Positions 1-64,000 of a stretch of DNA of 64,000 bases are shown here, one piece after another (the stretch's first letter is position 1; every line of letters begins with the position of its first letter). A program made the position numbers and the translations under genes. The stretch is taken from positions 1 to 64,000 of the IMG/VR virus record IMGVR_UViG_3300035670_000140. The stretch is one strand, 5' to 3'. The notes beneath the pieces are model-generated. The model was not told where the DNA came from, made no database searches, and saw nothing but the letters and a program-made list of their open reading frames with translations. This stretch comes from a virus.

Positions 1-17
1 CAGGAGTTGTGAGAGTT

Positions 18-143
18 ATGACAACTCAACAAGCACTCAACGAACAGTGTGGGACTAACTACAACTTCTTCCAAGTTGCTACTGCGGGTGATAATCTTTC
101 CCGTCTTTGCCAAATCAAAAATCAAACTGTGACGATCAAATGA
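18..143 (+). CDS. small hypothetical protein (41 aa), first of the early operon
   Basis: A 41-aa reading frame starting MTTQQALNEQCGTNYNFF with two cysteines. I do not recognise the family. It is supported by context: its TGA stop overlaps the ATG of the next gene (ATGA), the junction used throughout this operon. The ATG at 18 is the only start inside the window, and a short AGGAG (2-6) lies just upstream. Confidence 0.5.
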   Translation: MTTQQALNEQCGTNYNFFQVATAGDNLSRLCQIKNQTVTIK

Positions 144-307
144 CTGAACAACAAGAACTTCTCAAAGATTATCAAAAAGAAGTTGAGAAATGTTGGGAAC
201 TTGCTCAAAAACTTGATACTCTAAATCCTGAACTTGTTGGTGCCTTTACTGGAACTCCAAGTCAAAGGATTGAACGACAACTTTATGCTCTTGGTGTATT
301 GGAATGA
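140..307 (+). CDS. small hypothetical protein (55 aa)
   Basis: Starts at the ATG that overlaps the previous stop (ATGACTGA), not at an upstream alternative codon at 107. The protein (MTEQQELLKDYQKEVEKC...) is charged and probably helical, with heptad-like leucines in its first half. Its stop overlaps the ATG of the membrane-protein gene at 304. Function unknown; likely one of many early host-takeover or accessory proteins, which is inference from position only. Confidence 0.6.
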   Translation: MTEQQELLKDYQKEVEKCWELAQKLDTLNPELVGAFTGTPSQRIERQLYALGVLE

Positions 308-471
308 AACTCTTAATCAAATTTCTATTTCAAATACCACTACTTTACTTTTTAGTCTTTGGAGTAAATTCAATCGTCGGTGATAACTTTTGGATTTCTT
401 CTCTGGTTATAACTGCTGTCTTATTCCTTTATACTACTGGTGATTACCTTGATGGAGAAAAAGATGACTGA
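304..471 (+). CDS. small two-helix membrane protein (55 aa)
   Basis: A 55-aa frame with two hydrophobic stretches, residues about 3-22 (LLIKFLFQIPLLYFLVFG) and about 31-45 (WISSLVITAVLFLYTT), separated by a short polar loop and ended by an acidic tail. It would be a hairpin membrane protein. It is joined to both neighbours by start/stop overlap (ATGA at 304; ATG 464 before stop TGA 469). Function unknown; phage small membrane proteins can alter host envelope or superinfection, but nothing here proves that. Confidence 0.55.
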   Translation: MKLLIKFLFQIPLLYFLVFGVNSIVGDNFWISSLVITAVLFLYTTGDYLDGEKDD

Positions 472-691
472 ACAACGAAAACTATGTAAAGATTGTCTCT
501 ACTATGAGAAAAGTTGGTTAGGTCATCTTTTTGGAAATAACTCACTTGATAGGTGTTACAATCCAATCGTAACTGGTGATTTGATAACTGGAGATATAAA
601 GAGTAAATCTTGTGAAGATGCCAGAGATTTTGAGATGTATTGTGGTAAAGATGGCAAGCATTTTGAGCAACTATGGGAGGATAGGAAATGA
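464..691 (+). CDS. Cys-rich putative zinc-binding small protein (75 aa)
   Basis: Start chosen at the ATGACTGA junction overlapping the previous stop. Cysteines fall at residues 8, 11, 31, 50 and 60: CKDC near the start, RCYNP, a lone Cys before EDARDF, and CGKDGKHF at the end. This order (CxxC, C..P, C..R, CG..G..F) is that of a small phage protein family thought to bind zinc. There is no catalytic motif. It overlaps the next gene by four bases. Confidence 0.65.
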   Translation: MTEQRKLCKDCLYYEKSWLGHLFGNNSLDRCYNPIVTGDLITGDIKSKSCEDARDFEMYCGKDGKHFEQLWEDRK

Positions 692-870
692 ATAAAGTAA
701 AATTCACACAAGTATCACGAGTGATTGACCCGAAGACCCGTATTCATTATCTTGATGCTGTTGATGAGAATGGAATACACTGGGTTGCTCAACAAGAAAT
801 TGGTGTGGAACGGTGGATTACATACAAAGAAGTTTGGAAAAGAGACCCTCAACAACCATTAGACCTATGA
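688..870 (+). CDS. small hypothetical protein (60 aa)
   Basis: ATG overlaps the previous TGA (ATGA). The 60-aa product has several beta-type stretches (KVKFTQVSRVID, IHYLDAVDENGIHWVAQQ) and may be a small beta barrel or sheet. I do not recognise it. It ends in an ATGA overlap with the next gene. Confidence 0.6.
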   Translation: MNKVKFTQVSRVIDPKTRIHYLDAVDENGIHWVAQQEIGVERWITYKEVWKRDPQQPLDL

Positions 871-1169
871 CTGAATTTCAACCAAAACCACAAACACCAG
901 AACAAGTGGATCAAGGGCTTCGTGATGCTATGAAACAAGCAAAAGAAGATGGTGTATTTGACCTCGATAAACTACTCGATAAACATTTCAGGCGCCCACC
1001 ATCATTGTGGAATGTAATGAGGCATCAACTTGGTTTCTCTATTGATATGTGTGATGAGATTGTGGATGCTGTGGAAGAATGGATGCCGAAAGAACATGAT
1101 ACAAACTCCTATGTATGGAACAAGTGTGTTAGAATGTTGAGAGAACGACTTTGGGACCAACCAGAATGA
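867..1169 (+). CDS. hypothetical protein (100 aa)
   Basis: The start at 867 (ATGACTGA overlapping the previous stop) is preferred over an in-frame codon at 813 that would lie deep inside the upstream gene. The protein is helical and acidic with a conserved-looking core (PSLWNVMRHQLGF, EIVDAVEEWMP). No family recognised. Stop overlaps the next ATG. Confidence 0.6.
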   Translation: MTEFQPKPQTPEQVDQGLRDAMKQAKEDGVFDLDKLLDKHFRRPPSLWNVMRHQLGFSIDMCDEIVDAVEEWMPKEHDTNSYVWNKCVRMLRERLWDQPE

Positions 1170-1537
1170 CTAGAGAACAAGCAGAAATGTTACGACACTT
1201 AATTCAAAGTGAAATTGAATATGCTCAGATTGATGGTATGGAGCATGGTGTTTGGGGTTGGGCAGAACAACAACTAAATCAAGGATGGGGAACCTTTGTT
1301 GATAGTTTCGTCACAGAAAACACAGAAGAAACAATGACCGACACACGAAAACTTGAGCTTCTGCTGACTGAAATCAAATCCACAGCAAAACGAAAAACCT
1401 GCTATGATGGCAAAGGTGGTGGAGATTATTATGAATATTCAGAAGATCAAGATATTATATTTGATGATGGTGATCGGTATGGTAGGATCACATTTGCCCG
1501 TGAATTGTTAGAAAGTATTGGTGAGAGTTATGAATGA
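1166..1537 (+). CDS. hypothetical protein (123 aa)
   Basis: Begins ATGACTAGA at the four-base overlap with the previous stop. Residues 1-50 look helical; a second start-like segment (MTDTRKLELLLTEIKS, near 1334) opens the C-terminal half. That half ends in acidic beta-like stretches (DQDIIFDDGDRYGRITF). Either the two halves are two domains, or the second is also translated alone from ATG 1334. Function unknown. Confidence 0.6.
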   Translation: MTREQAEMLRHLIQSEIEYAQIDGMEHGVWGWAEQQLNQGWGTFVDSFVTENTEETMTDTRKLELLLTEIKSTAKRKTCYDGKGGGDYYEYSEDQDIIFDDGDRYGRITFARELLESIGESYE

Positions 1538-1982
1538 AGATATGCCGTGGGTTAATCTCACACAAGAAGAAGTAGAAGAACTCCGCAACAAAAAACACGA
1601 ACTAACAGAATACGGCAAACAGAAAATAAAAAAACTCACAAAAGATGCGATTACAATGTATGATGAAGCATTAAAACAGATGAGCAATCAAGAACCATAC
1701 CCAGATGAAATGTTTGAGGAAGCTGAGCGTAGAGAACGTGCCAATCGTATCCTACAACGATACAATAACTTCTATAACATTGAATGCTCCTCCCTATCTC
1801 ATGGCACACCCATCACACCAGAATATCAACAAGCAATGACATTGGAGTGTATGTTAGATGCCCTACGTTGTGAAAATCTTAATCATGAGTTTGATAGTAT
1901 TCCCACGGATGATATCAATGATCTGATTGATAATCTGTATGAACAAGGTAGAAACTATTTGAAACGAGTGAAAAATGACTGA
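1530..1982 (+). CDS. hypothetical protein (150 aa)
   Basis: ATG at 1530 overlaps the end of the previous gene; an alternative ATG lies at 1542. The protein is strongly acidic and helical, with a charged N-terminal helix (LTQEEVEELRNKKHELTEYG) typical of a coiled coil, and a C-terminal helical part ending in a basic tail. No enzyme motif seen. Part of the translationally coupled operon. Confidence 0.6.
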   Translation: MNEDMPWVNLTQEEVEELRNKKHELTEYGKQKIKKLTKDAITMYDEALKQMSNQEPYPDEMFEEAERRERANRILQRYNNFYNIECSSLSHGTPITPEYQQAMTLECMLDALRCENLNHEFDSIPTDDINDLIDNLYEQGRNYLKRVKND

Positions 1983-2181
1983 ACTCACACAAGAACAACG
2001 ACAAACAATTGAAGACGCACTCAATTCTCTTCCAGAAGTAGTAAAAAAAGGAATGTATGCTACTATGGAAGGAATTGAAGAACAACTTGCTCGTGGAGAT
2101 AAGATTATCTTTTATATGAAACCACATAATGTTCCTGGTGGTGTTTATATTGATAAAATGAAAGTGGGTGAAGATGACTGA
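1975..2181 (+). CDS. small hypothetical protein (68 aa)
   Basis: Starts with the ATGACTGA junction over the stop of the previous gene. The N-terminus (MTELTQEQRQTIEDALNSLP) resembles those of other proteins in this operon, then an amphipathic helix and a short beta end. No recognised domain. Confidence 0.6.
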   Translation: MTELTQEQRQTIEDALNSLPEVVKKGMYATMEGIEEQLARGDKIIFYMKPHNVPGGVYIDKMKVGEDD

Positions 2182-2482
2182 CAAACCATTCTATCGTTTC
2201 TTCGCCATTGATTATCTTGCTACAGGTGAAGGTAGATCATTCTGGTTGATGATTTGTCGTAACTATCAACGAGGTGATGATAAAGATCGTCAAAAAGAGA
2301 AGTTTGTAAATTTCGTTGGTATGGGTGCAAGTCATTACATGCACGGATTCGAAGAACTCACAGAGCGAGAGTTTCTAGACAAGTATACGAGATTCATCCC
2401 ATACTTTGTCGCTGAAATGATGCAACGAAGAGATCAACCAGCATTCACTTGGCAAACACATTTACATTTTAATTACTCATGA
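2174..2482 (+). CDS. hypothetical protein (102 aa)
   Basis: Start at ATG 2174 (ATGACTGA overlapping the preceding TGA). The product is aromatic-rich (MTDKPFYRFFAIDYL, GRSFWLMICRNYQRG) with an alternating beta/helix pattern. Its stop overlaps the next start. No family recognised. Confidence 0.6.
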   Translation: MTDKPFYRFFAIDYLATGEGRSFWLMICRNYQRGDDKDRQKEKFVNFVGMGASHYMHGFEELTEREFLDKYTRFIPYFVAEMMQRRDQPAFTWQTHLHFNYS

Positions 2483-2673
2483 TGGACGATAAAACACTAT
2501 TCAATCCAGATGAATTCCTCCTTGACAACATCAAGAGCTATCATTATGAGGTGATGGATGAGGGTGAGCATGTGTGGATGGCATTCTATTTTAACAATGG
2601 TAATACAGGACACTTGAATATTTTCCTGAATAATGGTAAAATTAATACCAGATACGAGGAATGGGACGAATGA
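2479..2673 (+). CDS. small hypothetical protein (64 aa)
   Basis: Begins ATGATGG in overlap with the previous stop; ATG 2482 is an alternative. Acidic protein with beta-like central part (HVWMAFYFNNGNTGHLNIFL), perhaps a small single-sheet domain. Function unknown. Confidence 0.55.
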   Translation: MMDDKTLFNPDEFLLDNIKSYHYEVMDEGEHVWMAFYFNNGNTGHLNIFLNNGKINTRYEEWDE

Positions 2674-2918
2674 CAACACCAAAACAAGCAAAGGAAGAAT
2701 TACTCTACCCAACACCAACAATTAACCCAGATGCTAACCTAACCTTTGTTGAAATTGCCCAAACAAGCAACATCAACAATTTTTCTCATCATGTGTCATA
2801 CCTAGCTAACTTGGTCATTGGTGGTAAGACTAAACCAGAAGATGCGTATCAAGAGATCAAGAAATTGTATAAAGCACTGAAGCAATCACACAAGTCACTC
2901 AAAGGTTCATGGTTCTGA
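2670..2918 (+). CDS. hypothetical protein (82 aa)
   Basis: ATG at 2670 overlaps the previous TGA. The C-terminal half (LANLVIGGKTKPEDAYQEIKKLYKALK, shortened here) is a predicted helical pair, with a basic end. No motif recognised. Confidence 0.55.
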   Translation: MTTPKQAKEELLYPTPTINPDANLTFVEIAQTSNINNFSHHVSYLANLVIGGKTKPEDAYQEIKKLYKALKQSHKSLKGSWF

Positions 2919-2919
2919 T

Positions 2920-3126
2920 ATGACTGATAGAGCACAGAAACTGATGGATTCCGTATGGCAAGAGCGTAACACATGGGCAGATACGGAAACTAAACTTGTC
3001 GCTGCGGTAATTCGTAAAACATTGGAACATGTGAGAACCATGACAGCACAAAAATTAAACAACTTGACGGTTATAGATAAGGGTGATATGATGACCCTAT
3101 CCAAAGAAGTGGAGAATCTCCCGTGA
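2920..3126 (+). CDS. small helical hypothetical protein (68 aa)
   Basis: Starts ATGACTGATAG one base after the previous stop. Entirely helical in appearance with charged heptads (AVIRKTLEHVRTMTAQKLNN), so possibly a coiled coil. Its stop overlaps a GTG start (GTGA) of the following gene. Confidence 0.55.
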   Translation: MTDRAQKLMDSVWQERNTWADTETKLVAAVIRKTLEHVRTMTAQKLNNLTVIDKGDMMTLSKEVENLP

Positions 3127-3368
3127 AACTATTTGATTACCACCACGTTTATGATTATGGACACGAATGGTATCTGAATGTATTCTGTACCAATCTATTC
3201 AACCTGTTTCAATTCAACGTGGATTGGTCACATTACCCATGCCGCCCTATCTTTCTAGCAAATATCCTAGGTGAGAGCATGTTTGGATTTAATCTCTCTG
3301 TGTACAGACTCACTATATCATTTGACTTCCTAGCTTATCGTCAACGTGATCTTAACTGGTATCGATGA
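3123..3368 (+). CDS. hypothetical protein (81 aa), GTG start
   Basis: Uses GTG at 3123, overlapping the previous TGA. Aromatic- and Leu-rich product (MKLFDYHHVYDYGHEWYL...). It seems distantly related to the protein at 4169: both begin MKL..Y, have a W followed by P..P in the middle and a Y-R pair near the end. If so they are an old duplication. No known family. Confidence 0.55.
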   Translation: MKLFDYHHVYDYGHEWYLNVFCTNLFNLFQFNVDWSHYPCRPIFLANILGESMFGFNLSVYRLTISFDFLAYRQRDLNWYR

Positions 3369-3700
3369 TCATACACAAGTGGATCATCGGATTTAAACCG
3401 ATTAAGTATACGCCATTGTGGTGGTGGTATCGTCTGATGTGCCATCACGGCTTCCGCTTTGATGATTATGGACTATGGAAAGAGTTCTGGTATTCGCTTA
3501 ACTCTGGCTGGCATCACCTAGAATATGTCTACCACTTTGAAGAATACTGGGGCAAAGGATCATACCCACCAGAGCGTATTACTCTACCAGAACAAGATTT
3601 TGATAACCTAATGGAGCGTATCATCGCCCCACCTGATCCACAAGTACAACAAAGACTCAAAGAACTGTTAAACCGTAAAGCACCATGGGACGATGATTAA
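3365..3700 (+). CDS. hypothetical protein (111 aa), Trp-rich
   Basis: ATG overlaps the previous stop (ATGA). Unusually rich in Trp, Tyr and His (TPLWWWYRLMCHHGFRFDDY), with an acidic, helical C-terminus. Such composition may suit membrane-edge or protein-binding roles, but I recognise no family. Confidence 0.6.
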   Translation: MIIHKWIIGFKPIKYTPLWWWYRLMCHHGFRFDDYGLWKEFWYSLNSGWHHLEYVYHFEEYWGKGSYPPERITLPEQDFDNLMERIIAPPDPQVQQRLKELLNRKAPWDDD

Positions 3701-4049
3701 CTCAATTAAAGGAACAGCAACAAAGAAAACAACTCTTAATTGGTGGGAGTATTGGATTGGCCATTGTTGGATGACTGGTTGGCAAAGTATGAGAATGACG
3801 TTTCGTATCTGGGCTGATCTAATGACTTCTAATTATGATCACTATGCTCTACCTAGAACAGTAGAAGATCCAGAAGAAGAATGTAGAGAATGGTTCTGGG
3901 CTTCTATTAATGAAGATGATGTCTATCCAAGAGAATTTCTTGAATATCTCCTACAAATGGTAGAAGATATTGAACTAGGTAAGGTAGAGACAGTATCATG
4001 GGAAGAGATAAAGAAAGACATGGATGAGTTTCTAAGCGATGACGATTGA
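3693..4049 (+). CDS. hypothetical protein (118 aa), Trp-rich N-terminus
   Basis: Start overlaps the last codons of the previous gene (ATGATTAA). N-terminal 45 residues are Trp-rich (NWWEYWIGHCWMTGWQSM), followed by an acidic helical domain ending DDD. Its W-rich start echoes the preceding protein. Function unknown. Confidence 0.6.
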   Translation: MINSIKGTATKKTTLNWWEYWIGHCWMTGWQSMRMTFRIWADLMTSNYDHYALPRTVEDPEEECREWFWASINEDDVYPREFLEYLLQMVEDIELGKVETVSWEEIKKDMDEFLSDDD

Positions 4050-4182
4050 AGTAATACAAGAAGAAGATCAATCATTGACTATTACATGGGATAAAGATGA
4101 TCCAATAGAATCACAACTTAATTACTGGACAGAAGAAGATTTTATTAATTGTATTAAGGAGAGAGTCAATGAAATTAATTAA
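4039..4182 (+). CDS. small acidic hypothetical protein (47 aa)
   Basis: A 47-aa frame (MTIEVIQEEDQSLTITWDKD...) whose ATG overlaps the end of the previous gene by 11 bases and whose TAA lies 14 bases into the next. A Shine-Dalgarno AAGGAGAG for the next gene lies inside it at about 4157. Composition and coupling support it as real. Confidence 0.5.
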   Translation: MTIEVIQEEDQSLTITWDKDDPIESQLNYWTEEDFINCIKERVNEIN

Positions 4183-4417
4183 CTATGGTAGAGATACAAA
4201 GTTTGGTGAACTATTCTACTTCACTTTACTACAATACAAACGTTATGCACTCTTACAATGCTCATTCTCATGGGATGATGAACCAGGACTTCCGTATATA
4301 CAGATCACTAGTGGATATGGTAAACTATTGAGTGTACTATTCTGTGCTTATCGATTCGGTTTTGATATTGATTTGTTGGGTAGAGTATGGTATAAGGACG
4401 AAGATATTACATCTTAA
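4169..4417 (+). CDS. hypothetical protein (82 aa), possible paralogue of the 3123 protein
   Basis: ATG 4169 follows a good ribosome site (AAGGAGAG, 4157-4164). The sequence MKLINYGRDTKFGELFYFTL shares spacing of aromatic residues with the GTG-started protein at 3123. No recognised function. Confidence 0.6.
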   Translation: MKLINYGRDTKFGELFYFTLLQYKRYALLQCSFSWDDEPGLPYIQITSGYGKLLSVLFCAYRFGFDIDLLGRVWYKDEDITS

Positions 4418-4422
4418 AGCTC

Positions 4423-4884
4423 ATGTACGATAAACCACCACAATACTTAATTGATGCTGTTCGTCGTGGAGATTGGATCGATCCAAAAGATCCATATGTC
4501 CGTAAGATGATGAGAGAAGAGAAGAAAAAAGAAAAAGAAAGAAAAAAACTTTTACAACAACAAGAAGAAATTCCTTTTGAACTTGAACAACGCTTTATTG
4601 ATAGGCGTATAGAATATCTAGAACGTGAACACGAACTTTTCGAAAAACAACAGGATTCTATTCATCATACTATTAACTGGAACTATCCTCTAACTTGTAA
4701 ATACGATCATTGTGGATGTACATCGATGAGAATAGTTGAGAAACCTAATTACATACATTATGCTGAGTATGTGTGTAATCTGTGTCATCGTCATAATGCT
4801 TGGATACCATACAAAGATAAAGAAAAAGTATTAAGTTTTCCACAGGTTACGGAGCATATTGTGGAAAACTGTGTGGAAAACTGA
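4423..4884 (+). CDS. zinc-ribbon protein (153 aa), last gene of the operon
   Basis: Residues about 25-75 form a very charged, long helix (EEKKKEKERKKLLQQQEE). The C-terminal third has a zinc-ribbon-like set: C92, H96, C97, C99 and a second knuckle C118-x2-C121 inside YVCNLCHRHNAWIPY. That second knuckle (A..VC..C.R...W.P) is a motif I know from small cyanobacterial and cyanophage zinc-ribbon proteins. Nucleic-acid or protein binding is likely. The last codons contain three DnaA-box sequences, so this gene end doubles as part of the putative origin. Confidence 0.65.
   Translation: MYDKPPQYLIDAVRRGDWIDPKDPYVRKMMREEKKKEKERKKLLQQQEEIPFELEQRFIDRRIEYLEREHELFEKQQDSIHHTINWNYPLTCKYDHCGCTSMRIVEKPNYIHYAEYVCNLCHRHNAWIPYKDKEKVLSFPQVTEHIVENCVEN
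4836..4880. other. DnaA-box cluster 1
   Basis: Three exact copies of the 9-mer TTTTCCACA, the form reported for cyanobacterial DnaA boxes: 4836-4844 on +, 4860-4868 and 4872-4880 on -. The first two also make a GTTTTCCACA/TGTGGAAAAC inverted repeat. They overlap the 3' end of the zinc-ribbon gene, so a partial terminator role is also possible. Confidence 0.6.
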
Positions 4885-4945
4885 ATAATTAAAAATATGT
4901 TAAAAAATATAGATAGAGTGAAATGTATTGAGTATAACTAAATGT

Positions 4946-4963
4946 CTTAAAAAGTCTTTTAAG
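4946..4963 (+). repeat. short AT-rich inverted repeat
   Basis: CTTAAAAAGTCTTTTAAG: 7-bp arms around a 4-base loop, with no T-run after it, in the 214-base gap between the zinc-ribbon gene and the gene at 5099. May be a weak hairpin. The rest of the gap has only the promoter at 5048-5074. Confidence 0.4.
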
Positions 4964-5047
4964 GTGCTCTGTGGTCGTTGGCTTAGCGTGTAACCCATCG
5001 AAAGTCAACTCTAAGGGTGCCAGTACCCAAAGTGTCACACAGACCCC

Positions 5048-5074
5048 TTGTAGGTCCTCCTAGTGCCTTATAAT
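5048..5074 (+). promoter_or_regulatory. sigma70-like promoter for the gene at 5099
   Basis: A perfect -10 TATAAT at 5069-5074 with a weak -35 (TTGTAG, 5048-5053; 15-base spacer). The preceding GTGTCACACAGACCCC resembles the upstream part of the promoter modules found at 6.1-8.7 kb. Confidence 0.55.
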
Positions 5075-5098
5075 TACAGAGTCGAACACAGAGACCAC

Positions 5099-5272
5099 AT
5101 GCTTACAGTCACTGAGACCACCACGAGGCAACTCAATGCTAACGAGAAACTCTCCCTGGACACACAGAGGGTCACAGAGGCATACCTGAAGCACTTGGCA
5201 GCAGGTGAGAAGCACGAAGCAATTGCCTATGCTAAAGTGTTGATGCTTAAGGCAATGGCAATGGGTCGATAG
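5099..5272 (+). CDS. small hypothetical protein (57 aa) between the DnaA-box clusters
   Basis: ATG at 5099 lies 25 bases after the -10 box; an in-frame codon at 5063 is before the likely transcript start and is rejected. The protein is helical (MLTVTETTTRQLNANEKLSL..., then a helix ending AMAMGR). It has its own promoter and sits between two DnaA-box clusters. A replication role is therefore possible but only by position. Confidence 0.6.
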   Translation: MLTVTETTTRQLNANEKLSLDTQRVTEAYLKHLAAGEKHEAIAYAKVLMLKAMAMGR

Positions 5273-5302
5273 TTTTCCACAACCTGTGGAAACTGTGGAA
5301 AA
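5273..5302. other. DnaA-box cluster 2
   Basis: TTTTCCACA at 5273-5281 (+), a one-mismatch box at 5285-5293 (-, TGTGGAAAC) and an exact box at 5294-5302 (-). The order (+,-,-) is the same as in cluster 1. The outer two form a 10-bp inverted repeat, so a hairpin/terminator reading is an alternative. Confidence 0.6.
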
Positions 5303-5423
5303 CTCAATTTTCACTTTTTTCAAAAATCTCAAAAACTGAAAAATCTTAAAAACTCAAAAAGTCAGATTTTTAAGAATTTAAGATTTTTCAAAAACTTTAA
5401 TTTTTAAATTTTAAGGATTTTCA
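5303..5423. other. AT-rich element with long dyad (putative DNA-unwinding element)
   Basis: About 120 bases made almost only of A and T, immediately beside DnaA-box cluster 2. It holds a perfect 14-bp inverted repeat (TGAAAAATCTTAAA 5337-5350; TTTAAGATTTTTCA 5377-5390) plus further short copies of ATTTTTAAG. This arrangement is what a DnaA-dependent origin shows. It also serves as the upstream region of the gene at 5424. Confidence 0.55.
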
Positions 5424-5660
5424 ATGTTTTTTAATTCTTTCGAAAGCTCAGCTATTAAACAAATTGAATTTGATAGTAATAAGCTTTGTATTGTCTTTAA
5501 TTCTTCAGATAAAGTATATGAATATGAAGTAAAAGATGAAGATTTTCTAGATATGCTTCAAAATGTAATTGTAAATGAAGAAAGTATTGGTAAATTCATC
5601 AATACTGCTATAAAGAATAAAGCAATTGTTGAATATACTAATCTAAATACTGCTAATTGA
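5424..5660 (+). CDS. KTSC-like domain protein (78 aa)
   Basis: The protein follows the KTSC pattern: a Ser-Ser-Ala-Ile start (SFESSAIKQIEFD), a strand L-I-V-F, then VYEYEVKDEDFLDML and a final GKFINTAIK. KTSC domains are small, found alone or with other domains in phages and bacteria, and their role is unclear. ATG 5424 is preceded by AAGGA at 5413-5417. Codon use is very AT-rich compared with downstream genes. Confidence 0.65.
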   Translation: MFFNSFESSAIKQIEFDSNKLCIVFNSSDKVYEYEVKDEDFLDMLQNVIVNEESIGKFINTAIKNKAIVEYTNLNTAN

Positions 5661-5687
5661 TTCTAATTACTAACTAATCACAGACTA

Positions 5688-5855
5688 ATGGCTAAAATTA
5701 ATCGTAATTCAGTTCAATCTTCGAAATATAATAATCAAATCGAAGATGATTACGAAGACTTCGGGTATGATGTAAAGAATGCCCGACGTTATAAAACACA
5801 ATCCAAACGTACACCAAAATTCAAAGATTACAGTGATGAGTATGACAGTTTCTGA
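5688..5855 (+). CDS. small charged hypothetical protein (55 aa)
   Basis: MAKINRNSVQSSKYNN..., then acidic EDDYEDFGYDVKNARRYK and a basic linker ending DEYDSF. I recall similar short proteins with a DDY.DFGYDVK..RRYK core in cyanophages. Probably disordered. No enzymatic feature. Confidence 0.6.
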   Translation: MAKINRNSVQSSKYNNQIEDDYEDFGYDVKNARRYKTQSKRTPKFKDYSDEYDSF

Positions 5856-5922
5856 ACTGTCCACTGATCACCCTATGGTGGCAGATCTGGTGTATTGTAT
5901 ATGAGTCGTCAGGAATTGACCT

Positions 5923-6093
5923 TTGAAAACTATTCGAATTCAAGTTGAAACTTACGATGGTTGTACAACTATCTGGTATGAGAAGTCCAGACTAAAGAAT
6001 CCCACCGACGCTATCTGTAAGCGTGTGAATGAACAATTGTGTGGATTGAATATTAAAAGGATCGAAGTGGCACTGTCACCAGCTACCGTGTGA
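5923..6093 (+). CDS. small hypothetical protein (56 aa), TTG start
   Basis: A TTG-started frame giving (M)KTIRIQVETYDGCTTIWYEK..., then KRVNEQLCGLNIKRIEVAL. The beta-strand/helix pattern and amphipathicity look genuine, and there is no ATG in frame. A competing ATG at 5901 gives only 15 aa. The end overlaps an inverted repeat (CTGTCAC 6073-6079 / GTGACAG 6090-6096) that starts the next promoter module. Confidence 0.5.
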   Translation: MKTIRIQVETYDGCTTIWYEKSRLKNPTDAICKRVNEQLCGLNIKRIEVALSPATV

Positions 6094-6096
6094 CAG
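6073..6096 (+). repeat. inverted repeat CTGTCAC...GTGACAG
   Basis: 7-bp perfect arms with a 10-base spacer across the stop codon at 6091-6093. The GTGACAG arm recurs at the start of the modules at 6944 and 7763. It could be a transcript-end hairpin or an operator. Confidence 0.45.
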
Positions 6097-6113
6097 TTCA
6101 GCAAGTGTCCACA

Positions 6114-6147
6114 GGGGGTTGACTCTGCCCCCAATCCACCCTATATT
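6114..6147 (+). promoter_or_regulatory. sigma70-like promoter with -35 in a G5/C5 hairpin loop
   Basis: -35 TTGACT at 6119-6124 and -10 TATATT at 6142-6147, spacer 17. The -35 lies in the loop of GGGGG (6114-6118) / CCCCC (6128-6132). It drives the gene at 6175 after a short leader containing TTCAAACAACC. Confidence 0.7.
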
Positions 6148-6174
6148 GACTTCAGTTCAAACAACCGCTCTCAA

Positions 6175-6507
6175 ATGAGAAAGATCGAACGCCAAATGAA
6201 CGCTGCCATTCGTGACAGCAAGGATTGGCAATCTGGCAACACTCGTGTTGTGTTTGATGAGGCAGAGAACGTCTCCAAAGTGTTTCTCCATGGCAACCAC
6301 ATCGCTGATATCGGTGATAACTTCATCCGACTGTTTGACGGTGGTTGGCAATCCAACACCACCAAATCTCGGTTGAATGCTATTCTTCGTGAGCATGGTG
6401 AGACTGGTGATTGTGTGTTTCAGAAGAAGTTTGAGTGGTTTGTTCAAATGAACACTGCTCAAGGTTTGACCACTGTTCCTTTCTTTTCTTCGATGAGGTT
6501 GGGTTGA
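6175..6507 (+). CDS. conserved phage protein of the QMNAAI/GGWQSNTTKSRLNA family (110 aa)
   Basis: Carries the motifs RQMNAAIRD, NVSKVFLHGN.IA, GGWQSNTTKSRLNA and VFQKKFEWFV that I know from a widespread phage protein family of unknown function. Full length for that family. It has its own promoter and a Rho-independent terminator right after, so it is a single-gene unit. No catalytic residues are evident. Confidence 0.7.
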   Translation: MRKIERQMNAAIRDSKDWQSGNTRVVFDEAENVSKVFLHGNHIADIGDNFIRLFDGGWQSNTTKSRLNAILREHGETGDCVFQKKFEWFVQMNTAQGLTTVPFFSSMRLG

Positions 6508-6551
6508 GTCATACGACTTTCCCCTATCTTCCCACTTACGTTGAACTTTAT

Positions 6552-6578
6552 AACTACCGAAATACAGGTAGTTTTTTT
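6552..6578 (+). terminator. Rho-independent terminator
   Basis: AACTACC (6552-6558), 8-base loop, GGTAGTT (6567-6573), with a run of seven T from 6572. Ends the unit at 6175. Confidence 0.75.
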
Positions 6579-6619
6579 ATTCTCAAAATTCTATATAAGT
6601 TAATCCAACGGAGGCACAA

Positions 6620-6739
6620 ATGACTTTTGAGGAGTATGTTGAGACAGAATTGGTTGAACAATTAATTGATGAAGATCTAGAGTTTGACGATAGATCTTCC
6701 ATTGTATCCATTGACTTTGATTACACTACCCAGGAATGA
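6620..6739 (+). CDS. small acidic hypothetical protein (39 aa)
   Basis: MTFEEYVETELVEQLIDEDL... is very acidic. A strong ribosome site GGAGG is at 6610-6614. A CTATATAAG sequence at about 6591 may be its -10. It overlaps the next gene by ATGA, so the two form a pair. Confidence 0.55.
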   Translation: MTFEEYVETELVEQLIDEDLEFDDRSSIVSIDFDYTTQE

Positions 6740-6942
6740 TTATGACTAAAGATGTGATGATTTCACTGCTCCGTCGTTGCAACAATGGCAATGATATGCT
6801 AGCAGTTCTTGATACCTTGGTTGAAGATGTTCAAGCTGAGGTGATGGAAACTGTGACAGCAATTAGTGATACAATTGCTGAGAAGATGCCTGCCCCTGGT
6901 AACATCATCGTAGATGTTTACGGTCGTGAGGTAGTTTTTTGA
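6736..6942 (+). CDS. conserved small hypothetical protein (68 aa)
   Basis: ATG at 6736 overlaps the previous stop; ATG 6742 is an alternative giving MTKDVMISLLRRCNNG. That N-terminus (MTKDV.ISLLR..N.G..ML..LD) is familiar from cyanophage small proteins of unknown role. Its stop TGA forms the first bases of the 27-bp direct repeat at 6941. Confidence 0.6.
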   Translation: MIMTKDVMISLLRRCNNGNDMLAVLDTLVEDVQAEVMETVTAISDTIAEKMPAPGNIIVDVYGREVVF

Positions 6943-6967
6943 TGTGACAGTCTAAGAGGTGGCACAG
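6941..6967 (+). repeat. 27-bp direct repeat, copy 1
   Basis: Identical to 7760-7786; core GTGACAGTCTAAGAG then GTGGCACAG. Each copy overlaps or abuts a stop codon and leads into a promoter. Confidence 0.85.
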
Positions 6968-7001
6968 GGGGGATTGATTGCCCCCCTTTATCGTGTATTC
7001 T
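6967..7001 (+). promoter_or_regulatory. sigma70-like promoter with -35 in a G6/C6 hairpin loop
   Basis: GGGGGG (6967-6972) and CCCCCC (6981-6986) flank ATTGATTG; -35 TTGATT 6974-6979, -10 TATTCT 6996-7001, spacer 16. The hairpin plus TTT may also end the previous transcript. Confidence 0.6.
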
Positions 7002-7027
7002 ATAAAGGTCAAACGAACCGACACAAC

Positions 7028-7153
7028 ATGTGGGATGAGATTCAAGACATGCCTGGTGAGATCTTCGACATTGAAGAATGGGGTCATCCACTGGCAGAAT
7101 GTTGGCATGACATGGAATTGAATGAGTCTGAAACTGTCACCGAATCTAACTGA
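7028..7153 (+). CDS. small acidic hypothetical protein (41 aa)
   Basis: ATG at 7028 lies 26 bases after the -10 box; an in-frame codon at 6959 precedes the promoter and is rejected. Product MWDEIQDMPGEIFDIEEWGH... is acidic with W and C/H residues. The leader has TCAAACGAACCGACAC, a variant of the leader shared by the GC-rich genes. Confidence 0.55.
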   Translation: MWDEIQDMPGEIFDIEEWGHPLAECWHDMELNESETVTESN

Positions 7154-7160
7154 AACTATC

Positions 7161-7334
7161 ATGGATCGTAAAGAACTTCAGGATCAACTTGTCCAGCAAA
7201 TGTTGGATGACATGGATCTAAAGACCATGACCTGCCTTTGCTATGATTATCTCATGGAGGGTTATGATAAGTATTCTGATGAAGAATTGACTGAAGAGGT
7301 AGAACAATACTACCCCGAATTGCTGGAGGGTTGA
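7161..7334 (+). CDS. small hypothetical protein (57 aa)
   Basis: MDRKELQDQLVQQMLDDMDL... is acidic and all-helical, ending in EQYYPELLEG. It begins seven bases after the previous stop and overlaps the next ATG, so it is co-transcribed from the 6974 promoter. No family recognised beyond similarity to common short phage proteins. Confidence 0.6.
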   Translation: MDRKELQDQLVQQMLDDMDLKTMTCLCYDYLMEGYDKYSDEELTEEVEQYYPELLEG

Positions 7335-7495
7335 TGATGTTGAAAGAATACCATTTCACCGATGAGCAGATTGATTTTCTGCTGGACATTGTGAAGTCTA
7401 ATGCACAGTATGAAGATGATGATTTGAGGGAATGGATGACTGAATTAGCTAATCAGATTGAAGACCAAATTGTAAATCATCCAACGAACGAGTAA
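7334..7495 (+). CDS. small helical hypothetical protein (53 aa)
   Basis: ATG 7334 overlaps the previous TGA (TTGATG). MMLKEYHFTDEQIDFLLDIV... is an acidic helical hairpin. Last gene of the three-gene unit 7028-7495. Confidence 0.55.
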   Translation: MMLKEYHFTDEQIDFLLDIVKSNAQYEDDDLREWMTELANQIEDQIVNHPTNE

Positions 7496-7518
7496 GGTAT
7501 ACAAACTCGGCGGCCGCG

Positions 7519-7544
7519 GGTGGACGGTTGAGGCACTGTCCACC
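7519..7544 (+). repeat. inverted repeat GGTGGAC/GTCCACC before the GC-rich genes
   Basis: 7-bp perfect arms (7519-7525, 7538-7544) around GGTTGAGGCACT. The block GACGGTTGAGG recurs at 8366 and 8740. A clear -35/-10 pair cannot be fixed here; CATACT at 7573-7578 is a possible -10. Confidence 0.5.
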
Positions 7545-7601
7545 AACTGCCCCATTGCCCCCCGATCGGTGCCATACTAAGGGCATCAAACGAAACGAAC
7601 C

Positions 7602-7766
7602 ATGAACCGCTACGAAGTCTACGTCCCCTCTGCCCCTTACGAGTCCGAGTCCACCTTTGATCTCGACCGTGCCTGGGATCTGTGCCTGTCGATGTCTGAA
7701 GAGTTCGGATACGCTCAGGTCCGCCAGAATGGCATGATCCTGGGAGACTACACCAACGGGATGTGA
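7602..7766 (+). CDS. small GC-rich hypothetical protein (54 aa)
   Basis: MNRYEVYVPSAPYESESTFD..., then LDRAWDLCLSMSEEFGYAQV. The leader ends GCATCAAACGAAACGAACC directly before ATG, with no Shine-Dalgarno. Codons are GC-ending, unlike the operon at 1-4884. No known family; likely acquired from a GC-rich cyanobacterium, which is inference. Confidence 0.65.
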   Translation: MNRYEVYVPSAPYESESTFDLDRAWDLCLSMSEEFGYAQVRQNGMILGDYTNGM

Positions 7767-7786
7767 CAGTCTAAGAGGTGGCACAG
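7760..7786 (+). repeat. 27-bp direct repeat, copy 2
   Basis: Identical to 6941-6967 and again placed over a stop codon (7764-7766) upstream of a promoter. Confidence 0.85.
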
Positions 7787-7792
7787 ACCCCG

Positions 7793-7820
7793 TTGATCTG
7801 CCCACCTCACCCCCTATAAT
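7793..7820 (+). promoter_or_regulatory. strong sigma70-like promoter for the ArdA-like gene
   Basis: -35 TTGATC 7793-7798, perfect -10 TATAAT 7815-7820, spacer 16. The start codon is 116 bases further, a much longer leader than for its neighbours. Confidence 0.75.
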
Positions 7821-7936
7821 ACTTTCAGAAGCGAACCCTCCCCAGAAACCACCCGCCATCGGGACAGGTCTGACGGTAAGATCCTTCACTGCTGTAGGGG
7901 AGATCGGCACCCCAACCCAAACCAATTCTTTACATC
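7821..7936 (+). promoter_or_regulatory. long 5' leader of the ArdA-like gene
   Basis: About 110 transcribed bases without an open frame worth naming. Contains GGGG...CCCC (about 7898-7914) able to pair, and CAGAAGCGAACCC near the start. Its length suggests leader control or a lost gene; no known riboswitch recognised. Confidence 0.35.
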
Positions 7937-8365
7937 ATGTCCGTCACTTTGACTGCTAGCTACAAAGAAGTCCTCGCTCCTGTTACTGTTGAGAAGATCG
8001 ATGAATTGATCGATGAGAACTATGCTCTCGATGACATGCTGGAGTTCATCGACAACCACAATGAGAACGATTTTGTTCACTATTATGAAGAGTATTGCCG
8101 TTGTGGTGAAGCAATCGGTTACGATGCTGTAGATGCTCTTATCGATGAAATGGGAGACGTTTCTGACATCGAAGGGTGTGATGATCGTTTCCGTGGTTGG
8201 TATGAATCTGAGGCAGACTTTGCTGAACAGTTCTACAACGACATCGAGAACATTCCTGCCTCTCTGGTGATCGATTGGCAAGCAACCTACGATTCTTCGC
8301 TTCGCTACGATTTCACCTCTTGTGAAGTAAAATACCGTCAGGTCGCCATCTTCAGCGACTACTAG
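7937..8365 (+). CDS. ArdA-like antirestriction protein (142 aa)
   Basis: Highly acidic 142-aa protein. The central and C-terminal parts follow the ArdA pattern: an acidic segment then F-x-G-W-Y-x-S-x-x-D-F-A-E-x-F-Y, I-P-x-S-L-V-I-D-W-Q-A-T-Y, and L-R-Y-D-F. Known ArdA proteins (about 165 aa) are elongated acidic dimers that mimic DNA and block type I restriction enzymes. This one is shorter at the N-terminus, where a repeat-like acidic part (LIDENYALDDMLEFIDNHNE) replaces the first domain. A promoter with perfect TATAAT and a long leader precede it. The role in protecting phage DNA at entry is inference; an ArdA-related protein without antirestriction function is the alternative. Confidence 0.65.
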   Translation: MSVTLTASYKEVLAPVTVEKIDELIDENYALDDMLEFIDNHNENDFVHYYEEYCRCGEAIGYDAVDALIDEMGDVSDIEGCDDRFRGWYESEADFAEQFYNDIENIPASLVIDWQATYDSSLRYDFTSCEVKYRQVAIFSDY

Positions 8366-8374
8366 GACGGTTGA

Positions 8375-8396
8375 GGGGGTGGCACACTCCACCCCC
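8375..8396 (+). repeat. hairpin GGGGGTGG/CCACCCCC
   Basis: 8-bp perfect arms with a CACACT loop, ten bases after the ArdA-like stop. No T-run. Same module family as 6114, 6967, 8749 and 9416. Confidence 0.6.
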
Positions 8397-8417
8397 AGAT
8401 CCCCCCGCCCTGGGCTC

Positions 8418-8423
8418 TATACT
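8418..8423 (+). promoter_or_regulatory. probable -10 box (TATACT) for the gene at 8448
   Basis: TATACT, followed by GATCACATCGAAACGAAACGACCC (leader shared with three other genes). The -35 is poor, as the expected position falls in a C-rich run. Confidence 0.5.
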
Positions 8424-8447
8424 GATCACATCGAAACGAAACGACCC

Positions 8448-8741
8448 ATGACCGTTCAATCCTTCATCACCAACCACGCCAGCGACAATACCTACAACGG
8501 GTGGGCAAATTACGAAACCTGGAATGTGGCACTGTGGATCATGAATGATTCATTTCTCTACAACACCGCCAAGGCATGTGTAGATTTTTGTGGTGACAAT
8601 GAGACCCCCTGGGATAAGTTCCAACGTTGCATGATGGAGGGTCAAATCGGACGTATGCTCGGGCAAACTCGGGACGGTGTGAAGTGGAACGATTCTAAGA
8701 TCAACGCCGCCGAGATCAACGACATGATGGCAGAGCTGTGA
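8448..8741 (+). CDS. NYETWN-motif small phage protein (97 aa)
   Basis: Carries YNGWANYETWNVALWIMND near residue 17, the signature of a small protein family common in phages and some bacteria (function unknown; I believe it is one of the DUF7249-type families). The start at 8448 follows the leader ACGAAACGACCC; the in-frame upstream codon at 8379 is before the -10 box. GC-rich codons. Stop TGA starts the next intergenic module. Confidence 0.7.
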   Translation: MTVQSFITNHASDNTYNGWANYETWNVALWIMNDSFLYNTAKACVDFCGDNETPWDKFQRCMMEGQIGRMLGQTRDGVKWNDSKINAAEINDMMAEL

Positions 8742-8748
8742 CGGTTGA

Positions 8749-8796
8749 GGGGGTGTCCACCGATGCCCCCCATCCTGCCATCTGACCCTGTAGACT
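8749..8796 (+). promoter_or_regulatory. intergenic module: G5/C6 hairpin and -10 TAGACT
   Basis: GGGGG 8749-8753 pairs with CCCCCC 8766-8771 over TGTCCACCGATG. Then CTGACCCTGTAGACT (8782-8796), which recurs exactly at 8991-9005; TAGACT is the likely -10. Confidence 0.5.
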
Positions 8797-8817
8797 GATC
8801 ACATCAGCAAACGACAC

Positions 8818-8994
8818 ATGCTCAAGACCCTCGCCATCCTTGCCCTCGGCGCCGCCTTCTACGCCCCCATCGCCACCGTGGGCGCTGCTGCCATCGGGTT
8901 CGCTGCCGACACCGTAGAGGCAGTCAACACCGCCACCGAGCGCCGCTGTGCCACCTACAACAGTGTCCTCCCTGGTGCCTGCCAGATGCCCTGA
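8818..8994 (+). CDS. small exported or membrane protein (58 aa)
   Basis: MLKTLAILALGAAFYAPIAT then further Ala/Gly-rich hydrophobic residues to about 30: a signal peptide or single membrane helix. The C-terminal part is polar with two Cys (RRCATY, PGACQMP) that could form a disulphide. Very GC-rich (the first 60 bases after ATG have 42 G/C). An envelope or lysis-related role is possible; no family recognised. Its stop lies inside the CTGACCCTGTAGACT repeat. Confidence 0.6.
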   Translation: MLKTLAILALGAAFYAPIATVGAAAIGFAADTVEAVNTATERRCATYNSVLPGACQMP

Positions 8995-9005
8995 CCCTGT
9001 AGACT
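8991..9005 (+). promoter_or_regulatory. CTGACCCTGTAGACT repeat, copy 2, probable -10 region
   Basis: Exact copy of 8782-8796. It includes the TGA stop of the gene before (8992-8994) and is followed by ACACATCAAACGAAACGACCC just before the next ATG. Confidence 0.55.
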
Positions 9006-9028
9006 AAACACATCAAACGAAACGACCC

Positions 9029-9190
9029 ATGACCTGCTCCAACGCCTACCGCTCCCAGTTCGCCCCCCAGTACGATGATCGCTTCCTGGACTGTGAGCAC
9101 GATGACCTGATGACCGCCGATGATTACGATGCCCGCCGCTGGGAGCGTGACGGATGGGGTGAGGCACAATACGATCGCCAGCGGTGGTGA
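9029..9190 (+). CDS. small acidic hypothetical protein (53 aa)
   Basis: MTCSNAYRSQFAPQYDDRFL..., ending in WGEAQYDRQRW. Rich in D, R, Y and W. The leader CAAACGAAACGACCC joins directly to ATG. GC-rich. Not recognised. Its stop codon (9188-9190) overlaps the -35 of the next promoter. Confidence 0.6.
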   Translation: MTCSNAYRSQFAPQYDDRFLDCEHDDLMTADDYDARRWERDGWGEAQYDRQRW

Positions 9191-9214
9191 CCCCTGCCCC
9201 CCATCTGCTACAAT
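9187..9214 (+). promoter_or_regulatory. sigma70-like promoter overlapping a stop codon
   Basis: -35-like GTGACC 9187-9192 (contains the stop TGA), -10 TACAAT 9209-9214, spacer 16. Confidence 0.55.
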
Positions 9215-9238
9215 ACCCTAGAACCTCTCCCCCTCATC

Positions 9239-9424
9239 ATGGCACTGTTCAACCAAGCAACCGACCTCAAGACCCGTCAGACCATCTGGGTCAGCACCAA
9301 CGTCGTTAAGGGTCGCCCCCAGATGAACTCTCACCGTGAGGGTCGCTGTGGCGCCTCACTGGCAGAGGCAGGCATCGATGGGTTCTGTGCTGCTGAGTGG
9401 GCAGGACTTCATCACGGGGGTTGA
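9239..9424 (+). CDS. small hypothetical protein (61 aa)
   Basis: ATG at 9239 is 25 bases after the TACAAT box. MALFNQATDLKTRQTIWVST... has a beta-strand N-terminus and a Gly/Ala-rich end (AEWAGLHHGG). Its stop is inside the -35 TTGACC of the next promoter. Confidence 0.55.
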   Translation: MALFNQATDLKTRQTIWVSTNVVKGRPQMNSHREGRCGASLAEAGIDGFCAAEWAGLHHGG

Positions 9425-9449
9425 CCCCTCGCCCCCTACCCTGTACAAT
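9416..9449 (+). promoter_or_regulatory. sigma70-like promoter, -35 in a G5/C5 hairpin loop and over a stop codon
   Basis: -35 TTGACC 9421-9426 (holds the TGA stop 9422-9424), -10 TACAAT 9444-9449, spacer 17. GGGGG 9416-9420 and CCCCC 9432-9436 flank the -35. Confidence 0.7.
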
Positions 9450-9470
9450 ACACACAGCAACCAACACCCG

Positions 9471-9671
9471 ATGAACTTCGCCACAGCAACCAAAGCAGAA
9501 CTCATGGCAGCAGGATTCGAGATCCGAACCATTCGCCCACGTCGCCCACGTAAGGGTGAACTCATCTGCCAACGTGTAGGGTTTAAGACTAAGCGAGGCA
9601 GTCAACAGTGGCGAGATCGTGAGGCAATCTCTTCGCCCTCTGCTTATGCTGTTGTGATGGGTAACGGTTGA
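9471..9671 (+). CDS. small basic hypothetical protein (66 aa)
   Basis: ATG at 9471, 22 bases after the -10 box; an in-frame codon at 9336 lies in the gene before. Basic protein with a positively charged middle (IRTIRPRRPRKGELICQR), possibly nucleic-acid binding. Followed by a strong terminator. Last gene of the GC-rich island. Confidence 0.65.
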   Translation: MNFATATKAELMAAGFEIRTIRPRRPRKGELICQRVGFKTKRGSQQWRDREAISSPSAYAVVMGNG

Positions 9672-9682
9672 CAGTATACACA

Positions 9683-9711
9683 GGGGACAGTGATTTGTCC
9701 CCCCTTTTTTT
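9683..9711 (+). terminator. Rho-independent terminator ending the GC-rich island
   Basis: GGGGACA (9683-9689), loop GTGATT, TGTCCCC (9696-9702), then CC and seven T. The block GGTTGACAGT just before it resembles the start of the promoter modules. Confidence 0.85.
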
Positions 9712-9786
9712 ATACTTAAGGCGGCCGAGCGCCCCCCGATCCAAAAAAGTACCTTCTTTCTAACCTACAAACGTTTCCCAGCGCCC

Positions 9787-9794
9787 GATAAATA
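9787..9794 (+). promoter_or_regulatory. T4-type late promoter GATAAATA
   Basis: Matches the phage late -10 element used with gp55/gp33. It is 60 bases before the gene at 9855; the first such element going rightward, marking the switch to late genes. Confidence 0.5.
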
Positions 9795-9854
9795 TTTCAG
9801 GGTCCCCCTATATAAAAAAAATTCCCCAGGTAAAAAATCTCAAAAAACCTCGAT

Positions 9855-10076
9855 ATGGAACACAAAGTAACTTACAAAAAGCCCGATGGCACTTTACAGG
9901 AGACATTATTTGATAATTTTGATGAATTTGCTGACAGTATGGAAAGTGTTGCCCAACAATATTATCAAGGATTGAAAGCCCCTAGCGATATTAATATTGA
10001 GACAGTTTTAGACAATGGAGAAATGAGAAATGAAAAAATTTCCTTCGATGGAAGAACTGAATGCTTATCTGAGTAA
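9855..10076 (+). CDS. small hypothetical protein (73 aa), start of late region
   Basis: MEHKVTYKKPDGTLQETLFDNF..., acidic, mixed strand and helix. AT-rich codons again, in contrast to the island just before. The next gene begins inside its 3' end (47-base overlap). Function unknown. Confidence 0.6.
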   Translation: MEHKVTYKKPDGTLQETLFDNFDEFADSMESVAQQYYQGLKAPSDINIETVLDNGEMRNEKISFDGRTECLSE

Positions 10077-10200
10077 ATTAGAATTATTCTATAAGCCTCC
10101 TGGTGGAGATTATATGAAAATTACTGAATACTTAGATCAAGTAGAAGCAAGACTTAGAAATCTAGAAAATGCCACAGATAGTAACACCACAGACGAGTGA
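10030..10200 (+). CDS. small helical hypothetical protein (56 aa)
   Basis: MKKFPSMEELNAYLSKLELF..., then KITEYLDQVEARLRNLENA, a typical short coiled coil. It overlaps both the gene before (47 bases) and the PAAR-like gene after (32 bases). Its coiled coil and place beside baseplate genes would fit a structural or chaperone role. Confidence 0.55.
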   Translation: MKKFPSMEELNAYLSKLELFYKPPGGDYMKITEYLDQVEARLRNLENATDSNTTDE

Positions 10201-10537
10201 TACGGCAAGTACAGATGGAACCTGTACGTATCCTCCAAAACCCCTAGGAGGCGCTCCAATCGTGTCTCCGAATGTATACATAGGTAAGAAGCAGGTAGAG
10301 TTTTACACGTCCTCTACAGTGCCTTCTACAGTAGAGGGAGTGAAGATTAATCCTCTCAGTCCTTTGCCTTGTCAACCTGGCACTAGGGTAATTGTCCCTG
10401 GCATTAACAAAACTGTCTACATTAACAAGCAATTGCCAGCTGTACAGGGAGATAAGGCACAACTGTTAGGCATTGACAGATTACTGACAGCACCATTTGG
10501 TCCTGCCAGTGTGGTATTTGCTTCAAAGGGCAATTAG
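10169..10537 (+). CDS. PAAR-like spike-tip candidate (122 aa)
   Basis: Pro/Gly/Thr/Val-rich beta protein without helices. The second half has spaced V-I-V-P-G, V-Y-I-N-K-Q-L-P-A-V-Q-G-D and F-G-P-A-S-V-V-F-A-S-K-G segments, like the repeated loops of PAAR-type tip proteins (gp5.4 in T4). Such proteins cap the gp5 spike below the baseplate. It lies just upstream of gp25, where cyanophages keep central-spike genes. The metal-binding Cys/His set of PAAR is not obvious, so a different small baseplate protein is possible. Confidence 0.45.
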   Translation: MPQIVTPQTSDTASTDGTCTYPPKPLGGAPIVSPNVYIGKKQVEFYTSSTVPSTVEGVKINPLSPLPCQPGTRVIVPGINKTVYINKQLPAVQGDKAQLLGIDRLLTAPFGPASVVFASKGN

Positions 10538-10540
10538 TGC

Positions 10541-10546
10541 TATAAT
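10541..10546 (+). promoter_or_regulatory. -10 box TATAAT for the gene at 10570
   Basis: Perfect TATAAT 24 bases before the gene start. No good -35, so an extended or phage-modified promoter is possible. Confidence 0.5.
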
Positions 10547-10569
10547 ACACAAAGAGTTTAGAGAACACT

Positions 10570-10713
10570 ATGGCAAAAGCAACCATTAACGGCAAAACGA
10601 GTTATATTCCTGGCGCTCCTAAGAAATCTAGGCAAGGTGCTGGTGGTGGAACCAAATACGCTGCCAGTTCACGTAATTGTGCCAAGAAGAAATATCGTGG
10701 ACAGGGCAAATAA
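10570..10713 (+). CDS. conserved small basic cyanophage protein (47 aa)
   Basis: MAKATINGKTSYIPGAPKKS..., then GAGGGTKYAASSRN and a basic end KKKYRGQGK. I recognise this short basic protein from T4-like cyanophages, where it has no assigned role. It stands as its own unit between a TATAAT box and a terminator, suggesting strong separate expression. Confidence 0.7.
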   Translation: MAKATINGKTSYIPGAPKKSRQGAGGGTKYAASSRNCAKKKYRGQGK

Positions 10714-10724
10714 ACAATTTTGAG

Positions 10725-10751
10725 GCGTGGGAGTTTTCCTACGCTTTTTTT
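10725..10751 (+). terminator. Rho-independent terminator
   Basis: GCGTGGGA (10725-10732) pairs with TCCTACGC (10737-10744) with one G-T pair, then seven T (10745-10751). Confidence 0.8.
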
Positions 10752-10871
10752 ATATTTTGAGTGCTCTGAGAATCATATCTCTGAAGCCAGGACCGCTGAG
10801 GTTGTGTAAATAATAATAGAGGGATAGGAACCCCTTAAAAAGTTCTGTTTAAACCTTTACGGAGAAAACAG

Positions 10872-11054
10872 ATGGCTACTTCGCCTATTGATAAAAGTGA
10901 AGAATTTAAAAACTCGGGAATGACGTTGATTACCGAACTGTCTTCCGAAAAATATTTAAAAAAGTTAAAATATAAAATTCCTGAAGATCGTTATTCTAGA
11001 CCTTGTGGTGGTGCTAACGGTTTCGATGATTTTGTGGAGCGATGGCACGAATAG
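10872..11054 (+). CDS. small hypothetical protein (60 aa)
   Basis: ATG follows ACGGAG (10859-10864). MATSPIDKSEEFKNSGMTLI..., with a basic middle (KYLKKLKYKIP) and CGGANGFDDFVERWHE end. Not recognised. It precedes the baseplate operon by 27 bases, with TGTAAATAATAATAG upstream (about 10805) as a poor late-promoter match. Confidence 0.55.
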   Translation: MATSPIDKSEEFKNSGMTLITELSSEKYLKKLKYKIPEDRYSRPCGGANGFDDFVERWHE

Positions 11055-11055
11055 T

Positions 11056-11063
11056 CATAAATA
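11056..11063 (+). promoter_or_regulatory. late promoter CATAAATA before gp25
   Basis: T4-type late element 18 bases before the gp25 start codon. Confidence 0.6.
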
Positions 11064-11081
11064 GTCAATAAAACTATCTCT

Positions 11082-11474
11082 ATGCCTGAGTTCCAGACAT
11101 TTAAAGATTTTAATGTTAACTTTAAACCACATCCAGTAACAGGCGACTTGATGGTGGTTAAGGATTCTGCTGACATTAAGCAGTCCATTAAAAATCTTTT
11201 AATGACTAGAAAAGGTGAACGTTTGTTTCAGTCTGAAATTGGAACCAAATTATTTGACTTGTTGTTTGAACCTCTAGATTTTGCTACAGCTTCATTGATT
11301 CGTGATGAAATCATTGTAATTTTAAATAACTACGAAAAACGAGTTAGTGTCCAGAATTTATCTGTTGACACTAACTTTGAAGACAATGGTTATGACATTG
11401 AATTGTATTATACAGTTATTGGTAGAGATGATCTTCCCACCAACGTAGAGTTCTTCCTAGAGAGTGCTAGATAA
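11082..11474 (+). CDS. 25: baseplate wedge protein gp25
   Basis: 130 aa, the same size as T4 gp25 (132). Shows the gp25/GPW pattern: an N-terminal F-K-D-F then DLMVVKDSADIKQSIKNLL, the conserved TRKGERLF-x-S-E-I-G-T turn with the glutamate, and ILNNYEKRV. In T4 gp25 is part of the wedge core (gp6)2-gp7 with gp53 and helps start sheath assembly. It lies two bases before gp6, as in T4-like phages. Confidence 0.95.
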   Translation: MPEFQTFKDFNVNFKPHPVTGDLMVVKDSADIKQSIKNLLMTRKGERLFQSEIGTKLFDLLFEPLDFATASLIRDEIIVILNNYEKRVSVQNLSVDTNFEDNGYDIELYYTVIGRDDLPTNVEFFLESAR

Positions 11475-11476
11475 CT

Positions 11477-13279
11477 ATGGCATCATACGTACAAGTCTCT
11501 AATTTAGACTTCAATCAAATTAAAACTGCTCTAAAGGAATATCTTAGAGCACAATCAGACTTCACTTCGTATGATTTTGAAGGATCAGCGATGAATGTCC
11601 TTTTGGACGTTCTTGCTTACAACACTTATTACACAGCATTCAATGCTAACATGCTGGTGAATGAGTTGTTTCTGGACTCGGCAACCCTCAGGGACAACGT
11701 TGTAGCACTTGCTAAGCAGTTAGGGTATAGACCAAAATCAAAGGTCGCTCCTGAGGCGAAAATTACTTTTAGAGTGGAATATAATGGTACAGCTCCAAAG
11801 ACTGCTGTACTAAAAAAGGGCACAGGTTTCACAACTGTATTTGATGAGACTTTATATTCTTTCGTTTGTGTTGAAGATCAGTCAGCACCTGTGGAAAACG
11901 GTGTTGCTTACTTCGACGATATTCCCATTTACGAAGGAACTGTTGTTACTAACAAATTTGTTGTTAATACTTCACTGACTCAACGTTTCATTATTCAAAA
12001 TGCCGATGTTGATATCAGCTCCATTCGTGTTAAAGTTTTTGACAGTATTCAGTCAACTTTCTATGAAATCTACGAATATGCTGACAACATTCTGAATGTA
12101 ACTCCAAATTCTAGAATTTTCTTCCTGGAAGAGATTGAAGATGAAAGATATCAATTATTCTTTGGTGATGGTATTCTAGGTAAAGCATTGGAGAATGGAC
12201 AAGAGATTGAAGTTTCGTATTTGATTACCAACGGTGCTGCTACAAATGGCGCTAAAAACTTTACATACAATGGCGTACTAACAGATTTAATTGGTGCTAC
12301 TGGTTATCCAAATACTGTCATTATTAATCCTGCTGCTACTGTTGTTGCTAACGGCGGTGCTGACATCGAATCAATTGCTAAAATTAAATATAATGCCCCA
12401 AAATATTTTGGTACACAAGATCGTGCTGTTACTGCTGACGATTATGCTGCTATCGTTAGAAACATTTACCCAGCGATTTCCGACATTATTACGTTCGGTG
12501 GAGAAGAAGACGAACCACCTGAGTATGGTAAAGTAAAAATCGTAATCAAACCATCATCTGCTAGCTTCTTATCTTCTACTACAAAGAGAGATATTGTAGC
12601 AAAACTGAAGAAGTATATGGTTGCTTCGGTGATTCCAGAAATCATTGATCCATCAATTCTTTATATCGAAGCAACTAGTAATATCTACTATTCACAATCT
12701 ATCACCACCCAGAGACCAGAGGAGATTAGAAATAAGGTAGTTTCTGGTGTAGAAGCATATCTAGCACAATCAACGGTAGAAAAGTTTAACGGAAAGTTTA
12801 GATTTAGTAAATTTGTATCAACAATTGATAATTCTGATCGTTCAATCAATTCAAATGCTACAACGATTAAAATGAGAAAGGATTTCTATCCTCAAATCAA
12901 TTCTTCATCTTACTACGAGCTTTGCTTCCAGAATCCATTTGACAAAGATTGTGAAGGTCCAACGCTTCAGTCAACAGGATTCAAAGTCACCGAGTTCCCT
13001 ACCTACACAGTGTATTTCGAAGATAGGGATGGCATAATCGTCCTATATAGAATAGACAGTTTAACTGGTGAAAAAATTACATTAAATGATTCTCTAGGTA
13101 CAGTAGATTATGACAAAGGCGAAGTTAAACTATACAATTTAACTATCGTTCAAGGTAGTTTTGATGATAATAAGATTGAAGTACGTGTAAATCCACTTTC
13201 TAATGATATCAGTGCTTCAAGAGAAGTGTATCTAGATGTAGATATCAGCAAGAGTAAATTTACTGCGTATCCAGAGTAA
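11477..13279 (+). CDS. 6: baseplate wedge protein gp6
   Basis: 600 aa against about 660 in T4. The J-like fold is visible: the N-terminus FNQIKTALKEYLRAQS, the helix AYNTYYTAFNANMLVNELFL, and the central domain with AVTADDYAAIVRNIYP and the KVKIVIKPSS strand. gp6 dimers form the continuous inner ring of the baseplate that opens on contraction. The C-terminal 100 residues (VTEFPTYTVYFEDRDG...) look like a beta addition. Followed after four bases by the gp7 gene. Confidence 0.93.
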   Translation: MASYVQVSNLDFNQIKTALKEYLRAQSDFTSYDFEGSAMNVLLDVLAYNTYYTAFNANMLVNELFLDSATLRDNVVALAKQLGYRPKSKVAPEAKITFRVEYNGTAPKTAVLKKGTGFTTVFDETLYSFVCVEDQSAPVENGVAYFDDIPIYEGTVVTNKFVVNTSLTQRFIIQNADVDISSIRVKVFDSIQSTFYEIYEYADNILNVTPNSRIFFLEEIEDERYQLFFGDGILGKALENGQEIEVSYLITNGAATNGAKNFTYNGVLTDLIGATGYPNTVIINPAATVVANGGADIESIAKIKYNAPKYFGTQDRAVTADDYAAIVRNIYPAISDIITFGGEEDEPPEYGKVKIVIKPSSASFLSSTTKRDIVAKLKKYMVASVIPEIIDPSILYIEATSNIYYSQSITTQRPEEIRNKVVSGVEAYLAQSTVEKFNGKFRFSKFVSTIDNSDRSINSNATTIKMRKDFYPQINSSSYYELCFQNPFDKDCEGPTLQSTGFKVTEFPTYTVYFEDRDGIIVLYRIDSLTGEKITLNDSLGTVDYDKGEVKLYNLTIVQGSFDDNKIEVRVNPLSNDISASREVYLDVDISKSKFTAYPE

Positions 13280-13283
13280 TTAG

Positions 13284-16200
13284 ATGGCTCCAAAGAAGAG
13301 AAGGATATCATCCCTGATTGAGTCTCAACTCCCAGGGTTTATAACGACAGAGTATGAAAATTTCTCTAAGTTTGTAGAAAAGTACTACGAACATCTGGAA
13401 TCTGCTGGTCAACCACTAGACATAATCTCTAATCTCGACAAGTATAGAGATATAAACTATTACGAAGAGAATCTACTTAATCAATCAACTAGACTATCAT
13501 CAAATATTTTAGCTGATTCTACTACAGTTACTGTAGATGATGCAACTTCATTCCCAGAAGAGAATGGTTATATCAAGATCGGAAGTGAAGTATTATTTTA
13601 TCAAACTAGAACAGATACTCAATTTTTAGAAGTTTCTAGAGGAGTTAGTGGAAATACAACTCTAGGAGATCTATACGAGTCATCTTCATTTGTAACAACA
13701 GCTGCTGGTCCACATTATACTGGAGATACTGTATACAATGTCAGTAATCTCTTTTTATATGCCTTAGTAAAGAATTTCGAGCAGACTTATCTTGGTTCTT
13801 TCCCAGAAGCATATTTGAAGGGTGAAGTTGATAAGAGAACTTTAATTAAAAATATCAGTAACTTCTACAAAGCAAAAGGTACTGATAGATCAGTTAAATT
13901 TATTTTTAACTCAATTATTGCTAAGGAACCATCAGATGTTCCAGAAATTTATAACCCAAAAGATTTTACTTTAAAATCTTCAACATCTGATTGGACAAAA
14001 GACTATTCACTGAAGGTAAAGATTAGTAATGGGGATCCAAATAGTCTAATTGGTAATACTATTACTCAAAATTTAGATGATTATGATACCAGCATTACAT
14101 TTGCTTCCGCTGTTGTTGATAATGTGATTTTTATCGGCAATGATGGGCAAGATGACTTATATCAGTTAATTTTAGAACCAAGCACAGTTAATGGTAGATT
14201 TGAAGTATATGGCAGAACAACCACTACTAAAACTGTACCAAGTTCATATTCAACTGGTGATAGAATTACTGTAAAATCGACATTAGGATTTCCAAAGCAA
14301 GGGAAACTTCTAATTGGTGATGAAGTCATTACTTACAATGACAAAAATGCTACTCAGTTTATTATTGATACTCGTTTAGGCCCAATAAGAAATCATAATT
14401 CAAACAAGACTGTCTATCGTTATTCTACTATTTCTAGCAGCAGTGTTAGACTTATTACATTAGGATTAATTTATAATCTATCACCAATTAATGCTGCTCC
14501 ATATTCATCGTCTGGAGAAATGATTCAGGTTTCAGAACCTGGATTTGAAACTTTAGATCCAATTGCTTTTGATAGAAATATTGGTAGAACTAGATGGTTG
14601 ATTAATGAAAATCCAATTACAAACTTTGCTGAAATCAAAGGTGTAGAAAGTCCATTTTATTCAGACGTTGCTACTGTTCTAGAAGATGAGCAATATTTCT
14701 ACATCTGTTCCTCATCGTACCCATCTGAGAATATTTTAGTAAATACTAATTACAATGTAACATTAAGTGACCAAAAGCACCTGAAATTAATCAGAAAACA
14801 ACCTATTACAACGACTGAAGTTTATCCAACTACAAATAGAGATGTTGGTATTTTTATTGATGGGGTTCCTGCTTTAGGTTATAAAGATAATGAATCTATT
14901 AAGTATGGAAAAATCGTATCATCGAGTATTACTAATAAAGGTGTTTCTTATCAAGCGCCACCATTCGTTCTTATAAACGAAACTCCAAACAAAGCTAGAG
15001 CAATATTGTCTGGTTCTGTTGTAGACTCTATTGAAATTTTAACAGAAGAAGTATTTACAGAAGATCCTGAAGTAAGAATTACATCTGGTGAAGGTGCTGT
15101 GTTAAGACCCGTTATTACTAACGGTAGTATTACTAGTATGGATGTACTTGATCCAGGTCAGTATTATTCATCACCTCCTATTATTAGAATTGTTGATACT
15201 TTAGGTAAAGGTAATTTTGCTGAGTATGAAGCAGTACTGGACCCTAATGGTTCTATTATAGAAGCTCGTAAAATAGCAGGAGGAAGATTTTATACAAGAG
15301 GTAATACTATCGTAACTGTCGAACCTGTTGGTAAAAATGCTACTGCTAGGGCATCTATTAAAGAATGGGTATTCAATAGATACGAAAAATTAAAGAATAA
15401 CTTAGATAGTGATAACGGAACTGTTTTTGCTAGTTTCGATCCAAGCAAAAACTATGGTTATGCTTATGTGGCAAATCCATTGAATGTTCGTAAAAGATCT
15501 TATGTTAGTTTGACAGATTTCACATCTGATGATGGATCTGTTCATTCTCCTATTGTAGGATATGCTTATGATGGCAATCCAATTTACGGACCTTATGGAT
15601 ACGAAGATCCAACAGATTCATCTTCCAATATTGTCAGATTATCTTCTGGTTATCAAATAAAGAACTCAAGACCAAGCGGACCAGATACTGGAAGATATCC
15701 ACTAGGTAGTTTTATTGATGACTATAGATGGGTTCCTAGTGTTAATTCTGGTAAAACTGAGTTAGATCAAAATAATGGCAGATTCTGTGTAACTCCAGAT
15801 TATCCAAATGGAGTGTATGCTTATTTTATAACTATAGATTCTAGCGAAACACCTGTATTTCCTTACATTCTAGGTGTAAATTATTACTCTTTACCAGTAG
15901 ATTCAAATTATAATTCATCTATTTCACAAGATGATATTCCACGTACTTTAAAATCGATTCGTTCTGATGTATCAGAAAGAAACGGTAGTGGATTTATTGG
16001 ATTAATTCAAGATGTAAAAAATGGAAATATAACTTCTGGTTATGTCGAATCATCTTTACCAATTCACTCGCCAGGAAATGTTGTATACTTAAATAATTTT
16101 GAAACTGGTGGTAGTGGAGCTTCTGTTGTAGTAAATGAAGTTACTGGGAAACCAATTTCTTCAATTGAATCTATTCAAACAAAAGCTAATAGAATTTCCA

Positions 16201-19200
16201 TTCAAGAAAGTGCCTACTTATTTGATAATGATCTAATTACACAAACTGATGCCGATGGCGCAGTTCTAGCTAATGGTAGATTAGTTGGAGATGTTTTTAA
16301 TGCTAGCGAGTTAGTTTTAAGAAACGTCACTGGTCAGTTTAATTCTATTAGACCAATAGATTCGTCAACTCAAGTTTATAGATTGGTTCTCAATATTGAT
16401 TCAAACTTTACAGTAAATTCAACATTAGTACTAAGAAATGACGATGATGAAGTTATTGCTCAAGGTATTATTTTAGAAACTATTGTAAGACAAAATTCAG
16501 TTAAAGTTAAGTTAACTAGTGGAGATTTTATTGTTACTGAAGACTATTATCTGCGTAGTTCTAATTTAAGTGATACAAATAGAGCGGAAATTATTTCGTT
16601 AGAGTCTTTGAGTAGAGATTTAACACCATTTAACGTACAAGAAAATATTGCTATTGTACAAACATCACAACCACATAACTTAGGTGTTGGGGATTCTGTT
16701 AATATTGATGTAATTCCTAATGACGCTGTTTCCGAAACTCAATACTATGTAAGAAAAAGACTGTATCAGAATGCTGTAGCACTTGCTCCATCACATACTT
16801 CTAATATTATTGATCAAGGTATTGGTAGTGCTGATGTTTTAAATTCTGGTAGAGGATATGGTGTAGGAACATATACAGATGTGGAATTGATATTCCAAGA
16901 TGTCAATAAAGCAAGAACTAATATTGGCAAACCAGGAGATCTCAATAACGCCAAAGCTACTATTATCGTTAGCAATCCTGGTGTTAATGGATCTACTGTA
17001 ACTTCAGTAATTATAACTTCCAAAGGAAAGGGGTACAGAAAAGGTGATGTTCTCACTGTAGATGATGATGATCTTAATAGAAATGTTTCTGATACATCAC
17101 CACAAAGATTGGTATTAGAAGTTGATCACGTTGGTTTTGCTGCTAATAATACGGTTCTGAAGCTTTCTAACGTTAATAATATTTCTCAAGATGATTATCT
17201 TCAAATAAGTCAAGAAATTGTAAAAGTAGTATCAGTTGATGTAATTAAAAAGGAAGTTGTTGTATCTAGAGGGCAGCAAAATACAGTTCCTTTAAACCAC
17301 TATAATGATGCTGAAGTAACATTAAAAGATGGTTTCTATAGATTTGACAATAATTTCAGACCATTTGGTTCTGACATGTTAAAACCATTCTTGATTTCAT
17401 ATGACGAGAACACACAAAATATTAATGTTGCTTTTGAATATTCCGTTCAAAATCCACAGAAATTATCAATCAGCTCTACTTTCTTTGACGAAAGTCTTCC
17501 AAAAAAATTAGTTAAGTTTAGATCTGTTGATGAAGCTAATTTCAAATTAGAGTTTTCCACAGATAATTCTAATTTCGATACAAATCCAATTATAGAAATA
17601 CAAAAATATTACAAGTATAATTTTGACGTAGGTCATCCTTCCATGGGAGATACCTATCTAGATTTCTCTTCGAGTTCTAACTATAATATTTTTACAGAAG
17701 AAAAAGAAGTTAGTACAATTGCTCCTGGAAACTCAGGATCATTTGTTTCTATAAAATTGGGATTTGGTCCTGCTATTGCTAGCAATACATATCAGGAAAG
17801 AAAAGCAGTAAACTTCCAGAATTATTTTTATTTCATTAAGGTTTCTCCCGATGTAGATACTGGTCGATCATATTTAAAAATTGTTGATGATCCACTTGCT
17901 GGTACTAAAAATGTAATCTACACAACTGCTAATAAGTTTGTATATGAATTAGACAAAACTCCATCATATGATGGAAGTGGTGTAATGTCTTACACAACAA
18001 CTGCTAGGAATGCTATTGGTCAAATTAAATCAGTTAGAGTAGTTAACACTGGGGAAAATTATAAATTTATTCCTACTGTGTTTGGTGTTTCTCCAGCAGA
18101 ATCTAATGAAGCTATTGTTGATCCAATATGGGATCCTATATCAAAAGATGTGTTGGGATTTAATATTTTAGAGCAAGGTAATAACTATTCTAATCCAATT
18201 ATTGTAATGAGTGATGGAGATGGAATTGGATTTGAATATGAATGTTTGGTAGAATTAGGAAAAATAAGACAGATAAAAGTTATTAAAAAAGGTTCTTCTT
18301 TTACATATAAACCAACATTTAAAGTTGTAGAATCTAATGTGAAAATCTATATGGAATCCAATAATATTGGATCCCCACGAAATGTTAAAATTACAAATCC
18401 AGGAAGAGGATTTAATTCAGATCAATCACAACTAAGCACATACAAATCACCAACTACTTTTGTTTTGAGAAACATAAGTGGAAGATTTTTTGCTGGAGAA
18501 AAAATTATTCAACCATCCACAAATGCTACTGCTATAGTAGCAAAAGATGGATGGAGAGAGGGTAGTAACTTACTCAAAGTTCAAAAAATTACTGGTGTAT
18601 TTGAAAACGGTACTGTTATTAAAAGTACAAAGGACAATGGTAGATTTGGAACTTTATATGCTCAATTATCTACAGAGTTCAAACCAGAAATAAAATCATA
18701 TGTAGATAACGTAGGTTATTTTACTTCTGATAGAGGTAAATTAAGTAATGCCAATCAAAGATTACAAGATTCTTATTTTTATCAGGATTACTCATATGTC
18801 GTAAAGTCTAAGTCTTCTATTGAAGCTTGGAGAAATCTAATCAAAGAAACTACCCATCCTGCTGGTTTCTTGATGTTTGGTGAAATGGTTATTGACTCTA
18901 AGGCAGAGAGTCAAATGCCTACTGAGCAACAACCAATATCACATTTTAGTGTTATTGAATTAGATCCAATTCAAATTACATCTATTTCTACTTCTAAGAT
19001 CTTAACTGTTGTTCAATACAAGTTAGAGTCGTTAATTTTAGAAGATGGTATTGGATCAGTTTCTGTTGATACATTTGATACTTCCGAAACTCAAACATTT
19101 GATGTTAAGTTGTCTCCAGAGTTTAATGGAGACTTTGATCCAGACACAGGTCAGTTAATTGGTAATACATCATTTACTCTTATTAATAGAGCGAATAATA

Positions 19201-22200
19201 CAGCAGTAAGTTTAAATAATTCCCAACAATTAATTGTAACTTTAGATGGTATTTTCCAAGAACCTGGAGTATCATATACTGTTTCTGGATCTAATATTAT
19301 ATTCTCCGCTCCACCACTAGGAAAGAGAATTGTAGAAGGTCAAGAAGTCGAAGCTGTTAAGTTTTATGGAAGAGCGATTAAGTTTAAAACCCCTTCATTA
19401 TCATCAAGATACTTTAGAAAAGTAAAATCGATTGCTAATCAATTTGATGGAGTACAGTTCGAATTTGACTTATATTGGGAAGATGATAATTCATTAGTAA
19501 AAACTGATCCCAAAGAAAATTTAATTGTAGCACTCAATAGTGTTGTACAGAAAGCAAGATTAACTGAGAAAGAACCATTTGGAAATTCTTACAGTATTAT
19601 TAGATCAGAAGATCCAGCGGTTACTGATAAAATTAGATTTTCCAAACCACCTGTTGATAACGAAGATCTATATGGACCTCCAGAAGAAATTCCAGAAAGT
19701 CTAAAAAATTACGAAAAATGCTTTATCTATAGCGTCGGTAGTTATGAAAGATTGACTATCAATTCTAATCTATATGAGTATAGATTTGCTGGACCTTACT
19801 TAATTCAGGATGAAGTTACTGGTTCTATTAGAAAAATTGATGAACCTAGATATGCTCTGGTCTTTATCGATGGTGTTCTACAAAGAGATGTAGATGCCTA
19901 TCAAATTGTAGGACCTAACATTACTTTCACTCAAAACTTAAAAGTATATCAAGATCCTAATGGCGATAGAATTACTCAAGATGTAAATATTATCTTGATG
20001 TATGGTAGAGATGTAGCAAAGAGTTTAACTTTCTATGATTTCGAACCATATACTTTCAATAATACATTAATTGTAACTTTAGAAGGTGATGATATTTCTT
20101 CCAAATTTATAAAGTTATACAATTTTAATTCGCTAAGTGTTAATTATTTTAAGCAAGATGATACTATTGTTGGAAAAGTAATTCGATATACTGAATTAAA
20201 TAATGACAAAATAGAAATTTTATTCCAAAATCCAAAAAATATTAGTTTAAATCAAAATGAATTAACATTAGTTAACGTATCTAAAAATTCACAAGAAACT
20301 GTTTTAGCTGGTAATTATACAATATCATATTATTATAAAACCGATTCTGACGGCGAAAGAGTTTTAGAAAGAACTATTCCTTCATGGCTTTATGGATCTC
20401 AGTTGGGTAATGTAGCTTGGAGCAATAAAAATTCTATGCTTGGCAATCTTTTGCCTGGTGATAGAATTTTAATCGATGGAGAAAATGATTTTAGAACTAT
20501 AATTTCAACACCAGACACTACTAAAACTAAGTCTTACCGAGATGGAGACTTGGTACAAAACGAATATTATGCTAATACTAAAACAACAAATTACGAGGGA
20601 GACACTCAAGGTGAAGGTCTAAGTATTACGGCAAATGTAAATTCTTTTGGACAAATTACTACATTAAATGTTTCTGATGTTGATTGGAACCAAAGAGATC
20701 TTGATTTATATTTTGAACAAGGAATTCTACTTCAACCAACTGCCTACGAATATTACACAACGCCAGAAATTCATTTCATTCCCGTTGATGGCAACGGTGG
20801 TGGAGCAAAAGCTGAAGTAATTGCTTATGGCGGTCAAATTCTTGATGTTGTATTAATTGATGGTGGATCTGGATACACAGCACCACCAAAAGTAGTTGTA
20901 TCAAGAAGATACAAGAGAATTAAAGAATTAAGTCGTAAAGTTGATTCGTTGACAGTGCTGAATATTGGTACTGAAATTAGCGTAAAACAAGAGATTGTTT
21001 CTGATTCTCAAATCACTATTACTGGTGCTGGAGATATTTCTGGATTTATTTCTGTTGCTACTTTTGGTGGATTCGTTGCTGGAATAAACAGTGATATCGA
21101 TATAACAGAAATTGTATTACCATCACCAAAAATTGTGAGGATGACTGACAAGAAATTTGTCAGTGAATTTACTGTACAATCTCCAACTATTGAAGTTTAT
21201 TATATTGATAGATTAATTGATTCTTATGTATCCGTAGTAATTGGCGGCGTTTATGGATTCGAATCTAGTGCTTCTATTCAAACTATCTCGGTTGACGAAT
21301 TAACTTCAATTTTCCAAATTAAAGCTAATAAAGCATTTAGACAAGAAAAAGCTGATTCTGTTAATGGAATTGGAACATTTCTCGATGCTCCAATGGATCT
21401 TAATGATGTTATTGCTTTTGTTCCTAATACAGAAAGATTCCCAGATACTCCAAGCAGACTTAGAATTGGTCGTGAAGTAATTTACTATACCAACAAGAAG
21501 CAAGATCGTTTCTTGGGTTTAACTAGAGGATATCAAGGAAGTCCACTAGAAACACATAATGCTGGAGATTTAGTATTACATTATCCAGAATTTATTACTA
21601 TTGTTTCTGGTGGTATCAATACTATCCTCAGTGAAGGAAGTGTTTCTTCCAGTGACATTACTGTTTTAGAACAAAAGACATCTATTCAATCTATTATAGA
21701 AGTTAAGCAATTTGAAGAATCTTATAATGAAATCGATGTTAAACTACAAGTAGAATCTCCTAAAACTTTCCAACCAAAAGCTTTACCTTGGATTGCTATT
21801 ATTCCAAGAGATTCTTATAATATTGTCACCGAAACTTATTCTTCAGTTTCTTATATAACTCCAATTAATGCTCCATCTGCCCAAGTTGTTGGATCTGTTG
21901 TATCTCAAGTTGTTACATTAAATGAAAGAGAAATTCAGTTAACATCTGATCAACAAATTCAATTAGATACTTCCGCTGTTATTACATCAGTAAGTATTGG
22001 AAATATTGCCGCCACAATATCATCTTCATCGGCACTTGTTTCTTCTTCTTACGAAACAAGTGAAATTACACTATCACCTCAAATTCAAGCTGTAAACACT
22101 TTCACGACATTCTCCACTCAAATTATAGAAAATGTTCAAACATCAGATTTAGATATCCAATCATATAGTTCAACTGTAGTTTCATTAACTTCATTTGCTG

Positions 22201-22982
22201 GAAATGTAACATCGTTGATCAGTAGAGAAACTGTAAATGATCCATTTGTAATGTATCACAATACAGAATTAACAGCTACTGTTGCTGATATTAATACATT
22301 TTCTTCAACAGTGACGATGCTTATTGGTGGAGGTTTTGCTTCTGGTTCCACAAGAGAAACTGATTACAGATTTTCTTATGTTGATTTCTTGATTGAAGAA
22401 TATGTGTTAGAAAATTTTATAGTACAAAGAAGTAATAATGTTGTTAATTTAGATACTCCGTATAATGAAGTTTTTAATAGAAACGGTTCTTCAATTACTG
22501 TTGATAATAAAAATCAATATTCTCCAGAAGGATTTGAAGATTATACTTTAGGAAACGCTGGTCTTACTCTAGACATTTATGAATCCACAGCATTTGTTGA
22601 TACTGGTATAAATTACGGTACTAGCATTAATGATGTAGATTTAATCTATTCTGGATTAACTATAAAAGACTTTGAAATTCGATCGAATTCAGCTTTTACT
22701 TCCAATGGGACTAGATTTAATTTTGGTATACCAACATATCAAACTCCAGTAACTATTTGTGCTGCTGGTGGATCTATTGGAAATACATTACAAGTTCAAA
22801 ATACTGATTACTTTAGCAATCCATCTGTTACTGGAATCCCAGTACACTACTTGTTTACTGAATCTGGCACAGTTCTTTCATATACAGGATTAACACAAAC
22901 AACATTTACAGGAATTTCTGTTGTTAGGGGGCCCGCATCTATTAACATAAATGATGATATTATTCCCTTCACAATTGTATAA
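13284..22982 (+). CDS. 7: giant baseplate wedge protein gp7 (3232 aa)
   Basis: Residues 1-290 match the C-terminal part of T4 gp7 as I recall it: a polymerisation-type start (FITTEYENFSKFVEKYYEHL), VDKRTLIKNISNFYKAKGTD with VKFIFNSI, and an insertion strand ending LIGNTITQNL. A second T4 gp7 block appears near residue 1829-1870 (YSYVVKSKSSIEAWRN, then THPAGFLMFGEM). About 1,500 residues of beta modules separate these blocks, and 1,360 residues follow. Many segments are G-x-G-Y-type modules (GSGYTAPPKVVV near 20880; GKGYRKGDVLTV near 17035). T4 gp7 has 1032 aa. In T4, gp7 is the wedge arm joining gp6, gp8 and gp10. The late part is Ser/Thr-rich (about 21600-22330) and may be a stalk. Confidence 0.85.
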   Translation: MAPKKRRISSLIESQLPGFITTEYENFSKFVEKYYEHLESAGQPLDIISNLDKYRDINYYEENLLNQSTRLSSNILADSTTVTVDDATSFPEENGYIKIGSEVLFYQTRTDTQFLEVSRGVSGNTTLGDLYESSSFVTTAAGPHYTGDTVYNVSNLFLYALVKNFEQTYLGSFPEAYLKGEVDKRTLIKNISNFYKAKGTDRSVKFIFNSIIAKEPSDVPEIYNPKDFTLKSSTSDWTKDYSLKVKISNGDPNSLIGNTITQNLDDYDTSITFASAVVDNVIFIGNDGQDDLYQLILEPSTVNGRFEVYGRTTTTKTVPSSYSTGDRITVKSTLGFPKQGKLLIGDEVITYNDKNATQFIIDTRLGPIRNHNSNKTVYRYSTISSSSVRLITLGLIYNLSPINAAPYSSSGEMIQVSEPGFETLDPIAFDRNIGRTRWLINENPITNFAEIKGVESPFYSDVATVLEDEQYFYICSSSYPSENILVNTNYNVTLSDQKHLKLIRKQPITTTEVYPTTNRDVGIFIDGVPALGYKDNESIKYGKIVSSSITNKGVSYQAPPFVLINETPNKARAILSGSVVDSIEILTEEVFTEDPEVRITSGEGAVLRPVITNGSITSMDVLDPGQYYSSPPIIRIVDTLGKGNFAEYEAVLDPNGSIIEARKIAGGRFYTRGNTIVTVEPVGKNATARASIKEWVFNRYEKLKNNLDSDNGTVFASFDPSKNYGYAYVANPLNVRKRSYVSLTDFTSDDGSVHSPIVGYAYDGNPIYGPYGYEDPTDSSSNIVRLSSGYQIKNSRPSGPDTGRYPLGSFIDDYRWVPSVNSGKTELDQNNGRFCVTPDYPNGVYAYFITIDSSETPVFPYILGVNYYSLPVDSNYNSSISQDDIPRTLKSIRSDVSERNGSGFIGLIQDVKNGNITSGYVESSLPIHSPGNVVYLNNFETGGSGASVVVNEVTGKPISSIESIQTKANRISIQESAYLFDNDLITQTDADGAVLANGRLVGDVFNASELVLRNVTGQFNSIRPIDSSTQVYRLVLNIDSNFTVNSTLVLRNDDDEVIAQGIILETIVRQNSVKVKLTSGDFIVTEDYYLRSSNLSDTNRAEIISLESLSRDLTPFNVQENIAIVQTSQPHNLGVGDSVNIDVIPNDAVSETQYYVRKRLYQNAVALAPSHTSNIIDQGIGSADVLNSGRGYGVGTYTDVELIFQDVNKARTNIGKPGDLNNAKATIIVSNPGVNGSTVTSVIITSKGKGYRKGDVLTVDDDDLNRNVSDTSPQRLVLEVDHVGFAANNTVLKLSNVNNISQDDYLQISQEIVKVVSVDVIKKEVVVSRGQQNTVPLNHYNDAEVTLKDGFYRFDNNFRPFGSDMLKPFLISYDENTQNINVAFEYSVQNPQKLSISSTFFDESLPKKLVKFRSVDEANFKLEFSTDNSNFDTNPIIEIQKYYKYNFDVGHPSMGDTYLDFSSSSNYNIFTEEKEVSTIAPGNSGSFVSIKLGFGPAIASNTYQERKAVNFQNYFYFIKVSPDVDTGRSYLKIVDDPLAGTKNVIYTTANKFVYELDKTPSYDGSGVMSYTTTARNAIGQIKSVRVVNTGENYKFIPTVFGVSPAESNEAIVDPIWDPISKDVLGFNILEQGNNYSNPIIVMSDGDGIGFEYECLVELGKIRQIKVIKKGSSFTYKPTFKVVESNVKIYMESNNIGSPRNVKITNPGRGFNSDQSQLSTYKSPTTFVLRNISGRFFAGEKIIQPSTNATAIVAKDGWREGSNLLKVQKITGVFENGTVIKSTKDNGRFGTLYAQLSTEFKPEIKSYVDNVGYFTSDRGKLSNANQRLQDSYFYQDYSYVVKSKSSIEAWRNLIKETTHPAGFLMFGEMVIDSKAESQMPTEQQPISHFSVIELDPIQITSISTSKILTVVQYKLESLILEDGIGSVSVDTFDTSETQTFDVKLSPEFNGDFDPDTGQLIGNTSFTLINRANNTAVSLNNSQQLIVTLDGIFQEPGVSYTVSGSNIIFSAPPLGKRIVEGQEVEAVKFYGRAIKFKTPSLSSRYFRKVKSIANQFDGVQFEFDLYWEDDNSLVKTDPKENLIVALNSVVQKARLTEKEPFGNSYSIIRSEDPAVTDKIRFSKPPVDNEDLYGPPEEIPESLKNYEKCFIYSVGSYERLTINSNLYEYRFAGPYLIQDEVTGSIRKIDEPRYALVFIDGVLQRDVDAYQIVGPNITFTQNLKVYQDPNGDRITQDVNIILMYGRDVAKSLTFYDFEPYTFNNTLIVTLEGDDISSKFIKLYNFNSLSVNYFKQDDTIVGKVIRYTELNNDKIEILFQNPKNISLNQNELTLVNVSKNSQETVLAGNYTISYYYKTDSDGERVLERTIPSWLYGSQLGNVAWSNKNSMLGNLLPGDRILIDGENDFRTIISTPDTTKTKSYRDGDLVQNEYYANTKTTNYEGDTQGEGLSITANVNSFGQITTLNVSDVDWNQRDLDLYFEQGILLQPTAYEYYTTPEIHFIPVDGNGGGAKAEVIAYGGQILDVVLIDGGSGYTAPPKVVVSRRYKRIKELSRKVDSLTVLNIGTEISVKQEIVSDSQITITGAGDISGFISVATFGGFVAGINSDIDITEIVLPSPKIVRMTDKKFVSEFTVQSPTIEVYYIDRLIDSYVSVVIGGVYGFESSASIQTISVDELTSIFQIKANKAFRQEKADSVNGIGTFLDAPMDLNDVIAFVPNTERFPDTPSRLRIGREVIYYTNKKQDRFLGLTRGYQGSPLETHNAGDLVLHYPEFITIVSGGINTILSEGSVSSSDITVLEQKTSIQSIIEVKQFEESYNEIDVKLQVESPKTFQPKALPWIAIIPRDSYNIVTETYSSVSYITPINAPSAQVVGSVVSQVVTLNEREIQLTSDQQIQLDTSAVITSVSIGNIAATISSSSALVSSSYETSEITLSPQIQAVNTFTTFSTQIIENVQTSDLDIQSYSSTVVSLTSFAGNVTSLISRETVNDPFVMYHNTELTATVADINTFSSTVTMLIGGGFASGSTRETDYRFSYVDFLIEEYVLENFIVQRSNNVVNLDTPYNEVFNRNGSSITVDNKNQYSPEGFEDYTLGNAGLTLDIYESTAFVDTGINYGTSINDVDLIYSGLTIKDFEIRSNSAFTSNGTRFNFGIPTYQTPVTICAAGGSIGNTLQVQNTDYFSNPSVTGIPVHYLFTESGTVLSYTGLTQTTFTGISVVRGPASININDDIIPFTIV

Positions 22983-22991
22983 ATATAAATA
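22978..22991 (+). promoter_or_regulatory. double late promoter TATAAATATAAATA
   Basis: Two overlapping TATAAATA elements (22978-22985, 22984-22991), over the gp7 stop codon and 33 bases before gp8. Confidence 0.7.
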
Positions 22992-23023
22992 AATCAGACA
23001 AAACTTTTACAGAGAGATTTTCA

Positions 23024-24877
23024 ATGGCTGCTATTATCTCAGATAAATTTAGAATTTTTAATGCTACCCAGTTTCTTGAGTCGCTGTCTGAGGGTTCTTC
23101 CGACACTGGCGCTGAACGTACTAGAATGTATTTCTTCGTAGGTCGTCCCCAGCGTTGGGATGCTTACATTGAAATCTTCAATAAAAATGCTACTGCCTTT
23201 GTGGCAGGCAATGAAGTTTATGTAGGAGCTAATTATGCTTCTGCTACTTTCAAAGGAGTAATTAGAGAGGTTTACGAAAATTCTCTGTTACTTTATTCTA
23301 TTGGTCCAGCGACTAATTCTTCTCCTGCTGTTGGTTCTACCCTAAAAGGGTGGAATGGAACTGCTGACACTGGAGCAGAAGCAAGAACAGGTGTTTATCG
23401 CTATTCTACTGAAGACGTACCACCTGTTCCTCTCGATAACCAAACAGAAAAGTATGATATCTATGATGATATCATTGCTGCCAAGAGAATTACAACTGAT
23501 TTTGCTAGAGCTGTAATTCGTCGTTATAACTGGGATCCATCAGCAAACCCAATTTTTGATATGTGGAAACCTGATTACTCCTCTACTCCTGGTAGTGGTG
23601 GTCAGATTGGCAAACCTGCCGCTAATGGTGCTACCAACATTGCTGATGCTAAGTTCTATGTTCTAAATTCTCAGTACGAAGTATTCAAGTGTCTCTATAA
23701 CGGAGAAGATAAGGTTCCTGGTGGTGCTAACGTAACCAACGAACCAAAAACAACTCCTGCTGCTGGACAAGGAACATATTCAGGCGGTATCTTTAAAGAA
23801 GATCCTGGTTCAACTGGAGATTATATTTGGAAGTACATGTACACCATCCCAACTGATGATGTACTTCGCTTCCTTTCAACAGATTTCATGCCAATTGTTC
23901 TTCCTACTGATGCTACAAGAATTGCTACAGAAGCTATTGCTACTGCCGACCCAGATGCCGTTGATGTTGTTTATGTAGAAAATGTAGGAGCTAATCTTCC
24001 AAACGGCACTCATTACTCACCAATTCTGGGCGATGGAACTGGTGGTAAAGTAGAAATTGTTGTTTCTGGTGGTGCTATTACTTCAGCTACAGTTATTGAT
24101 AATGGTTCGGGATACACCTATGGTAGTATTGCCCTAAAGACTGGTGCTACAGTTGCTGGTGCTCCTTATGGTCTTTACAGTAATACTGGTCTCACATCAA
24201 GCGTTACTGTTGGTGCTACTGCTACTGGTGCTTTAGAAGTTATTATTCCTCCTCAGGGTGGACATGGTTCTAACTTTGAAGAAGAGCTTAATGCTAAGCG
24301 TGTCATGACAAACATTCGTTTGACATACGCTGAAGGATCTGGAGATTTCCCTGTTGATAACGACTTCCGTCGTATTGGTATTATCAAGGATCCATACGCT
24401 TATGGAACTACAACTTTTGCCACCACTTCAACATTGAATGGATTATATGCCATCAAGATCACTGGTGCTACAGCAGATTTCCAAATTGACGAAACAATTG
24501 AGCAAACAACTGCTAGTGGTGGCACTGCTTATGGTACTGTTGTTTCTTGGACATTAGATACTGGCAACCCAGGTCCTGGTGGTAGCGGTGTTCTTAAGTA
24601 CATCCAATCTCCTGCTCTACACACAGATGCTGGTGTTGTAAGACCTTTCGAAGCAAATGTTGCTAACGCTATTACTGGTGCTAACTCGCTTGCTTCTGGT
24701 ACTGTAAATACATCGGTAACTGGTGGAACAGTTCTCCAAGGTGTTGCTTTCAACTCTGGTCTAGCTACTCCAGAAATTGACAACAACTCTGGTGAGATCA
24801 TTTACGTTGAGAACAGAAGACTAATCACTCGTGCTGCTGACCAAATCGAAGATATCAAACTAGTTATCGAGTTCTGA
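23024..24877 (+). CDS. 8: baseplate wedge protein gp8 (617 aa)
   Basis: N-terminus SDKFRIFNATQFLESL with FFVGRPQRW matches T4 gp8 (SKFRTEKMLNF, GRSEPW), the middle has GDYIWKYMYTIPTDDVLRF (T4 GYVWEYLFEIP), and the C-terminus GEIIYVENRRLITRAADQIE matches T4 GEMIYMENRPPIIMAMDQTE. T4 gp8 is 334 aa and dimeric in the wedge. This one carries about 280 extra residues, including G-x-G-Y modules near 24050-24190 and a Gly/Thr-rich insert at 24410-24770. Ribosome site AGAGAG precedes ATG. Confidence 0.93.
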   Translation: MAAIISDKFRIFNATQFLESLSEGSSDTGAERTRMYFFVGRPQRWDAYIEIFNKNATAFVAGNEVYVGANYASATFKGVIREVYENSLLLYSIGPATNSSPAVGSTLKGWNGTADTGAEARTGVYRYSTEDVPPVPLDNQTEKYDIYDDIIAAKRITTDFARAVIRRYNWDPSANPIFDMWKPDYSSTPGSGGQIGKPAANGATNIADAKFYVLNSQYEVFKCLYNGEDKVPGGANVTNEPKTTPAAGQGTYSGGIFKEDPGSTGDYIWKYMYTIPTDDVLRFLSTDFMPIVLPTDATRIATEAIATADPDAVDVVYVENVGANLPNGTHYSPILGDGTGGKVEIVVSGGAITSATVIDNGSGYTYGSIALKTGATVAGAPYGLYSNTGLTSSVTVGATATGALEVIIPPQGGHGSNFEEELNAKRVMTNIRLTYAEGSGDFPVDNDFRRIGIIKDPYAYGTTTFATTSTLNGLYAIKITGATADFQIDETIEQTTASGGTAYGTVVSWTLDTGNPGPGGSGVLKYIQSPALHTDAGVVRPFEANVANAITGANSLASGTVNTSVTGGTVLQGVAFNSGLATPEIDNNSGEIIYVENRRLITRAADQIEDIKLVIEF

Positions 24878-24934
24878 TTTAGATTTTAACCATCTAAATA
24901 ATTCTACGATATACTAGTGTAATGGCGGAGTACG

Positions 24935-27900
24935 ATGCCACAGAAGACAAATCTTAATGTATCTCCTTATTATGATGATTTTGACGTAAATAAAAACTTT
25001 TATAAAGTTTTATTTCGTCCTGGATATTCGATTCAAACTAGAGAACTAACTTCTCTACAATCAATTCTCCAGAATCAAATTGAAAATCATGGTAGGTTTA
25101 CTTTTAAACAAGGTCAACAAGTAATCCCTGGTGAAGTTGGTTTAAACACCAAACTTGATTACGTTAAGTTGTCTTCTGTGTCTGAGGTGGCTGTTAGTGA
25201 AAACGGTCAGGTTGTATACAAAAAATATGACATTAAACAACTAGTAGACACTCAATTACAAGGACTTAACTCTGGTGTTATTGGTCAAGTAATTGGAGCA
25301 GAATACGGTTCAGAAACTGAAGCTGATATTCTGTTTGTAAAGTACACTACTAGTGGTAATGCTAATAATGAATCCACCTTCAGACAGGGAGAAACTCTGG
25401 AGGTGGTAAATGGTATTAATACTCCATTGCTGGTTGTTGGAACCGATGGTAGCGTTCTCCCAACTAGCGTTAACGTAACCGATCCTATCACAGGAGCAGT
25501 AGCTACTATTCAAAGCCCAGCGATGGGATATGCTACTGCTGCTGAAGTACAAGAAGGTGTGTATTTTGTCAATGGATTTTTTGTTAGAAACAGAAAACAA
25601 CTTTTAATTATTGACAAATACTATAATAAAGCATCAGCAAAAGTTGGATTTGTTATCGAAGAAAACATTGTCACTCCAGAAGAAGACGCTTCTCTGTATG
25701 ATAATGCTAGAGGATTTTCCAATGCTTCTGCTCCTGGTGCTCACAGATTAAGCATTGATCTTGTTTTAAAAAGATATGATTATAATGCTACTACAGATAA
25801 AAACTTTATCCAACTTTTACAAGTTAATAAAGGTGTAGCAGAAAAGCAAGTAAGAGCAGCAGATTACACTCTTCTCGAAGAAACTTTAGCTAGAAGAACT
25901 TATGACGAATCTGGTGACTATGTAGTAGATGATTTTAATTTTGATATTAGAGAGTATTATCAGAAAAATGGAAATGGTGGATTATATAGTCTAAATTCGG
26001 AAACTGGTTTAGTCAATATCTATTCGCCAGTTGAAGCAGATAATAAAATGATTCTAGGCGTCAGTGCTGGTAAAGCATATGTCAAGGGTTATGAAATTGT
26101 AAATAAAGAAACTAAGTCTTTAGAGGTTGATAAAGGAAGAGATACTCTAACAAGAGATAACGCAACTCTAAAAACCAAAGGACTTCCAGAATTCAATATA
26201 ACCAACGTTTATGGTAGTGTACCATTGAATACCGTTGGTGATGAATTAACTGGATATCCAACAGTAACACTCAATAGTGTTTTTAATGATGGAACTATTG
26301 GATTTTCTGGATTACAACCAGCAGATTATTTTAGAACAACTGTTAATAGAAGATCACAATCGTTCCAGTTAAAGCAAGCGATTAAAACAATCTATGTTCA
26401 AGTAATTAACGAGCAACCAACACAAACTACTCAGTTACCAGATACAGTTTGGTTTGTCACAACAAGAGGAACAGGAACTGTAGAAGGAAAAAGTGCTGTA
26501 GTAATTAGTAAAGCAATTGTTAATAGACCAGAAGTTAGTGTTGTTAGCACAGCTGTATTTGCTGAATTAACAATTCTTGGTGATAAAGCAGTATTGGATA
26601 AATTTATCACAGAATATGATTCTGGAGAAACTGATTTAAGAAGATATATCTACACAACAGAATCTGGAGTAGAAACATCTACAGACCCATATGGATTCAT
26701 TGTAGATTACAATAGCAGCATTACTCCTATTGTTGGTGTTGCTAAACCAAAAAATTTAAGACTTCTAAGCAGAGGATCTGGATTTAATCCCGATACTGAT
26801 ATTGTTATTTCTAGAGGTAGAACTGGTACAAATCAACCATATAATGCTACCTTTGGATTTACATATTTTAATCCCGTTTTCTTTACCAAAATTCAATTAG
26901 AGAAAGAAATTGAAATTGGAACTTTTGAAAATGGAAAATATATCTTTGGTAGAGAAAGCAAAGCATATGGTGTTATCGAAAATGATAGCACTGGAAATTT
27001 TAGTGGTGTTTCTACACTTTTTGTAACTACCCTTTCTGGTAAATTTATTCCTGGAGAAACCATTATTGATGAAGCAAATAATGCTATCAAGATTGCTAAA
27101 GAAAATACAATTTCTCACTTCACTGTAAACAAGAGAGGTAGCAGCTACAACAGTACATCTGACATTGTAATCAATGGCGTAACTTTTGATCAATCAAAAA
27201 TTGAAGTTACATTATATGGTGGTTCTGTAGCAAAAGTTATTGTCAAGAATAGAAGTGCTGTACAAACTGTATATTCAAACCCACCTTCAGTTACATTTAC
27301 TACAGAAACTTCATCACAGTCAGATAAAGCAGTAGTAACTCCAGTTCTTTTTAAAGATACTGTTATTACTTACACACCACAGAACGTAAAATCATTTGCT
27401 TCAACTTTTAATAATTATAAGTTTACTGCTGATATTGATTTCACTTCAACATCTTATGCTACATACACTCAAATCAGTGACTTTACTTTCTTTGGATCAA
27501 AAGGTTCTAAGTATATTGAATGTAATGGATTTGGCGCTGATCTAACTGGTGAACTAGTTCAAGGAGACATCATTCAATTTACCGATGCTAATAACGATGT
27601 TATCAAGTGTATTGTTCAAAGCGTAACATCACCATCTGGTATCGAAAAATCAAGAATTTATCTTGACTACGCTCTACCAGCAAATGTTTCTAATGCTACC
27701 ATTATTAGGCTTCGTCCAAGAATTTCTAATACATCAGCAACACTAGTATTTCCAACAGGAAGTAAGCAAGTGGCGTCACTGGTTAGTGATACAAGCAATA
27801 CCAAGTTTAAGTATCACGCTAGAAAAGATTTTATCACTGATATGTCTGCTAGTGGTGGTAATATTACTTTCACTGCCCAACTTCCAGTTGGTACTCAAAA

Positions 27901-30900
27901 GTTCGTAGGATTTAATGAGGAAAATTTCTTGGTTACCGTTTTAAGCAAAGGTTCTTCAACCGTTGTCAATAATGGTGATATTGTTTATATCGATCCCAGA
28001 TACATTGAAGTTGAAGAATCTTTAGTTAGTGCCAATGAAGTAACAGCTGGCGCTCTTAGAATTAAGAATCTTCCAACAAGCTATTTTGGTACTATTTTAG
28101 ATAGCAATTATCCAACACTTAAGTTAACCGCTACTGTCGAAATTGACAAAGCGAGACCAAGATTAAAAACATCAATTACCAATAAGAGAGTTATTGTTAT
28201 TCCTAGTGGAGATAGAGTTATTCCACTTAGAGGTCAAGATTACGATTCTGATATTATCGAAACATTCTCATACTCGGATGTTTACAAATTAAGATATGTT
28301 TATGAAGGAACTACCACCAATCCTCCAGTTGTAGATAATGCTGGAAACCTAGTTAGTGGTACTGATGTAACATACAAGTATAATTTTGATGATGGACAAA
28401 GAGACACATATTATGATGTTTCTAGAATTGTTTTAAAACCAGGATTCGATGCTCCATCTGGACAACTAGTAATTGCTTTTGATTATTTCGAGCATTCTCA
28501 AGGAGATTTCTGTACAGTAGATTCTTATCTACATGAAGCAGGAGTTCCAGCAGAAGAGATTCCATTATTCAACTCATCGGTGAATGGAATTATTTCTTTG
28601 AGAGATTGTATTGATTTCAGACCAAAGGTAGATGGTAATTCAACTATTACTGGTTTCCAAGATCAATCTATTGTGTCACTATTTGATACAACAGATTATG
28701 TGACATTTGTGGGAACAGGTGGTATTCCTACATTGACACCAGCTCCAGATTTTAATCTGCCATTTACTATGACATTTAGTGAAAAGCAGTATTTGGATCG
28801 TATTGATGGATTATTCCTCACAAAGAAAGGTGAGTTTATTGTAAAAAAAGGAAACTCTTCTCTCAATCCATCAAAACCAGAATCAGTTGATGATGCTGTA
28901 GCTCTATGCTATCTACATATTCCTGCTTATACTAAGAGCAGCAAAGATGTACGTATTATTCCTGTGGATAATCGTAGATACACAATGAGGGATATTGGTA
29001 AACTTGAGAAGCGTATTGAACGTCTTGAGTATTACACAACACTCAGCATTCTTGAACAGCAAGCACTAAACATGCAAGTAAAGAATGAGATTGGTTTGGA
29101 TAGATTCAAGAGTGGTTTCTTAGTTGATAATTTTGAAACACATAAAGTAGGAAATCTTAAGTCAGTTGATTATAAGTGTGCTATTGATACCCAACAATCT
29201 GTATTAAGACCTCAGGCAAAAGAAGATAGTTTTGCTTTAAAAGAAATTAATACTAGAGAAGATCAAAGAGTTGTTGCTGGATATAGAGTAAATGATAATG
29301 TAGTGACATTGCCATTTACAAATGTTGTTCTATTGAGCAACCAAAATGCCACAACTACTATTAATCCAAATCCATTTGTTGTCATCCAATATGTTGGAGA
29401 ATCTATTATTTCTCCACAGCAAGATTCTTGGTATGATCAATCAGTTGCTCCTTTAGTTGTAGACTCCAATACAAAGATTAATTCTATTTTCTTGGCTAAG
29501 CAAGATAGCAATATTCAAGATGCTTATTCAAGTATCTATAATTCATTTATCGTAAACTGGGTTGGCATCAATCAGGTATTTGGAAATATTGAATCGTTTG
29601 CTAATATAAACAGTGAAGATATCGAATCAACTGTACAGTCTGCTTCGGTAGCTAGTTCTTCAAATGTAAGTCCACAAAATAACGAAGTTGGTAAAGGCAT
29701 AGCAACAAAAACAATTGATGAGAAGAAAGTTGCTAGTTCTATTCAATTCTTTGCTAGATCAACACCAGTTAAGTTTATCATTAATAGACTAAAACCAAAT
29801 ACAAAAGTTTATGTCTTTATGGAAGGCAGAGACATTAATTCGTGGATCATTCCTGATACAAGATTTACTGGCGTTGCTGCTAATAGTCTATCTACATTTG
29901 GTTCTTCTTTAGTTACTGATTCAAATGGTAACCTCAGTGGTTTAATTTTGATTCCTGCTGGATTACCTCCAGTTCCAAATAGTCCTTGGACTGGTAATGT
30001 AGATACTGTAAATTATGATGAAGGTAAAGAAGAAGTAAGATTTACTACTGGCGTCAAGACAATTAGATTTACTTCAAGTTCTACTGATGAGACTAAAGAT
30101 AATGTTGATACATATGCTGAAGTTAAGTTCTATGCTACTGGTTTGATTCCAGCAAATCCACCTAGCATCACTTCAACATCAGCTGCTTTCTTCAAGTCAA
30201 ATGAAGGTGTACAGTTAGTTGACAGTAATACAGATAATCCAGTTAAACCAAACCCACTTGCTCAAACATTCAAGGTTGAAAACTTTGAAGGTGGTGTTAT
30301 GGTCACTGGAGTCGATCTTTTCTTTAAGAAAAAGAGTTCAAATATTCCTATTAGAGCATACTTAACAGACACTGTTTCTGGAAAGCCTGGTAAGAATATT
30401 ATTCCTGGCACTCAAATTTCCCTAACACCAGAAACATACTTAAGAGTATATGTTACTGGTGAAAGCGAAACAATTACACTGTCAAGGGGCGAATTAGTTA
30501 CTGGAAAGAACTCAAATGCTTCTGGCCCAATTGATAAAGTTTTTGATGGTAATAATGTTAGAGTTGGTGATGATTCTAGCACAACATTTACATTAAACAA
30601 AGAGCAAGTATATACTCTTGTTTTAAACAACCACAATGGCAATTCTTTCTTGGCAAATGAACTGCTCACTATTCAATCAGTAACCACATTCAATGCTACC
30701 AATAACACCAACGTTGGTGTCTTTATTGCTAAAGACTCTGGCAAAGTTGTTGATTTGAGAATTTCCAGTGTTGGTAGCAATTACGAAACAGCATCTATTA
30801 CAATCGAAAGTCCACAGCTACCAGGAGGATCTGCTGCTACTGGATCTATCAATGTCTCTGGAGGAAAGGTCTACAACGCCGAGATATCGCTCTCTGGTCG

Positions 30901-33016
30901 TGGTTATACAGAACCGCCATCAGTAGTCATCAAAGGCGTTGGAACAGGCGCTGCTGGCGCTGTGATCGAGTCTGTGCTTGAGATAGATACTCCTGCTGTA
31001 AGAATGGGTGTTGCTACCGATGTAGAAGGTGTAATTGAGTCAACTACTCCAACTAGATTTAATTTCAGACATCCAGTTTACCTACAGAATAATTCAGAAT
31101 ATGCTTTAGCAATCGAAACTGATTCGATTGAGTATGAACTATGGACATCAAAATTAGGCGAGATCGAGATTTCCACTAGCAATGTTGTTACTACTCAACC
31201 TGGATTGGGTTCTGTTTATAAGTCACAAAATACAGATAACTGGACTGAAGACTTATTTGAAGATATTAAGTTTACTTTATATCGTGCTGAGTTTGATATC
31301 AGCAAAGAAGCTGAATTAGAAGTTACCAATGAAAATCTTGGTTATGAACTCTTGAATATTTCCCCATTCGAGACCAGTGTTCGTTCAGCAACAAATGCTA
31401 CTTCACCATTGTTCAAGAACAATAATTCTATTATCAAAGTCAACCACAGAGATAATGGATTTGAAGATTCTGGTAAGTCTTATGTATTCTTTAGAAATGC
31501 TGAAGATATTGGTGGTATCTCAAATGTTATTCTCAACGGAACTCTTTTTAAAGTAACTAATGGTGGTATTGATTTTTATAATATTGCTTCGCCAAATAAT
31601 GCTGGATCTAGTGTTCTTGGTGGAGGAAGCAAAGTCTTAGCTTCATATAACAGAAAGTATGAAAAACTATATGCTCAAGTTCCATATCTACAACTAGATG
31701 GCACAAAGATTGATTCGTTTGTTTATACAACAAATGTAGTTCCTGTAGATTCCAAAACTACAAATTATACTTCATATTCTGTAGAAGATTATGAAAAAAC
31801 ATTTTTGAATGAAGAGCACTTCTTTACAAATCAAAAAATGATTGCTTCAAGAATTAACCAAACAATTAATGGTTTACAAAATTCATTGAAGTATAAGTTC
31901 AGACTATCATCAACAAATTCAACTTTATCACCAGTAATTGATTTAAGAACTGCTACCGTAAAGACAGTTACAAACAGAGTTGAGAATGCTACTGGTTATG
32001 AAAATCGTTACGGAAAGAGAGATCAAATTTTAACATTCCAACCACTTTATATCTTAACTCTATCTGTAAGCGGTTCTAATGCTGCTCAAGTTGATGAGAA
32101 TAAGAGTTTAGTCGGTAGCTTGTCTAAGGCAGAGGGATTTATTACAAACTATGCTAATAATGATGCTACCATTAGACTAAGAACACAAACTCCATTCCAG
32201 CAAGGAGAATCGCTAAGTCTATATGATGAGCAAGGTGTTTTGATTGAATCTGTAGCAATCCAGATTACAGCAATTCAAGAAATTGAGTTTAATTTCAGCA
32301 AGGGATCAAACGTCATTGCTTATTACCCACAAGACACCGATGTTAATTATTCCAATAAGATTAACGGTAAAGTAGTTCTGTGGGATGCTGAAGATAAGAT
32401 TCTTATTATTGAGAATTCTTATTCTCCGATTAATAATAATTATACAGCTACGACTACTAGTGATGTAGTTTATGCCAGAGATCCTGAAGCGGCAGAACAG
32501 CAACCAGATATCTTTAGGGTTGGCGATGTTGTTCAATCAACTGGAGATGATGATCCTATTTTTGTTGAAATTAATACAATGGACTTTACTACTGGCATTG
32601 ATTATGTTTCAGAAACAGACGCTTCAAATAGTTCTTCTGTTGCTAAGTATGTAACTAAAGAAATTTCAATCAATAATCCAGGAACTTCAATTGATGTAAG
32701 AACTACTGTAAATCTAACTGATGTAAAAAACATTAAAGTATTCTATAAGATTAGAGAAGCATCCAGTGCTGTAAACTTTGAAGATATTAACTGGGTTCCA
32801 TTTAATGTAGATGGAAATCCAAATAATGATGATTTGGCAACACCTACCAATTCAATTTCTGGTCAGTTTGAAAAGCAATCTGATTACCAAGAACTAATTT
32901 ATAACGTTTCAAATCTTCCTCAGTTTACTTCTTTTGCTGTTAAGATTATCATGAAAACAGATAATCCTTCATATGTTCCAAAAATCCAAGATCTTCGTGC
33001 TGTAGCTTCATACTAA
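24935..33016 (+). CDS. giant DUF4815-type baseplate/tail structural protein (2693 aa)
   Basis: N-terminus NLNVSPYYDDFDVNKNFYKV then FRPGYSIQTRELTSLQSIL and GQQVIPGEVGLN is the DUF4815-type start of a large structural protein conserved after gp8 in T4-like cyanophages. Further blocks: a helical insert at about 28,990-29,070 (KLEKRIERLEYYTTLSILEQ), adhesin-like beta domains, and a G-x-G-Y module at 30,760-30,980 with clearly higher GC than its surroundings. A gp9/gp11-like peripheral baseplate role is inferred from position, not from sequence. Nothing enzymatic seen. Confidence 0.75.
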   Translation: MPQKTNLNVSPYYDDFDVNKNFYKVLFRPGYSIQTRELTSLQSILQNQIENHGRFTFKQGQQVIPGEVGLNTKLDYVKLSSVSEVAVSENGQVVYKKYDIKQLVDTQLQGLNSGVIGQVIGAEYGSETEADILFVKYTTSGNANNESTFRQGETLEVVNGINTPLLVVGTDGSVLPTSVNVTDPITGAVATIQSPAMGYATAAEVQEGVYFVNGFFVRNRKQLLIIDKYYNKASAKVGFVIEENIVTPEEDASLYDNARGFSNASAPGAHRLSIDLVLKRYDYNATTDKNFIQLLQVNKGVAEKQVRAADYTLLEETLARRTYDESGDYVVDDFNFDIREYYQKNGNGGLYSLNSETGLVNIYSPVEADNKMILGVSAGKAYVKGYEIVNKETKSLEVDKGRDTLTRDNATLKTKGLPEFNITNVYGSVPLNTVGDELTGYPTVTLNSVFNDGTIGFSGLQPADYFRTTVNRRSQSFQLKQAIKTIYVQVINEQPTQTTQLPDTVWFVTTRGTGTVEGKSAVVISKAIVNRPEVSVVSTAVFAELTILGDKAVLDKFITEYDSGETDLRRYIYTTESGVETSTDPYGFIVDYNSSITPIVGVAKPKNLRLLSRGSGFNPDTDIVISRGRTGTNQPYNATFGFTYFNPVFFTKIQLEKEIEIGTFENGKYIFGRESKAYGVIENDSTGNFSGVSTLFVTTLSGKFIPGETIIDEANNAIKIAKENTISHFTVNKRGSSYNSTSDIVINGVTFDQSKIEVTLYGGSVAKVIVKNRSAVQTVYSNPPSVTFTTETSSQSDKAVVTPVLFKDTVITYTPQNVKSFASTFNNYKFTADIDFTSTSYATYTQISDFTFFGSKGSKYIECNGFGADLTGELVQGDIIQFTDANNDVIKCIVQSVTSPSGIEKSRIYLDYALPANVSNATIIRLRPRISNTSATLVFPTGSKQVASLVSDTSNTKFKYHARKDFITDMSASGGNITFTAQLPVGTQKFVGFNEENFLVTVLSKGSSTVVNNGDIVYIDPRYIEVEESLVSANEVTAGALRIKNLPTSYFGTILDSNYPTLKLTATVEIDKARPRLKTSITNKRVIVIPSGDRVIPLRGQDYDSDIIETFSYSDVYKLRYVYEGTTTNPPVVDNAGNLVSGTDVTYKYNFDDGQRDTYYDVSRIVLKPGFDAPSGQLVIAFDYFEHSQGDFCTVDSYLHEAGVPAEEIPLFNSSVNGIISLRDCIDFRPKVDGNSTITGFQDQSIVSLFDTTDYVTFVGTGGIPTLTPAPDFNLPFTMTFSEKQYLDRIDGLFLTKKGEFIVKKGNSSLNPSKPESVDDAVALCYLHIPAYTKSSKDVRIIPVDNRRYTMRDIGKLEKRIERLEYYTTLSILEQQALNMQVKNEIGLDRFKSGFLVDNFETHKVGNLKSVDYKCAIDTQQSVLRPQAKEDSFALKEINTREDQRVVAGYRVNDNVVTLPFTNVVLLSNQNATTTINPNPFVVIQYVGESIISPQQDSWYDQSVAPLVVDSNTKINSIFLAKQDSNIQDAYSSIYNSFIVNWVGINQVFGNIESFANINSEDIESTVQSASVASSSNVSPQNNEVGKGIATKTIDEKKVASSIQFFARSTPVKFIINRLKPNTKVYVFMEGRDINSWIIPDTRFTGVAANSLSTFGSSLVTDSNGNLSGLILIPAGLPPVPNSPWTGNVDTVNYDEGKEEVRFTTGVKTIRFTSSSTDETKDNVDTYAEVKFYATGLIPANPPSITSTSAAFFKSNEGVQLVDSNTDNPVKPNPLAQTFKVENFEGGVMVTGVDLFFKKKSSNIPIRAYLTDTVSGKPGKNIIPGTQISLTPETYLRVYVTGESETITLSRGELVTGKNSNASGPIDKVFDGNNVRVGDDSSTTFTLNKEQVYTLVLNNHNGNSFLANELLTIQSVTTFNATNNTNVGVFIAKDSGKVVDLRISSVGSNYETASITIESPQLPGGSAATGSINVSGGKVYNAEISLSGRGYTEPPSVVIKGVGTGAAGAVIESVLEIDTPAVRMGVATDVEGVIESTTPTRFNFRHPVYLQNNSEYALAIETDSIEYELWTSKLGEIEISTSNVVTTQPGLGSVYKSQNTDNWTEDLFEDIKFTLYRAEFDISKEAELEVTNENLGYELLNISPFETSVRSATNATSPLFKNNNSIIKVNHRDNGFEDSGKSYVFFRNAEDIGGISNVILNGTLFKVTNGGIDFYNIASPNNAGSSVLGGGSKVLASYNRKYEKLYAQVPYLQLDGTKIDSFVYTTNVVPVDSKTTNYTSYSVEDYEKTFLNEEHFFTNQKMIASRINQTINGLQNSLKYKFRLSSTNSTLSPVIDLRTATVKTVTNRVENATGYENRYGKRDQILTFQPLYILTLSVSGSNAAQVDENKSLVGSLSKAEGFITNYANNDATIRLRTQTPFQQGESLSLYDEQGVLIESVAIQITAIQEIEFNFSKGSNVIAYYPQDTDVNYSNKINGKVVLWDAEDKILIIENSYSPINNNYTATTTSDVVYARDPEAAEQQPDIFRVGDVVQSTGDDDPIFVEINTMDFTTGIDYVSETDASNSSSVAKYVTKEISINNPGTSIDVRTTVNLTDVKNIKVFYKIREASSAVNFEDINWVPFNVDGNPNNDDLATPTNSISGQFEKQSDYQELIYNVSNLPQFTSFAVKIIMKTDNPSYVPKIQDLRAVASY

Positions 33017-33219
33017 TGAATAGATATCTAAAAGTCGAGGGACATGAAAATCTGGTTCGTGATGTTAATACTGGAGCGATTATTAATAGAGAAAAGCACG
33101 TTTCTAAAAATTTTACCAACACATTTAATAATGTACTTCACGACATAAATACTTTGAAGGAAGAAATATCTGAAATTAAACAGCTTCTTAGAGAGATAGT
33201 AAGAAATGGCAGTTCTTAG
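33016..33219 (+). CDS. small conserved cyanophage protein (67 aa), KVEGHENLVRD type
   Basis: Starts at the TAATG overlap with the giant protein. MNRYLKVEGHENLVRDVNTG then AIINREKHV and a C-terminal coiled coil (LKEEISEIKQLLREIV). I know this short protein from the late genes of T4-like phages, where its role is not set. It overlaps the next start by 14 bases. Confidence 0.7.
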   Translation: MNRYLKVEGHENLVRDVNTGAIINREKHVSKNFTNTFNNVLHDINTLKEEISEIKQLLREIVRNGSS

Positions 33220-36200
33220 ATCAGTTGCTAAAACAGACACCTTTGAGATTCAAAGGCAAAAAATTAATTTAATCGCTCAAGATGTATATGATGTACAAAC
33301 CACTGTGGGTGAAGGTGGTTTTAGTTTAAGTAATGGTTCTGTAACTTCTCCTTCCTTATTTTTTACTAATCAACCTTCGGTTGGCATATATAAAGGTATT
33401 GGAAAATCATTAAATTTAGCTTCCAACGGGAAAGGTATTGTTTCTTTTGAAGAAGATTTTATAACTGCCTTTCAAGATATAAGATCCTTAATTTCTTCTA
33501 TTCCAACTGGAACTTCTGGAGTTACAATTTCGAATAGCGGTTCAAATTATAATTCTGGAACATATACTAACGTGCCTCTAACAGGGGGGTCTGGAAATTC
33601 TGCTTACTCCACAGTAACAGTGTCTCCAATGAATGGTTCTGTTACTTCTGATGGAATTAGATATGTTGGTGGTACTTATACCAATGTTCCTTTAACTGGC
33701 GGCAGCGGTTCTGGAGCTCAGGCTACAATAGTTGTATCTCCTTTTGGGGGTAATGTATCAAATCAAGGTTCTGGTGGTTCTACAACATCGACTTTTACAA
33801 ATGTTGCTTTAACTGGCGGCGGCGGTTCTGGTTTATTGGCAACTGTAGTAACATCACAGTTGCCTGGAGGATCGATCGTAGTTTCATCTGTTACTATTAC
33901 TAATTTTGGATCTGGAACATATGCTGTAGGAAATATTTTATCTGCTAGTTCTGGATCAATTGGTGGTGTTACGGGTTTTCAATACACACTTACAGGAGTT
34001 GGTGAAGTTTCTTCCGTGACCATCACAAATGGTGGATCTGGATATATTGCTGGAGATATTTTATCAGCCTCATCAGCAAATTTGGGTGGTTCGGGAACTG
34101 GATTTCAATACACTGTAAATAAATTAAATTTTGTTTCCTCTGTTGAAATCACAAATGGTGGCGATGGATATGTAACTGGAGATGTATTATCTGTTCGTAA
34201 TTACGAACTATATCCAACAGTAATTAAATACGTAAAATTAGAAGCTACTCAGTTATTATCTTTTTCTGGAACTTATCCAACATCTGGATTTGCTGTCAAT
34301 TCCAATTTAACTTTTAATGGACAAACAAGAAGAATTGTAAAAGTTTTTACATCTGGACCAGACATAACAGCAGTTAGTGTAGATGCTACATCAGGTTCGA
34401 TACCATTTCCAGGAGCTGGTCAAACTGCCACATCTGGAGGTCAATCAGCTACTGTTTCTTCATCGTCATCAGCATTAAATTATTATTTTTCAGATACAGA
34501 AAATCCAAATAACGCTTCAGATTGGACAAATATACCAGATTTTACTTTCAGAAGAAATGAAAGATATTTGTTTATTCAAAAAGCTTCTTCAAATAATACA
34601 CATCCACTAAGATTCAGTATCACCAGAGATGGTTTCCACACTTCTGGTGGGGTAACATATAATGGTTCTGAAGTTAACTATGATTATGTTTTTCCAGGGG
34701 CAATTTACACAATAGAAATTATTCCTGATAGTAATACTCCATCTACTTTATATTATTTTTGTGGAGAAGGAATCACAGATCCATTTAATAATCATTTAGA
34801 TGAAGGAGGATTTGATAATAAAGAAGGTGTTATTACAGTAAGTGGATCTATAACTCCAAGTTTGGGTAGTGGTTTCCAATTAGTGTTGGGAAATATAACC
34901 GAAGAACAAAATGTTTTAATTGAAAGAACTGGAAACACTTCCATCAAAGATTTGACAGCTACTACAGGTTTGTTTTCACAAAATCTAACATGTCAACAAA
35001 ATTTTTCTTTATCTGGTGATTTAACAATAGGTGTAACTAAGTTAACAGTAGATTCTTCTACTGGAGATACTTATATTGACGGAGATTTAGAAGTAAACGG
35101 AGAATTAAACTTCTTAAACGATGCTTCTTTGGGAGGTACTCTATATATTGATTCTATAAACAATAGAGTTTCTATCAATAGAGATCCAGATACAACACCA
35201 CTAACATATGATTTGGAAATAGATGGATCATTATATAATTCTGACAATTCTGTTTTTTCTGCTCAATCTGGTACGTATACAAGAATTGGTAGTGGATTAT
35301 CTGGAACAGAAAAATTACAGGTAGGTGGTTCTATATATTCTTCGGAAAAGTTTTTGGGTTCAACTGCTGCTACATTACAAAATCCTCAATATAGTTTTTC
35401 TGCTAATACGAGACACGGAATACATTTTAATGATGTAGATAAAGAAACCTCCATAGTGTCTAGTAACGGAAAGTTACTTGGATTCAAATCGAATCAAATT
35501 GATTTTTATAGAAATACAAATTTTAATGTTACAGAAATTACTGAAATTAATTTGAATGGTGGATCTGGTTACACTGATGGAACTTATAATGGAATATTAT
35601 TAACTGGCGGAACTGGAAATGGCGCGGCCGCCAATGTTATCGTGGCGTTTTCATTGCCCATTGGATCTATATCAACAGTTAATAATATTTCGGCAGCCGA
35701 TCCATTAAAAGATGTTGGAATTTATACAGTTTATCAGGGAGATTATACCACCATTGGCGATGGCGAATATGCCGTATTTGAAATTACAATAGATGGTACT
35801 GGTGCTGCTTCTGTAGTAATAATTGAGGGTGGTAGAAAATTTTCTATTGGTGATACTGTTACAGTTCCAGGAAATGTATTTACTAGTTTAAATATCCTCC
35901 AATCTCCACAAGATGTCACATTTACCGTAAATTCATTAACTTCAAATCCAGGAGCTGGTTACACGGATGCTACATATGAAAATGTACCTTTAACTGGGGG
36001 TTCTGGAACTGGAGCATTTGCTACAATTGTTGTAGAATCTGGTGTTGTAACTGAAGCAATCGTCACTAATGCTGGAACGGGATATGTGGTTGGCAATACG
36101 TTATCATTTTCACACACGTCTCTACAAGCGATAGTCAATGGTTCTCCAATAACTTCAGTATCTCCGACTACGACAGCTTCATTAAAAATCGAAAAATTAG

Positions 36201-37600
36201 GAACAATATCAAAAGTTGATATAATTAATTATGGCGATGGTTATATAGTTGGTGATGTATTACAATTTAATAATATTGCTGGATCTCCCACATCAACCGC
36301 TTCTTTATCCATAGAAGCTGTATCATCAACAACTACCATAACAATAGATAAAAATTTAGGAAATATAACAGCATTAACACTAAAAACTACTGGAAGTGGT
36401 ATTAATGTTGACGATGTTTTATCAATTGATTCTAATAATATTTCTTCTTTAAATAATTCAGATATCATTATTTCTCCAGGATCTTCGTCCAGACTTTTGT
36501 CAGTTTCTGGCACTGGTGGCATCAAATTGCCAGTAGGCAATTCTACAAATAGACCAGCAGCTACTACAGCTGGTATAGTTCGTTATAACACACAGACATC
36601 TCAATACGAAGGATCCAACGGAACAAACTTTATTTCTTTAGGTGGAGTTAGAGATGTTGACGGAAATACCTATATTATTGCTGAAGAAGAAACTGGAGCT
36701 AATGATAATATTTTATATTTTTTCAATGATAACTACAACTCTGCTCGTTTAAATCGTACAGAATTAGAATTAGTAACATCTACAACTATTTCATCTAAAG
36801 ATACTGATGGTAAATTCAAATGGAAAGCAAATACAGCATATTCATTAAATGCTTTTGTTTATCATGAAACTAATCTATATCAAGTAACTACTGCTGGAAC
36901 TACTGAATCTGTTGCTCCTTCTCATACTACTGGATCAGCAACCAACGGAACTGTAACGTTAAATTACATAGGAGATACTTACGGTGATTTAACATTAAAA
37001 GCGAAAAATATTAATTTAAATGGTGGATTAACCTTAAGTTCTGCTTTGAAATTATATTCATTAAGTAACAATTTAGTATTTGAAAATAGTGACAATTCTT
37101 TTAAATTTGCTTTTGGTAATATTAGTGGCGTTCCTGATGTCGCTCTTTCAATTTCTAATGCTGGGCAATTGAGGGTTAACAAAAATTTTGATACATCAAA
37201 TCCAGAAAATAATATTAATGTAATTGATTACACAGCCAAATTTATAGAATTAGATGACGTTAAAATCCAAACTAGCGATCTCACATTAACTAGAGGAGCT
37301 ACAGATTCTGGCAATATTACTGCCTACAATCCATCAAATTCCAAAGGAGCAAAAATTATAATGGTTGCTGAAAATACCACAACTGGAGATAGTCATATTG
37401 TTGAATATAATATCATTTCTAAAGGAACTGATATATATGTTAATGAATATGGAAATTTAGATACTGGTATTGAACAATATTCGGTTGTTTGGAATTTCGA
37501 TCCTTCAAATAATATACAAGGATCTATAACTTTAAATAATTCTTTAACTGCTGGAAACGTTGTTATCATTACGTCATCAATTACTCAAATTAAGAAATAA
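33206..37600 (+). CDS. gp10-like baseplate/fibre-attachment structural protein (1464 aa)
   Basis: N-terminus KTDTFEIQRQKINLIAQDVY is that of cyanophage proteins annotated as gp10 or virion structural protein. Residues about 110-340 are repeated modules built on Y-T-N-V-P-L-T-G-G-S-G. Near residues 425-530 is a cupredoxin-like segment (HPLRFSITRDG, GVTYNGS, then TLYYFCGEG) without clear copper ligands. A second set of modules lies at 35,530-36,270. The C-terminus ends in a small beta domain. In T4, gp10 connects baseplate wedge to gp11/gp12 fibres; that role is inferred here. Confidence 0.65.
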   Translation: MAVLRSVAKTDTFEIQRQKINLIAQDVYDVQTTVGEGGFSLSNGSVTSPSLFFTNQPSVGIYKGIGKSLNLASNGKGIVSFEEDFITAFQDIRSLISSIPTGTSGVTISNSGSNYNSGTYTNVPLTGGSGNSAYSTVTVSPMNGSVTSDGIRYVGGTYTNVPLTGGSGSGAQATIVVSPFGGNVSNQGSGGSTTSTFTNVALTGGGGSGLLATVVTSQLPGGSIVVSSVTITNFGSGTYAVGNILSASSGSIGGVTGFQYTLTGVGEVSSVTITNGGSGYIAGDILSASSANLGGSGTGFQYTVNKLNFVSSVEITNGGDGYVTGDVLSVRNYELYPTVIKYVKLEATQLLSFSGTYPTSGFAVNSNLTFNGQTRRIVKVFTSGPDITAVSVDATSGSIPFPGAGQTATSGGQSATVSSSSSALNYYFSDTENPNNASDWTNIPDFTFRRNERYLFIQKASSNNTHPLRFSITRDGFHTSGGVTYNGSEVNYDYVFPGAIYTIEIIPDSNTPSTLYYFCGEGITDPFNNHLDEGGFDNKEGVITVSGSITPSLGSGFQLVLGNITEEQNVLIERTGNTSIKDLTATTGLFSQNLTCQQNFSLSGDLTIGVTKLTVDSSTGDTYIDGDLEVNGELNFLNDASLGGTLYIDSINNRVSINRDPDTTPLTYDLEIDGSLYNSDNSVFSAQSGTYTRIGSGLSGTEKLQVGGSIYSSEKFLGSTAATLQNPQYSFSANTRHGIHFNDVDKETSIVSSNGKLLGFKSNQIDFYRNTNFNVTEITEINLNGGSGYTDGTYNGILLTGGTGNGAAANVIVAFSLPIGSISTVNNISAADPLKDVGIYTVYQGDYTTIGDGEYAVFEITIDGTGAASVVIIEGGRKFSIGDTVTVPGNVFTSLNILQSPQDVTFTVNSLTSNPGAGYTDATYENVPLTGGSGTGAFATIVVESGVVTEAIVTNAGTGYVVGNTLSFSHTSLQAIVNGSPITSVSPTTTASLKIEKLGTISKVDIINYGDGYIVGDVLQFNNIAGSPTSTASLSIEAVSSTTTITIDKNLGNITALTLKTTGSGINVDDVLSIDSNNISSLNNSDIIISPGSSSRLLSVSGTGGIKLPVGNSTNRPAATTAGIVRYNTQTSQYEGSNGTNFISLGGVRDVDGNTYIIAEEETGANDNILYFFNDNYNSARLNRTELELVTSTTISSKDTDGKFKWKANTAYSLNAFVYHETNLYQVTTAGTTESVAPSHTTGSATNGTVTLNYIGDTYGDLTLKAKNINLNGGLTLSSALKLYSLSNNLVFENSDNSFKFAFGNISGVPDVALSISNAGQLRVNKNFDTSNPENNINVIDYTAKFIELDDVKIQTSDLTLTRGATDSGNITAYNPSNSKGAKIIMVAENTTTGDSHIVEYNIISKGTDIYVNEYGNLDTGIEQYSVVWNFDPSNNIQGSITLNNSLTAGNVVIITSSITQIKK

Positions 37601-37605
37601 GTACC

Positions 37606-38112
37606 ATGGCAACTTCCATCAAAACTTTTAATTCAGAAGGTGGGTTTGGAATTAATCAAACCACAATTGCTGATGAAAATTTAAATTTACTAAATGTAAA
37701 TACTTTAGAAATTAAAAATTCAAATTACTTGGATGGAAGTAAAAAGAATTATATTATGAGAGGATTAAACAGTGGTGTTTTAACCTTAGATAATTTGGCG
37801 CCAATTTCTTTAGTATCAAATACCATTAATTTTATAACCGCTCATATTGTGGCAGTAAATCCCAATGGTTCTGGTAACTATTCTTTAAAAATAGAATCTA
37901 CTGTTTCTTGTAGTTCTTCTGGAGATGTCCAAGTTTTATCAGAACTAACTACAATTTTAAAAGATAGTATTCCCACTGGACAGACATGGACCGTATCTAC
38001 ATATGATACAGGAACAGCAAATCAATTTAGTTATTCCACTAATAGAGGTGGTACTACAGATACAATCAAATGGATCTCATCCGTAGAGATTACTTCTGCT
38101 ATCTGGGTATAA
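37606..38112 (+). CDS. virion structural protein (168 aa), cyanophage-conserved
   Basis: MATSIKTFNSEGGFGINQTT, then TLEIKNSNYLDGSKKNYIMR and LDNLAPISLVSNTINFITAH, all beta-type. Similar short proteins sit between gp10-like and the large fibre in cyanophages. Probably a baseplate or fibre adaptor; this is from context. Confidence 0.6.
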   Translation: MATSIKTFNSEGGFGINQTTIADENLNLLNVNTLEIKNSNYLDGSKKNYIMRGLNSGVLTLDNLAPISLVSNTINFITAHIVAVNPNGSGNYSLKIESTVSCSSSGDVQVLSELTTILKDSIPTGQTWTVSTYDTGTANQFSYSTNRGGTTDTIKWISSVEITSAIWV

Positions 38113-38154
38113 AGAGAACTAAATACATTAAGAATAAAAATAGTAGTTTGACAA

Positions 38155-41100
38155 ATGAGTTTAGAATTTAATGCTGATAAGCAAATAATTAAAGGTTCTA
38201 ATCCATCTATTATTGGATCTAGCGAGTTTTCTGTTAGATCTGGAACAGGAGCAAATGAAAAGGAAGTAATCCGCGCTATTCTAGACTCATCTACAAATCT
38301 TCCTAGAGTTGGCATTAATAGAACAGGAAGAAGAATTGAAAGAATTGAAATAAATCAAAACCAAGGCGGAACTGGTTATACAGTAACACCTTCTGTTTTG
38401 ATTGATCCACCAACTTTATCTGGTGGCGTACAAGCATTAGCATCAGCTGTTGTTGTAAATGGTTCTGTTGTTGCTATTATCGTAGACAATCCAGGAGATG
38501 GATATGCTACTGCTCCTTCTATTACAATTTCTGGAGGAAACGGTGCTGGGGCAGCTGCTACTGCTTTTCTAGATACGGTTGATTTTGAACTAGACATCAA
38601 TGGTGCTATCAGAACATCTACTTCTATCATTTCGGATACTGCTAGAATTCTAAACCTGGATATTGAAAATTTTGTTACCCCAGACGCCAATTTTAGGGGC
38701 CCAAACTTAAAAACCTGGGCAAATAATACTGGTATTCCATGGGCTCCTAGTGTTTCTTTACAAGTAAATGATTACAGATATTTTGGGCAAAATCTCTATC
38801 AAGTATTAGAATCTGGAATTACTGGCACTACTGGACCAATCCATACAGATGGACAGGCATTAAATGGCACAGTTTTACTAAAACATATTGGTTATAGAGT
38901 CAGTGATGTAAATCTTCCACACTATAATCAAACAGGAGATTCTGGCGTTTTCCCTAGATCTATTACTCCACTTCTAGGAGATAGATCCGATAAAATTGCC
39001 ACCACTGAATATGTATTAAATCTTGCTACTAATGATGTTGGTGGTCGTGTATATGTTTCACAGAGCATTGGTGATGATCAAAATGACGGTAGATCCGCTG
39101 CTGCTCCTGTAAGAACTATTAAGAGAGCATGTCAAATTGCTTCTCAAACAAAAGGTGTAAAAGAGACTGTTGTTATTTCTGGTGGAGATTATGTAGAAGA
39201 TAATCCAATTTCAATTCCACCAGATTGTTCTATTGTTGGTGATAACTTACGTCTAGTTATCGTAAGACCAGCAAATCCCAAAAAACACATGTTTAAATTT
39301 GGGGATAAAAATTATGTAACTGGTGTCACATTTAGAGATCAAATTGACTCAGCTGGAGATCCCGTTGCTACGTGGGATTTTGCTATGGTATTTGACGATC
39401 GTCAAAGAATTTATTATGATGTAACATCTGGCGGTGATTTTGGTAGAGATTTTTCAATTGGTCATCAAATATTTGGTCCACCAAGAATTAGAGTTAGATT
39501 CCAAACTAATACTGGTTTAGATGCTTTATCAGTAGGGGAGTCTGTAAGAGGTATTAACACTGGTGCTACTGGTATTGTAAGTGCTGTTACATTCGATACA
39601 ACAACTGGTCCACAGGCATATGTAAATGGTACTATTGATGTAGATGTTACTGGAGGATCATTTAATAATGGCGAAACATTCCAATATGAAATAGGTACAG
39701 CACCAAACATTGATACATACGAATTTGTATCTGTAGAGATCACTTCAATTAGGGCAGAAGGAGAAGTAGTTGATACTGGAACAGATTTATCAACTGCTCT
39801 TCCAATTTCTAGAATTGACTTTTCCCAACAAGGAACTCCATTAGTAACTGAAGGTGGATTTGGTTATGATGGTAATCCAGAAGATTTGGGCGGAATTATT
39901 TTATATACAAACATTCTTTTAGGAAGACAAAATATTCACGACTTTAAAGAAGGTCAAGAAATTTTGATTTCTGGAATGCCAACATCTTCGCCAGATTTGT
40001 CATTCTTGAATGGAAAAACTAGAATTTACAAAGTCTTGGACGACGCTGATGGTAGATCGAGAAGATTTGTAATACCAAAAAAAGTAGCACTAACAGATTC
40101 TAATTTTATTCCACCATCTGTTGCTAGTGTTAGATCATATTCTTACTATGTTACTTTAACATTACTAAATTCCCCAAATAAATTTGATGTTGCTTCTTCT
40201 ATTAGTAGAAGATTTCAAGATGCTTGTAATTTAATACGAAACAATATCGATTTTATTGTTGACGAAGCATACTTACAAATATTAGCAGAGTTTTCTAACT
40301 TCACTCCGCCAAATGTTTCTAAATGTCGTAGAGATATTGGACATTTTTTAAATGCTATTATTCGTGATCTAGAGTATGGTAGCAATTATAACGTAATTGA
40401 AGCAGCAAAATACTACGTAGAAAATACTACACAAATTGGATACGTAGATAATGAAATTACTGAGACTGTAAGAGCTTTTGATATTGCTAGAAGATTAGCA
40501 ATCATTGCTATGAGAAATTGGAGAACTGGTAATGGAACAATTTCTGATCCAATTTATACGCCAGTATATTCATCATTACAAAGATTTTTCGATAATACAG
40601 TAATTACAACGACAGCTGGATCTCCAGCTTGTGCTGATGTAGCAAGTGCTATCGATACTCTTGGTTATTTGTTTGTAACTGTACTCACCAATAATACTGC
40701 TGATAGATTTTTAGATGCTTCATATTTAATTGCTCGTAATGACGATTTTATTGCTTCTGAGGCTTTAGGATATACCAAAGCAACATATCCATCCCTTGGT
40801 TTATCTGTTCCAGATGAGACTAAGTGTAAAAGAGATATTAAGTATATTTTAGATGCTTTAAGAAGAGATTTATCTTTAGGTGGTAATGCTGGCATTGTGA
40901 CTGCTGCCGAAGCATACTTCACGGGAGCACAATTAACAGGAATTCCTACTTCAGAACTTGCTGCTACTAGATTTGCTTTCCAAAAAGCAAAAGATCTGGC
41001 AATTCTTGCTATGAGAAATTGGAAGACTGGCGACGGAACTGGTCCTACTTATACGAGAGTTTATGAGACTACAATTTCCCTATTTACAGATAGTACGATT

Positions 41101-44100
41101 ACTATCGATCCATCCACACCAATCTGTGCTAACGTAGCAGCTGCTATAACTACATCATTTACATTATTAGACGATATATTGGCAGGAACAATTCTTCCAG
41201 GTGCCACAACGAAGACATATGGAACTCTTTATAATCCAACAATTACATATCCAGATAATACAATTTATGATGCTGATAACAAAAGAGTAACGCCAAGAGT
41301 TACCTGGGACGAACTTCCTTATATTGAAGCATCTCCGTATACACAAAACTCTTCAATTATTTCATTCTTGGGAGGTAGTGGTGCTCTTGTTGATGGTAGT
41401 AAAGTTGCTCAACCAAACTGTCCATTCCCTGGTCTAGAACCAGATGGATCTGCTACTTATCCAAACCAAGGTAAATCAATGGTTGCTTCGGCATTCACCA
41501 TTGTTTCTTTTGGAGGTATTGGTTATAAAGTTGTTAATGATGGATATACTCAGTTAGTTTCTGTATTTGTTATCTTCTGTGCTGATGGCGTTCTTGCCGA
41601 AAGTGGTGGTTATGCTTCTATCACAAACTCAGCTACTAACTTCGGTATCTATGCGCTGAGAGCAAGAGGTTATAACAACTTTGCTTATTCCTTCGACATT
41701 GGAACAATTACTAATGTTTCCACAACACCGACTGGAAGAACTATCTTCACAATTGATGGTCTTGGTAGAGAACCATTAGAACATTATATTGTTAAAATTG
41801 ATGGTTACAGTAATGTAAATCCAGATATAGAATATTATATTGAAACTGTTGGTGCTGTTACTGTCGGTCCTCCTTTCTCTGCTCAGGTAACGCTCGAATC
41901 TGGAACTGGCGGTGGAGCAGAATTTATTAAAGATGCAACTGGTCAGGCGGTTTCGACTTCAATTGGAGAATTTTCTGGTAAAACTATCAGACTACACAGA
42001 CCATCTATTGTTAACTCTTCATCACATACTTGGGAATTCGCTGGGTCTGGCACCAACTATAATGCTCTTCCAGAAAATGGTGGAGTTAAAGTAGAGGCAT
42101 ACGAGCAAGTAAATGAAGATTATGGAAGAGTTTACGTATCAGGTACAGACGAACTAGGTGACTTCAAAGTTGGTACTTTTGCTAAAATTGAAAACAGAAC
42201 TGGTGCTATTACATTCACTGGTACAGTTACTATTTCAGAAGTTGAATTCCTCAAACTAAAAGGTGGCGATGTTGTTGTTACTGGATTTGATGCCTCCAAT
42301 ACTCTTGGTGGTGCTAACTCAACTGACTCCAAACTACCAACTCAGAAAGCAGTTAAAGATTATATAACAAATAATCTTGGTCCTTATATCAACAAACCTT
42401 ATTCAACAAACGCTGTTCCAAGAGCTCTCGTTGAACTAACAGATTCTGGTAAAATTTCTATTGATCAGATTCCTGCTCTACGTCCATTCAATGTTTATAC
42501 TGTACCAAACCAAGCAGCGAGACTATCTATTGAAGGTGCTCTGGCTGGTGACATTGCTATTCAGCAAGATACAAATCAATCTTTTATTCTGAATAATGAT
42601 TTAACTAGTCTATTTGCTACATTCCCTGTAGATACAGATTTAGTATTCAATACTGGAGATATTTTTACTGGCACACCTTCAACTGGTCAAATACAATCAA
42701 CTGAGTATAGACAAGGTGTTGTTTATACGATTAATATTACAAATCCAGGTTCTGGTTACACTGCCCCACCAACGATTACTATTTCTGGTGGAAATCCACA
42801 GGTAGGTGCTGTATCGGCAACCGCTACTTGTACGATTGCCAACGGACAAGTAGTAACAGTTACTATTACTGAGTTTAATGGATATCTCGGTGGTAAAGGA
42901 TACACAACACCACCAACAGTAACATTTAGTGCTCCTGGTGGCGCTGGTATTACGGCGACAGGTGCTGCTCTAATTGAGAGCAGATTATATGGCAGTATTG
43001 TCAATAACATCAAAATTTTAGATACTGATACAATTCAGTCAAGTAATTCTCCAGCAGAAACTGTAGATGTTAGTAGAGTAGTTAATACATCTTCTTCAGT
43101 AAACGGTAACTGGGTATCTCTATCCACTACTCAAATTGCTGCTTCTGATATTACATCTGGAGTTATTGATACTAGCAGACTAGCATTTAACTCTGCTGCT
43201 GCCAACTCATTCACATTCTTGAGAGGTGATAAATCATATGCTCCAGTTGTTCAGTCTCTAAAAGGAGCTGAGAATAGATATTTTGCTATTCTAGCACAAC
43301 AAGCAAATATAGGATCAAGTCAACTAGTATTTACTACTAACTCAAATACATTAAAAGGTCATGAAGTTGTAAACAATGTAACTGGAATTGCTGCTAACAC
43401 AAATATTACTGGTGTAGTAACTGCTGCTGGTCTCACCACAATTCAAATTAATAATCCATTGACATCTGCCATAACAGCAGGAACTGTTATTGAATTTAGA
43501 AGAGGATCTTCACCACTGATATTCGAATCTTCTTACACTCAAGGAAACTTTGTAGATTCGATTATTATCGTAAATGGAGGAAGTGGTTTTACGAATGGTC
43601 AATATTTCGATGTAAGTTTATCTGGTGGATCTGGATCTGGATTAAAAGCAAACATCATTGTTTCTAGTAATGCTGTAACAGAAATTCTTGTTACTAGTGG
43701 TGGCAGTAACTACACAGGCGATTTTAATATCACTTTATCCCCAACAGAAATTGGTGGTGGTGCTGGTCTAGTTCTAGCAGCAAAAATTAGTACAGTTAAT
43801 AGAAACTATGCCAACACTTCTATTGATATCAATCGAGTTACAGATCAAACTATTTCAGCCGACCCATTTGGAACAGTTGGTGTAGGAAGATTCCTCAAGT
43901 CACAGTTCTTCTTGGGAGATGCTGGTAATGGATCTATACAACTTAAAACTGGTGCTGATAGCGGATTGGACGCTGACCTACTCGATGGAGCACAGGGTTC
44001 CTATTACTTGAACGCCAGCAACTTAAATTCTGGCACAGTATCCGTAGATCGCTTATCTGGTACTTACAACATTAGTATTTCTGGTCAATCTGGTAATACT

Positions 44101-46164
44101 TTACGTTTGATTACGTCAACTAATAACCCAACATCTTCTCCATCTCCAAGTGCTTTCTCAGCTGGTATTATTGCTGACACAAGAAATAACACAGCAGATA
44201 GTTTAAGTGATGGAGGAACTCGTCACTTAGTAATGACGCTTAGAAACTTTGGTTCTGGTCTCGATGCCACAGGGGGCGGAGTAAGACAATTAGCGTTTAC
44301 CGACAACGATAACTTATGGATTCGTGGTTCTGGATCCACACTAGATGAATTCGGAACTTGGGCTAAAGTTTGGACATCACTCAATGATGGTACTGGTAGT
44401 GGACTTGATGCTGATAGGTTAGCAGGTAGAAGAGGTGTATGGTATCAAAATGCTTTAAACATCAACTATGGTTTATTAAGTGACAACAGGATACCAACAT
44501 ACTTAACTGCCAAGACATTTAATAATTCTGTAAAAATTAATACAACTACTAGTAATCCAAGATATAGAATTTATATTTCTGGTCAATTATTAACTGTTTC
44601 TCCTTTCCTTGCTGGTTTAACTGTAAACTTATACAATTCAAACTCACAGGGCGTTGGAACTATTTTAATCACAAATGTAGAAACATTTGATGATACAAAC
44701 GATAATGCTAATGACTATACTATTATTACTGGATCTCTACAAACAGGTACTTTTACTGGTGCTCTGACTATTGGTACTGCTAGCAATAGAGTAGAATTCC
44801 AAGATTACAGTTTAGATATCACTGGTTCATTTGAAACAGCAGAACTCTTTAGTGATACTGGAACAGCCAAGTTAAGACTTGGTAGAAAAGATGGCAATGC
44901 TTCATCTCCTGGCATTTTCTTCAATAGCAGTTCAGCAGCAGCAGATTTTAATGCTTCTATTGTAGCTTCTGGTGGTAATGGTACAACTGGAAGTGGATCA
45001 TTAAACGTTACAGTTGGATCTGTAAACAGTCTTACTGTTAACAACAATATTGTTTGGAATGCTGGTAACGTAACTTTTGCTTCAAATAATGTTGCTAGTA
45101 CAGCAGTTCTTCGTGATGCTTCTGGTAACTTCTCTGCTGGTACAATCACTGCTAGTGTGACTGGTGCTGCTTCCTTAAACGTATTGAAAGCAGGTGATTC
45201 AATGACAGGTGCTTTAAGCATTAATACTACTGGAGCAGCAGCAGACACTAATTACGAATTACAATTGTCAGGTTCTGCTGGTGGATGGGTTCAATTCCAT
45301 AACAGATTAAGTGGAGGAGCTTGGAACCCATTAGTATCTACAGATGATAAAGGTATTATATTTACTAATGCTGCTGGAGCAGAACCAGGCACTTCTACTG
45401 GTAGATTTATTATTGCTCCTTGGTCAAATACAAGTGGTGGATTAGTTGTTTGGAATAATGGTAATGTAGGCATTAAGAGAAATAATCCGCTCATGCCGCT
45501 TGATGTTGGTCCTTCAGCGGGTCCATTCCAATCGGTAGCCAGATTTGGTAACAGCGGAAATGATATTATTTTAACCCAAGGTAATGCCATAATTTCACAT
45601 AATTGTTATTTTAATGGGGGGTGGATTACTACAGGTGCTGGCGGTGGATGTTTATTAGATCTACAAGGTGGTAGATTCTTATTCCAAACTACAAATACTA
45701 CTTCATTAGCAGCAGGAGCTACTCCATCATTTAGCAAAACACCACTATCAATTTATAATTCTGGTAGAGTAACTGTCAATACAGGTACAGAAAATACTTC
45801 ATATGATCTGTATGTAAATGGTAGCTTTGGTGCTATTTCTAAGTCGTTCGTTATTCCCCACCCATCCAAAGAAAATTATGAATTACGTTATGGTTCATTG
45901 GAAGGACCAGAGCACGGTGTATATGTTCGTGGTAAGTCATCTGATGTTATTGAGTTACCTGATTATTGGACTGCTCTTGTCGATGAAAATACCATTACCG
46001 TTCAACTCACACCAATCGGAAACCATACATCATGGGTAGATAAGATTGAAGATAACAAGGTCTTCATTGGTGGCGGTGAGGCATTCTACTTCGTTCAGGC
46101 AATGCGTAAGGATATTGATAAGTTAGAGGTTGAAGTTGAGTTACTTGTACAGGAGGAAGAGTGA
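38155..46164 (+). CDS. giant tail-fibre/adhesin protein (2669 aa)
   Basis: Order of parts: G-x-G-Y modules (residues 60-140: GGTGYTVTP, GDGYATAPS); a pectate-lyase-like beta helix start at about residue 300 (SIGDDQNDGRSAAAPVRTIK, then IASQTKG...IPPDCSIVGDN); two copies of a 160-residue helical domain (about 684-845 and 850-1015; C-K-R-D-I and LAI.AMRNW.TG.GT); more G-x-G-Y modules near 1520-1600; fibre repeats with LDADLLDGAQGSYY; and a C-terminal cap (KSFVIPHPSKENYELRYGSL, LPDYWTALVD) known from T4-like fibre tips. It is likely a host-recognition fibre. Preceded by ACTAAATA (38116), a weak late element. Confidence 0.75.
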   Translation: MSLEFNADKQIIKGSNPSIIGSSEFSVRSGTGANEKEVIRAILDSSTNLPRVGINRTGRRIERIEINQNQGGTGYTVTPSVLIDPPTLSGGVQALASAVVVNGSVVAIIVDNPGDGYATAPSITISGGNGAGAAATAFLDTVDFELDINGAIRTSTSIISDTARILNLDIENFVTPDANFRGPNLKTWANNTGIPWAPSVSLQVNDYRYFGQNLYQVLESGITGTTGPIHTDGQALNGTVLLKHIGYRVSDVNLPHYNQTGDSGVFPRSITPLLGDRSDKIATTEYVLNLATNDVGGRVYVSQSIGDDQNDGRSAAAPVRTIKRACQIASQTKGVKETVVISGGDYVEDNPISIPPDCSIVGDNLRLVIVRPANPKKHMFKFGDKNYVTGVTFRDQIDSAGDPVATWDFAMVFDDRQRIYYDVTSGGDFGRDFSIGHQIFGPPRIRVRFQTNTGLDALSVGESVRGINTGATGIVSAVTFDTTTGPQAYVNGTIDVDVTGGSFNNGETFQYEIGTAPNIDTYEFVSVEITSIRAEGEVVDTGTDLSTALPISRIDFSQQGTPLVTEGGFGYDGNPEDLGGIILYTNILLGRQNIHDFKEGQEILISGMPTSSPDLSFLNGKTRIYKVLDDADGRSRRFVIPKKVALTDSNFIPPSVASVRSYSYYVTLTLLNSPNKFDVASSISRRFQDACNLIRNNIDFIVDEAYLQILAEFSNFTPPNVSKCRRDIGHFLNAIIRDLEYGSNYNVIEAAKYYVENTTQIGYVDNEITETVRAFDIARRLAIIAMRNWRTGNGTISDPIYTPVYSSLQRFFDNTVITTTAGSPACADVASAIDTLGYLFVTVLTNNTADRFLDASYLIARNDDFIASEALGYTKATYPSLGLSVPDETKCKRDIKYILDALRRDLSLGGNAGIVTAAEAYFTGAQLTGIPTSELAATRFAFQKAKDLAILAMRNWKTGDGTGPTYTRVYETTISLFTDSTITIDPSTPICANVAAAITTSFTLLDDILAGTILPGATTKTYGTLYNPTITYPDNTIYDADNKRVTPRVTWDELPYIEASPYTQNSSIISFLGGSGALVDGSKVAQPNCPFPGLEPDGSATYPNQGKSMVASAFTIVSFGGIGYKVVNDGYTQLVSVFVIFCADGVLAESGGYASITNSATNFGIYALRARGYNNFAYSFDIGTITNVSTTPTGRTIFTIDGLGREPLEHYIVKIDGYSNVNPDIEYYIETVGAVTVGPPFSAQVTLESGTGGGAEFIKDATGQAVSTSIGEFSGKTIRLHRPSIVNSSSHTWEFAGSGTNYNALPENGGVKVEAYEQVNEDYGRVYVSGTDELGDFKVGTFAKIENRTGAITFTGTVTISEVEFLKLKGGDVVVTGFDASNTLGGANSTDSKLPTQKAVKDYITNNLGPYINKPYSTNAVPRALVELTDSGKISIDQIPALRPFNVYTVPNQAARLSIEGALAGDIAIQQDTNQSFILNNDLTSLFATFPVDTDLVFNTGDIFTGTPSTGQIQSTEYRQGVVYTINITNPGSGYTAPPTITISGGNPQVGAVSATATCTIANGQVVTVTITEFNGYLGGKGYTTPPTVTFSAPGGAGITATGAALIESRLYGSIVNNIKILDTDTIQSSNSPAETVDVSRVVNTSSSVNGNWVSLSTTQIAASDITSGVIDTSRLAFNSAAANSFTFLRGDKSYAPVVQSLKGAENRYFAILAQQANIGSSQLVFTTNSNTLKGHEVVNNVTGIAANTNITGVVTAAGLTTIQINNPLTSAITAGTVIEFRRGSSPLIFESSYTQGNFVDSIIIVNGGSGFTNGQYFDVSLSGGSGSGLKANIIVSSNAVTEILVTSGGSNYTGDFNITLSPTEIGGGAGLVLAAKISTVNRNYANTSIDINRVTDQTISADPFGTVGVGRFLKSQFFLGDAGNGSIQLKTGADSGLDADLLDGAQGSYYLNASNLNSGTVSVDRLSGTYNISISGQSGNTLRLITSTNNPTSSPSPSAFSAGIIADTRNNTADSLSDGGTRHLVMTLRNFGSGLDATGGGVRQLAFTDNDNLWIRGSGSTLDEFGTWAKVWTSLNDGTGSGLDADRLAGRRGVWYQNALNINYGLLSDNRIPTYLTAKTFNNSVKINTTTSNPRYRIYISGQLLTVSPFLAGLTVNLYNSNSQGVGTILITNVETFDDTNDNANDYTIITGSLQTGTFTGALTIGTASNRVEFQDYSLDITGSFETAELFSDTGTAKLRLGRKDGNASSPGIFFNSSSAAADFNASIVASGGNGTTGSGSLNVTVGSVNSLTVNNNIVWNAGNVTFASNNVASTAVLRDASGNFSAGTITASVTGAASLNVLKAGDSMTGALSINTTGAAADTNYELQLSGSAGGWVQFHNRLSGGAWNPLVSTDDKGIIFTNAAGAEPGTSTGRFIIAPWSNTSGGLVVWNNGNVGIKRNNPLMPLDVGPSAGPFQSVARFGNSGNDIILTQGNAIISHNCYFNGGWITTGAGGGCLLDLQGGRFLFQTTNTTSLAAGATPSFSKTPLSIYNSGRVTVNTGTENTSYDLYVNGSFGAISKSFVIPHPSKENYELRYGSLEGPEHGVYVRGKSSDVIELPDYWTALVDENTITVQLTPIGNHTSWVDKIEDNKVFIGGGEAFYFVQAMRKDIDKLEVEVELLVQEEE

Positions 46165-46835
46165 TGGCTATAGGTTATGGAAATACACTGCCAGGTTTAG
46201 ATAATATAGTTCTTTGTGTTGATGCAGCAAATCCACAAATTTATGTGGCTGGAAATACTACATTTACTTTAAACAGTGGTCTTTCTGCTCCATCAAATGG
46301 TTATTTTACTTTTGATGGAGCAGACGATAGCATTGGAGTACAAACACAATATTTAAATACTTCATATACTGGGAAAACTATAATTGTTGCTGCTTGGATG
46401 GATTCTGATGTTATTTTTACATCAAGTTATTATAGAGCTATGATAGGTAGTATTGGAGATAGGAATGTTAACTTTTACATTAGAACTAGAGGACCAAATC
46501 CAAATGAATATGATTTACATTTTAGCACAGGACCTTCTGGTGCTTATTACGGAACCTTAAGTGCTGGTATCACTTTAAATACTCAGCAATGGTATATTTT
46601 TGCAATCACACAATCCTCATCAGATGGTGCCCATAATTATTATATGAATGGATCTTTAATATCAACAAGTCCTTCTACTTGGTATTCTTATGGTCAGAAT
46701 TCCACAGAATTTTTGGGAAGAGCTGACAACTTTTGGAAGGGTAGAATTGGTTATTGGTATGTTTACAATAAAGCTTTTACTACCCAAGAAATTAAAACTC
46801 ATTACGATTTAACCAAAGGGAGGTTTGGACTCTAA
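46164..46835 (+). CDS. LamG/concanavalin-like lectin protein 1 (223 aa)
   Basis: Start at ATG 46164 (TGATG overlap with the fibre stop) after AGGAGGA. Jelly-roll pattern of laminin-G-like domains: L-C-V-D-A-A-N, YFTFDGADDSIGV, a central KTIIVAAWMD, WYIFAITQSS, YYMNGSLIST, FLGRADNFWKGRIGYWYVYN, then ending KTHYDLTKGRFGL. Such domains bind sugars or proteins. As a separate gene after the fibre it is probably a distal adhesin. Confidence 0.75.
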   Translation: MAIGYGNTLPGLDNIVLCVDAANPQIYVAGNTTFTLNSGLSAPSNGYFTFDGADDSIGVQTQYLNTSYTGKTIIVAAWMDSDVIFTSSYYRAMIGSIGDRNVNFYIRTRGPNPNEYDLHFSTGPSGAYYGTLSAGITLNTQQWYIFAITQSSSDGAHNYYMNGSLISTSPSTWYSYGQNSTEFLGRADNFWKGRIGYWYVYNKAFTTQEIKTHYDLTKGRFGL

Positions 46836-47530
46836 TGGGATTATCTCACAACTACCAAATTCCTACTAATGGATTAAAATTATTTGTCGATGAGACTTTA
46901 AATCCATTAGGAACTTCTACAGGATTTCAGGGAATTGCTTATGGAGACAATCCGTATAGTGGTACATTTTCTGTTCCCCCAACTAGTGTAGAATGGGCAA
47001 GAAATATAACTAATATTACAGTAAGTGTTGTTGTATATAAATATGCTACTTCAGTAGGATACGCAACACACCCAATCAACATGTGGGGAACTGGTGGCAA
47101 TGGTTTGGATACTGCTGGATTAGTATTATATAATTTTGGCAATTATCAAGGAAATGGAGGTGATGGCGATATATCTTTTTATATGGGAGATTTTAATGGC
47201 TCTGTCGGTGGTTGGAGAGGACATGGAGTTGCTGGAGGTTCGACCAAAATACAAGTTGGAGAATATTATCATGTAGTTTTTCAGTTGGGTGGTGGTATTG
47301 GTTGGACTTGGAGAAATGGGCAAAAAGTAGAACAACAAAGCTATCCCAGACCAATAGCAAATAGTACTATTGCTGGGTATGGCCAAAATAATTTAAATAT
47401 TTACGGTCCTTTTCAACAAGATTTTGGTGTAATTAAAAGCGGTCTTTTCTACAATAGAACATGTAGTGACGAAGAAATTTTATCTCAATTAAATTATTTT
47501 AAAAGAAGATATCCAATCTCTAACAGATAA
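46835..47530 (+). CDS. LamG-like lectin protein 2 (231 aa)
   Basis: Overlaps the previous stop (TAATG). Diverged version of the same fold: GLKLFVDETLNPLG, EWARNITNITVSVVVYKYAT, YHVVFQLGGGIGWTWRNGQK, and IKSGLFYNRTCSDEEILSQL at the end, the usual last strand and helix of LamG-like phage adhesins. Gly- and aromatic-rich loops would form the binding face. Confidence 0.7.
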   Translation: MGLSHNYQIPTNGLKLFVDETLNPLGTSTGFQGIAYGDNPYSGTFSVPPTSVEWARNITNITVSVVVYKYATSVGYATHPINMWGTGGNGLDTAGLVLYNFGNYQGNGGDGDISFYMGDFNGSVGGWRGHGVAGGSTKIQVGEYYHVVFQLGGGIGWTWRNGQKVEQQSYPRPIANSTIAGYGQNNLNIYGPFQQDFGVIKSGLFYNRTCSDEEILSQLNYFKRRYPISNR

Positions 47531-47542
47531 AGGAGAATTTAA

Positions 47543-48346
47543 ATGGGCTGTTTTTCTGGAGCAAATAATTTAATAGAATATCCAGTTTCTGTTATTAATA
47601 TTAGTAACGTTGTTACTAATGGTCTTCAAATGTATTGGGATGCCGCTAGAAATTTTTCATATGTTTCTGGCAATTCTCAATGGAATGATATTAGTGGAAA
47701 TTTAAACAAACCATTCACATTAAGAAGTAATGGGTATGGAAATAATGGAGAGCAAGCTCCATCAGCAATTGTTTTTTCTGGCGAAGGAGGTGGATCTTTA
47801 TTATTTGATGGTATAAATGATTTTGGAACTTTAGGAACATCTGCTTCTCCAACAGCAAATTCTCCTTATACAGCAACATCTAATATTACAGTATGTGTTT
47901 GGATGAAAACTACTGACGGAGGAGATAAAGGATTTTGGTCACATTGTAATGGAGGACCAGTAAATTTATCTTATGGAATTGCTGGAGGAAAAATGAGATA
48001 TTGGTATTATACCGCTCCTTGGCAAACATTAGATAGTAATGCTTCTATTAATGACGGAAACTGGAAATTTTTAGTTTGGGCAAAATCTGGAACTAATATG
48101 AAACAATATATAAATGGCTCTTTGGATAGAGATACTACTTTAGTTGGAGATGTTACTGGTCCTCTTTATAGTTTAGGTTCTCGCTGGGGTCCCTGTAATT
48201 CCGATAGTTATGGAGCTGGCACAAACAGTTCTGGAGGAAGTATATTTACAGGAAATTTAGCGATTATGATGGCTTATAATAGACAACTTTCTCAAACAGA
48301 AGTTAGTCAAAATTTTCAAAGTTTTAAGACTAGATTTGGATTATAA
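47543..48346 (+). CDS. LamG-like lectin protein 3 (267 aa)
   Basis: Strong ribosome site (AAAGGAG, 47530-47536). LamG markers: GLQMYWDAARN..., WNDISGN, SLLFDGINDFGTLG, ITVCVWMKT, WKFLVWAKSG with MKQYINGSL, and IMMAYNRQLSQTEVSQNF then KTRFGL, the same last residues as protein 1. Three such genes in a row suggest duplication followed by change in target. Confidence 0.75.
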   Translation: MGCFSGANNLIEYPVSVINISNVVTNGLQMYWDAARNFSYVSGNSQWNDISGNLNKPFTLRSNGYGNNGEQAPSAIVFSGEGGGSLLFDGINDFGTLGTSASPTANSPYTATSNITVCVWMKTTDGGDKGFWSHCNGGPVNLSYGIAGGKMRYWYYTAPWQTLDSNASINDGNWKFLVWAKSGTNMKQYINGSLDRDTTLVGDVTGPLYSLGSRWGPCNSDSYGAGTNSSGGSIFTGNLAIMMAYNRQLSQTEVSQNFQSFKTRFGL

Positions 48347-48349
48347 ATA
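48342..48349 (+). promoter_or_regulatory. late promoter TATAAATA
   Basis: Overlaps the stop of lectin 3 and lies 22 bases before the fibre gene at 48372. Confidence 0.6.
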
Positions 48350-48371
48350 CTCAATAAAAGGCTTGTAACAA

Positions 48372-50375
48372 ATGGCGAATTCTGATAAGGATATCCTTAT
48401 AACGCCTAATAAAGGCACTACATCATTACCAGAAGTTAGTTTTGTCGGTCAAGTAAACTCACCGATTAGACTTCGTGTGCTTGATGATAACACGTTATCC
48501 TTTGAGGGTTCCGCTGGTCAATTATTTTCAATCAATAATAATTTAACGTCAGGAACTATTTTTGCTGCTTCTGATGTTTCTGGTGTTCCTGGAATAGCAT
48601 TGGATGCTAATGGAACTCTAAGGTTATCTCCCTTTTCTGGTGGAGTTGCTGTTGGTGGCAATGGATATTTTACAGCAACTGCTAAATTACATGTAAGATC
48701 TTCGTCAACTAGCGATGGTGCGGGTCCAATATATCTAGAAAGAACTTCTACTAATCAAGAATGCGCCATTAACTGGTTAACTAGTGGTGTTAGAAAATGG
48801 TGGTTGGGAACTGATAATGATTCTACTGATAACTTCTTAGGAATTTATAAGTGGGATGGAACTGGAGCAGGATATATACTCTCTTTTGTAGATAATAATC
48901 TTGCTATTAATGGAAGAACTCCAACTGCTAGACTCAATGTTTATGGTGATCACAACACAACTCAATTACGATTAACGCTCCCAGCAGCAAATAATGGTAG
49001 CGGAGCTGGTATTGCTCATTTACAAGCATGGTTGTCTGAACCAGGGCAAACTTGGAATGGCGGTGGTATTGGTGTTAACGTAACCAATTATTATAGAGGT
49101 CTTAATGGATCTGATGCTAACATAGGTACGTTTTTAAATGGTTATACAAACGTTAATAATGATACTTACTTTCCAAGATTTAATACTAATTTAGGTCAAG
49201 CCTATATTAGGATGTATCCTGGTAGCGGTAGCGATGATTTTGCTTTTATTGATTTTATAACATCTACCAGAACTGGAACATTTTGGCCAACAACCATGAG
49301 GGTAAGAAATGGTTGTGTTTCTATGGGAGGTATTGATATTAATGCTAGCTATAGATTAAATGTAAACGGTAATATTAATTTTGTTGGCGATTTATATAAA
49401 AATGGTGTTCTGTATGAATCACTACCAGCTCAAAGTAGTTCCACAAGAGGAGCTGTATTAAGATCTAACGGCACAGCAGCTTATTGGGATAATGACACAG
49501 CAGATACATTCACTGGTTCTACTGTCGTTCGTGGTTATACTCTAGGTGGATACCAGAACGCTACTGCTTGGTTAAATGTTAATAGAACTGACCATGCTAG
49601 CGACACAACATATAATTTGGGGGATCAAGTTTCCACTCTTGATGCTTATACTGCTGCTTGTTCCAATGGAACATATGCTTATGTATTACATCCAGGAGGA
49701 AACTGGTCAGCACAAGGTAGAGAAATTAACCGCTTTAACATGTTAACTGATACTAATGCCGATATTTCAACACAAATGCTCACAACTAAAGATAGAAACT
49801 CTTTGATGAGAAGTAAATTTATTTATGCTTATTCGTTTGGAAATAATCAACCAGAAAGATTTAATATTTTAACAGAAACTCCATCACTATTTTTATCCGC
49901 ATCAGATCAAAATGGTTCTACTGGAGCAAACCCAGCATGTGGATCTGGTGAACTTAGGGGATGGCATATGGTTGCTGGCACTAGAGGAAATTATTTAGAA
50001 TTTACAACAGAGTCTTGGAATTCTTGGTCACCACCAGGACCAGATGGAACTAATAAAACAATTAGTACATACACAGGGTTTATGTATTGGAATACTGGTG
50101 GGGGATATTCCACAGGCAATGCTTGGAGTAAGCGCCATGATTATAATGGATCTCAATACTTAACTATTGGTAAACCAGGGGCAACTGGAGAAGAATCTCT
50201 ACATACTGGAGAGGTAAAAGGATACATGGTAGGTATGTATAACGGTGCTCAGAATAATCAAGGAGGTATTATGAATTATGCCAACAATACATTTAGCTTT
50301 GTTTCTAGTGTAAATAGTGTTGGACCTGGCGGAAGAGCATCTGCTGCTGGTATTGAATACGGAAGAGGAGTATAA
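48372..50375 (+). CDS. tail-fibre protein (667 aa)
   Basis: Starts ILITPNKGTTSLPEVSFVGQ, a head domain type seen in cyanophage fibres. Then KLHVRSSSTSDGAGPIYLER and TARLNVYGDHNTTQLRLTLP repeats, a YRLNVNGNINFVGDLYKNG strand set, and a C-terminal knob (GFMYWNTGGGYSTGNAWSKR). Likely a short fibre whose tip reads the host surface. No chaperone (S74) motif at the end; the following gene may supply folding help. Confidence 0.7.
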   Translation: MANSDKDILITPNKGTTSLPEVSFVGQVNSPIRLRVLDDNTLSFEGSAGQLFSINNNLTSGTIFAASDVSGVPGIALDANGTLRLSPFSGGVAVGGNGYFTATAKLHVRSSSTSDGAGPIYLERTSTNQECAINWLTSGVRKWWLGTDNDSTDNFLGIYKWDGTGAGYILSFVDNNLAINGRTPTARLNVYGDHNTTQLRLTLPAANNGSGAGIAHLQAWLSEPGQTWNGGGIGVNVTNYYRGLNGSDANIGTFLNGYTNVNNDTYFPRFNTNLGQAYIRMYPGSGSDDFAFIDFITSTRTGTFWPTTMRVRNGCVSMGGIDINASYRLNVNGNINFVGDLYKNGVLYESLPAQSSSTRGAVLRSNGTAAYWDNDTADTFTGSTVVRGYTLGGYQNATAWLNVNRTDHASDTTYNLGDQVSTLDAYTAACSNGTYAYVLHPGGNWSAQGREINRFNMLTDTNADISTQMLTTKDRNSLMRSKFIYAYSFGNNQPERFNILTETPSLFLSASDQNGSTGANPACGSGELRGWHMVAGTRGNYLEFTTESWNSWSPPGPDGTNKTISTYTGFMYWNTGGGYSTGNAWSKRHDYNGSQYLTIGKPGATGEESLHTGEVKGYMVGMYNGAQNNQGGIMNYANNTFSFVSSVNSVGPGGRASAAGIEYGRGV

Positions 50376-50378
50376 AAA

Positions 50379-51137
50379 ATGGAAAATATATTTTATATTG
50401 TCAAAACAACAGACGATCTTTATAAAATCCCAGATCTAAAAATCTATTTTACCAACTATGGTTGGACTGTAGTATCTTTTGATAAGAAATATAGCGACTT
50501 ATTTGTGTCTTCGAAGTTTAAATATTTTGAATTGTCATATGATGATATTTTAGGATTTAAAGCATTTGGTGACATGAGATCAGAAATAAAAGTAATGGCA
50601 GATGATGAGATTGAACAACCATACATTCCATTAGGAACAGAAAGTATACGAGTAAAAATTCCTGTTACTGAACATCGTTATAATTGTATTTTAAATTCTA
50701 TGAAATTGTTTGCTACAATTTTATTAGAAGAAGAATTTGATGATAGATTTAATAAATTAAAATTAAATTTTTCTGAATTAGAAAAACAAACTTGGGAACA
50801 GCAATTACAAGAAGTTAAAAATTACGAGAATAAATTAGAAACTCCATTACTGAACAGTATATCTAAAGCAAAAAATATTACTACAGATGAATTAGTTAAT
50901 TTGATAGTCCAAAAAAAATTAGAATATGATCAAAAATCATCTGAATTATTTGTTAAATTAATTGAATTAAAAACTACTTTCAAAGATGTCAATGAGATAG
51001 AAAACATGAATTTATTGTACGCTAAATATTTCAACATACAATTATCTTTTACTCAGGAATATAAAGAATCCCATCCAGAAATTTTTAATGAGAATGGTGG
51101 ATTTATTGTTCCATTAGGTGTTGGTTACAATTTCTAG
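50379..51137 (+). CDS. putative tail-fibre assembly chaperone (252 aa)
   Basis: N-terminal half is alpha/beta (FYIVKTTDDLYKIPDLKIYF). The C-terminal half has the DUF4376/tail-assembly pattern: TWEQQLQEVKNYENKLETPL then LNSISKAKNITTDELVNLIV with a long helix. Proteins of this type lie beside fibre genes and help fibre trimers fold. It starts three bases after the fibre stop. Confidence 0.6.
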   Translation: MENIFYIVKTTDDLYKIPDLKIYFTNYGWTVVSFDKKYSDLFVSSKFKYFELSYDDILGFKAFGDMRSEIKVMADDEIEQPYIPLGTESIRVKIPVTEHRYNCILNSMKLFATILLEEEFDDRFNKLKLNFSELEKQTWEQQLQEVKNYENKLETPLLNSISKAKNITTDELVNLIVQKKLEYDQKSSELFVKLIELKTTFKDVNEIENMNLLYAKYFNIQLSFTQEYKESHPEIFNENGGFIVPLGVGYNF

Positions 51138-51145
51138 TATCTATT

Positions 51146-51901
51146 ATGGCATTATCTGAATCTGAACTACACGATTTTCTAGATGAAAATAATTCATCTA
51201 TGAGCAATTATCAAATTGATCATTTTGTTTTAAGATCACAAGTAACTGATTTTAGACAAGTAAAGCAATCTCTTCTAGAATTAGAAGGAAGAAAAGATAG
51301 CTTGTATCAAACTAAAGTTAATCTAAAAAGAAAAAAAATTACTAGAGATAAAATAGAATATGAAATCAAAAATGCTACTGACGAATTTCAGAAAAGATTT
51401 TTAGAAGTTGATTTAGAAGAAGTAAATAAAGATATCTATTTTATAGAAAGAAGATTAACAGTACAAGAAAAAGAATATAATTATTTTGCCGAAAAAATTT
51501 ATTCTAGATTCAACAGTAAAGAAGAATTAGAAAAATTTTGTAATAATCCAGAAGAAGAACACAAATATTGGATTGCTCGTATGGGCAAACAAGCAGCTAT
51601 AGATATGATTTCTCTTGGTAGAATTAGCGTTGGTAATATGGATTCTATTGCTATGATGAGCGAAGAAGATCAAATTCAAACTCTCAAAGTAGCAATTCAA
51701 TATTCTGGTTTGATGAATGTAGGTATTAATAAGCTACAGCAAGAAATGATTCCATATCTCAAGCAAGTAGAAAATAATTCTAATAGATTACTTCCTACGT
51801 TTGATGGAATTGAAGATAATTTAAATATCAATTTAGTGAATCAATTACAAAATGAAAAGCAAAAACTTCAGCTTACCGATAAACCCAAAATCATCGAGTG
51901 A
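51146..51901 (+). CDS. coiled-coil protein of unknown function (251 aa)
   Basis: Residues 30-120 are long charged helices (LELEGRKDSLYQTKVNLKRK, IYFIERRLTVQEKEYNYF), then a globular part with WIARMGKQAAIDMISLGRIS and QYSGLMNVGINKLQ. This second part recurs in cyanophage proteins near fibre genes. No enzyme motif. The next gene starts 50 bases before its stop. Confidence 0.6.
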   Translation: MALSESELHDFLDENNSSMSNYQIDHFVLRSQVTDFRQVKQSLLELEGRKDSLYQTKVNLKRKKITRDKIEYEIKNATDEFQKRFLEVDLEEVNKDIYFIERRLTVQEKEYNYFAEKIYSRFNSKEELEKFCNNPEEEHKYWIARMGKQAAIDMISLGRISVGNMDSIAMMSEEDQIQTLKVAIQYSGLMNVGINKLQQEMIPYLKQVENNSNRLLPTFDGIEDNLNINLVNQLQNEKQKLQLTDKPKIIE

Positions 51902-53531
51902 GTTTGTACACGAAACATTTATACCATTTTTAAAAGAACATAAAGATTCTATTTTCGATCTTTACTTCACTTGTAGAATGCCTCCCTTTGATCAAGATGC
52001 TATGGGAGATGTATTTGTTTCAGATCCTAGACAAACAACTTTTGATGCTCTGTACATCTCAAAAGAATCTGGTATTCCTTTGTCTGCTACATTTAATAAC
52101 ATTTATGTAAGACCATCTCAAAAGAATCTTGATCTATTCATAGAAAATTTTAAAACCCTGTACGACAAAGGAATTCGTATAGTTACTTTACCCCATACTA
52201 TTTGGGTTTCTACTGGGCAAATACAGAAAGAGTTTCCAGAACTCTACATTAAGAATACTATTCTTAGAGAAGTTCGTCAAGCAAACGAAATTGTTTCTTT
52301 AGCGAAAGCTGGGTTTCATTATATCAATCTCGATAGAGATCTGATGAGGGATCGTGATGCTTTGTTAGAGATCAAAGAAGCAAAGGATTATTGTGAGTCC
52401 ATAAACAAACCAATAAAATTATCATTGTTGGTTAATGAGACTTGCTGGGGTGGATGTCCAATTATGGTAGAACACTATCACTATAACAATACCAGAAAAG
52501 ATGAAGACCCTCAATTTTTTAATGATCCTATTAGTAGAAATTCTTGCTCTAAGTGGGAAATACTAGACCCATCTCATTCTCTCAAAGCAGCAAACCTTCC
52601 TCCTTGGAAAAAGGATTGGGAAGAGTTTATTGATCTTGGTATTGATGTATTTAAACTTCATGGAAGAGAATCCATGATGAGATTAAAAGAATCGATGGAT
52701 CTTATTGAAAGATGGGATAACAATGAAGAGTTAATGTTCCCTCTGTTTAATGAATATATTGAAAATGTTTCTTTACAAGAACGTCCAATCGATATCTGGA
52801 GAGAAAAAATTAAGACTTGTAAGTTTGATTGTTGGAAATGTAATTATTGTGAGTCAGTTGTAGAATCTAGATTAAAAAAACAAAACAGATTACTTCATCC
52901 ATTGGTAGAGAATATTATTAAATCTATTGACAACTCAGCTAACCAGAAAGATTATTCTATTCCAGGTCTCAGTTCTAACAGAGTAAGAACTTTACTTAAT
53001 TCTATTTGTTCTGATAATAGTATTAAGTATTTGGAAGTGGGTGCTTATCTTGGTAGTACATTCTGTGCTGCTATAGAAAACAATAATATCAAATCTTATG
53101 CTGTTGATAATTGGAAGACTCCCGACCTAAAACCATTTGAAAATAAATTAGTTTTTGCTGGCATTGCTTCCATAGAAGATTTTAAAAATAATGTAAGTTC
53201 AACTAAATCAGGATCAACTGTAAAAATTTTAAATAAAACATGTTTAAAGTTAATTGATGGAGATATAGAAGATAAGATTAATTTTGTATTTTATGATGGA
53301 GATCATGAATACAATGAACAACTAAAAGCTTTAAACGTCATCAAAGATTTTGTTGATAGTACATTTGTTTTGATATTAGATGATGCTAATTTCGAAGGTG
53401 TTGTTTCTTCTGCTAATCAGTTTATTCTAGATAATAATTTCAAAGTTTTGTTTGAAAGAAAGCTTTTAAACAAAGTGGAAGATCCTTCAATGTGGTGGAA
53501 TGGTTTGTATATACTTGTTTTACAAAAATGA
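51852..53531 (+). CDS. U32-like (Fe-S) domain fused to a class I methyltransferase (559 aa)
   Basis: Residues 1-340 resemble the U32 family (TIM-barrel proteins such as UbiU/UbiV, TrhP, RlhA): FHYINLDRDLMRDRDAL, SLLVNETCWGGCPIMVEHYH, NSCSKWEILDPS, and IDVFKLHGRESMMRL. Cysteines at 198, 202, 232, 323, 327, 330 and 333 could hold an Fe-S cluster. Residues about 390-555 are a SAM methyltransferase of the Methyltransf_24 type (YLEVGAYLGST, AVDNWKTPD, FYDGDHEYNEQLKAL, ILDDANFEG). U32 relatives hydroxylate RNA or quinones. Here the place between fibre genes and an oxygenase gene suggests a modification enzyme, target unknown. The start overlaps the previous gene; the stop overlaps the next ATG (ATGA). 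Confidence 0.65.
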   Translation: MKSKNFSLPINPKSSSEFVHETFIPFLKEHKDSIFDLYFTCRMPPFDQDAMGDVFVSDPRQTTFDALYISKESGIPLSATFNNIYVRPSQKNLDLFIENFKTLYDKGIRIVTLPHTIWVSTGQIQKEFPELYIKNTILREVRQANEIVSLAKAGFHYINLDRDLMRDRDALLEIKEAKDYCESINKPIKLSLLVNETCWGGCPIMVEHYHYNNTRKDEDPQFFNDPISRNSCSKWEILDPSHSLKAANLPPWKKDWEEFIDLGIDVFKLHGRESMMRLKESMDLIERWDNNEELMFPLFNEYIENVSLQERPIDIWREKIKTCKFDCWKCNYCESVVESRLKKQNRLLHPLVENIIKSIDNSANQKDYSIPGLSSNRVRTLLNSICSDNSIKYLEVGAYLGSTFCAAIENNNIKSYAVDNWKTPDLKPFENKLVFAGIASIEDFKNNVSSTKSGSTVKILNKTCLKLIDGDIEDKINFVFYDGDHEYNEQLKALNVIKDFVDSTFVLILDDANFEGVVSSANQFILDNNFKVLFERKLLNKVEDPSMWWNGLYILVLQK

Positions 53532-54154
53532 AATTATTTGAAATTTTCCCCAACCCAATCTTTATGGAAACTTGTAATTTTCAAAAAGATGTAAAAAATA
53601 TTATTCAAAATTTAAATGTCGAGTTTAATCAAAATGAAGTAAGTAATAAATTATTTCATTATGGCAATGACTTAAATCAATCGGTTTTATATTTGCCAGT
53701 GTTTGAACGATTTAAATTATGGATAGAAAAATGTTGCTATCAATATGTAACAGAAATACTTGGATATCATTTAGATGATAAAATTATTGTTACAGACAGT
53801 TGGATAAACAAATGTGATGAAGGTGGTTATCAATATCCTCATTATCATACTAATTCATATATCTCAGGAACATACTATATTAACATACAAGATGGTCATG
53901 CTCCTATAGTTTTTAGGCATGATGATAGTTCTACACATATTCCTAAGCAGTCAATTACATTGAAGAAGCAATCATCGACAAAATATAATTCAGATGTTTT
54001 ATTTCACCCAAATCCAGGTGAATTATATCTTTGGCAATCTCATCTAACCCACGGGGTACTTGACAATAACCTAGATGATAGGTTATCATTATCTATGAAT
54101 TTCATGCCTTCTGTGGTTTCTAACTACAAGTATGGGTATAAAATCTCGGTATAA
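53528..54154 (+). CDS. 2-oxoglutarate/Fe(II)-dependent oxygenase (208 aa)
   Basis: ATG at 53528 (ATGA overlap) rather than the codon at 53492 inside the gene before. Matches the 2OG-FeII_Oxy_5 / TIGR02466-type family: FEIFPNPIF start, SWINKCDEGGYQYPHYHTNS with H105/H107 and N109 where H-x-D/N is expected, SGTYYIN, then LYLWQSHLTHGV with H172/H175, and DDRLSLSMNF with the arginine for 2-oxoglutarate. This family is frequent in cyanophages. Likely a hydroxylase; protein (prolyl-type) or nucleotide substrate unknown. The first-shell acidic residue is not clear, which is worth checking. Confidence 0.75.
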   Translation: MKLFEIFPNPIFMETCNFQKDVKNIIQNLNVEFNQNEVSNKLFHYGNDLNQSVLYLPVFERFKLWIEKCCYQYVTEILGYHLDDKIIVTDSWINKCDEGGYQYPHYHTNSYISGTYYINIQDGHAPIVFRHDDSSTHIPKQSITLKKQSSTKYNSDVLFHPNPGELYLWQSHLTHGVLDNNLDDRLSLSMNFMPSVVSNYKYGYKISV

Positions 54155-54157
54155 ATA
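54150..54157 (+). promoter_or_regulatory. late promoter TATAAATA
   Basis: Overlaps the oxygenase stop and lies 31 bases before the 59-aa gene at 54188. Confidence 0.6.
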
Positions 54158-54187
54158 TTAACGTTATTATTTTTACACAATAAGCAT

Positions 54188-54367
54188 ATGGACACTGAAA
54201 CACTAAAGAAAAATTTCGAAGATCAACTAGCATCAGCTGATAGACAAATTGCTGAACTAGAAGATAATCTAGCAAAAGCAAAAGAGTATCGCCTCAAGCT
54301 CCAAGGTGGATTAGAAACCTTAGCACTTCTCAATCCACCAGAAGAAGAAACAACGACCGAAGAATGA
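54188..54367 (+). CDS. small coiled-coil protein (59 aa)
   Basis: MDTETLKKNFEDQLASADRQ, then IAELEDNLAKAKEYRLKLQG, a regular coiled coil, and an acidic tail. It has its own late promoter and is followed directly by a terminator, so it can be made in large amounts. A small helical protein in this place is usual in cyanophages; role not known. Confidence 0.65.
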   Translation: MDTETLKKNFEDQLASADRQIAELEDNLAKAKEYRLKLQGGLETLALLNPPEEETTTEE

Positions 54368-54370
54368 TCA

Positions 54371-54405
54371 AATCCCTACTTCCTAAATAGAAGTAGGGAT
54401 TTTTT
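54371..54405 (+). terminator. strong Rho-independent terminator before the neck genes
   Basis: AATCCCTACTTC (54371-54382), loop CTAAATA, GAAGTAGGGATT (54390-54401), followed by T-run to 54405. 12-bp perfect stem. Separates fibre-region transcripts from the gp13 operon. Confidence 0.9.
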
Positions 54406-54417
54406 GTATCTAGATAA

Positions 54418-55242
54418 ATGGCACAGCCATCTACAAGACAGGAATTAATTGACTATTGTAAAAGACAATTAGGTGCTCCTGTTCTACAGATTAATATTGA
54501 TGATGCTCAAGTAAGTGATATTATTGACGATGCAATTCAATACTACAATGAACATCATTTTGATGGGTTAGAAAGAATGTATTTGAAACATCAAATAACT
54601 ACTGATGATGAGATTAGATTTACCACATCAGATGTAACAACTGTTGCCCCTAATAGCGATGAATGGGAGAATAGAAATAATTATATTCAAGTTCCCGATC
54701 ATGTTTTTGGTATTCAAAAAGTATTTGGAGTTTCTTCTAATTGGATTAGAAATGATTTATTTGGTTTAAGCAATCAATATTTCTTGATGGATATTTTTTC
54801 ATTCTCGTCGGGATTTGCTTTTGGAAATTTTGACATGTCTAATTATTATATGATTCGTCAGTACTTTGAAACTTTAGACATGATTGTTAATAGTGGAGCT
54901 TTAGTAGAATTTAGATTTACAAAAAGACAAGATCGTTTGTATATCGATATTGATCCTTCTCGTATTGTTCCTGGTAATTATATTTTGATAGATTGCTGGA
55001 GAGCGATAAATCCAGCAGAGTATTCACAAGTTTATAACGACAGTTTTTTAAAGAGATATGCTACCGCTTTGATGAAAAGGCAGTGGGGAGCAAATCTTAT
55101 TAAGTATAATAACGTTCAACTTCCTGGTGGTATAACTTTAAACGGTCGTCAAATCTGGGAAGATGGAAATAATGAAGTTCAGCAATTAGAATCTGATATG
55201 CTGAATACTTATTCATTACCACCAATGGATATGATCGGATAA
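54418..55242 (+). CDS. 13: neck protein gp13
   Basis: 274 aa (T4 gp13 309). The start STRQELIDYCKRQLGAPVLQ then NIDDAQVSDIIDDAIQYYNE is the conserved neck-protein head-completion motif. In T4 gp13 forms a ring that closes the filled head and joins gp14. One base separates it from gp14. Starts within 13 bases of the terminator T-run. Confidence 0.92.
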   Translation: MAQPSTRQELIDYCKRQLGAPVLQINIDDAQVSDIIDDAIQYYNEHHFDGLERMYLKHQITTDDEIRFTTSDVTTVAPNSDEWENRNNYIQVPDHVFGIQKVFGVSSNWIRNDLFGLSNQYFLMDIFSFSSGFAFGNFDMSNYYMIRQYFETLDMIVNSGALVEFRFTKRQDRLYIDIDPSRIVPGNYILIDCWRAINPAEYSQVYNDSFLKRYATALMKRQWGANLIKYNNVQLPGGITLNGRQIWEDGNNEVQQLESDMLNTYSLPPMDMIG

Positions 55243-55243
55243 G

Positions 55244-56128
55244 ATGCCTACCAGTCCTTATTTTCCTACCTACTATCAAGGTCATCCAGGAGAACAAAAC
55301 CTGGCACAAGATCTTGCCGACGAACAGATCAAGCTGTTTGGAACAGATATTTATTATCTACCAAGAACTATTCTTAAAGATAATACACTGGATGATATCA
55401 TTTATTCCAAGTATCAAGAACAGTTTCAAGTAGAAATGCTTCTACAAAACGTAGAGGGTTTTGGAGAGCAATCGGAATTTATCAGTAAATTTGGTATTCG
55501 TATTACCGATGAAGTTAAATTCATTGTTTCTACTAGAAGATGGGAACAATCAGAAATTCAATATAGTCCATCTTTGACTGTTCCTGGTAGACCAAATGAA
55601 GGGGATCTTTTGTATTTTCCTCTCACAACAGATATCTATGAAATAAAATTTGTAGAAAGAGAGACACCATTCTATCAGTTTGGTAAAATTCAATTCTTCA
55701 TTCTAACTGCCGAAATTTATGAAGTTGGCAATGATCTTATTGATACTGGTGTTCCAGAAATAGATGAGATAGAAACTCTATTCTCTTCTTCTATGTCATT
55801 GATTATGTCTATTGGCGGAACTGGAAATTTTGATGAGGGAGAAATAGTTACTGGATCTACCACAGGAACAGTAGCTACTGTCATATCTTGGAATCCATCA
55901 ACAAGATTACTTCAGGTAATCAATAGAGACGGAACGTTCATTACAGGAGAGGCGCTCACAGGCGACGACAGTGCCGCTGTATGGTCAATTGGATCATTTG
56001 ATACTCTAAATAATTCAAACAGTCTCTACGACCAAAATAGAGAGATTGAAGACGAGGCAGATAATATTATTGATTGGGGAGAAAAGAATCCTTTTGGTGA
56101 GTATGGTAATTTTACAGGTAGTATCTAA
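55244..56128 (+). CDS. 14: neck protein gp14
   Basis: 294 aa (T4 256). SPYFPTYYQGHPGEQNLAQD, then IYYLPRTILKDNTLDDIIYS, EFISKFGIRITDEVKFIVST and PFYQFGKIQFFILTAEIYEV are the conserved gp14 blocks. A beta segment at about residues 185-250 (GTGNFDEGEIVTGSTTGTVA) is an insert of the same repeat style as in the baseplate proteins. With gp13 it forms the neck. TAATG overlap with gp15. Confidence 0.92.
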   Translation: MPTSPYFPTYYQGHPGEQNLAQDLADEQIKLFGTDIYYLPRTILKDNTLDDIIYSKYQEQFQVEMLLQNVEGFGEQSEFISKFGIRITDEVKFIVSTRRWEQSEIQYSPSLTVPGRPNEGDLLYFPLTTDIYEIKFVERETPFYQFGKIQFFILTAEIYEVGNDLIDTGVPEIDEIETLFSSSMSLIMSIGGTGNFDEGEIVTGSTTGTVATVISWNPSTRLLQVINRDGTFITGEALTGDDSAAVWSIGSFDTLNNSNSLYDQNREIEDEADNIIDWGEKNPFGEYGNFTGSI

Positions 56129-56931
56129 TGTTAGGATCACATTTTTATAACGAAGCTATTCGTAAAACTGTTGTTGGATTTGGAACTCTATTTAATAATA
56201 TAGAGTTACATAAAAAAGATCCACAAAGCGGCGATATTTTGGAAGTGGAAAAAGTTCCATTAGCATATGGTCCAAAGCAAAAGTTTCTTGCTCGCTTAGA
56301 GCAAAATCCAGATGTTGGCAGAAAAGTGGCAATCACTTTACCACGTTTGTATTTTGAAATGACTGGTATATCATATGATTCTTCTAGAAAAACTAGTCCC
56401 GTCCAAAAATTCAAAAACACAGTTGGAGACAACGGCGAAGAACTAAGAGTTCAGTATGTCCCTGTTCCATACAATATGGAATTCGAGTTGGGAATTATTG
56501 CCAAGAGTCAAGATGATGGGTTACAAATCCTAGAACAGATACTACCATACTTCCAACCAAATTTCAATATCACTCTCAACATGATTCCAGATATGGATGA
56601 GAAGAAAGATATTGCTATTGTTTTAAATAATGTCAATTACGAAGACGATTGGGAAGATGATTATCTCCAGAGAAGAAGTATTCTTTGGACACTTAACTTC
56701 ACAGCTAAGTCTTATATCTACGGTCCATTCACTAATACTGGTATTATTAGAAAAGCTATTATTTACGAAACATATGGAGATTTGGCAGCAAGCAAGAGAA
56801 CTGCCGAATATACATATTCTCCTAAAGCACTTGAAGATAACAACAGTGATGGCGTTATCAACGCTGCCGATGATGAACTTGTAATGTCAACTGATGACTT
56901 TGGATTCAATGAAGGTATTACTCTACTATGA
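56128..56931 (+). CDS. 15: tail sheath stabiliser / tail terminator gp15
   Basis: 267 aa, the size of T4 gp15 (272). Conserved LGSHFYNEAIRKTVVGFGTL with FNNIEL, the PLAYGPKQKFLARL block, and ITLPRLYFEMTGISYDSSRK. gp15 hexamer caps the sheath and tube and docks the tail to the neck. Overlaps gp16 by four bases. Confidence 0.93.
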   Translation: MLGSHFYNEAIRKTVVGFGTLFNNIELHKKDPQSGDILEVEKVPLAYGPKQKFLARLEQNPDVGRKVAITLPRLYFEMTGISYDSSRKTSPVQKFKNTVGDNGEELRVQYVPVPYNMEFELGIIAKSQDDGLQILEQILPYFQPNFNITLNMIPDMDEKKDIAIVLNNVNYEDDWEDDYLQRRSILWTLNFTAKSYIYGPFTNTGIIRKAIIYETYGDLAASKRTAEYTYSPKALEDNNSDGVINAADDELVMSTDDFGFNEGITLL

Positions 56932-57350
56932 GCGAATTTGAAAAGAATATGGAACAAATATTTGATATTGATGTTTCAGCGACAGATGTTGAAAAACCAC
57001 CTCTTATTAAAAAGAAAAGAGAAGAAAAGAACGATCAAGATAGTGACTACGAATATACTAGAGGTCAACTATATGATCTAATAGAAAAAGGTCAAGAAGC
57101 TTTCAACGGAGCATTGGAAGTTGCTCAGGAATCTGGGCACCCTAGAGCATATGAAGTAGCAGTGAATGCCATGAAGCAAGTTGCTGATGTAGCAGATAAA
57201 CTTATAGATCTTCAGAAAAAAATGAAAGATTTAGATGCTCCAACTAAGACTGGACCAACTACTGTTAACAATTCTTTGTTTGTTGGATCTACTGCTGATC
57301 TCCAAAAGATGATAAAGGAGATGGGCAAAGGTGACGCTGAAGATAAATAA
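56928..57350 (+). CDS. 16: terminase small subunit gp16
   Basis: 140 aa (T4 164). An acidic/basic N-terminus, then YTRGQLYDLIEKGQEAFNGA and HPRAYEVAVNAMKQVADVAD with LIDLQKKMKDL: the central coiled-coil helices that make the gp16 ring. C-terminal SLFVGSTADLQKMIKEM is the conserved end. It selects DNA and stimulates gp17. The stop lies in a late promoter. Confidence 0.9.
   Translation: MSEFEKNMEQIFDIDVSATDVEKPPLIKKKREEKNDQDSDYEYTRGQLYDLIEKGQEAFNGALEVAQESGHPRAYEVAVNAMKQVADVADKLIDLQKKMKDLDAPTKTGPTTVNNSLFVGSTADLQKMIKEMGKGDAEDK
57342..57349 (+). promoter_or_regulatory. late promoter GATAAATA
   Basis: Covers the last codons of gp16, 21 bases before the gene at 57370. Confidence 0.6.
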
Positions 57351-57369
57351 TCAATAAAAGTCTAATAAG

Positions 57370-57651
57370 ATGAGAATCAAAATTTTAGATGAGGCAGAAA
57401 TATTAAGCTCTGCTTCAAAAACAGATGTAACTAAAGCATCTGATGTGTATCTATACAATACACATTCAGATTTAACAGGTTCTGCTTCTACCAGAACTGT
57501 TTCTGTTTACGAAGAAGATGGTACTACGGTAGTTGGTAGTTTTGCTTTGACTGTTGGTATTCCTCTTATTATTCATAAAGAACCCCAACAACAAATTACT
57601 GTTGACAGTACATCAAATGTCACAGCTACTAAAGTCGCTTACTTAGGATAA
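57370..57651 (+). CDS. small virion-associated protein candidate (93 aa)
   Basis: All-beta: RIKILDEAEILSSASKTDVT, then YLYNTHSDLTGSASTRTVSV, a single jelly-roll-like module. It precedes the 239-aa protein with a TAATG overlap. Similar short beta proteins are found between gp16 and gp17 in cyanophages. Possibly head or neck decoration. Confidence 0.6.
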   Translation: MRIKILDEAEILSSASKTDVTKASDVYLYNTHSDLTGSASTRTVSVYEEDGTTVVGSFALTVGIPLIIHKEPQQQITVDSTSNVTATKVAYLG

Positions 57652-58370
57652 TGGCACAATTTAACTGGGACGATAATTTTAAATTGAATGTTTCCATGGG
57701 CAAAGTCCGTGGTGCTACACCAGTTCATAAGTTTGGTGCTGTGCCAGCGATGTCACAAAGCGCCACAGGAACTATCTGGGACAAGAACGATACCGTTTAT
57801 CCTTGGAGTGCTTTTGATACTGCTGGAGTAATTACTGCTTCTATTGCTAATGCTTCAGACAACGGTAAGATTGTGACAGTTCTTGGATTGGATAATGACT
57901 TTAACGAAGTATCTGATACTTTTACATTATCCAGTACAGCAACTGTAGCAGGCACAGTTTCCTTCCGTCGTGTGTTTAGAGCATACATTTCAACTGGCAC
58001 TAATAATGTTGGTGATGTAAATTTTACCAAGAATGGATCTGATGTCTTGAGAATTACTGCTAGTAAGGGTCAAACTCTTATGGCAATCTACACAATCCCT
58101 GCTGGTAAAACTGGATATCTTTATAAGGGAGTTGCTACAGCTCAATCGGGTGCTGATGGTAGCGGAAACATGTTTGTTAGATACTTCGGTCAAACAGCAT
58201 TTAGGATCGGTCATTCATTTGAAGTTACTGGTGGTGGGGAATATGATTATGAGTTTGCTTTCCCCATTCGTATTCCAGAGAAATCTGATATTGATGTGAG
58301 AGTAACAACCAGATCAAACAACGGGCGCTATACAGCAGCATTCGATCTATTACTACTAACAGAGCAGTAA
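57651..58370 (+). CDS. virion structural protein (239 aa), cyanophage-conserved
   Basis: MAQFNWDDNFKLNVSMGKVR, then ATPVHKFGAVPAMSQSATGT with IWDKND, and a C-terminal SFEVTGGGEYDYEFAFPIRI, DVRVTTRSNN. This jelly-roll-like protein (AVPAMSQ...TIWD) is found in many marine phages in the head/neck gene group and is often seen as a capsid-decoration or structural protein. Copy number and site unknown. Confidence 0.65.
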   Translation: MAQFNWDDNFKLNVSMGKVRGATPVHKFGAVPAMSQSATGTIWDKNDTVYPWSAFDTAGVITASIANASDNGKIVTVLGLDNDFNEVSDTFTLSSTATVAGTVSFRRVFRAYISTGTNNVGDVNFTKNGSDVLRITASKGQTLMAIYTIPAGKTGYLYKGVATAQSGADGSGNMFVRYFGQTAFRIGHSFEVTGGGEYDYEFAFPIRIPEKSDIDVRVTTRSNNGRYTAAFDLLLLTEQ

Positions 58371-58371
58371 G

Positions 58372-58998
58372 ATGAAAAACTACAAAGAGATCAAACAACT
58401 TGCCGAAGAAGCAAAGAAAAAAGAAAAGGAAGAAAAGCGTTTTTGTAAGCTTTGCCAAAAACCAGAAACAAGAAGTGAGTGCTCTTATGGCGAGAAAGCA
58501 TGGGATCGTTTTGCTGTTCCAGTTAAGTCAGTAAAGATGGAATCTTATGACAAAGGAGAATATGATTATGAAGGTGACATGGCAAAGACTCAATTAAAAG
58601 GAGTCATTAGAAATGCTCAGGAACTTCATGATATGCTAAAACCAGATGATAATCTTCCAGAATGGGTACAGTCTAAAATAACACTTGCTTTTGATTACAT
58701 TCAAACAGCATCTGATTATATGAAAAGTGTAAATGAAGAATTAGAACTAGATGAATCTACTTGGACCAAAAAAGCAGGTCAAAACAAAAACGGTGGTCTT
58801 AATGAAAAAGGTCGTAAATCATATGAACGTGAAAATCCAGGCAGTGATTTGAAAGCGCCATCAAAAGAAAAAGGAAATCCTCGTAGAAAATCATTCTGTG
58901 CCAGAATGAAAGGAATGAAAGCAAAGCTGACATCTAAAAAAACTGCCAGAGATCCAGATAGTAGAATTAATAAATCACTAAGAGCCTGGAACTGCTAA
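58372..58998 (+). CDS. DUF6321-type cyanophage protein (208 aa)
   Basis: N-terminal charged helix and a Cys pair (RFCKLCQKPETRSEC). Middle: LHDMLKPDDNLPEWVQSKIT, a helical domain. C-terminus: a nearly fixed block from KKAGQNKNGGLNEKGRKSYE through PGSDLKAPSKEKGNPRRKSF to DPDSRINKSLRAWNC, which I associate with DUF6321 in cyanophages. The end is strongly basic. Role unknown; DNA packaging or head interior is possible given neighbours. Confidence 0.7.
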   Translation: MKNYKEIKQLAEEAKKKEKEEKRFCKLCQKPETRSECSYGEKAWDRFAVPVKSVKMESYDKGEYDYEGDMAKTQLKGVIRNAQELHDMLKPDDNLPEWVQSKITLAFDYIQTASDYMKSVNEELELDESTWTKKAGQNKNGGLNEKGRKSYERENPGSDLKAPSKEKGNPRRKSFCARMKGMKAKLTSKKTARDPDSRINKSLRAWNC

Positions 58999-59041
58999 CA
59001 AAAGTATATAATTTGTTACTTTACATTCTCTAATTTTGATA

Positions 59042-59047
59042 TATAAT
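59042..59047 (+). promoter_or_regulatory. -10 box TATAAT before the zinc-ribbon gene at 59075
   Basis: TATAAT with TTTACA (59020-59025) 16 bases upstream as a fair -35. A short TTACC/GGTAA inverted repeat follows in the leader. Confidence 0.5.
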
Positions 59048-59074
59048 ATCATTACCGTATCAAGGTAAGACTAA

Positions 59075-59299
59075 ATGGATACTAAAACCTGCCCTAAATG
59101 TGGGGCTTGCTGGATTGGGGGTCAACACTTCTGGGCTGGCACAAATAAGAAGGGCAATGAATTAGATTTAGCAGGTCTAGTTTGTAATAAATTTGGAGAT
59201 GATTCCTGTATTAATCCATGCAAAGGAAAAGATGGTGGAGATACGTGGGAAAAAAGATTTGAAGATCTACAAAATAACATGGGCAAGAACGATATCTAA
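59075..59299 (+). CDS. small Cys-rich zinc-binding protein (74 aa)
   Basis: MDTKTCPKCGACWIGGQHFW with C6, C9, C12, then AGLVCNKFGDDSCINPCKG. Two knuckles typical of a small zinc ribbon. Directly before gp17, with its own early-type promoter. Conserved in this place in cyanophages as I recall; role unknown. Confidence 0.65.
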   Translation: MDTKTCPKCGACWIGGQHFWAGTNKKGNELDLAGLVCNKFGDDSCINPCKGKDGGDTWEKRFEDLQNNMGKNDI

Positions 59300-59325
59300 A
59301 TATTTTGTAGTGATTTAAACAATTA

Positions 59326-60978
59326 ATGGCTAGACAAGATGATGTATATCTTGGCAATCCGCTGCTTAAAAAAGCAAACGTTGCTATTGATTTCACAAAA
59401 GAACAGGTAGAAGAATATATTAAGTGTAAGAACGACCCTGTTTATTTCACAAAACACTACGTCAAGATTGTTTCTCTTGATGAAGGTCTAGTTCCGTTTA
59501 AAATGTGGGACTTCCAGGAAGAACTTATTATGAAGTTCCACCAAAATAGATTTAACATTGCTAAACTTCCTAGACAGACTGGCAAATCCACTACTGTGGT
59601 TTCATATCTTTTACATTATATTCTATTCAATGATAATGTCAATATTGGAATTCTAGCAAACAAAGCATCTACAGCTAGAGATCTTCTTGCTAGATTAGCA
59701 ACAGCATACGAAAACTTGCCTAAATGGATTCAGCAAGGTGTTGTTGTGTGGAACAAAGGTAATATTGAATTAGAGAATGGATCAAAGATCCTTGCTGCTT
59801 CGACATCAGCATCTGCTGTTCGAGGAATGTCATTCAACATTATCTTCTTGGACGAATTTGCTTTCGTTCCAAACCACATTGCTGATTCGTTTTTTGCTTC
59901 TGTTTATCCTACAATTACATCAGGTAAAAGTACAAAAGTTATAATCATTTCAACGCCCCAGGGCATGAACCACTTCTATAAGATGTGGACTGATGCTGTT
60001 AATGGGAAGAATGGATATACTTTCCACGAAGTACACTGGTCTCAGGTTCCAGGTAGGGATGCTAAGTGGAAAGAAGAAACTATCAAGAACACATCAGAAA
60101 GACAGTTTACTCAAGAATTCGAATGTGAATTTTTAGGATCTGTTGATACTTTAATTTCTGCTCCTAAGTTAAGAGCATTGACATTTGAAGATCCAATAAG
60201 CTCCAATAAAGGATTAGATATTTACGAACAACCAAAAGAAAGATCCGAATATTTGATGACGGTTGACGTAAGTCGTGGAATTGGTGGAGACTATTCTGCT
60301 TTCATTATATTTGATATAACAACAGTTCCATATAGGATAGTAGGAAAATATAGGAACAATGAAGTTAAACCTATGCTGTTTCCAAATATTATAAACGATC
60401 TTGCTAGAGCATATAATAATGCTTGGGTATTATGTGAAGTAAACGATATCGGTGATCAGGTAGCTTCTATTTTGAATTACGATCTTGAGTATCCTAATGT
60501 GCTCATGTGTGCTATGAGAGGTCGTGCTGGGCAGATTGTGGGGCATGGATTCTCTGGTACTAAAACTCAACTTGGAGTTAAGATGAGTATAACAGTCAAG
60601 AAGGTAGGTTGTGCCAACTTAAAAAGTATTGTAGAAGATGATAAGTTAATTTTTAATGATTACGATATTATCAATGAGCTTACTACATTCATCCAGAAAA
60701 AGCAATCCTTTGAAGCAGATGAAGGATTCCATGATGACTTAGTAATGTGTATGGTTATCTTTGCTTGGTTGGTCCAGCAAGATTACTTCAAAGAAATGAC
60801 GGATAATGATGTCCGTAAGAGAATATATGATGAACAGAAAAATCAAATTGAACAAGATATGGCTCCTTTTGGATTCATTACTACTGGTTTAGAAGGAGAC
60901 GAAGGTTTCGTAGAGGATGGGTCTTTGTGGGAATATGGTGATACTCAAGAAGACGTAGCTTATATGTGGAACTACTAA
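59326..60978 (+). CDS. 17: terminase large subunit gp17
   Basis: 550 aa (T4 610). Walker A LPRQTGKST at residues 81-89, Walker B LDEFAF with D176/E177, coupling motif IISTPQGMNHFYKMW. The RNaseH-like nuclease domain has MTVDVSRGIGGDYSAF (D about 314), EVNDIGDQV and HDDLVM (about 469-474). It is the ATP-driven packaging motor and headful nuclease. An upstream CTAAATA (59296) is a partial late element. Confidence 0.96.
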   Translation: MARQDDVYLGNPLLKKANVAIDFTKEQVEEYIKCKNDPVYFTKHYVKIVSLDEGLVPFKMWDFQEELIMKFHQNRFNIAKLPRQTGKSTTVVSYLLHYILFNDNVNIGILANKASTARDLLARLATAYENLPKWIQQGVVVWNKGNIELENGSKILAASTSASAVRGMSFNIIFLDEFAFVPNHIADSFFASVYPTITSGKSTKVIIISTPQGMNHFYKMWTDAVNGKNGYTFHEVHWSQVPGRDAKWKEETIKNTSERQFTQEFECEFLGSVDTLISAPKLRALTFEDPISSNKGLDIYEQPKERSEYLMTVDVSRGIGGDYSAFIIFDITTVPYRIVGKYRNNEVKPMLFPNIINDLARAYNNAWVLCEVNDIGDQVASILNYDLEYPNVLMCAMRGRAGQIVGHGFSGTKTQLGVKMSITVKKVGCANLKSIVEDDKLIFNDYDIINELTTFIQKKQSFEADEGFHDDLVMCMVIFAWLVQQDYFKEMTDNDVRKRIYDEQKNQIEQDMAPFGFITTGLEGDEGFVEDGSLWEYGDTQEDVAYMWNY

Positions 60979-61208
60979 TGGACTTAGCAGATCAGTTTTC
61001 ATTAGATTATTTGATCTTTAAGGAAAGACAATGTAGAAAATGTGGTAAAACTAAAAGTTTGTTGGATGATTTTTATTTAACAAGAAAAAATAGACCTACT
61101 GTACTTTCGGCATATTCATATGAGTGTAAAGTATGTACAGTAAAACGAATTGTTGAATCTAGAAAAAAGAAAAAACAAGATGTTTTGTGGGAATATCCAG
61201 ACTGGTGA
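60978..61208 (+). CDS. small zinc-finger protein (76 aa) after gp17
   Basis: ATG at 60978 overlaps the gp17 stop (TAATG); a GTG at 60966 would add four residues. MDLADQFSLDYLIFKERQCR with C-x2-C (CRKCGKTKSLLDDFY), then YECKVCTVKRIVESRKKKK. This pattern is the N-terminal zinc finger of recombination endonuclease VII/HNH-type phage proteins, but the nuclease part is absent. It may bind DNA or assist the terminase. Confidence 0.65.
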   Translation: MDLADQFSLDYLIFKERQCRKCGKTKSLLDDFYLTRKNRPTVLSAYSYECKVCTVKRIVESRKKKKQDVLWEYPDW

Positions 61209-61247
61209 GTGTTCGTGTTTCATTTCCCCACTTGAAATAGAGAAAAT

Positions 61248-61255
61248 AATAAATA
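61248..61255 (+). promoter_or_regulatory. late promoter AATAAATA before gp18
   Basis: 38 bases before the sheath gene, which also has a strong ribosome site (CAGGAG, 61281-61286). Confidence 0.55.
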
Positions 61256-61292
61256 ATTCTAGATTTAATCTGGATACCTACAGGAGAAAAAC

Positions 61293-63260
61293 ATGGCAAG
61301 TCAAATCTCGCCTGGTATTGTAATCAAGGAACGTGACCTCTCTAATGCCGTTGTAACAAATGCACAAGCAATTGTCGGTGCTTTTGCTTCAACCTTTCAG
61401 AAAGGTCCCGTTGGACAGATTGTAAATATCAGTACACAAAGAGAACTATTAGATATTTTCGGCAAACCAAATAATGATAATGCTGAGGATTGGTTTGTAG
61501 CTTCAGAATTTTTAAACTATGGCGGTAGACTTGCCTTAGTTCGTGTGGAAACTGGTACTAATTCAGCAAATAGTGGCAACAATAGTGCTTTAAATGTAAA
61601 AAACTCCGCCGACTGGGATGCTGGTCTGGGTGCTGGAGAAACTTTTGTTGCTAAGAATCCTGGTGCTTGGGGCAACTCACTAAAAGTTATTGTTGCTGAT
61701 AGAGGTGCCGACCAAATCATCACCCTTGCTACTGCTCCTGCCACACCACCTGTTGCTGGTGGTGCTGTTACTTTTAACGTTGGTGGAACAACCAAAACAG
61801 CAGAAGTAATTTCTTACAACGCCACATCAAAAGTTCTAGTTGTTGTTCTAGATGATCCTTCGGTTCTAATTACAACATCTAATACTCTAGAAGATGGTGC
61901 TACCGACGTTGCTATTACCGAAGCAAAAGATTGGTGGAGTAACACTTCAGTAGATGGTATTGCTCTTTCTTCAATCGGTCCTCGTCCTGGAACTTCACAG
62001 TATGCTGTTGATAGAGGAATCAAGTATGACGAAGTTCACGTTGCCGTTGTAGACAGCACTGGAAATATTTCAGGAACTGCTGGAACAATTATCGAGCGTT
62101 TAACTTACCTCTCGAAGTTAGAAGATGGTAAAGGAACAGAGAATCAAGTTTCATACTATAAGACAGCAATCAACGAGTCTTCTGCTTACATCTATACTGG
62201 CGCTACCATCGTCGGTGGGTATGCTCCACTTTCGACTGCTGCTGGCGTAGCATGGGCACAAGATTCTGGTGATTTAAATTCAGGAGATCTTTTCCGTCTT
62301 GCCCTAGCTACTTCGACAGCGTTAGCAGATGGTGCCGATGATTATGCTTATGATTCTGGAGAAATTGGCGATGCCTATGATCTTTTCCTAGAAACAGAAG
62401 AGTCAGAAATTGATTTCGTTCTAATGGGCGGTTCAATGGCATCGGAAGCTGATACAAAATTAAAAGCAGCTTCTGTAGTGGCGGTTGCTCAAACTAGAAA
62501 AGACTGTGTTGCTTTTGTTTCTCCTCACAAAGGTAATCAAATTGCTACTTCGGGTGGAGCGTTGACAAGAAGTGTACAGAAGTTAAATACAATCAACTTC
62601 TTTAATACTCTTTCTTCAACTTCATACGCTGTGTTTGATAGTGGTTATAAGTACATGTATGATCGTTTCAACGATAAGTATCGTTGGATTCCATGTAACG
62701 GAGACGTTGCTGGTTTGTGTGTTTCTACTTCCGCCACTCTTGATGATTGGTATTCACCTGCTGGTACAAATCGTGGTGGTCTAAGAAATGCTGTTAAACT
62801 AGCATTCAACCCAACACAAGCTGATAGAGACGAACTCTACCAGGCAAGAATCAATCCTATTGTTTCTTTCCCTGGATCTGGAGTTATTCTATTCGGTGAT
62901 AAGACTGCTCTTGCTTCTCCTTCTGCTTTTGATAGAATTAACGTTCGTCGTTTATTCCTCAATATTCAAAAGAGAGCTGAAGAACTTGCTAAGGGAGTTC
63001 TATTCGAGCAAAACGATGCTACAACCAGAGTTGGTTTTGCTTCTGCTCTAAACTCATATATGAGTGAAGTTCAAGCAAGAAGAGGAGTTACCGACTTCCT
63101 CGTGGTTTGTGATGAAACTAACAATACTCCAGAAGTTATTGATAGAAACGAGTTTGTTGCTGAAATTTATATCAAACCAACCCGTTCTATCAACTACATC
63201 ACAGTAACTTTAACAGCTACTAAGACTGGTGTATCGTTTAGCGAAGTTATCGGTGCCTGA
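61293..63260 (+). CDS. 18: tail sheath protein gp18
   Basis: 655 aa, near T4 gp18 (659). ISPGIVIKERDLSNAVVTNA with IVGAFASTFQKGPVGQIVNI at the N-terminus, the SEFLNYGGRLALVRV strand, and the C-terminal handshake domain (DKTALASPSAFDRINVRRLF, RGVTDFLVVCDETNNTPEVI). The contractile sheath subunit. Codons are more GC- and C-ending than in the fibres, consistent with high expression. Confidence 0.96.
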   Translation: MASQISPGIVIKERDLSNAVVTNAQAIVGAFASTFQKGPVGQIVNISTQRELLDIFGKPNNDNAEDWFVASEFLNYGGRLALVRVETGTNSANSGNNSALNVKNSADWDAGLGAGETFVAKNPGAWGNSLKVIVADRGADQIITLATAPATPPVAGGAVTFNVGGTTKTAEVISYNATSKVLVVVLDDPSVLITTSNTLEDGATDVAITEAKDWWSNTSVDGIALSSIGPRPGTSQYAVDRGIKYDEVHVAVVDSTGNISGTAGTIIERLTYLSKLEDGKGTENQVSYYKTAINESSAYIYTGATIVGGYAPLSTAAGVAWAQDSGDLNSGDLFRLALATSTALADGADDYAYDSGEIGDAYDLFLETEESEIDFVLMGGSMASEADTKLKAASVVAVAQTRKDCVAFVSPHKGNQIATSGGALTRSVQKLNTINFFNTLSSTSYAVFDSGYKYMYDRFNDKYRWIPCNGDVAGLCVSTSATLDDWYSPAGTNRGGLRNAVKLAFNPTQADRDELYQARINPIVSFPGSGVILFGDKTALASPSAFDRINVRRLFLNIQKRAEELAKGVLFEQNDATTRVGFASALNSYMSEVQARRGVTDFLVVCDETNNTPEVIDRNEFVAEIYIKPTRSINYITVTLTATKTGVSFSEVIGA

Positions 63261-63289
63261 TATCACAAACAAACTAGAGGTAAAAAACG

Positions 63290-63919
63290 ATGGCAACTAA
63301 AATTAACGAGTTTATCACTACTATTGGGCAAGGTGTCAAGCCCAATATGTTCTCCATTGATATTCAATGGCCTAGCACTGGATTTGCTAGTGGACAACCA
63401 GACAACAATGATAAGGATCTTACAAATATTCTTTGTAAGTCTGCTGCTCTCCCAGCATCCAACCTAGGTGTAATTGAAGTTCCTTTCCGTGGTCGTACAG
63501 TAAAGATCGCTGGAGATAGAACATTTGATACTTGGACTGCTACATTTTTTAATGATAAGGATATGAAACTACGTTCATACTTTGAGCAGTGGTTGGAAGC
63601 GATGAATACCCATGAAGGTAACTACGCTCCTCTATTCGTTCCTAACCAGACTGATGGTTACATGTGTGATGTTAAAGTTAAGCAGTTAGAGAAGAACGCT
63701 AATACTAGCGGTGGTCAAGTTCTAAGAGAATATATTCTCAAGCACTCTTTCCCAACTAACGTTTCTCAGATTGATCTTGCTTATGATAGCAATGATCAGG
63801 TTGAAGAATTCTCAGTTGAATTCCAATATTCATACTGGTTAGTTCAAGCTCCTACTTCAAGTAACATTGAAGGTGGTTCAAGCGGAAGAACTGGTACTTC
63901 AAAACTGATCGAAAACTGA
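63290..63919 (+). CDS. 19: tail tube protein gp19
   Basis: 209 aa against 163 in T4. NMFSIDIQWPSTGFASGQPD, then CKSAALPASNLGVIEVPFRG with RTVKIAGDRTFDTWTATFFN, and DVKVKQLEKN with a C-terminal EFQYSYWLVQ: the tube fold of T4-like phages. Inner tail tube. A Ser/Gly/Thr tail ends the protein. Confidence 0.95.
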   Translation: MATKINEFITTIGQGVKPNMFSIDIQWPSTGFASGQPDNNDKDLTNILCKSAALPASNLGVIEVPFRGRTVKIAGDRTFDTWTATFFNDKDMKLRSYFEQWLEAMNTHEGNYAPLFVPNQTDGYMCDVKVKQLEKNANTSGGQVLREYILKHSFPTNVSQIDLAYDSNDQVEEFSVEFQYSYWLVQAPTSSNIEGGSSGRTGTSKLIEN

Positions 63920-63922
63920 TTA

Positions 63923-63930
63923 AATAAATA
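63923..63930 (+). promoter_or_regulatory. late promoter AATAAATA before gp20
   Basis: Four bases after the gp19 stop and 29 bases before the gp20 start. Confidence 0.55.
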
Positions 63931-63949
63931 GATCTATAGAATAGATCTA
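63929..63949 (+). repeat. 9-bp perfect hairpin in the gp20 leader
   Basis: TAGATCTAT, loop AGA, ATAGATCTA. Lies between the late promoter and the ribosome-binding region of gp20. Confidence 0.7.
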
Positions 63950-63958
63950 CACAATACT

Positions 63959-64000
63959 ATGAGTCAACTGTTTGGTTTTTTAATTAACAAAAAGGGGGGA
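63959..64000 (+). CDS. 20: portal protein gp20, N-terminal 14 codons (cut by the window end)
   Basis: MSQLFGFLINKKGG runs off the window. Start and position right after gp19 match the T4-like order; the phrase LFGF.I.K is usual for cyanophage portals. The dodecameric portal is the DNA gate and terminase dock. Confidence 0.8.
   Translation, partial: MSQLFGFLINKKGG

Follow-up and report, generated by a model that had tools for sequence, protein, structure and literature searches.

The window analysed here comprises the first 64,000 nucleotides of the viral record IMGVR_UViG_3300035670_000140 and belongs to a T4-like cyanomyovirus. Its nearest annotated relatives are Kyanoviridae, and gp25 and gp6 lie downstream of the locus, in keeping with the T4-like identity given in the original prediction, which had been made from the sequence of this stretch. 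Two clusters of the 9-mer TTTTCCACA occupy the upstream region (Table 1). A 153-aa ORF ends, at its 3′ side, within cluster 1; cluster 2 comes after the stop of a 69-aa ORF and precedes a KTSC-domain gene. Homologues of the 69-aa ORF occur in L287, L307, L330 and L266, and those of the KTSC-domain gene in 37 other loci. The small-gene region at 7000-10000 is a high-GC island (0.48-0.53 versus ∼0.36 across the window), and a comparable rise (0.51) directly follows the box cluster of S-PM2. A leader, AAACGAAACGAcCCATGAcC, is repeated around the start codons of successive small genes in the window (7588, 8434 and 9015).

Table 1. Features of the box-cluster locus and of the downstream genes, in window coordinates
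Feature	Position	Strand	Remarks
DnaA box 1, cluster 1	4836-4844	+	TTTTCCACA, exact match
DnaA box 2, cluster 1	4860-4868	-	exact match; convergent with box 1, spacer 15 bp
DnaA box 3, cluster 1	4872-4880	-	exact match; direct repeat, 12 bp from box 2
AT-rich element	4888-4912	+	ATTAAAAATATGTTAAAAAATATAG; conserved, melt-prone, after cluster 1; candidate DNA unwinding element
Conserved core	4960-5008	+	around GTTGGCTTAGC...ATCGAAAGTCAA; E=2e-10, sole significant profile match in the window
Promoter-like module	5016-5074	+	palindrome GTGCCAG...GTGTCAC, then TATAAT at 5069-5074; conserved in alignment
69-aa ORF	5063-5272	+	between the clusters; no known family; alternative ATG start at 5099
DnaA box 4, cluster 2	5273-5281	+	exact match
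DnaA box 5, cluster 2	5285-5293	-	GTTTCCACA, near match, one mismatch
DnaA box 6, cluster 2	5294-5302	-	exact match
AT-rich stretch	5303-5423	.	after cluster 2; 17-bp repeats and a 24-nt imperfect inverted repeat
KTSC-domain small protein gene	5424-5660	+	PF13619; frequent neighbour of the module
Weakly PAAR-like gene	10169-10537		downstream of the clusters
gp25, baseplate wedge gene	11082-11474	+	PF04965, phrog_261; positional anchor
gp6	11477-13279		downstream of the clusters

A sequence scan confirmed the initial description of the boxes: five exact copies of TTTTCCACA and one near match lie within 467 bp (4836-5302), with the orientation order +,-,- in both clusters. Two other exact copies, each isolated, were known at 11890 (inside gp6) and 17553, and scanning the full 76,366-bp record added none to these seven. 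Where the original estimate was about 0.5 chance copies per 64 kb, dinucleotide shuffling yields 1.2 ± 1.0; seven copies did not occur in any of 100 shuffled sequences. By a first-order Markov estimate, the chance of finding five copies in 467 bp anywhere in the window is ∼4e-10. There is no genome-wide excess of one-mismatch copies (38 versus 31 expected), so the signal lies in the clustering of exact boxes. The identification of TTTTCCACA as the reported cyanobacterial DnaA box agrees with the literature (PMC4674748). The locus presents a cluster of host-consensus DnaA boxes, a trait of oriC-type, DnaA-dependent origins.

Comparison across viral sequences places these clusters at a recurrent position. 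A scan for the convergent box-pair pattern returned at least 120 viral stretches and a three-box pattern returned 112; the box-cluster locus is carried by well over a hundred related sequences. Among the matches listed and the isolate loci, gp25 or gp6 served as an anchor for about 100 loci with clusters; these clusters lie 2.2-9.1 kb upstream of gp25 on its coding strand. The gp25 gene was present in 52 of the 56 whole records examined, in one of which it is 14 kb from the cluster. Eight of 22 sampled Kyanoviridae isolates carry clusters: S-PM2, S-CREM1, S-RIM32, S-RIM8, S-RIM12, ACG-2014d, S-SZBM1 (its position counted across the circular junction) and AG-345-P14 (partial). Clusters are restricted to the gp25-upstream region in the seven complete isolate genomes that have them; the many clusters elsewhere that the original prediction had named as evidence against itself were not found. 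The remaining 14 isolates have scattered single exact boxes or none; because some of the 22 were picked for resembling the window and others through gp25, the boxed fraction is not an estimate of prevalence. The expected conservation among related cyanophages is borne out for the fixed place of the clusters in about 100 loci, but not for most of the isolates sampled.

The spacing of the boxes is constrained too. Among the matches listed, the spacers of 98 deduplicated convergent pairs peak at 4-5, 14-16 and 25-27 bp, nearly all falling at 3-6, 12-17 or 24-29 bp and leaving 7-11 and 18-23 bp empty; the initial patterns admitted spacers of 3-30 bp only, and longer ones are under-sampled. The best period for these pairs is 11.0 bp (Rayleigh R=0.83), a helical phasing that fits the cooperative DnaA binding of oriC-type origins. 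Direct-repeat boxes are mostly 11-12, 21-22 or 32-34 bp apart. In the window, the 15-bp spacer between boxes 1 and 2 belongs to the 14-16-bp mode, and the 12 bp between boxes 2 and 3 is the commonest direct spacing among relatives. In other viral contigs, DnaA boxes of the E. coli type have similar preferences (R=0.58), unlike a reversed control motif. This geometry points to a DNA-bound protein with the spacing rules of DnaA and counts against RNA hairpins. Certain GC-rich viral contigs of a different family (L052, L054, L067, L086, L095, L107 and L109) carry TTTTCCACA pairs with a fixed 18-bp spacer.

The 40 bp after cluster 1 rank among the least stable 0.13% of the window. Among 63 deduplicated clusters, TTAAAAAAYATAG occurs within two mismatches in 35% (versus 2% of shuffles), its best match mostly 8-11 or 19-21 bp past the last box, and 54% fall among the least stable 5% of local DNA; since these clusters were selected for having the core described below and themselves supplied the motif, the frequency applies to the core-bearing subset. 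As far as sequence can tell, then, the boxes adjoin a conserved element of low stability of the kind that serves as the unwinding element of an oriC-type origin. The original prediction had instead assigned this part to ∼120 bases of almost pure A/T after cluster 2. That stretch is real, overlapping the 120-bp interval where the A+T content of the window is highest, and is a possible second unwinding region, but its A+T content is ∼83-84% and it is not conserved among relatives. A+T-richness past the clusters is modest on average and moderate in many relatives, and the conserved AT element follows cluster 1; the 120-bp stretch was therefore rejected as a conserved unwinding element.

Beyond the AT element lies a core of ∼50 bp with the consensus TTGTwGtCTTAGCrCGC..CTAtCGA..GTCAA. 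It is found within 260 bp after a box cluster in 62 of 105 gp25-anchored loci. Of 266 segments downstream of clusters 101 contain it, compared with 2 of 256 random segments. S-PM2 has one significant match; a profile search detected none in S-CREM1, although that phage has boxes. The association of boxes and core is independently confirmed by 44 contigs picked by the core alone, 29 of which show an exact box no more than 220 bp upstream of it, a 39-fold enrichment over local density. Several boxless phages retain both AT element and core, so the locus can exist without boxes. In five boxless Kyanoviridae (L128, L132, L133, L134 and L491), other inverted repeats, such as TTGGATACTACCCAA and TTCTCAATAAG..CTTAATGAGAA, were seen by eye upstream of the core, near the expected box site; these are perhaps sites of another initiator.

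The promoter-like module that follows may, judging from its motifs, be the promoter of an origin transcript. Many relatives have TTGACA-N17-TATAAT at this position. In the window the TATAAT precedes both cluster 2 and the AT stretch that follows it, the -35 is poor where that of many relatives is good, and a consensus promoter scan did not call the module. The palindrome TGTGnCAGTn4-5AAGTGGCACA recurs within the window (5016-5074, 6082-6113, 6941-6967 and 7758-7826) and is frequent in relatives too; at 5016 and 7758, TATAAT follows ∼30 bp on. This recurrent module is possibly a cyanomyovirus promoter operator.

On the host side, cyanobacterial DnaA(IV) binds paired boxes cooperatively (PMC4674748). 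Putative host oriCs upstream of dnaN in small cyanobacterial genomes have up to seven TTTTCCACA-like boxes per 700 bp, versus 0-2 per 2 kb farther off. These boxes are concentrated within ∼360 bp of dnaN and are mostly one base off consensus; 3 of 20 dnaN-upstream regions have none. The genomes behind these regions share a phylum with a named cyanobacterium; their size, and numbering that starts at dnaN, suggest that they are those of picocyanobacteria. A phage-encoded DnaA was rejected after a search for DnaA-domain proteins came up empty in 11 phage records (this incomplete 76-kb record and ten complete relatives). The GC-skew turn anticipated near 5 kb is absent here, as at the loci of S-PM2 and S-CREM1, and this check gives no support for an origin. 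Such a switch is usual for chromosomes without being strictly required of an oriC-type origin. Skew is uninformative in these phages, in which nearly all genes share one strand, and a turn is not a necessary result of T4-type replication.

Taken together, the comparative evidence strongly supports reading these sites as DnaA boxes that belong to an origin-like locus of a T4-like cyanophage. The support comes from the fixed position upstream of gp25, the helical phasing, the melt-prone element, the core, and the match to boxes at putative host oriCs. We assign a probability of roughly 0.6 to the locus from 4836 to ∼5420 being a replication-origin module that recruits host DnaA. This reading is favoured since the parts match the needs of a DnaA-opened origin and the place is broadly that of T4 oriE. 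What survives of the DnaA-dependent origin originally proposed is thus a DnaA-box, origin-like locus; its AT stretch is not the conserved part, the skew turn is absent, and about two thirds of the sampled isolates are boxless.

An adjacent promoter means that the boxes could serve transcription, and DnaA is a known transcription factor in bacteria. Host DnaA, or the level of DnaA-ATP, might activate or repress the downstream promoter and so time the small genes, with no replication start involved. The conserved promoter-like module within ∼200 bp downstream suits such an operator, as does the persistence of core and promoter in boxless phages. However, an operator needs neither a conserved melt-prone AT element at a phased distance from the boxes nor a second cluster beyond the first gene, and further copies of the element's promoter-like half stand at other, boxless places in these genomes; we consider this explanation unlikely. 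Alternatively, the boxes could act as a decoy that sequesters host DnaA and stops host replication as phage copies build up. Each boxed phage genome does bring several exact boxes, and these have the perfect consensus where most boxes at putative host oriCs are one base off. Yet a decoy calls for no fixed position near gp25, no adjoining AT element and no core, and the boxes outside the locus are few and single, which makes titration an improbable purpose.

As boxless relatives retain the core, some further DNA-binding factor is probably at work at the locus. That the 9-mer itself is bound by some other phage or host factor, for example in DNA packaging or recombination, is nonetheless very doubtful: the boxes are exactly the cyanobacterial DnaA box, their spacing rules resemble those of E. 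coli-type DnaA boxes, and similar boxes stand at putative host oriCs. Least probable of all is a role for the inverted boxes as terminators of transcription or as RNA hairpins. Convergent boxes do fold as RNA hairpins (z ∼-2.4 to -4.6), but a terminator scan requiring a GC-rich hairpin and a T run found 0 sites, and hairpins account neither for spacer steps of ∼11 bp with empty intervals between them nor for the ∼11-12-bp steps of direct-repeat boxes. The terminator reading was rejected on these grounds, which counts against the terminator-only action that the original prediction had set against itself. A conserved RNA was also rejected, with no Rfam match in the window and no consensus fold in the core alignment.

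If the locus is an origin that recruits host DnaA, its operation can be sketched. Host DnaA would bind the convergent, helically phased cluster cooperatively and melt the AT-rich element just downstream (4888-4912), opening the phage DNA to the phage's own T4-type replisome for first-round replication. The adjacent promoter would probably assist opening through its transcription, and after that the phage would rely on recombination to replicate, as T4 does. The origin would be bipartite by virtue of cluster 2, which lies ∼430 bp downstream and has an AT-rich flank too. DnaA binding, melting and firing are all inferred. By analogy with the T4 R-loop origins oriF and oriG, which combine a promoter with an A+T-rich unwinding element (PMC3016281), origin and promoter functions may coexist here.

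Several known systems share parts of this arrangement. Cyanobacterial oriCs (Synechococcus elongatus, Anabaena and Cyanothece) have the same 9-mer, paired boxes and adjoining AT-rich DNA. Unlike the phage locus, they usually lie beside dnaN. The phage core was not found at putative host oriCs, so that a core common to both was rejected, and the phage boxes are nearer consensus than those of putative picocyanobacterial oriCs. T4 oriE, located upstream of 5.4 and gene 6 (PMC3016281), likewise belongs to a T4-like phage and has repeats. It precedes the PAAR(5.4)/6 baseplate genes, and the neighbourhoods correspond roughly, with 2-9 kb of variable small genes intervening before 5.4(PAAR)-6 in the cyanophages. 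However, oriE has no DnaA boxes, and a conserved core and a greater distance from gene 6 set the cyanophage locus apart. Direct repeats found in the oriE region are of another kind and fall within the gene 5 coding sequence; homology with the oriE 'iterons' is therefore not claimed, and synteny with them was rejected. Iteron plasmid origins that need DnaA (P1, F, RK2 and pSC101) also place host DnaA boxes beside an A+T-rich opening region in a mobile replicon (PMC5043065), whereas no Rep initiator was identified at the cyanophage locus, and this virulent phage family has its own T4-type replisome. For Syn9, a single theta origin exists as a prediction only (PMC2984593). In the open-access library searched, no paper was found that describes DnaA boxes or a DnaA-dependent origin for a cyanophage; the kind of origin is known, and its setting and architecture appear new.

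T4-like cyanophages are among the most abundant viruses of the ocean. No established account of how their replication starts was found in the open-access library searched. The chances seem evenly balanced that a large lineage of them uses a hybrid origin, in which an AT element specific to the phage, next to the conserved core and a promoter, would be opened by host DnaA and the phage replisome loaded there. In related phages the boxes would have disappeared or given way to other sites and the remainder stayed, so that the initiator was swapped at one syntenic origin during evolution. Boxed and boxless relatives have the same locus in common and so offer a natural experiment, and the laboratory-cultured phages S-PM2, S-RIM8, S-RIM12 and S-CREM1 provide a concrete, conserved and testable origin candidate. 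The locus suggests that a phage lineage known as self-sufficient in replication ties the initiation of its first round to the cell-cycle initiator of its host.
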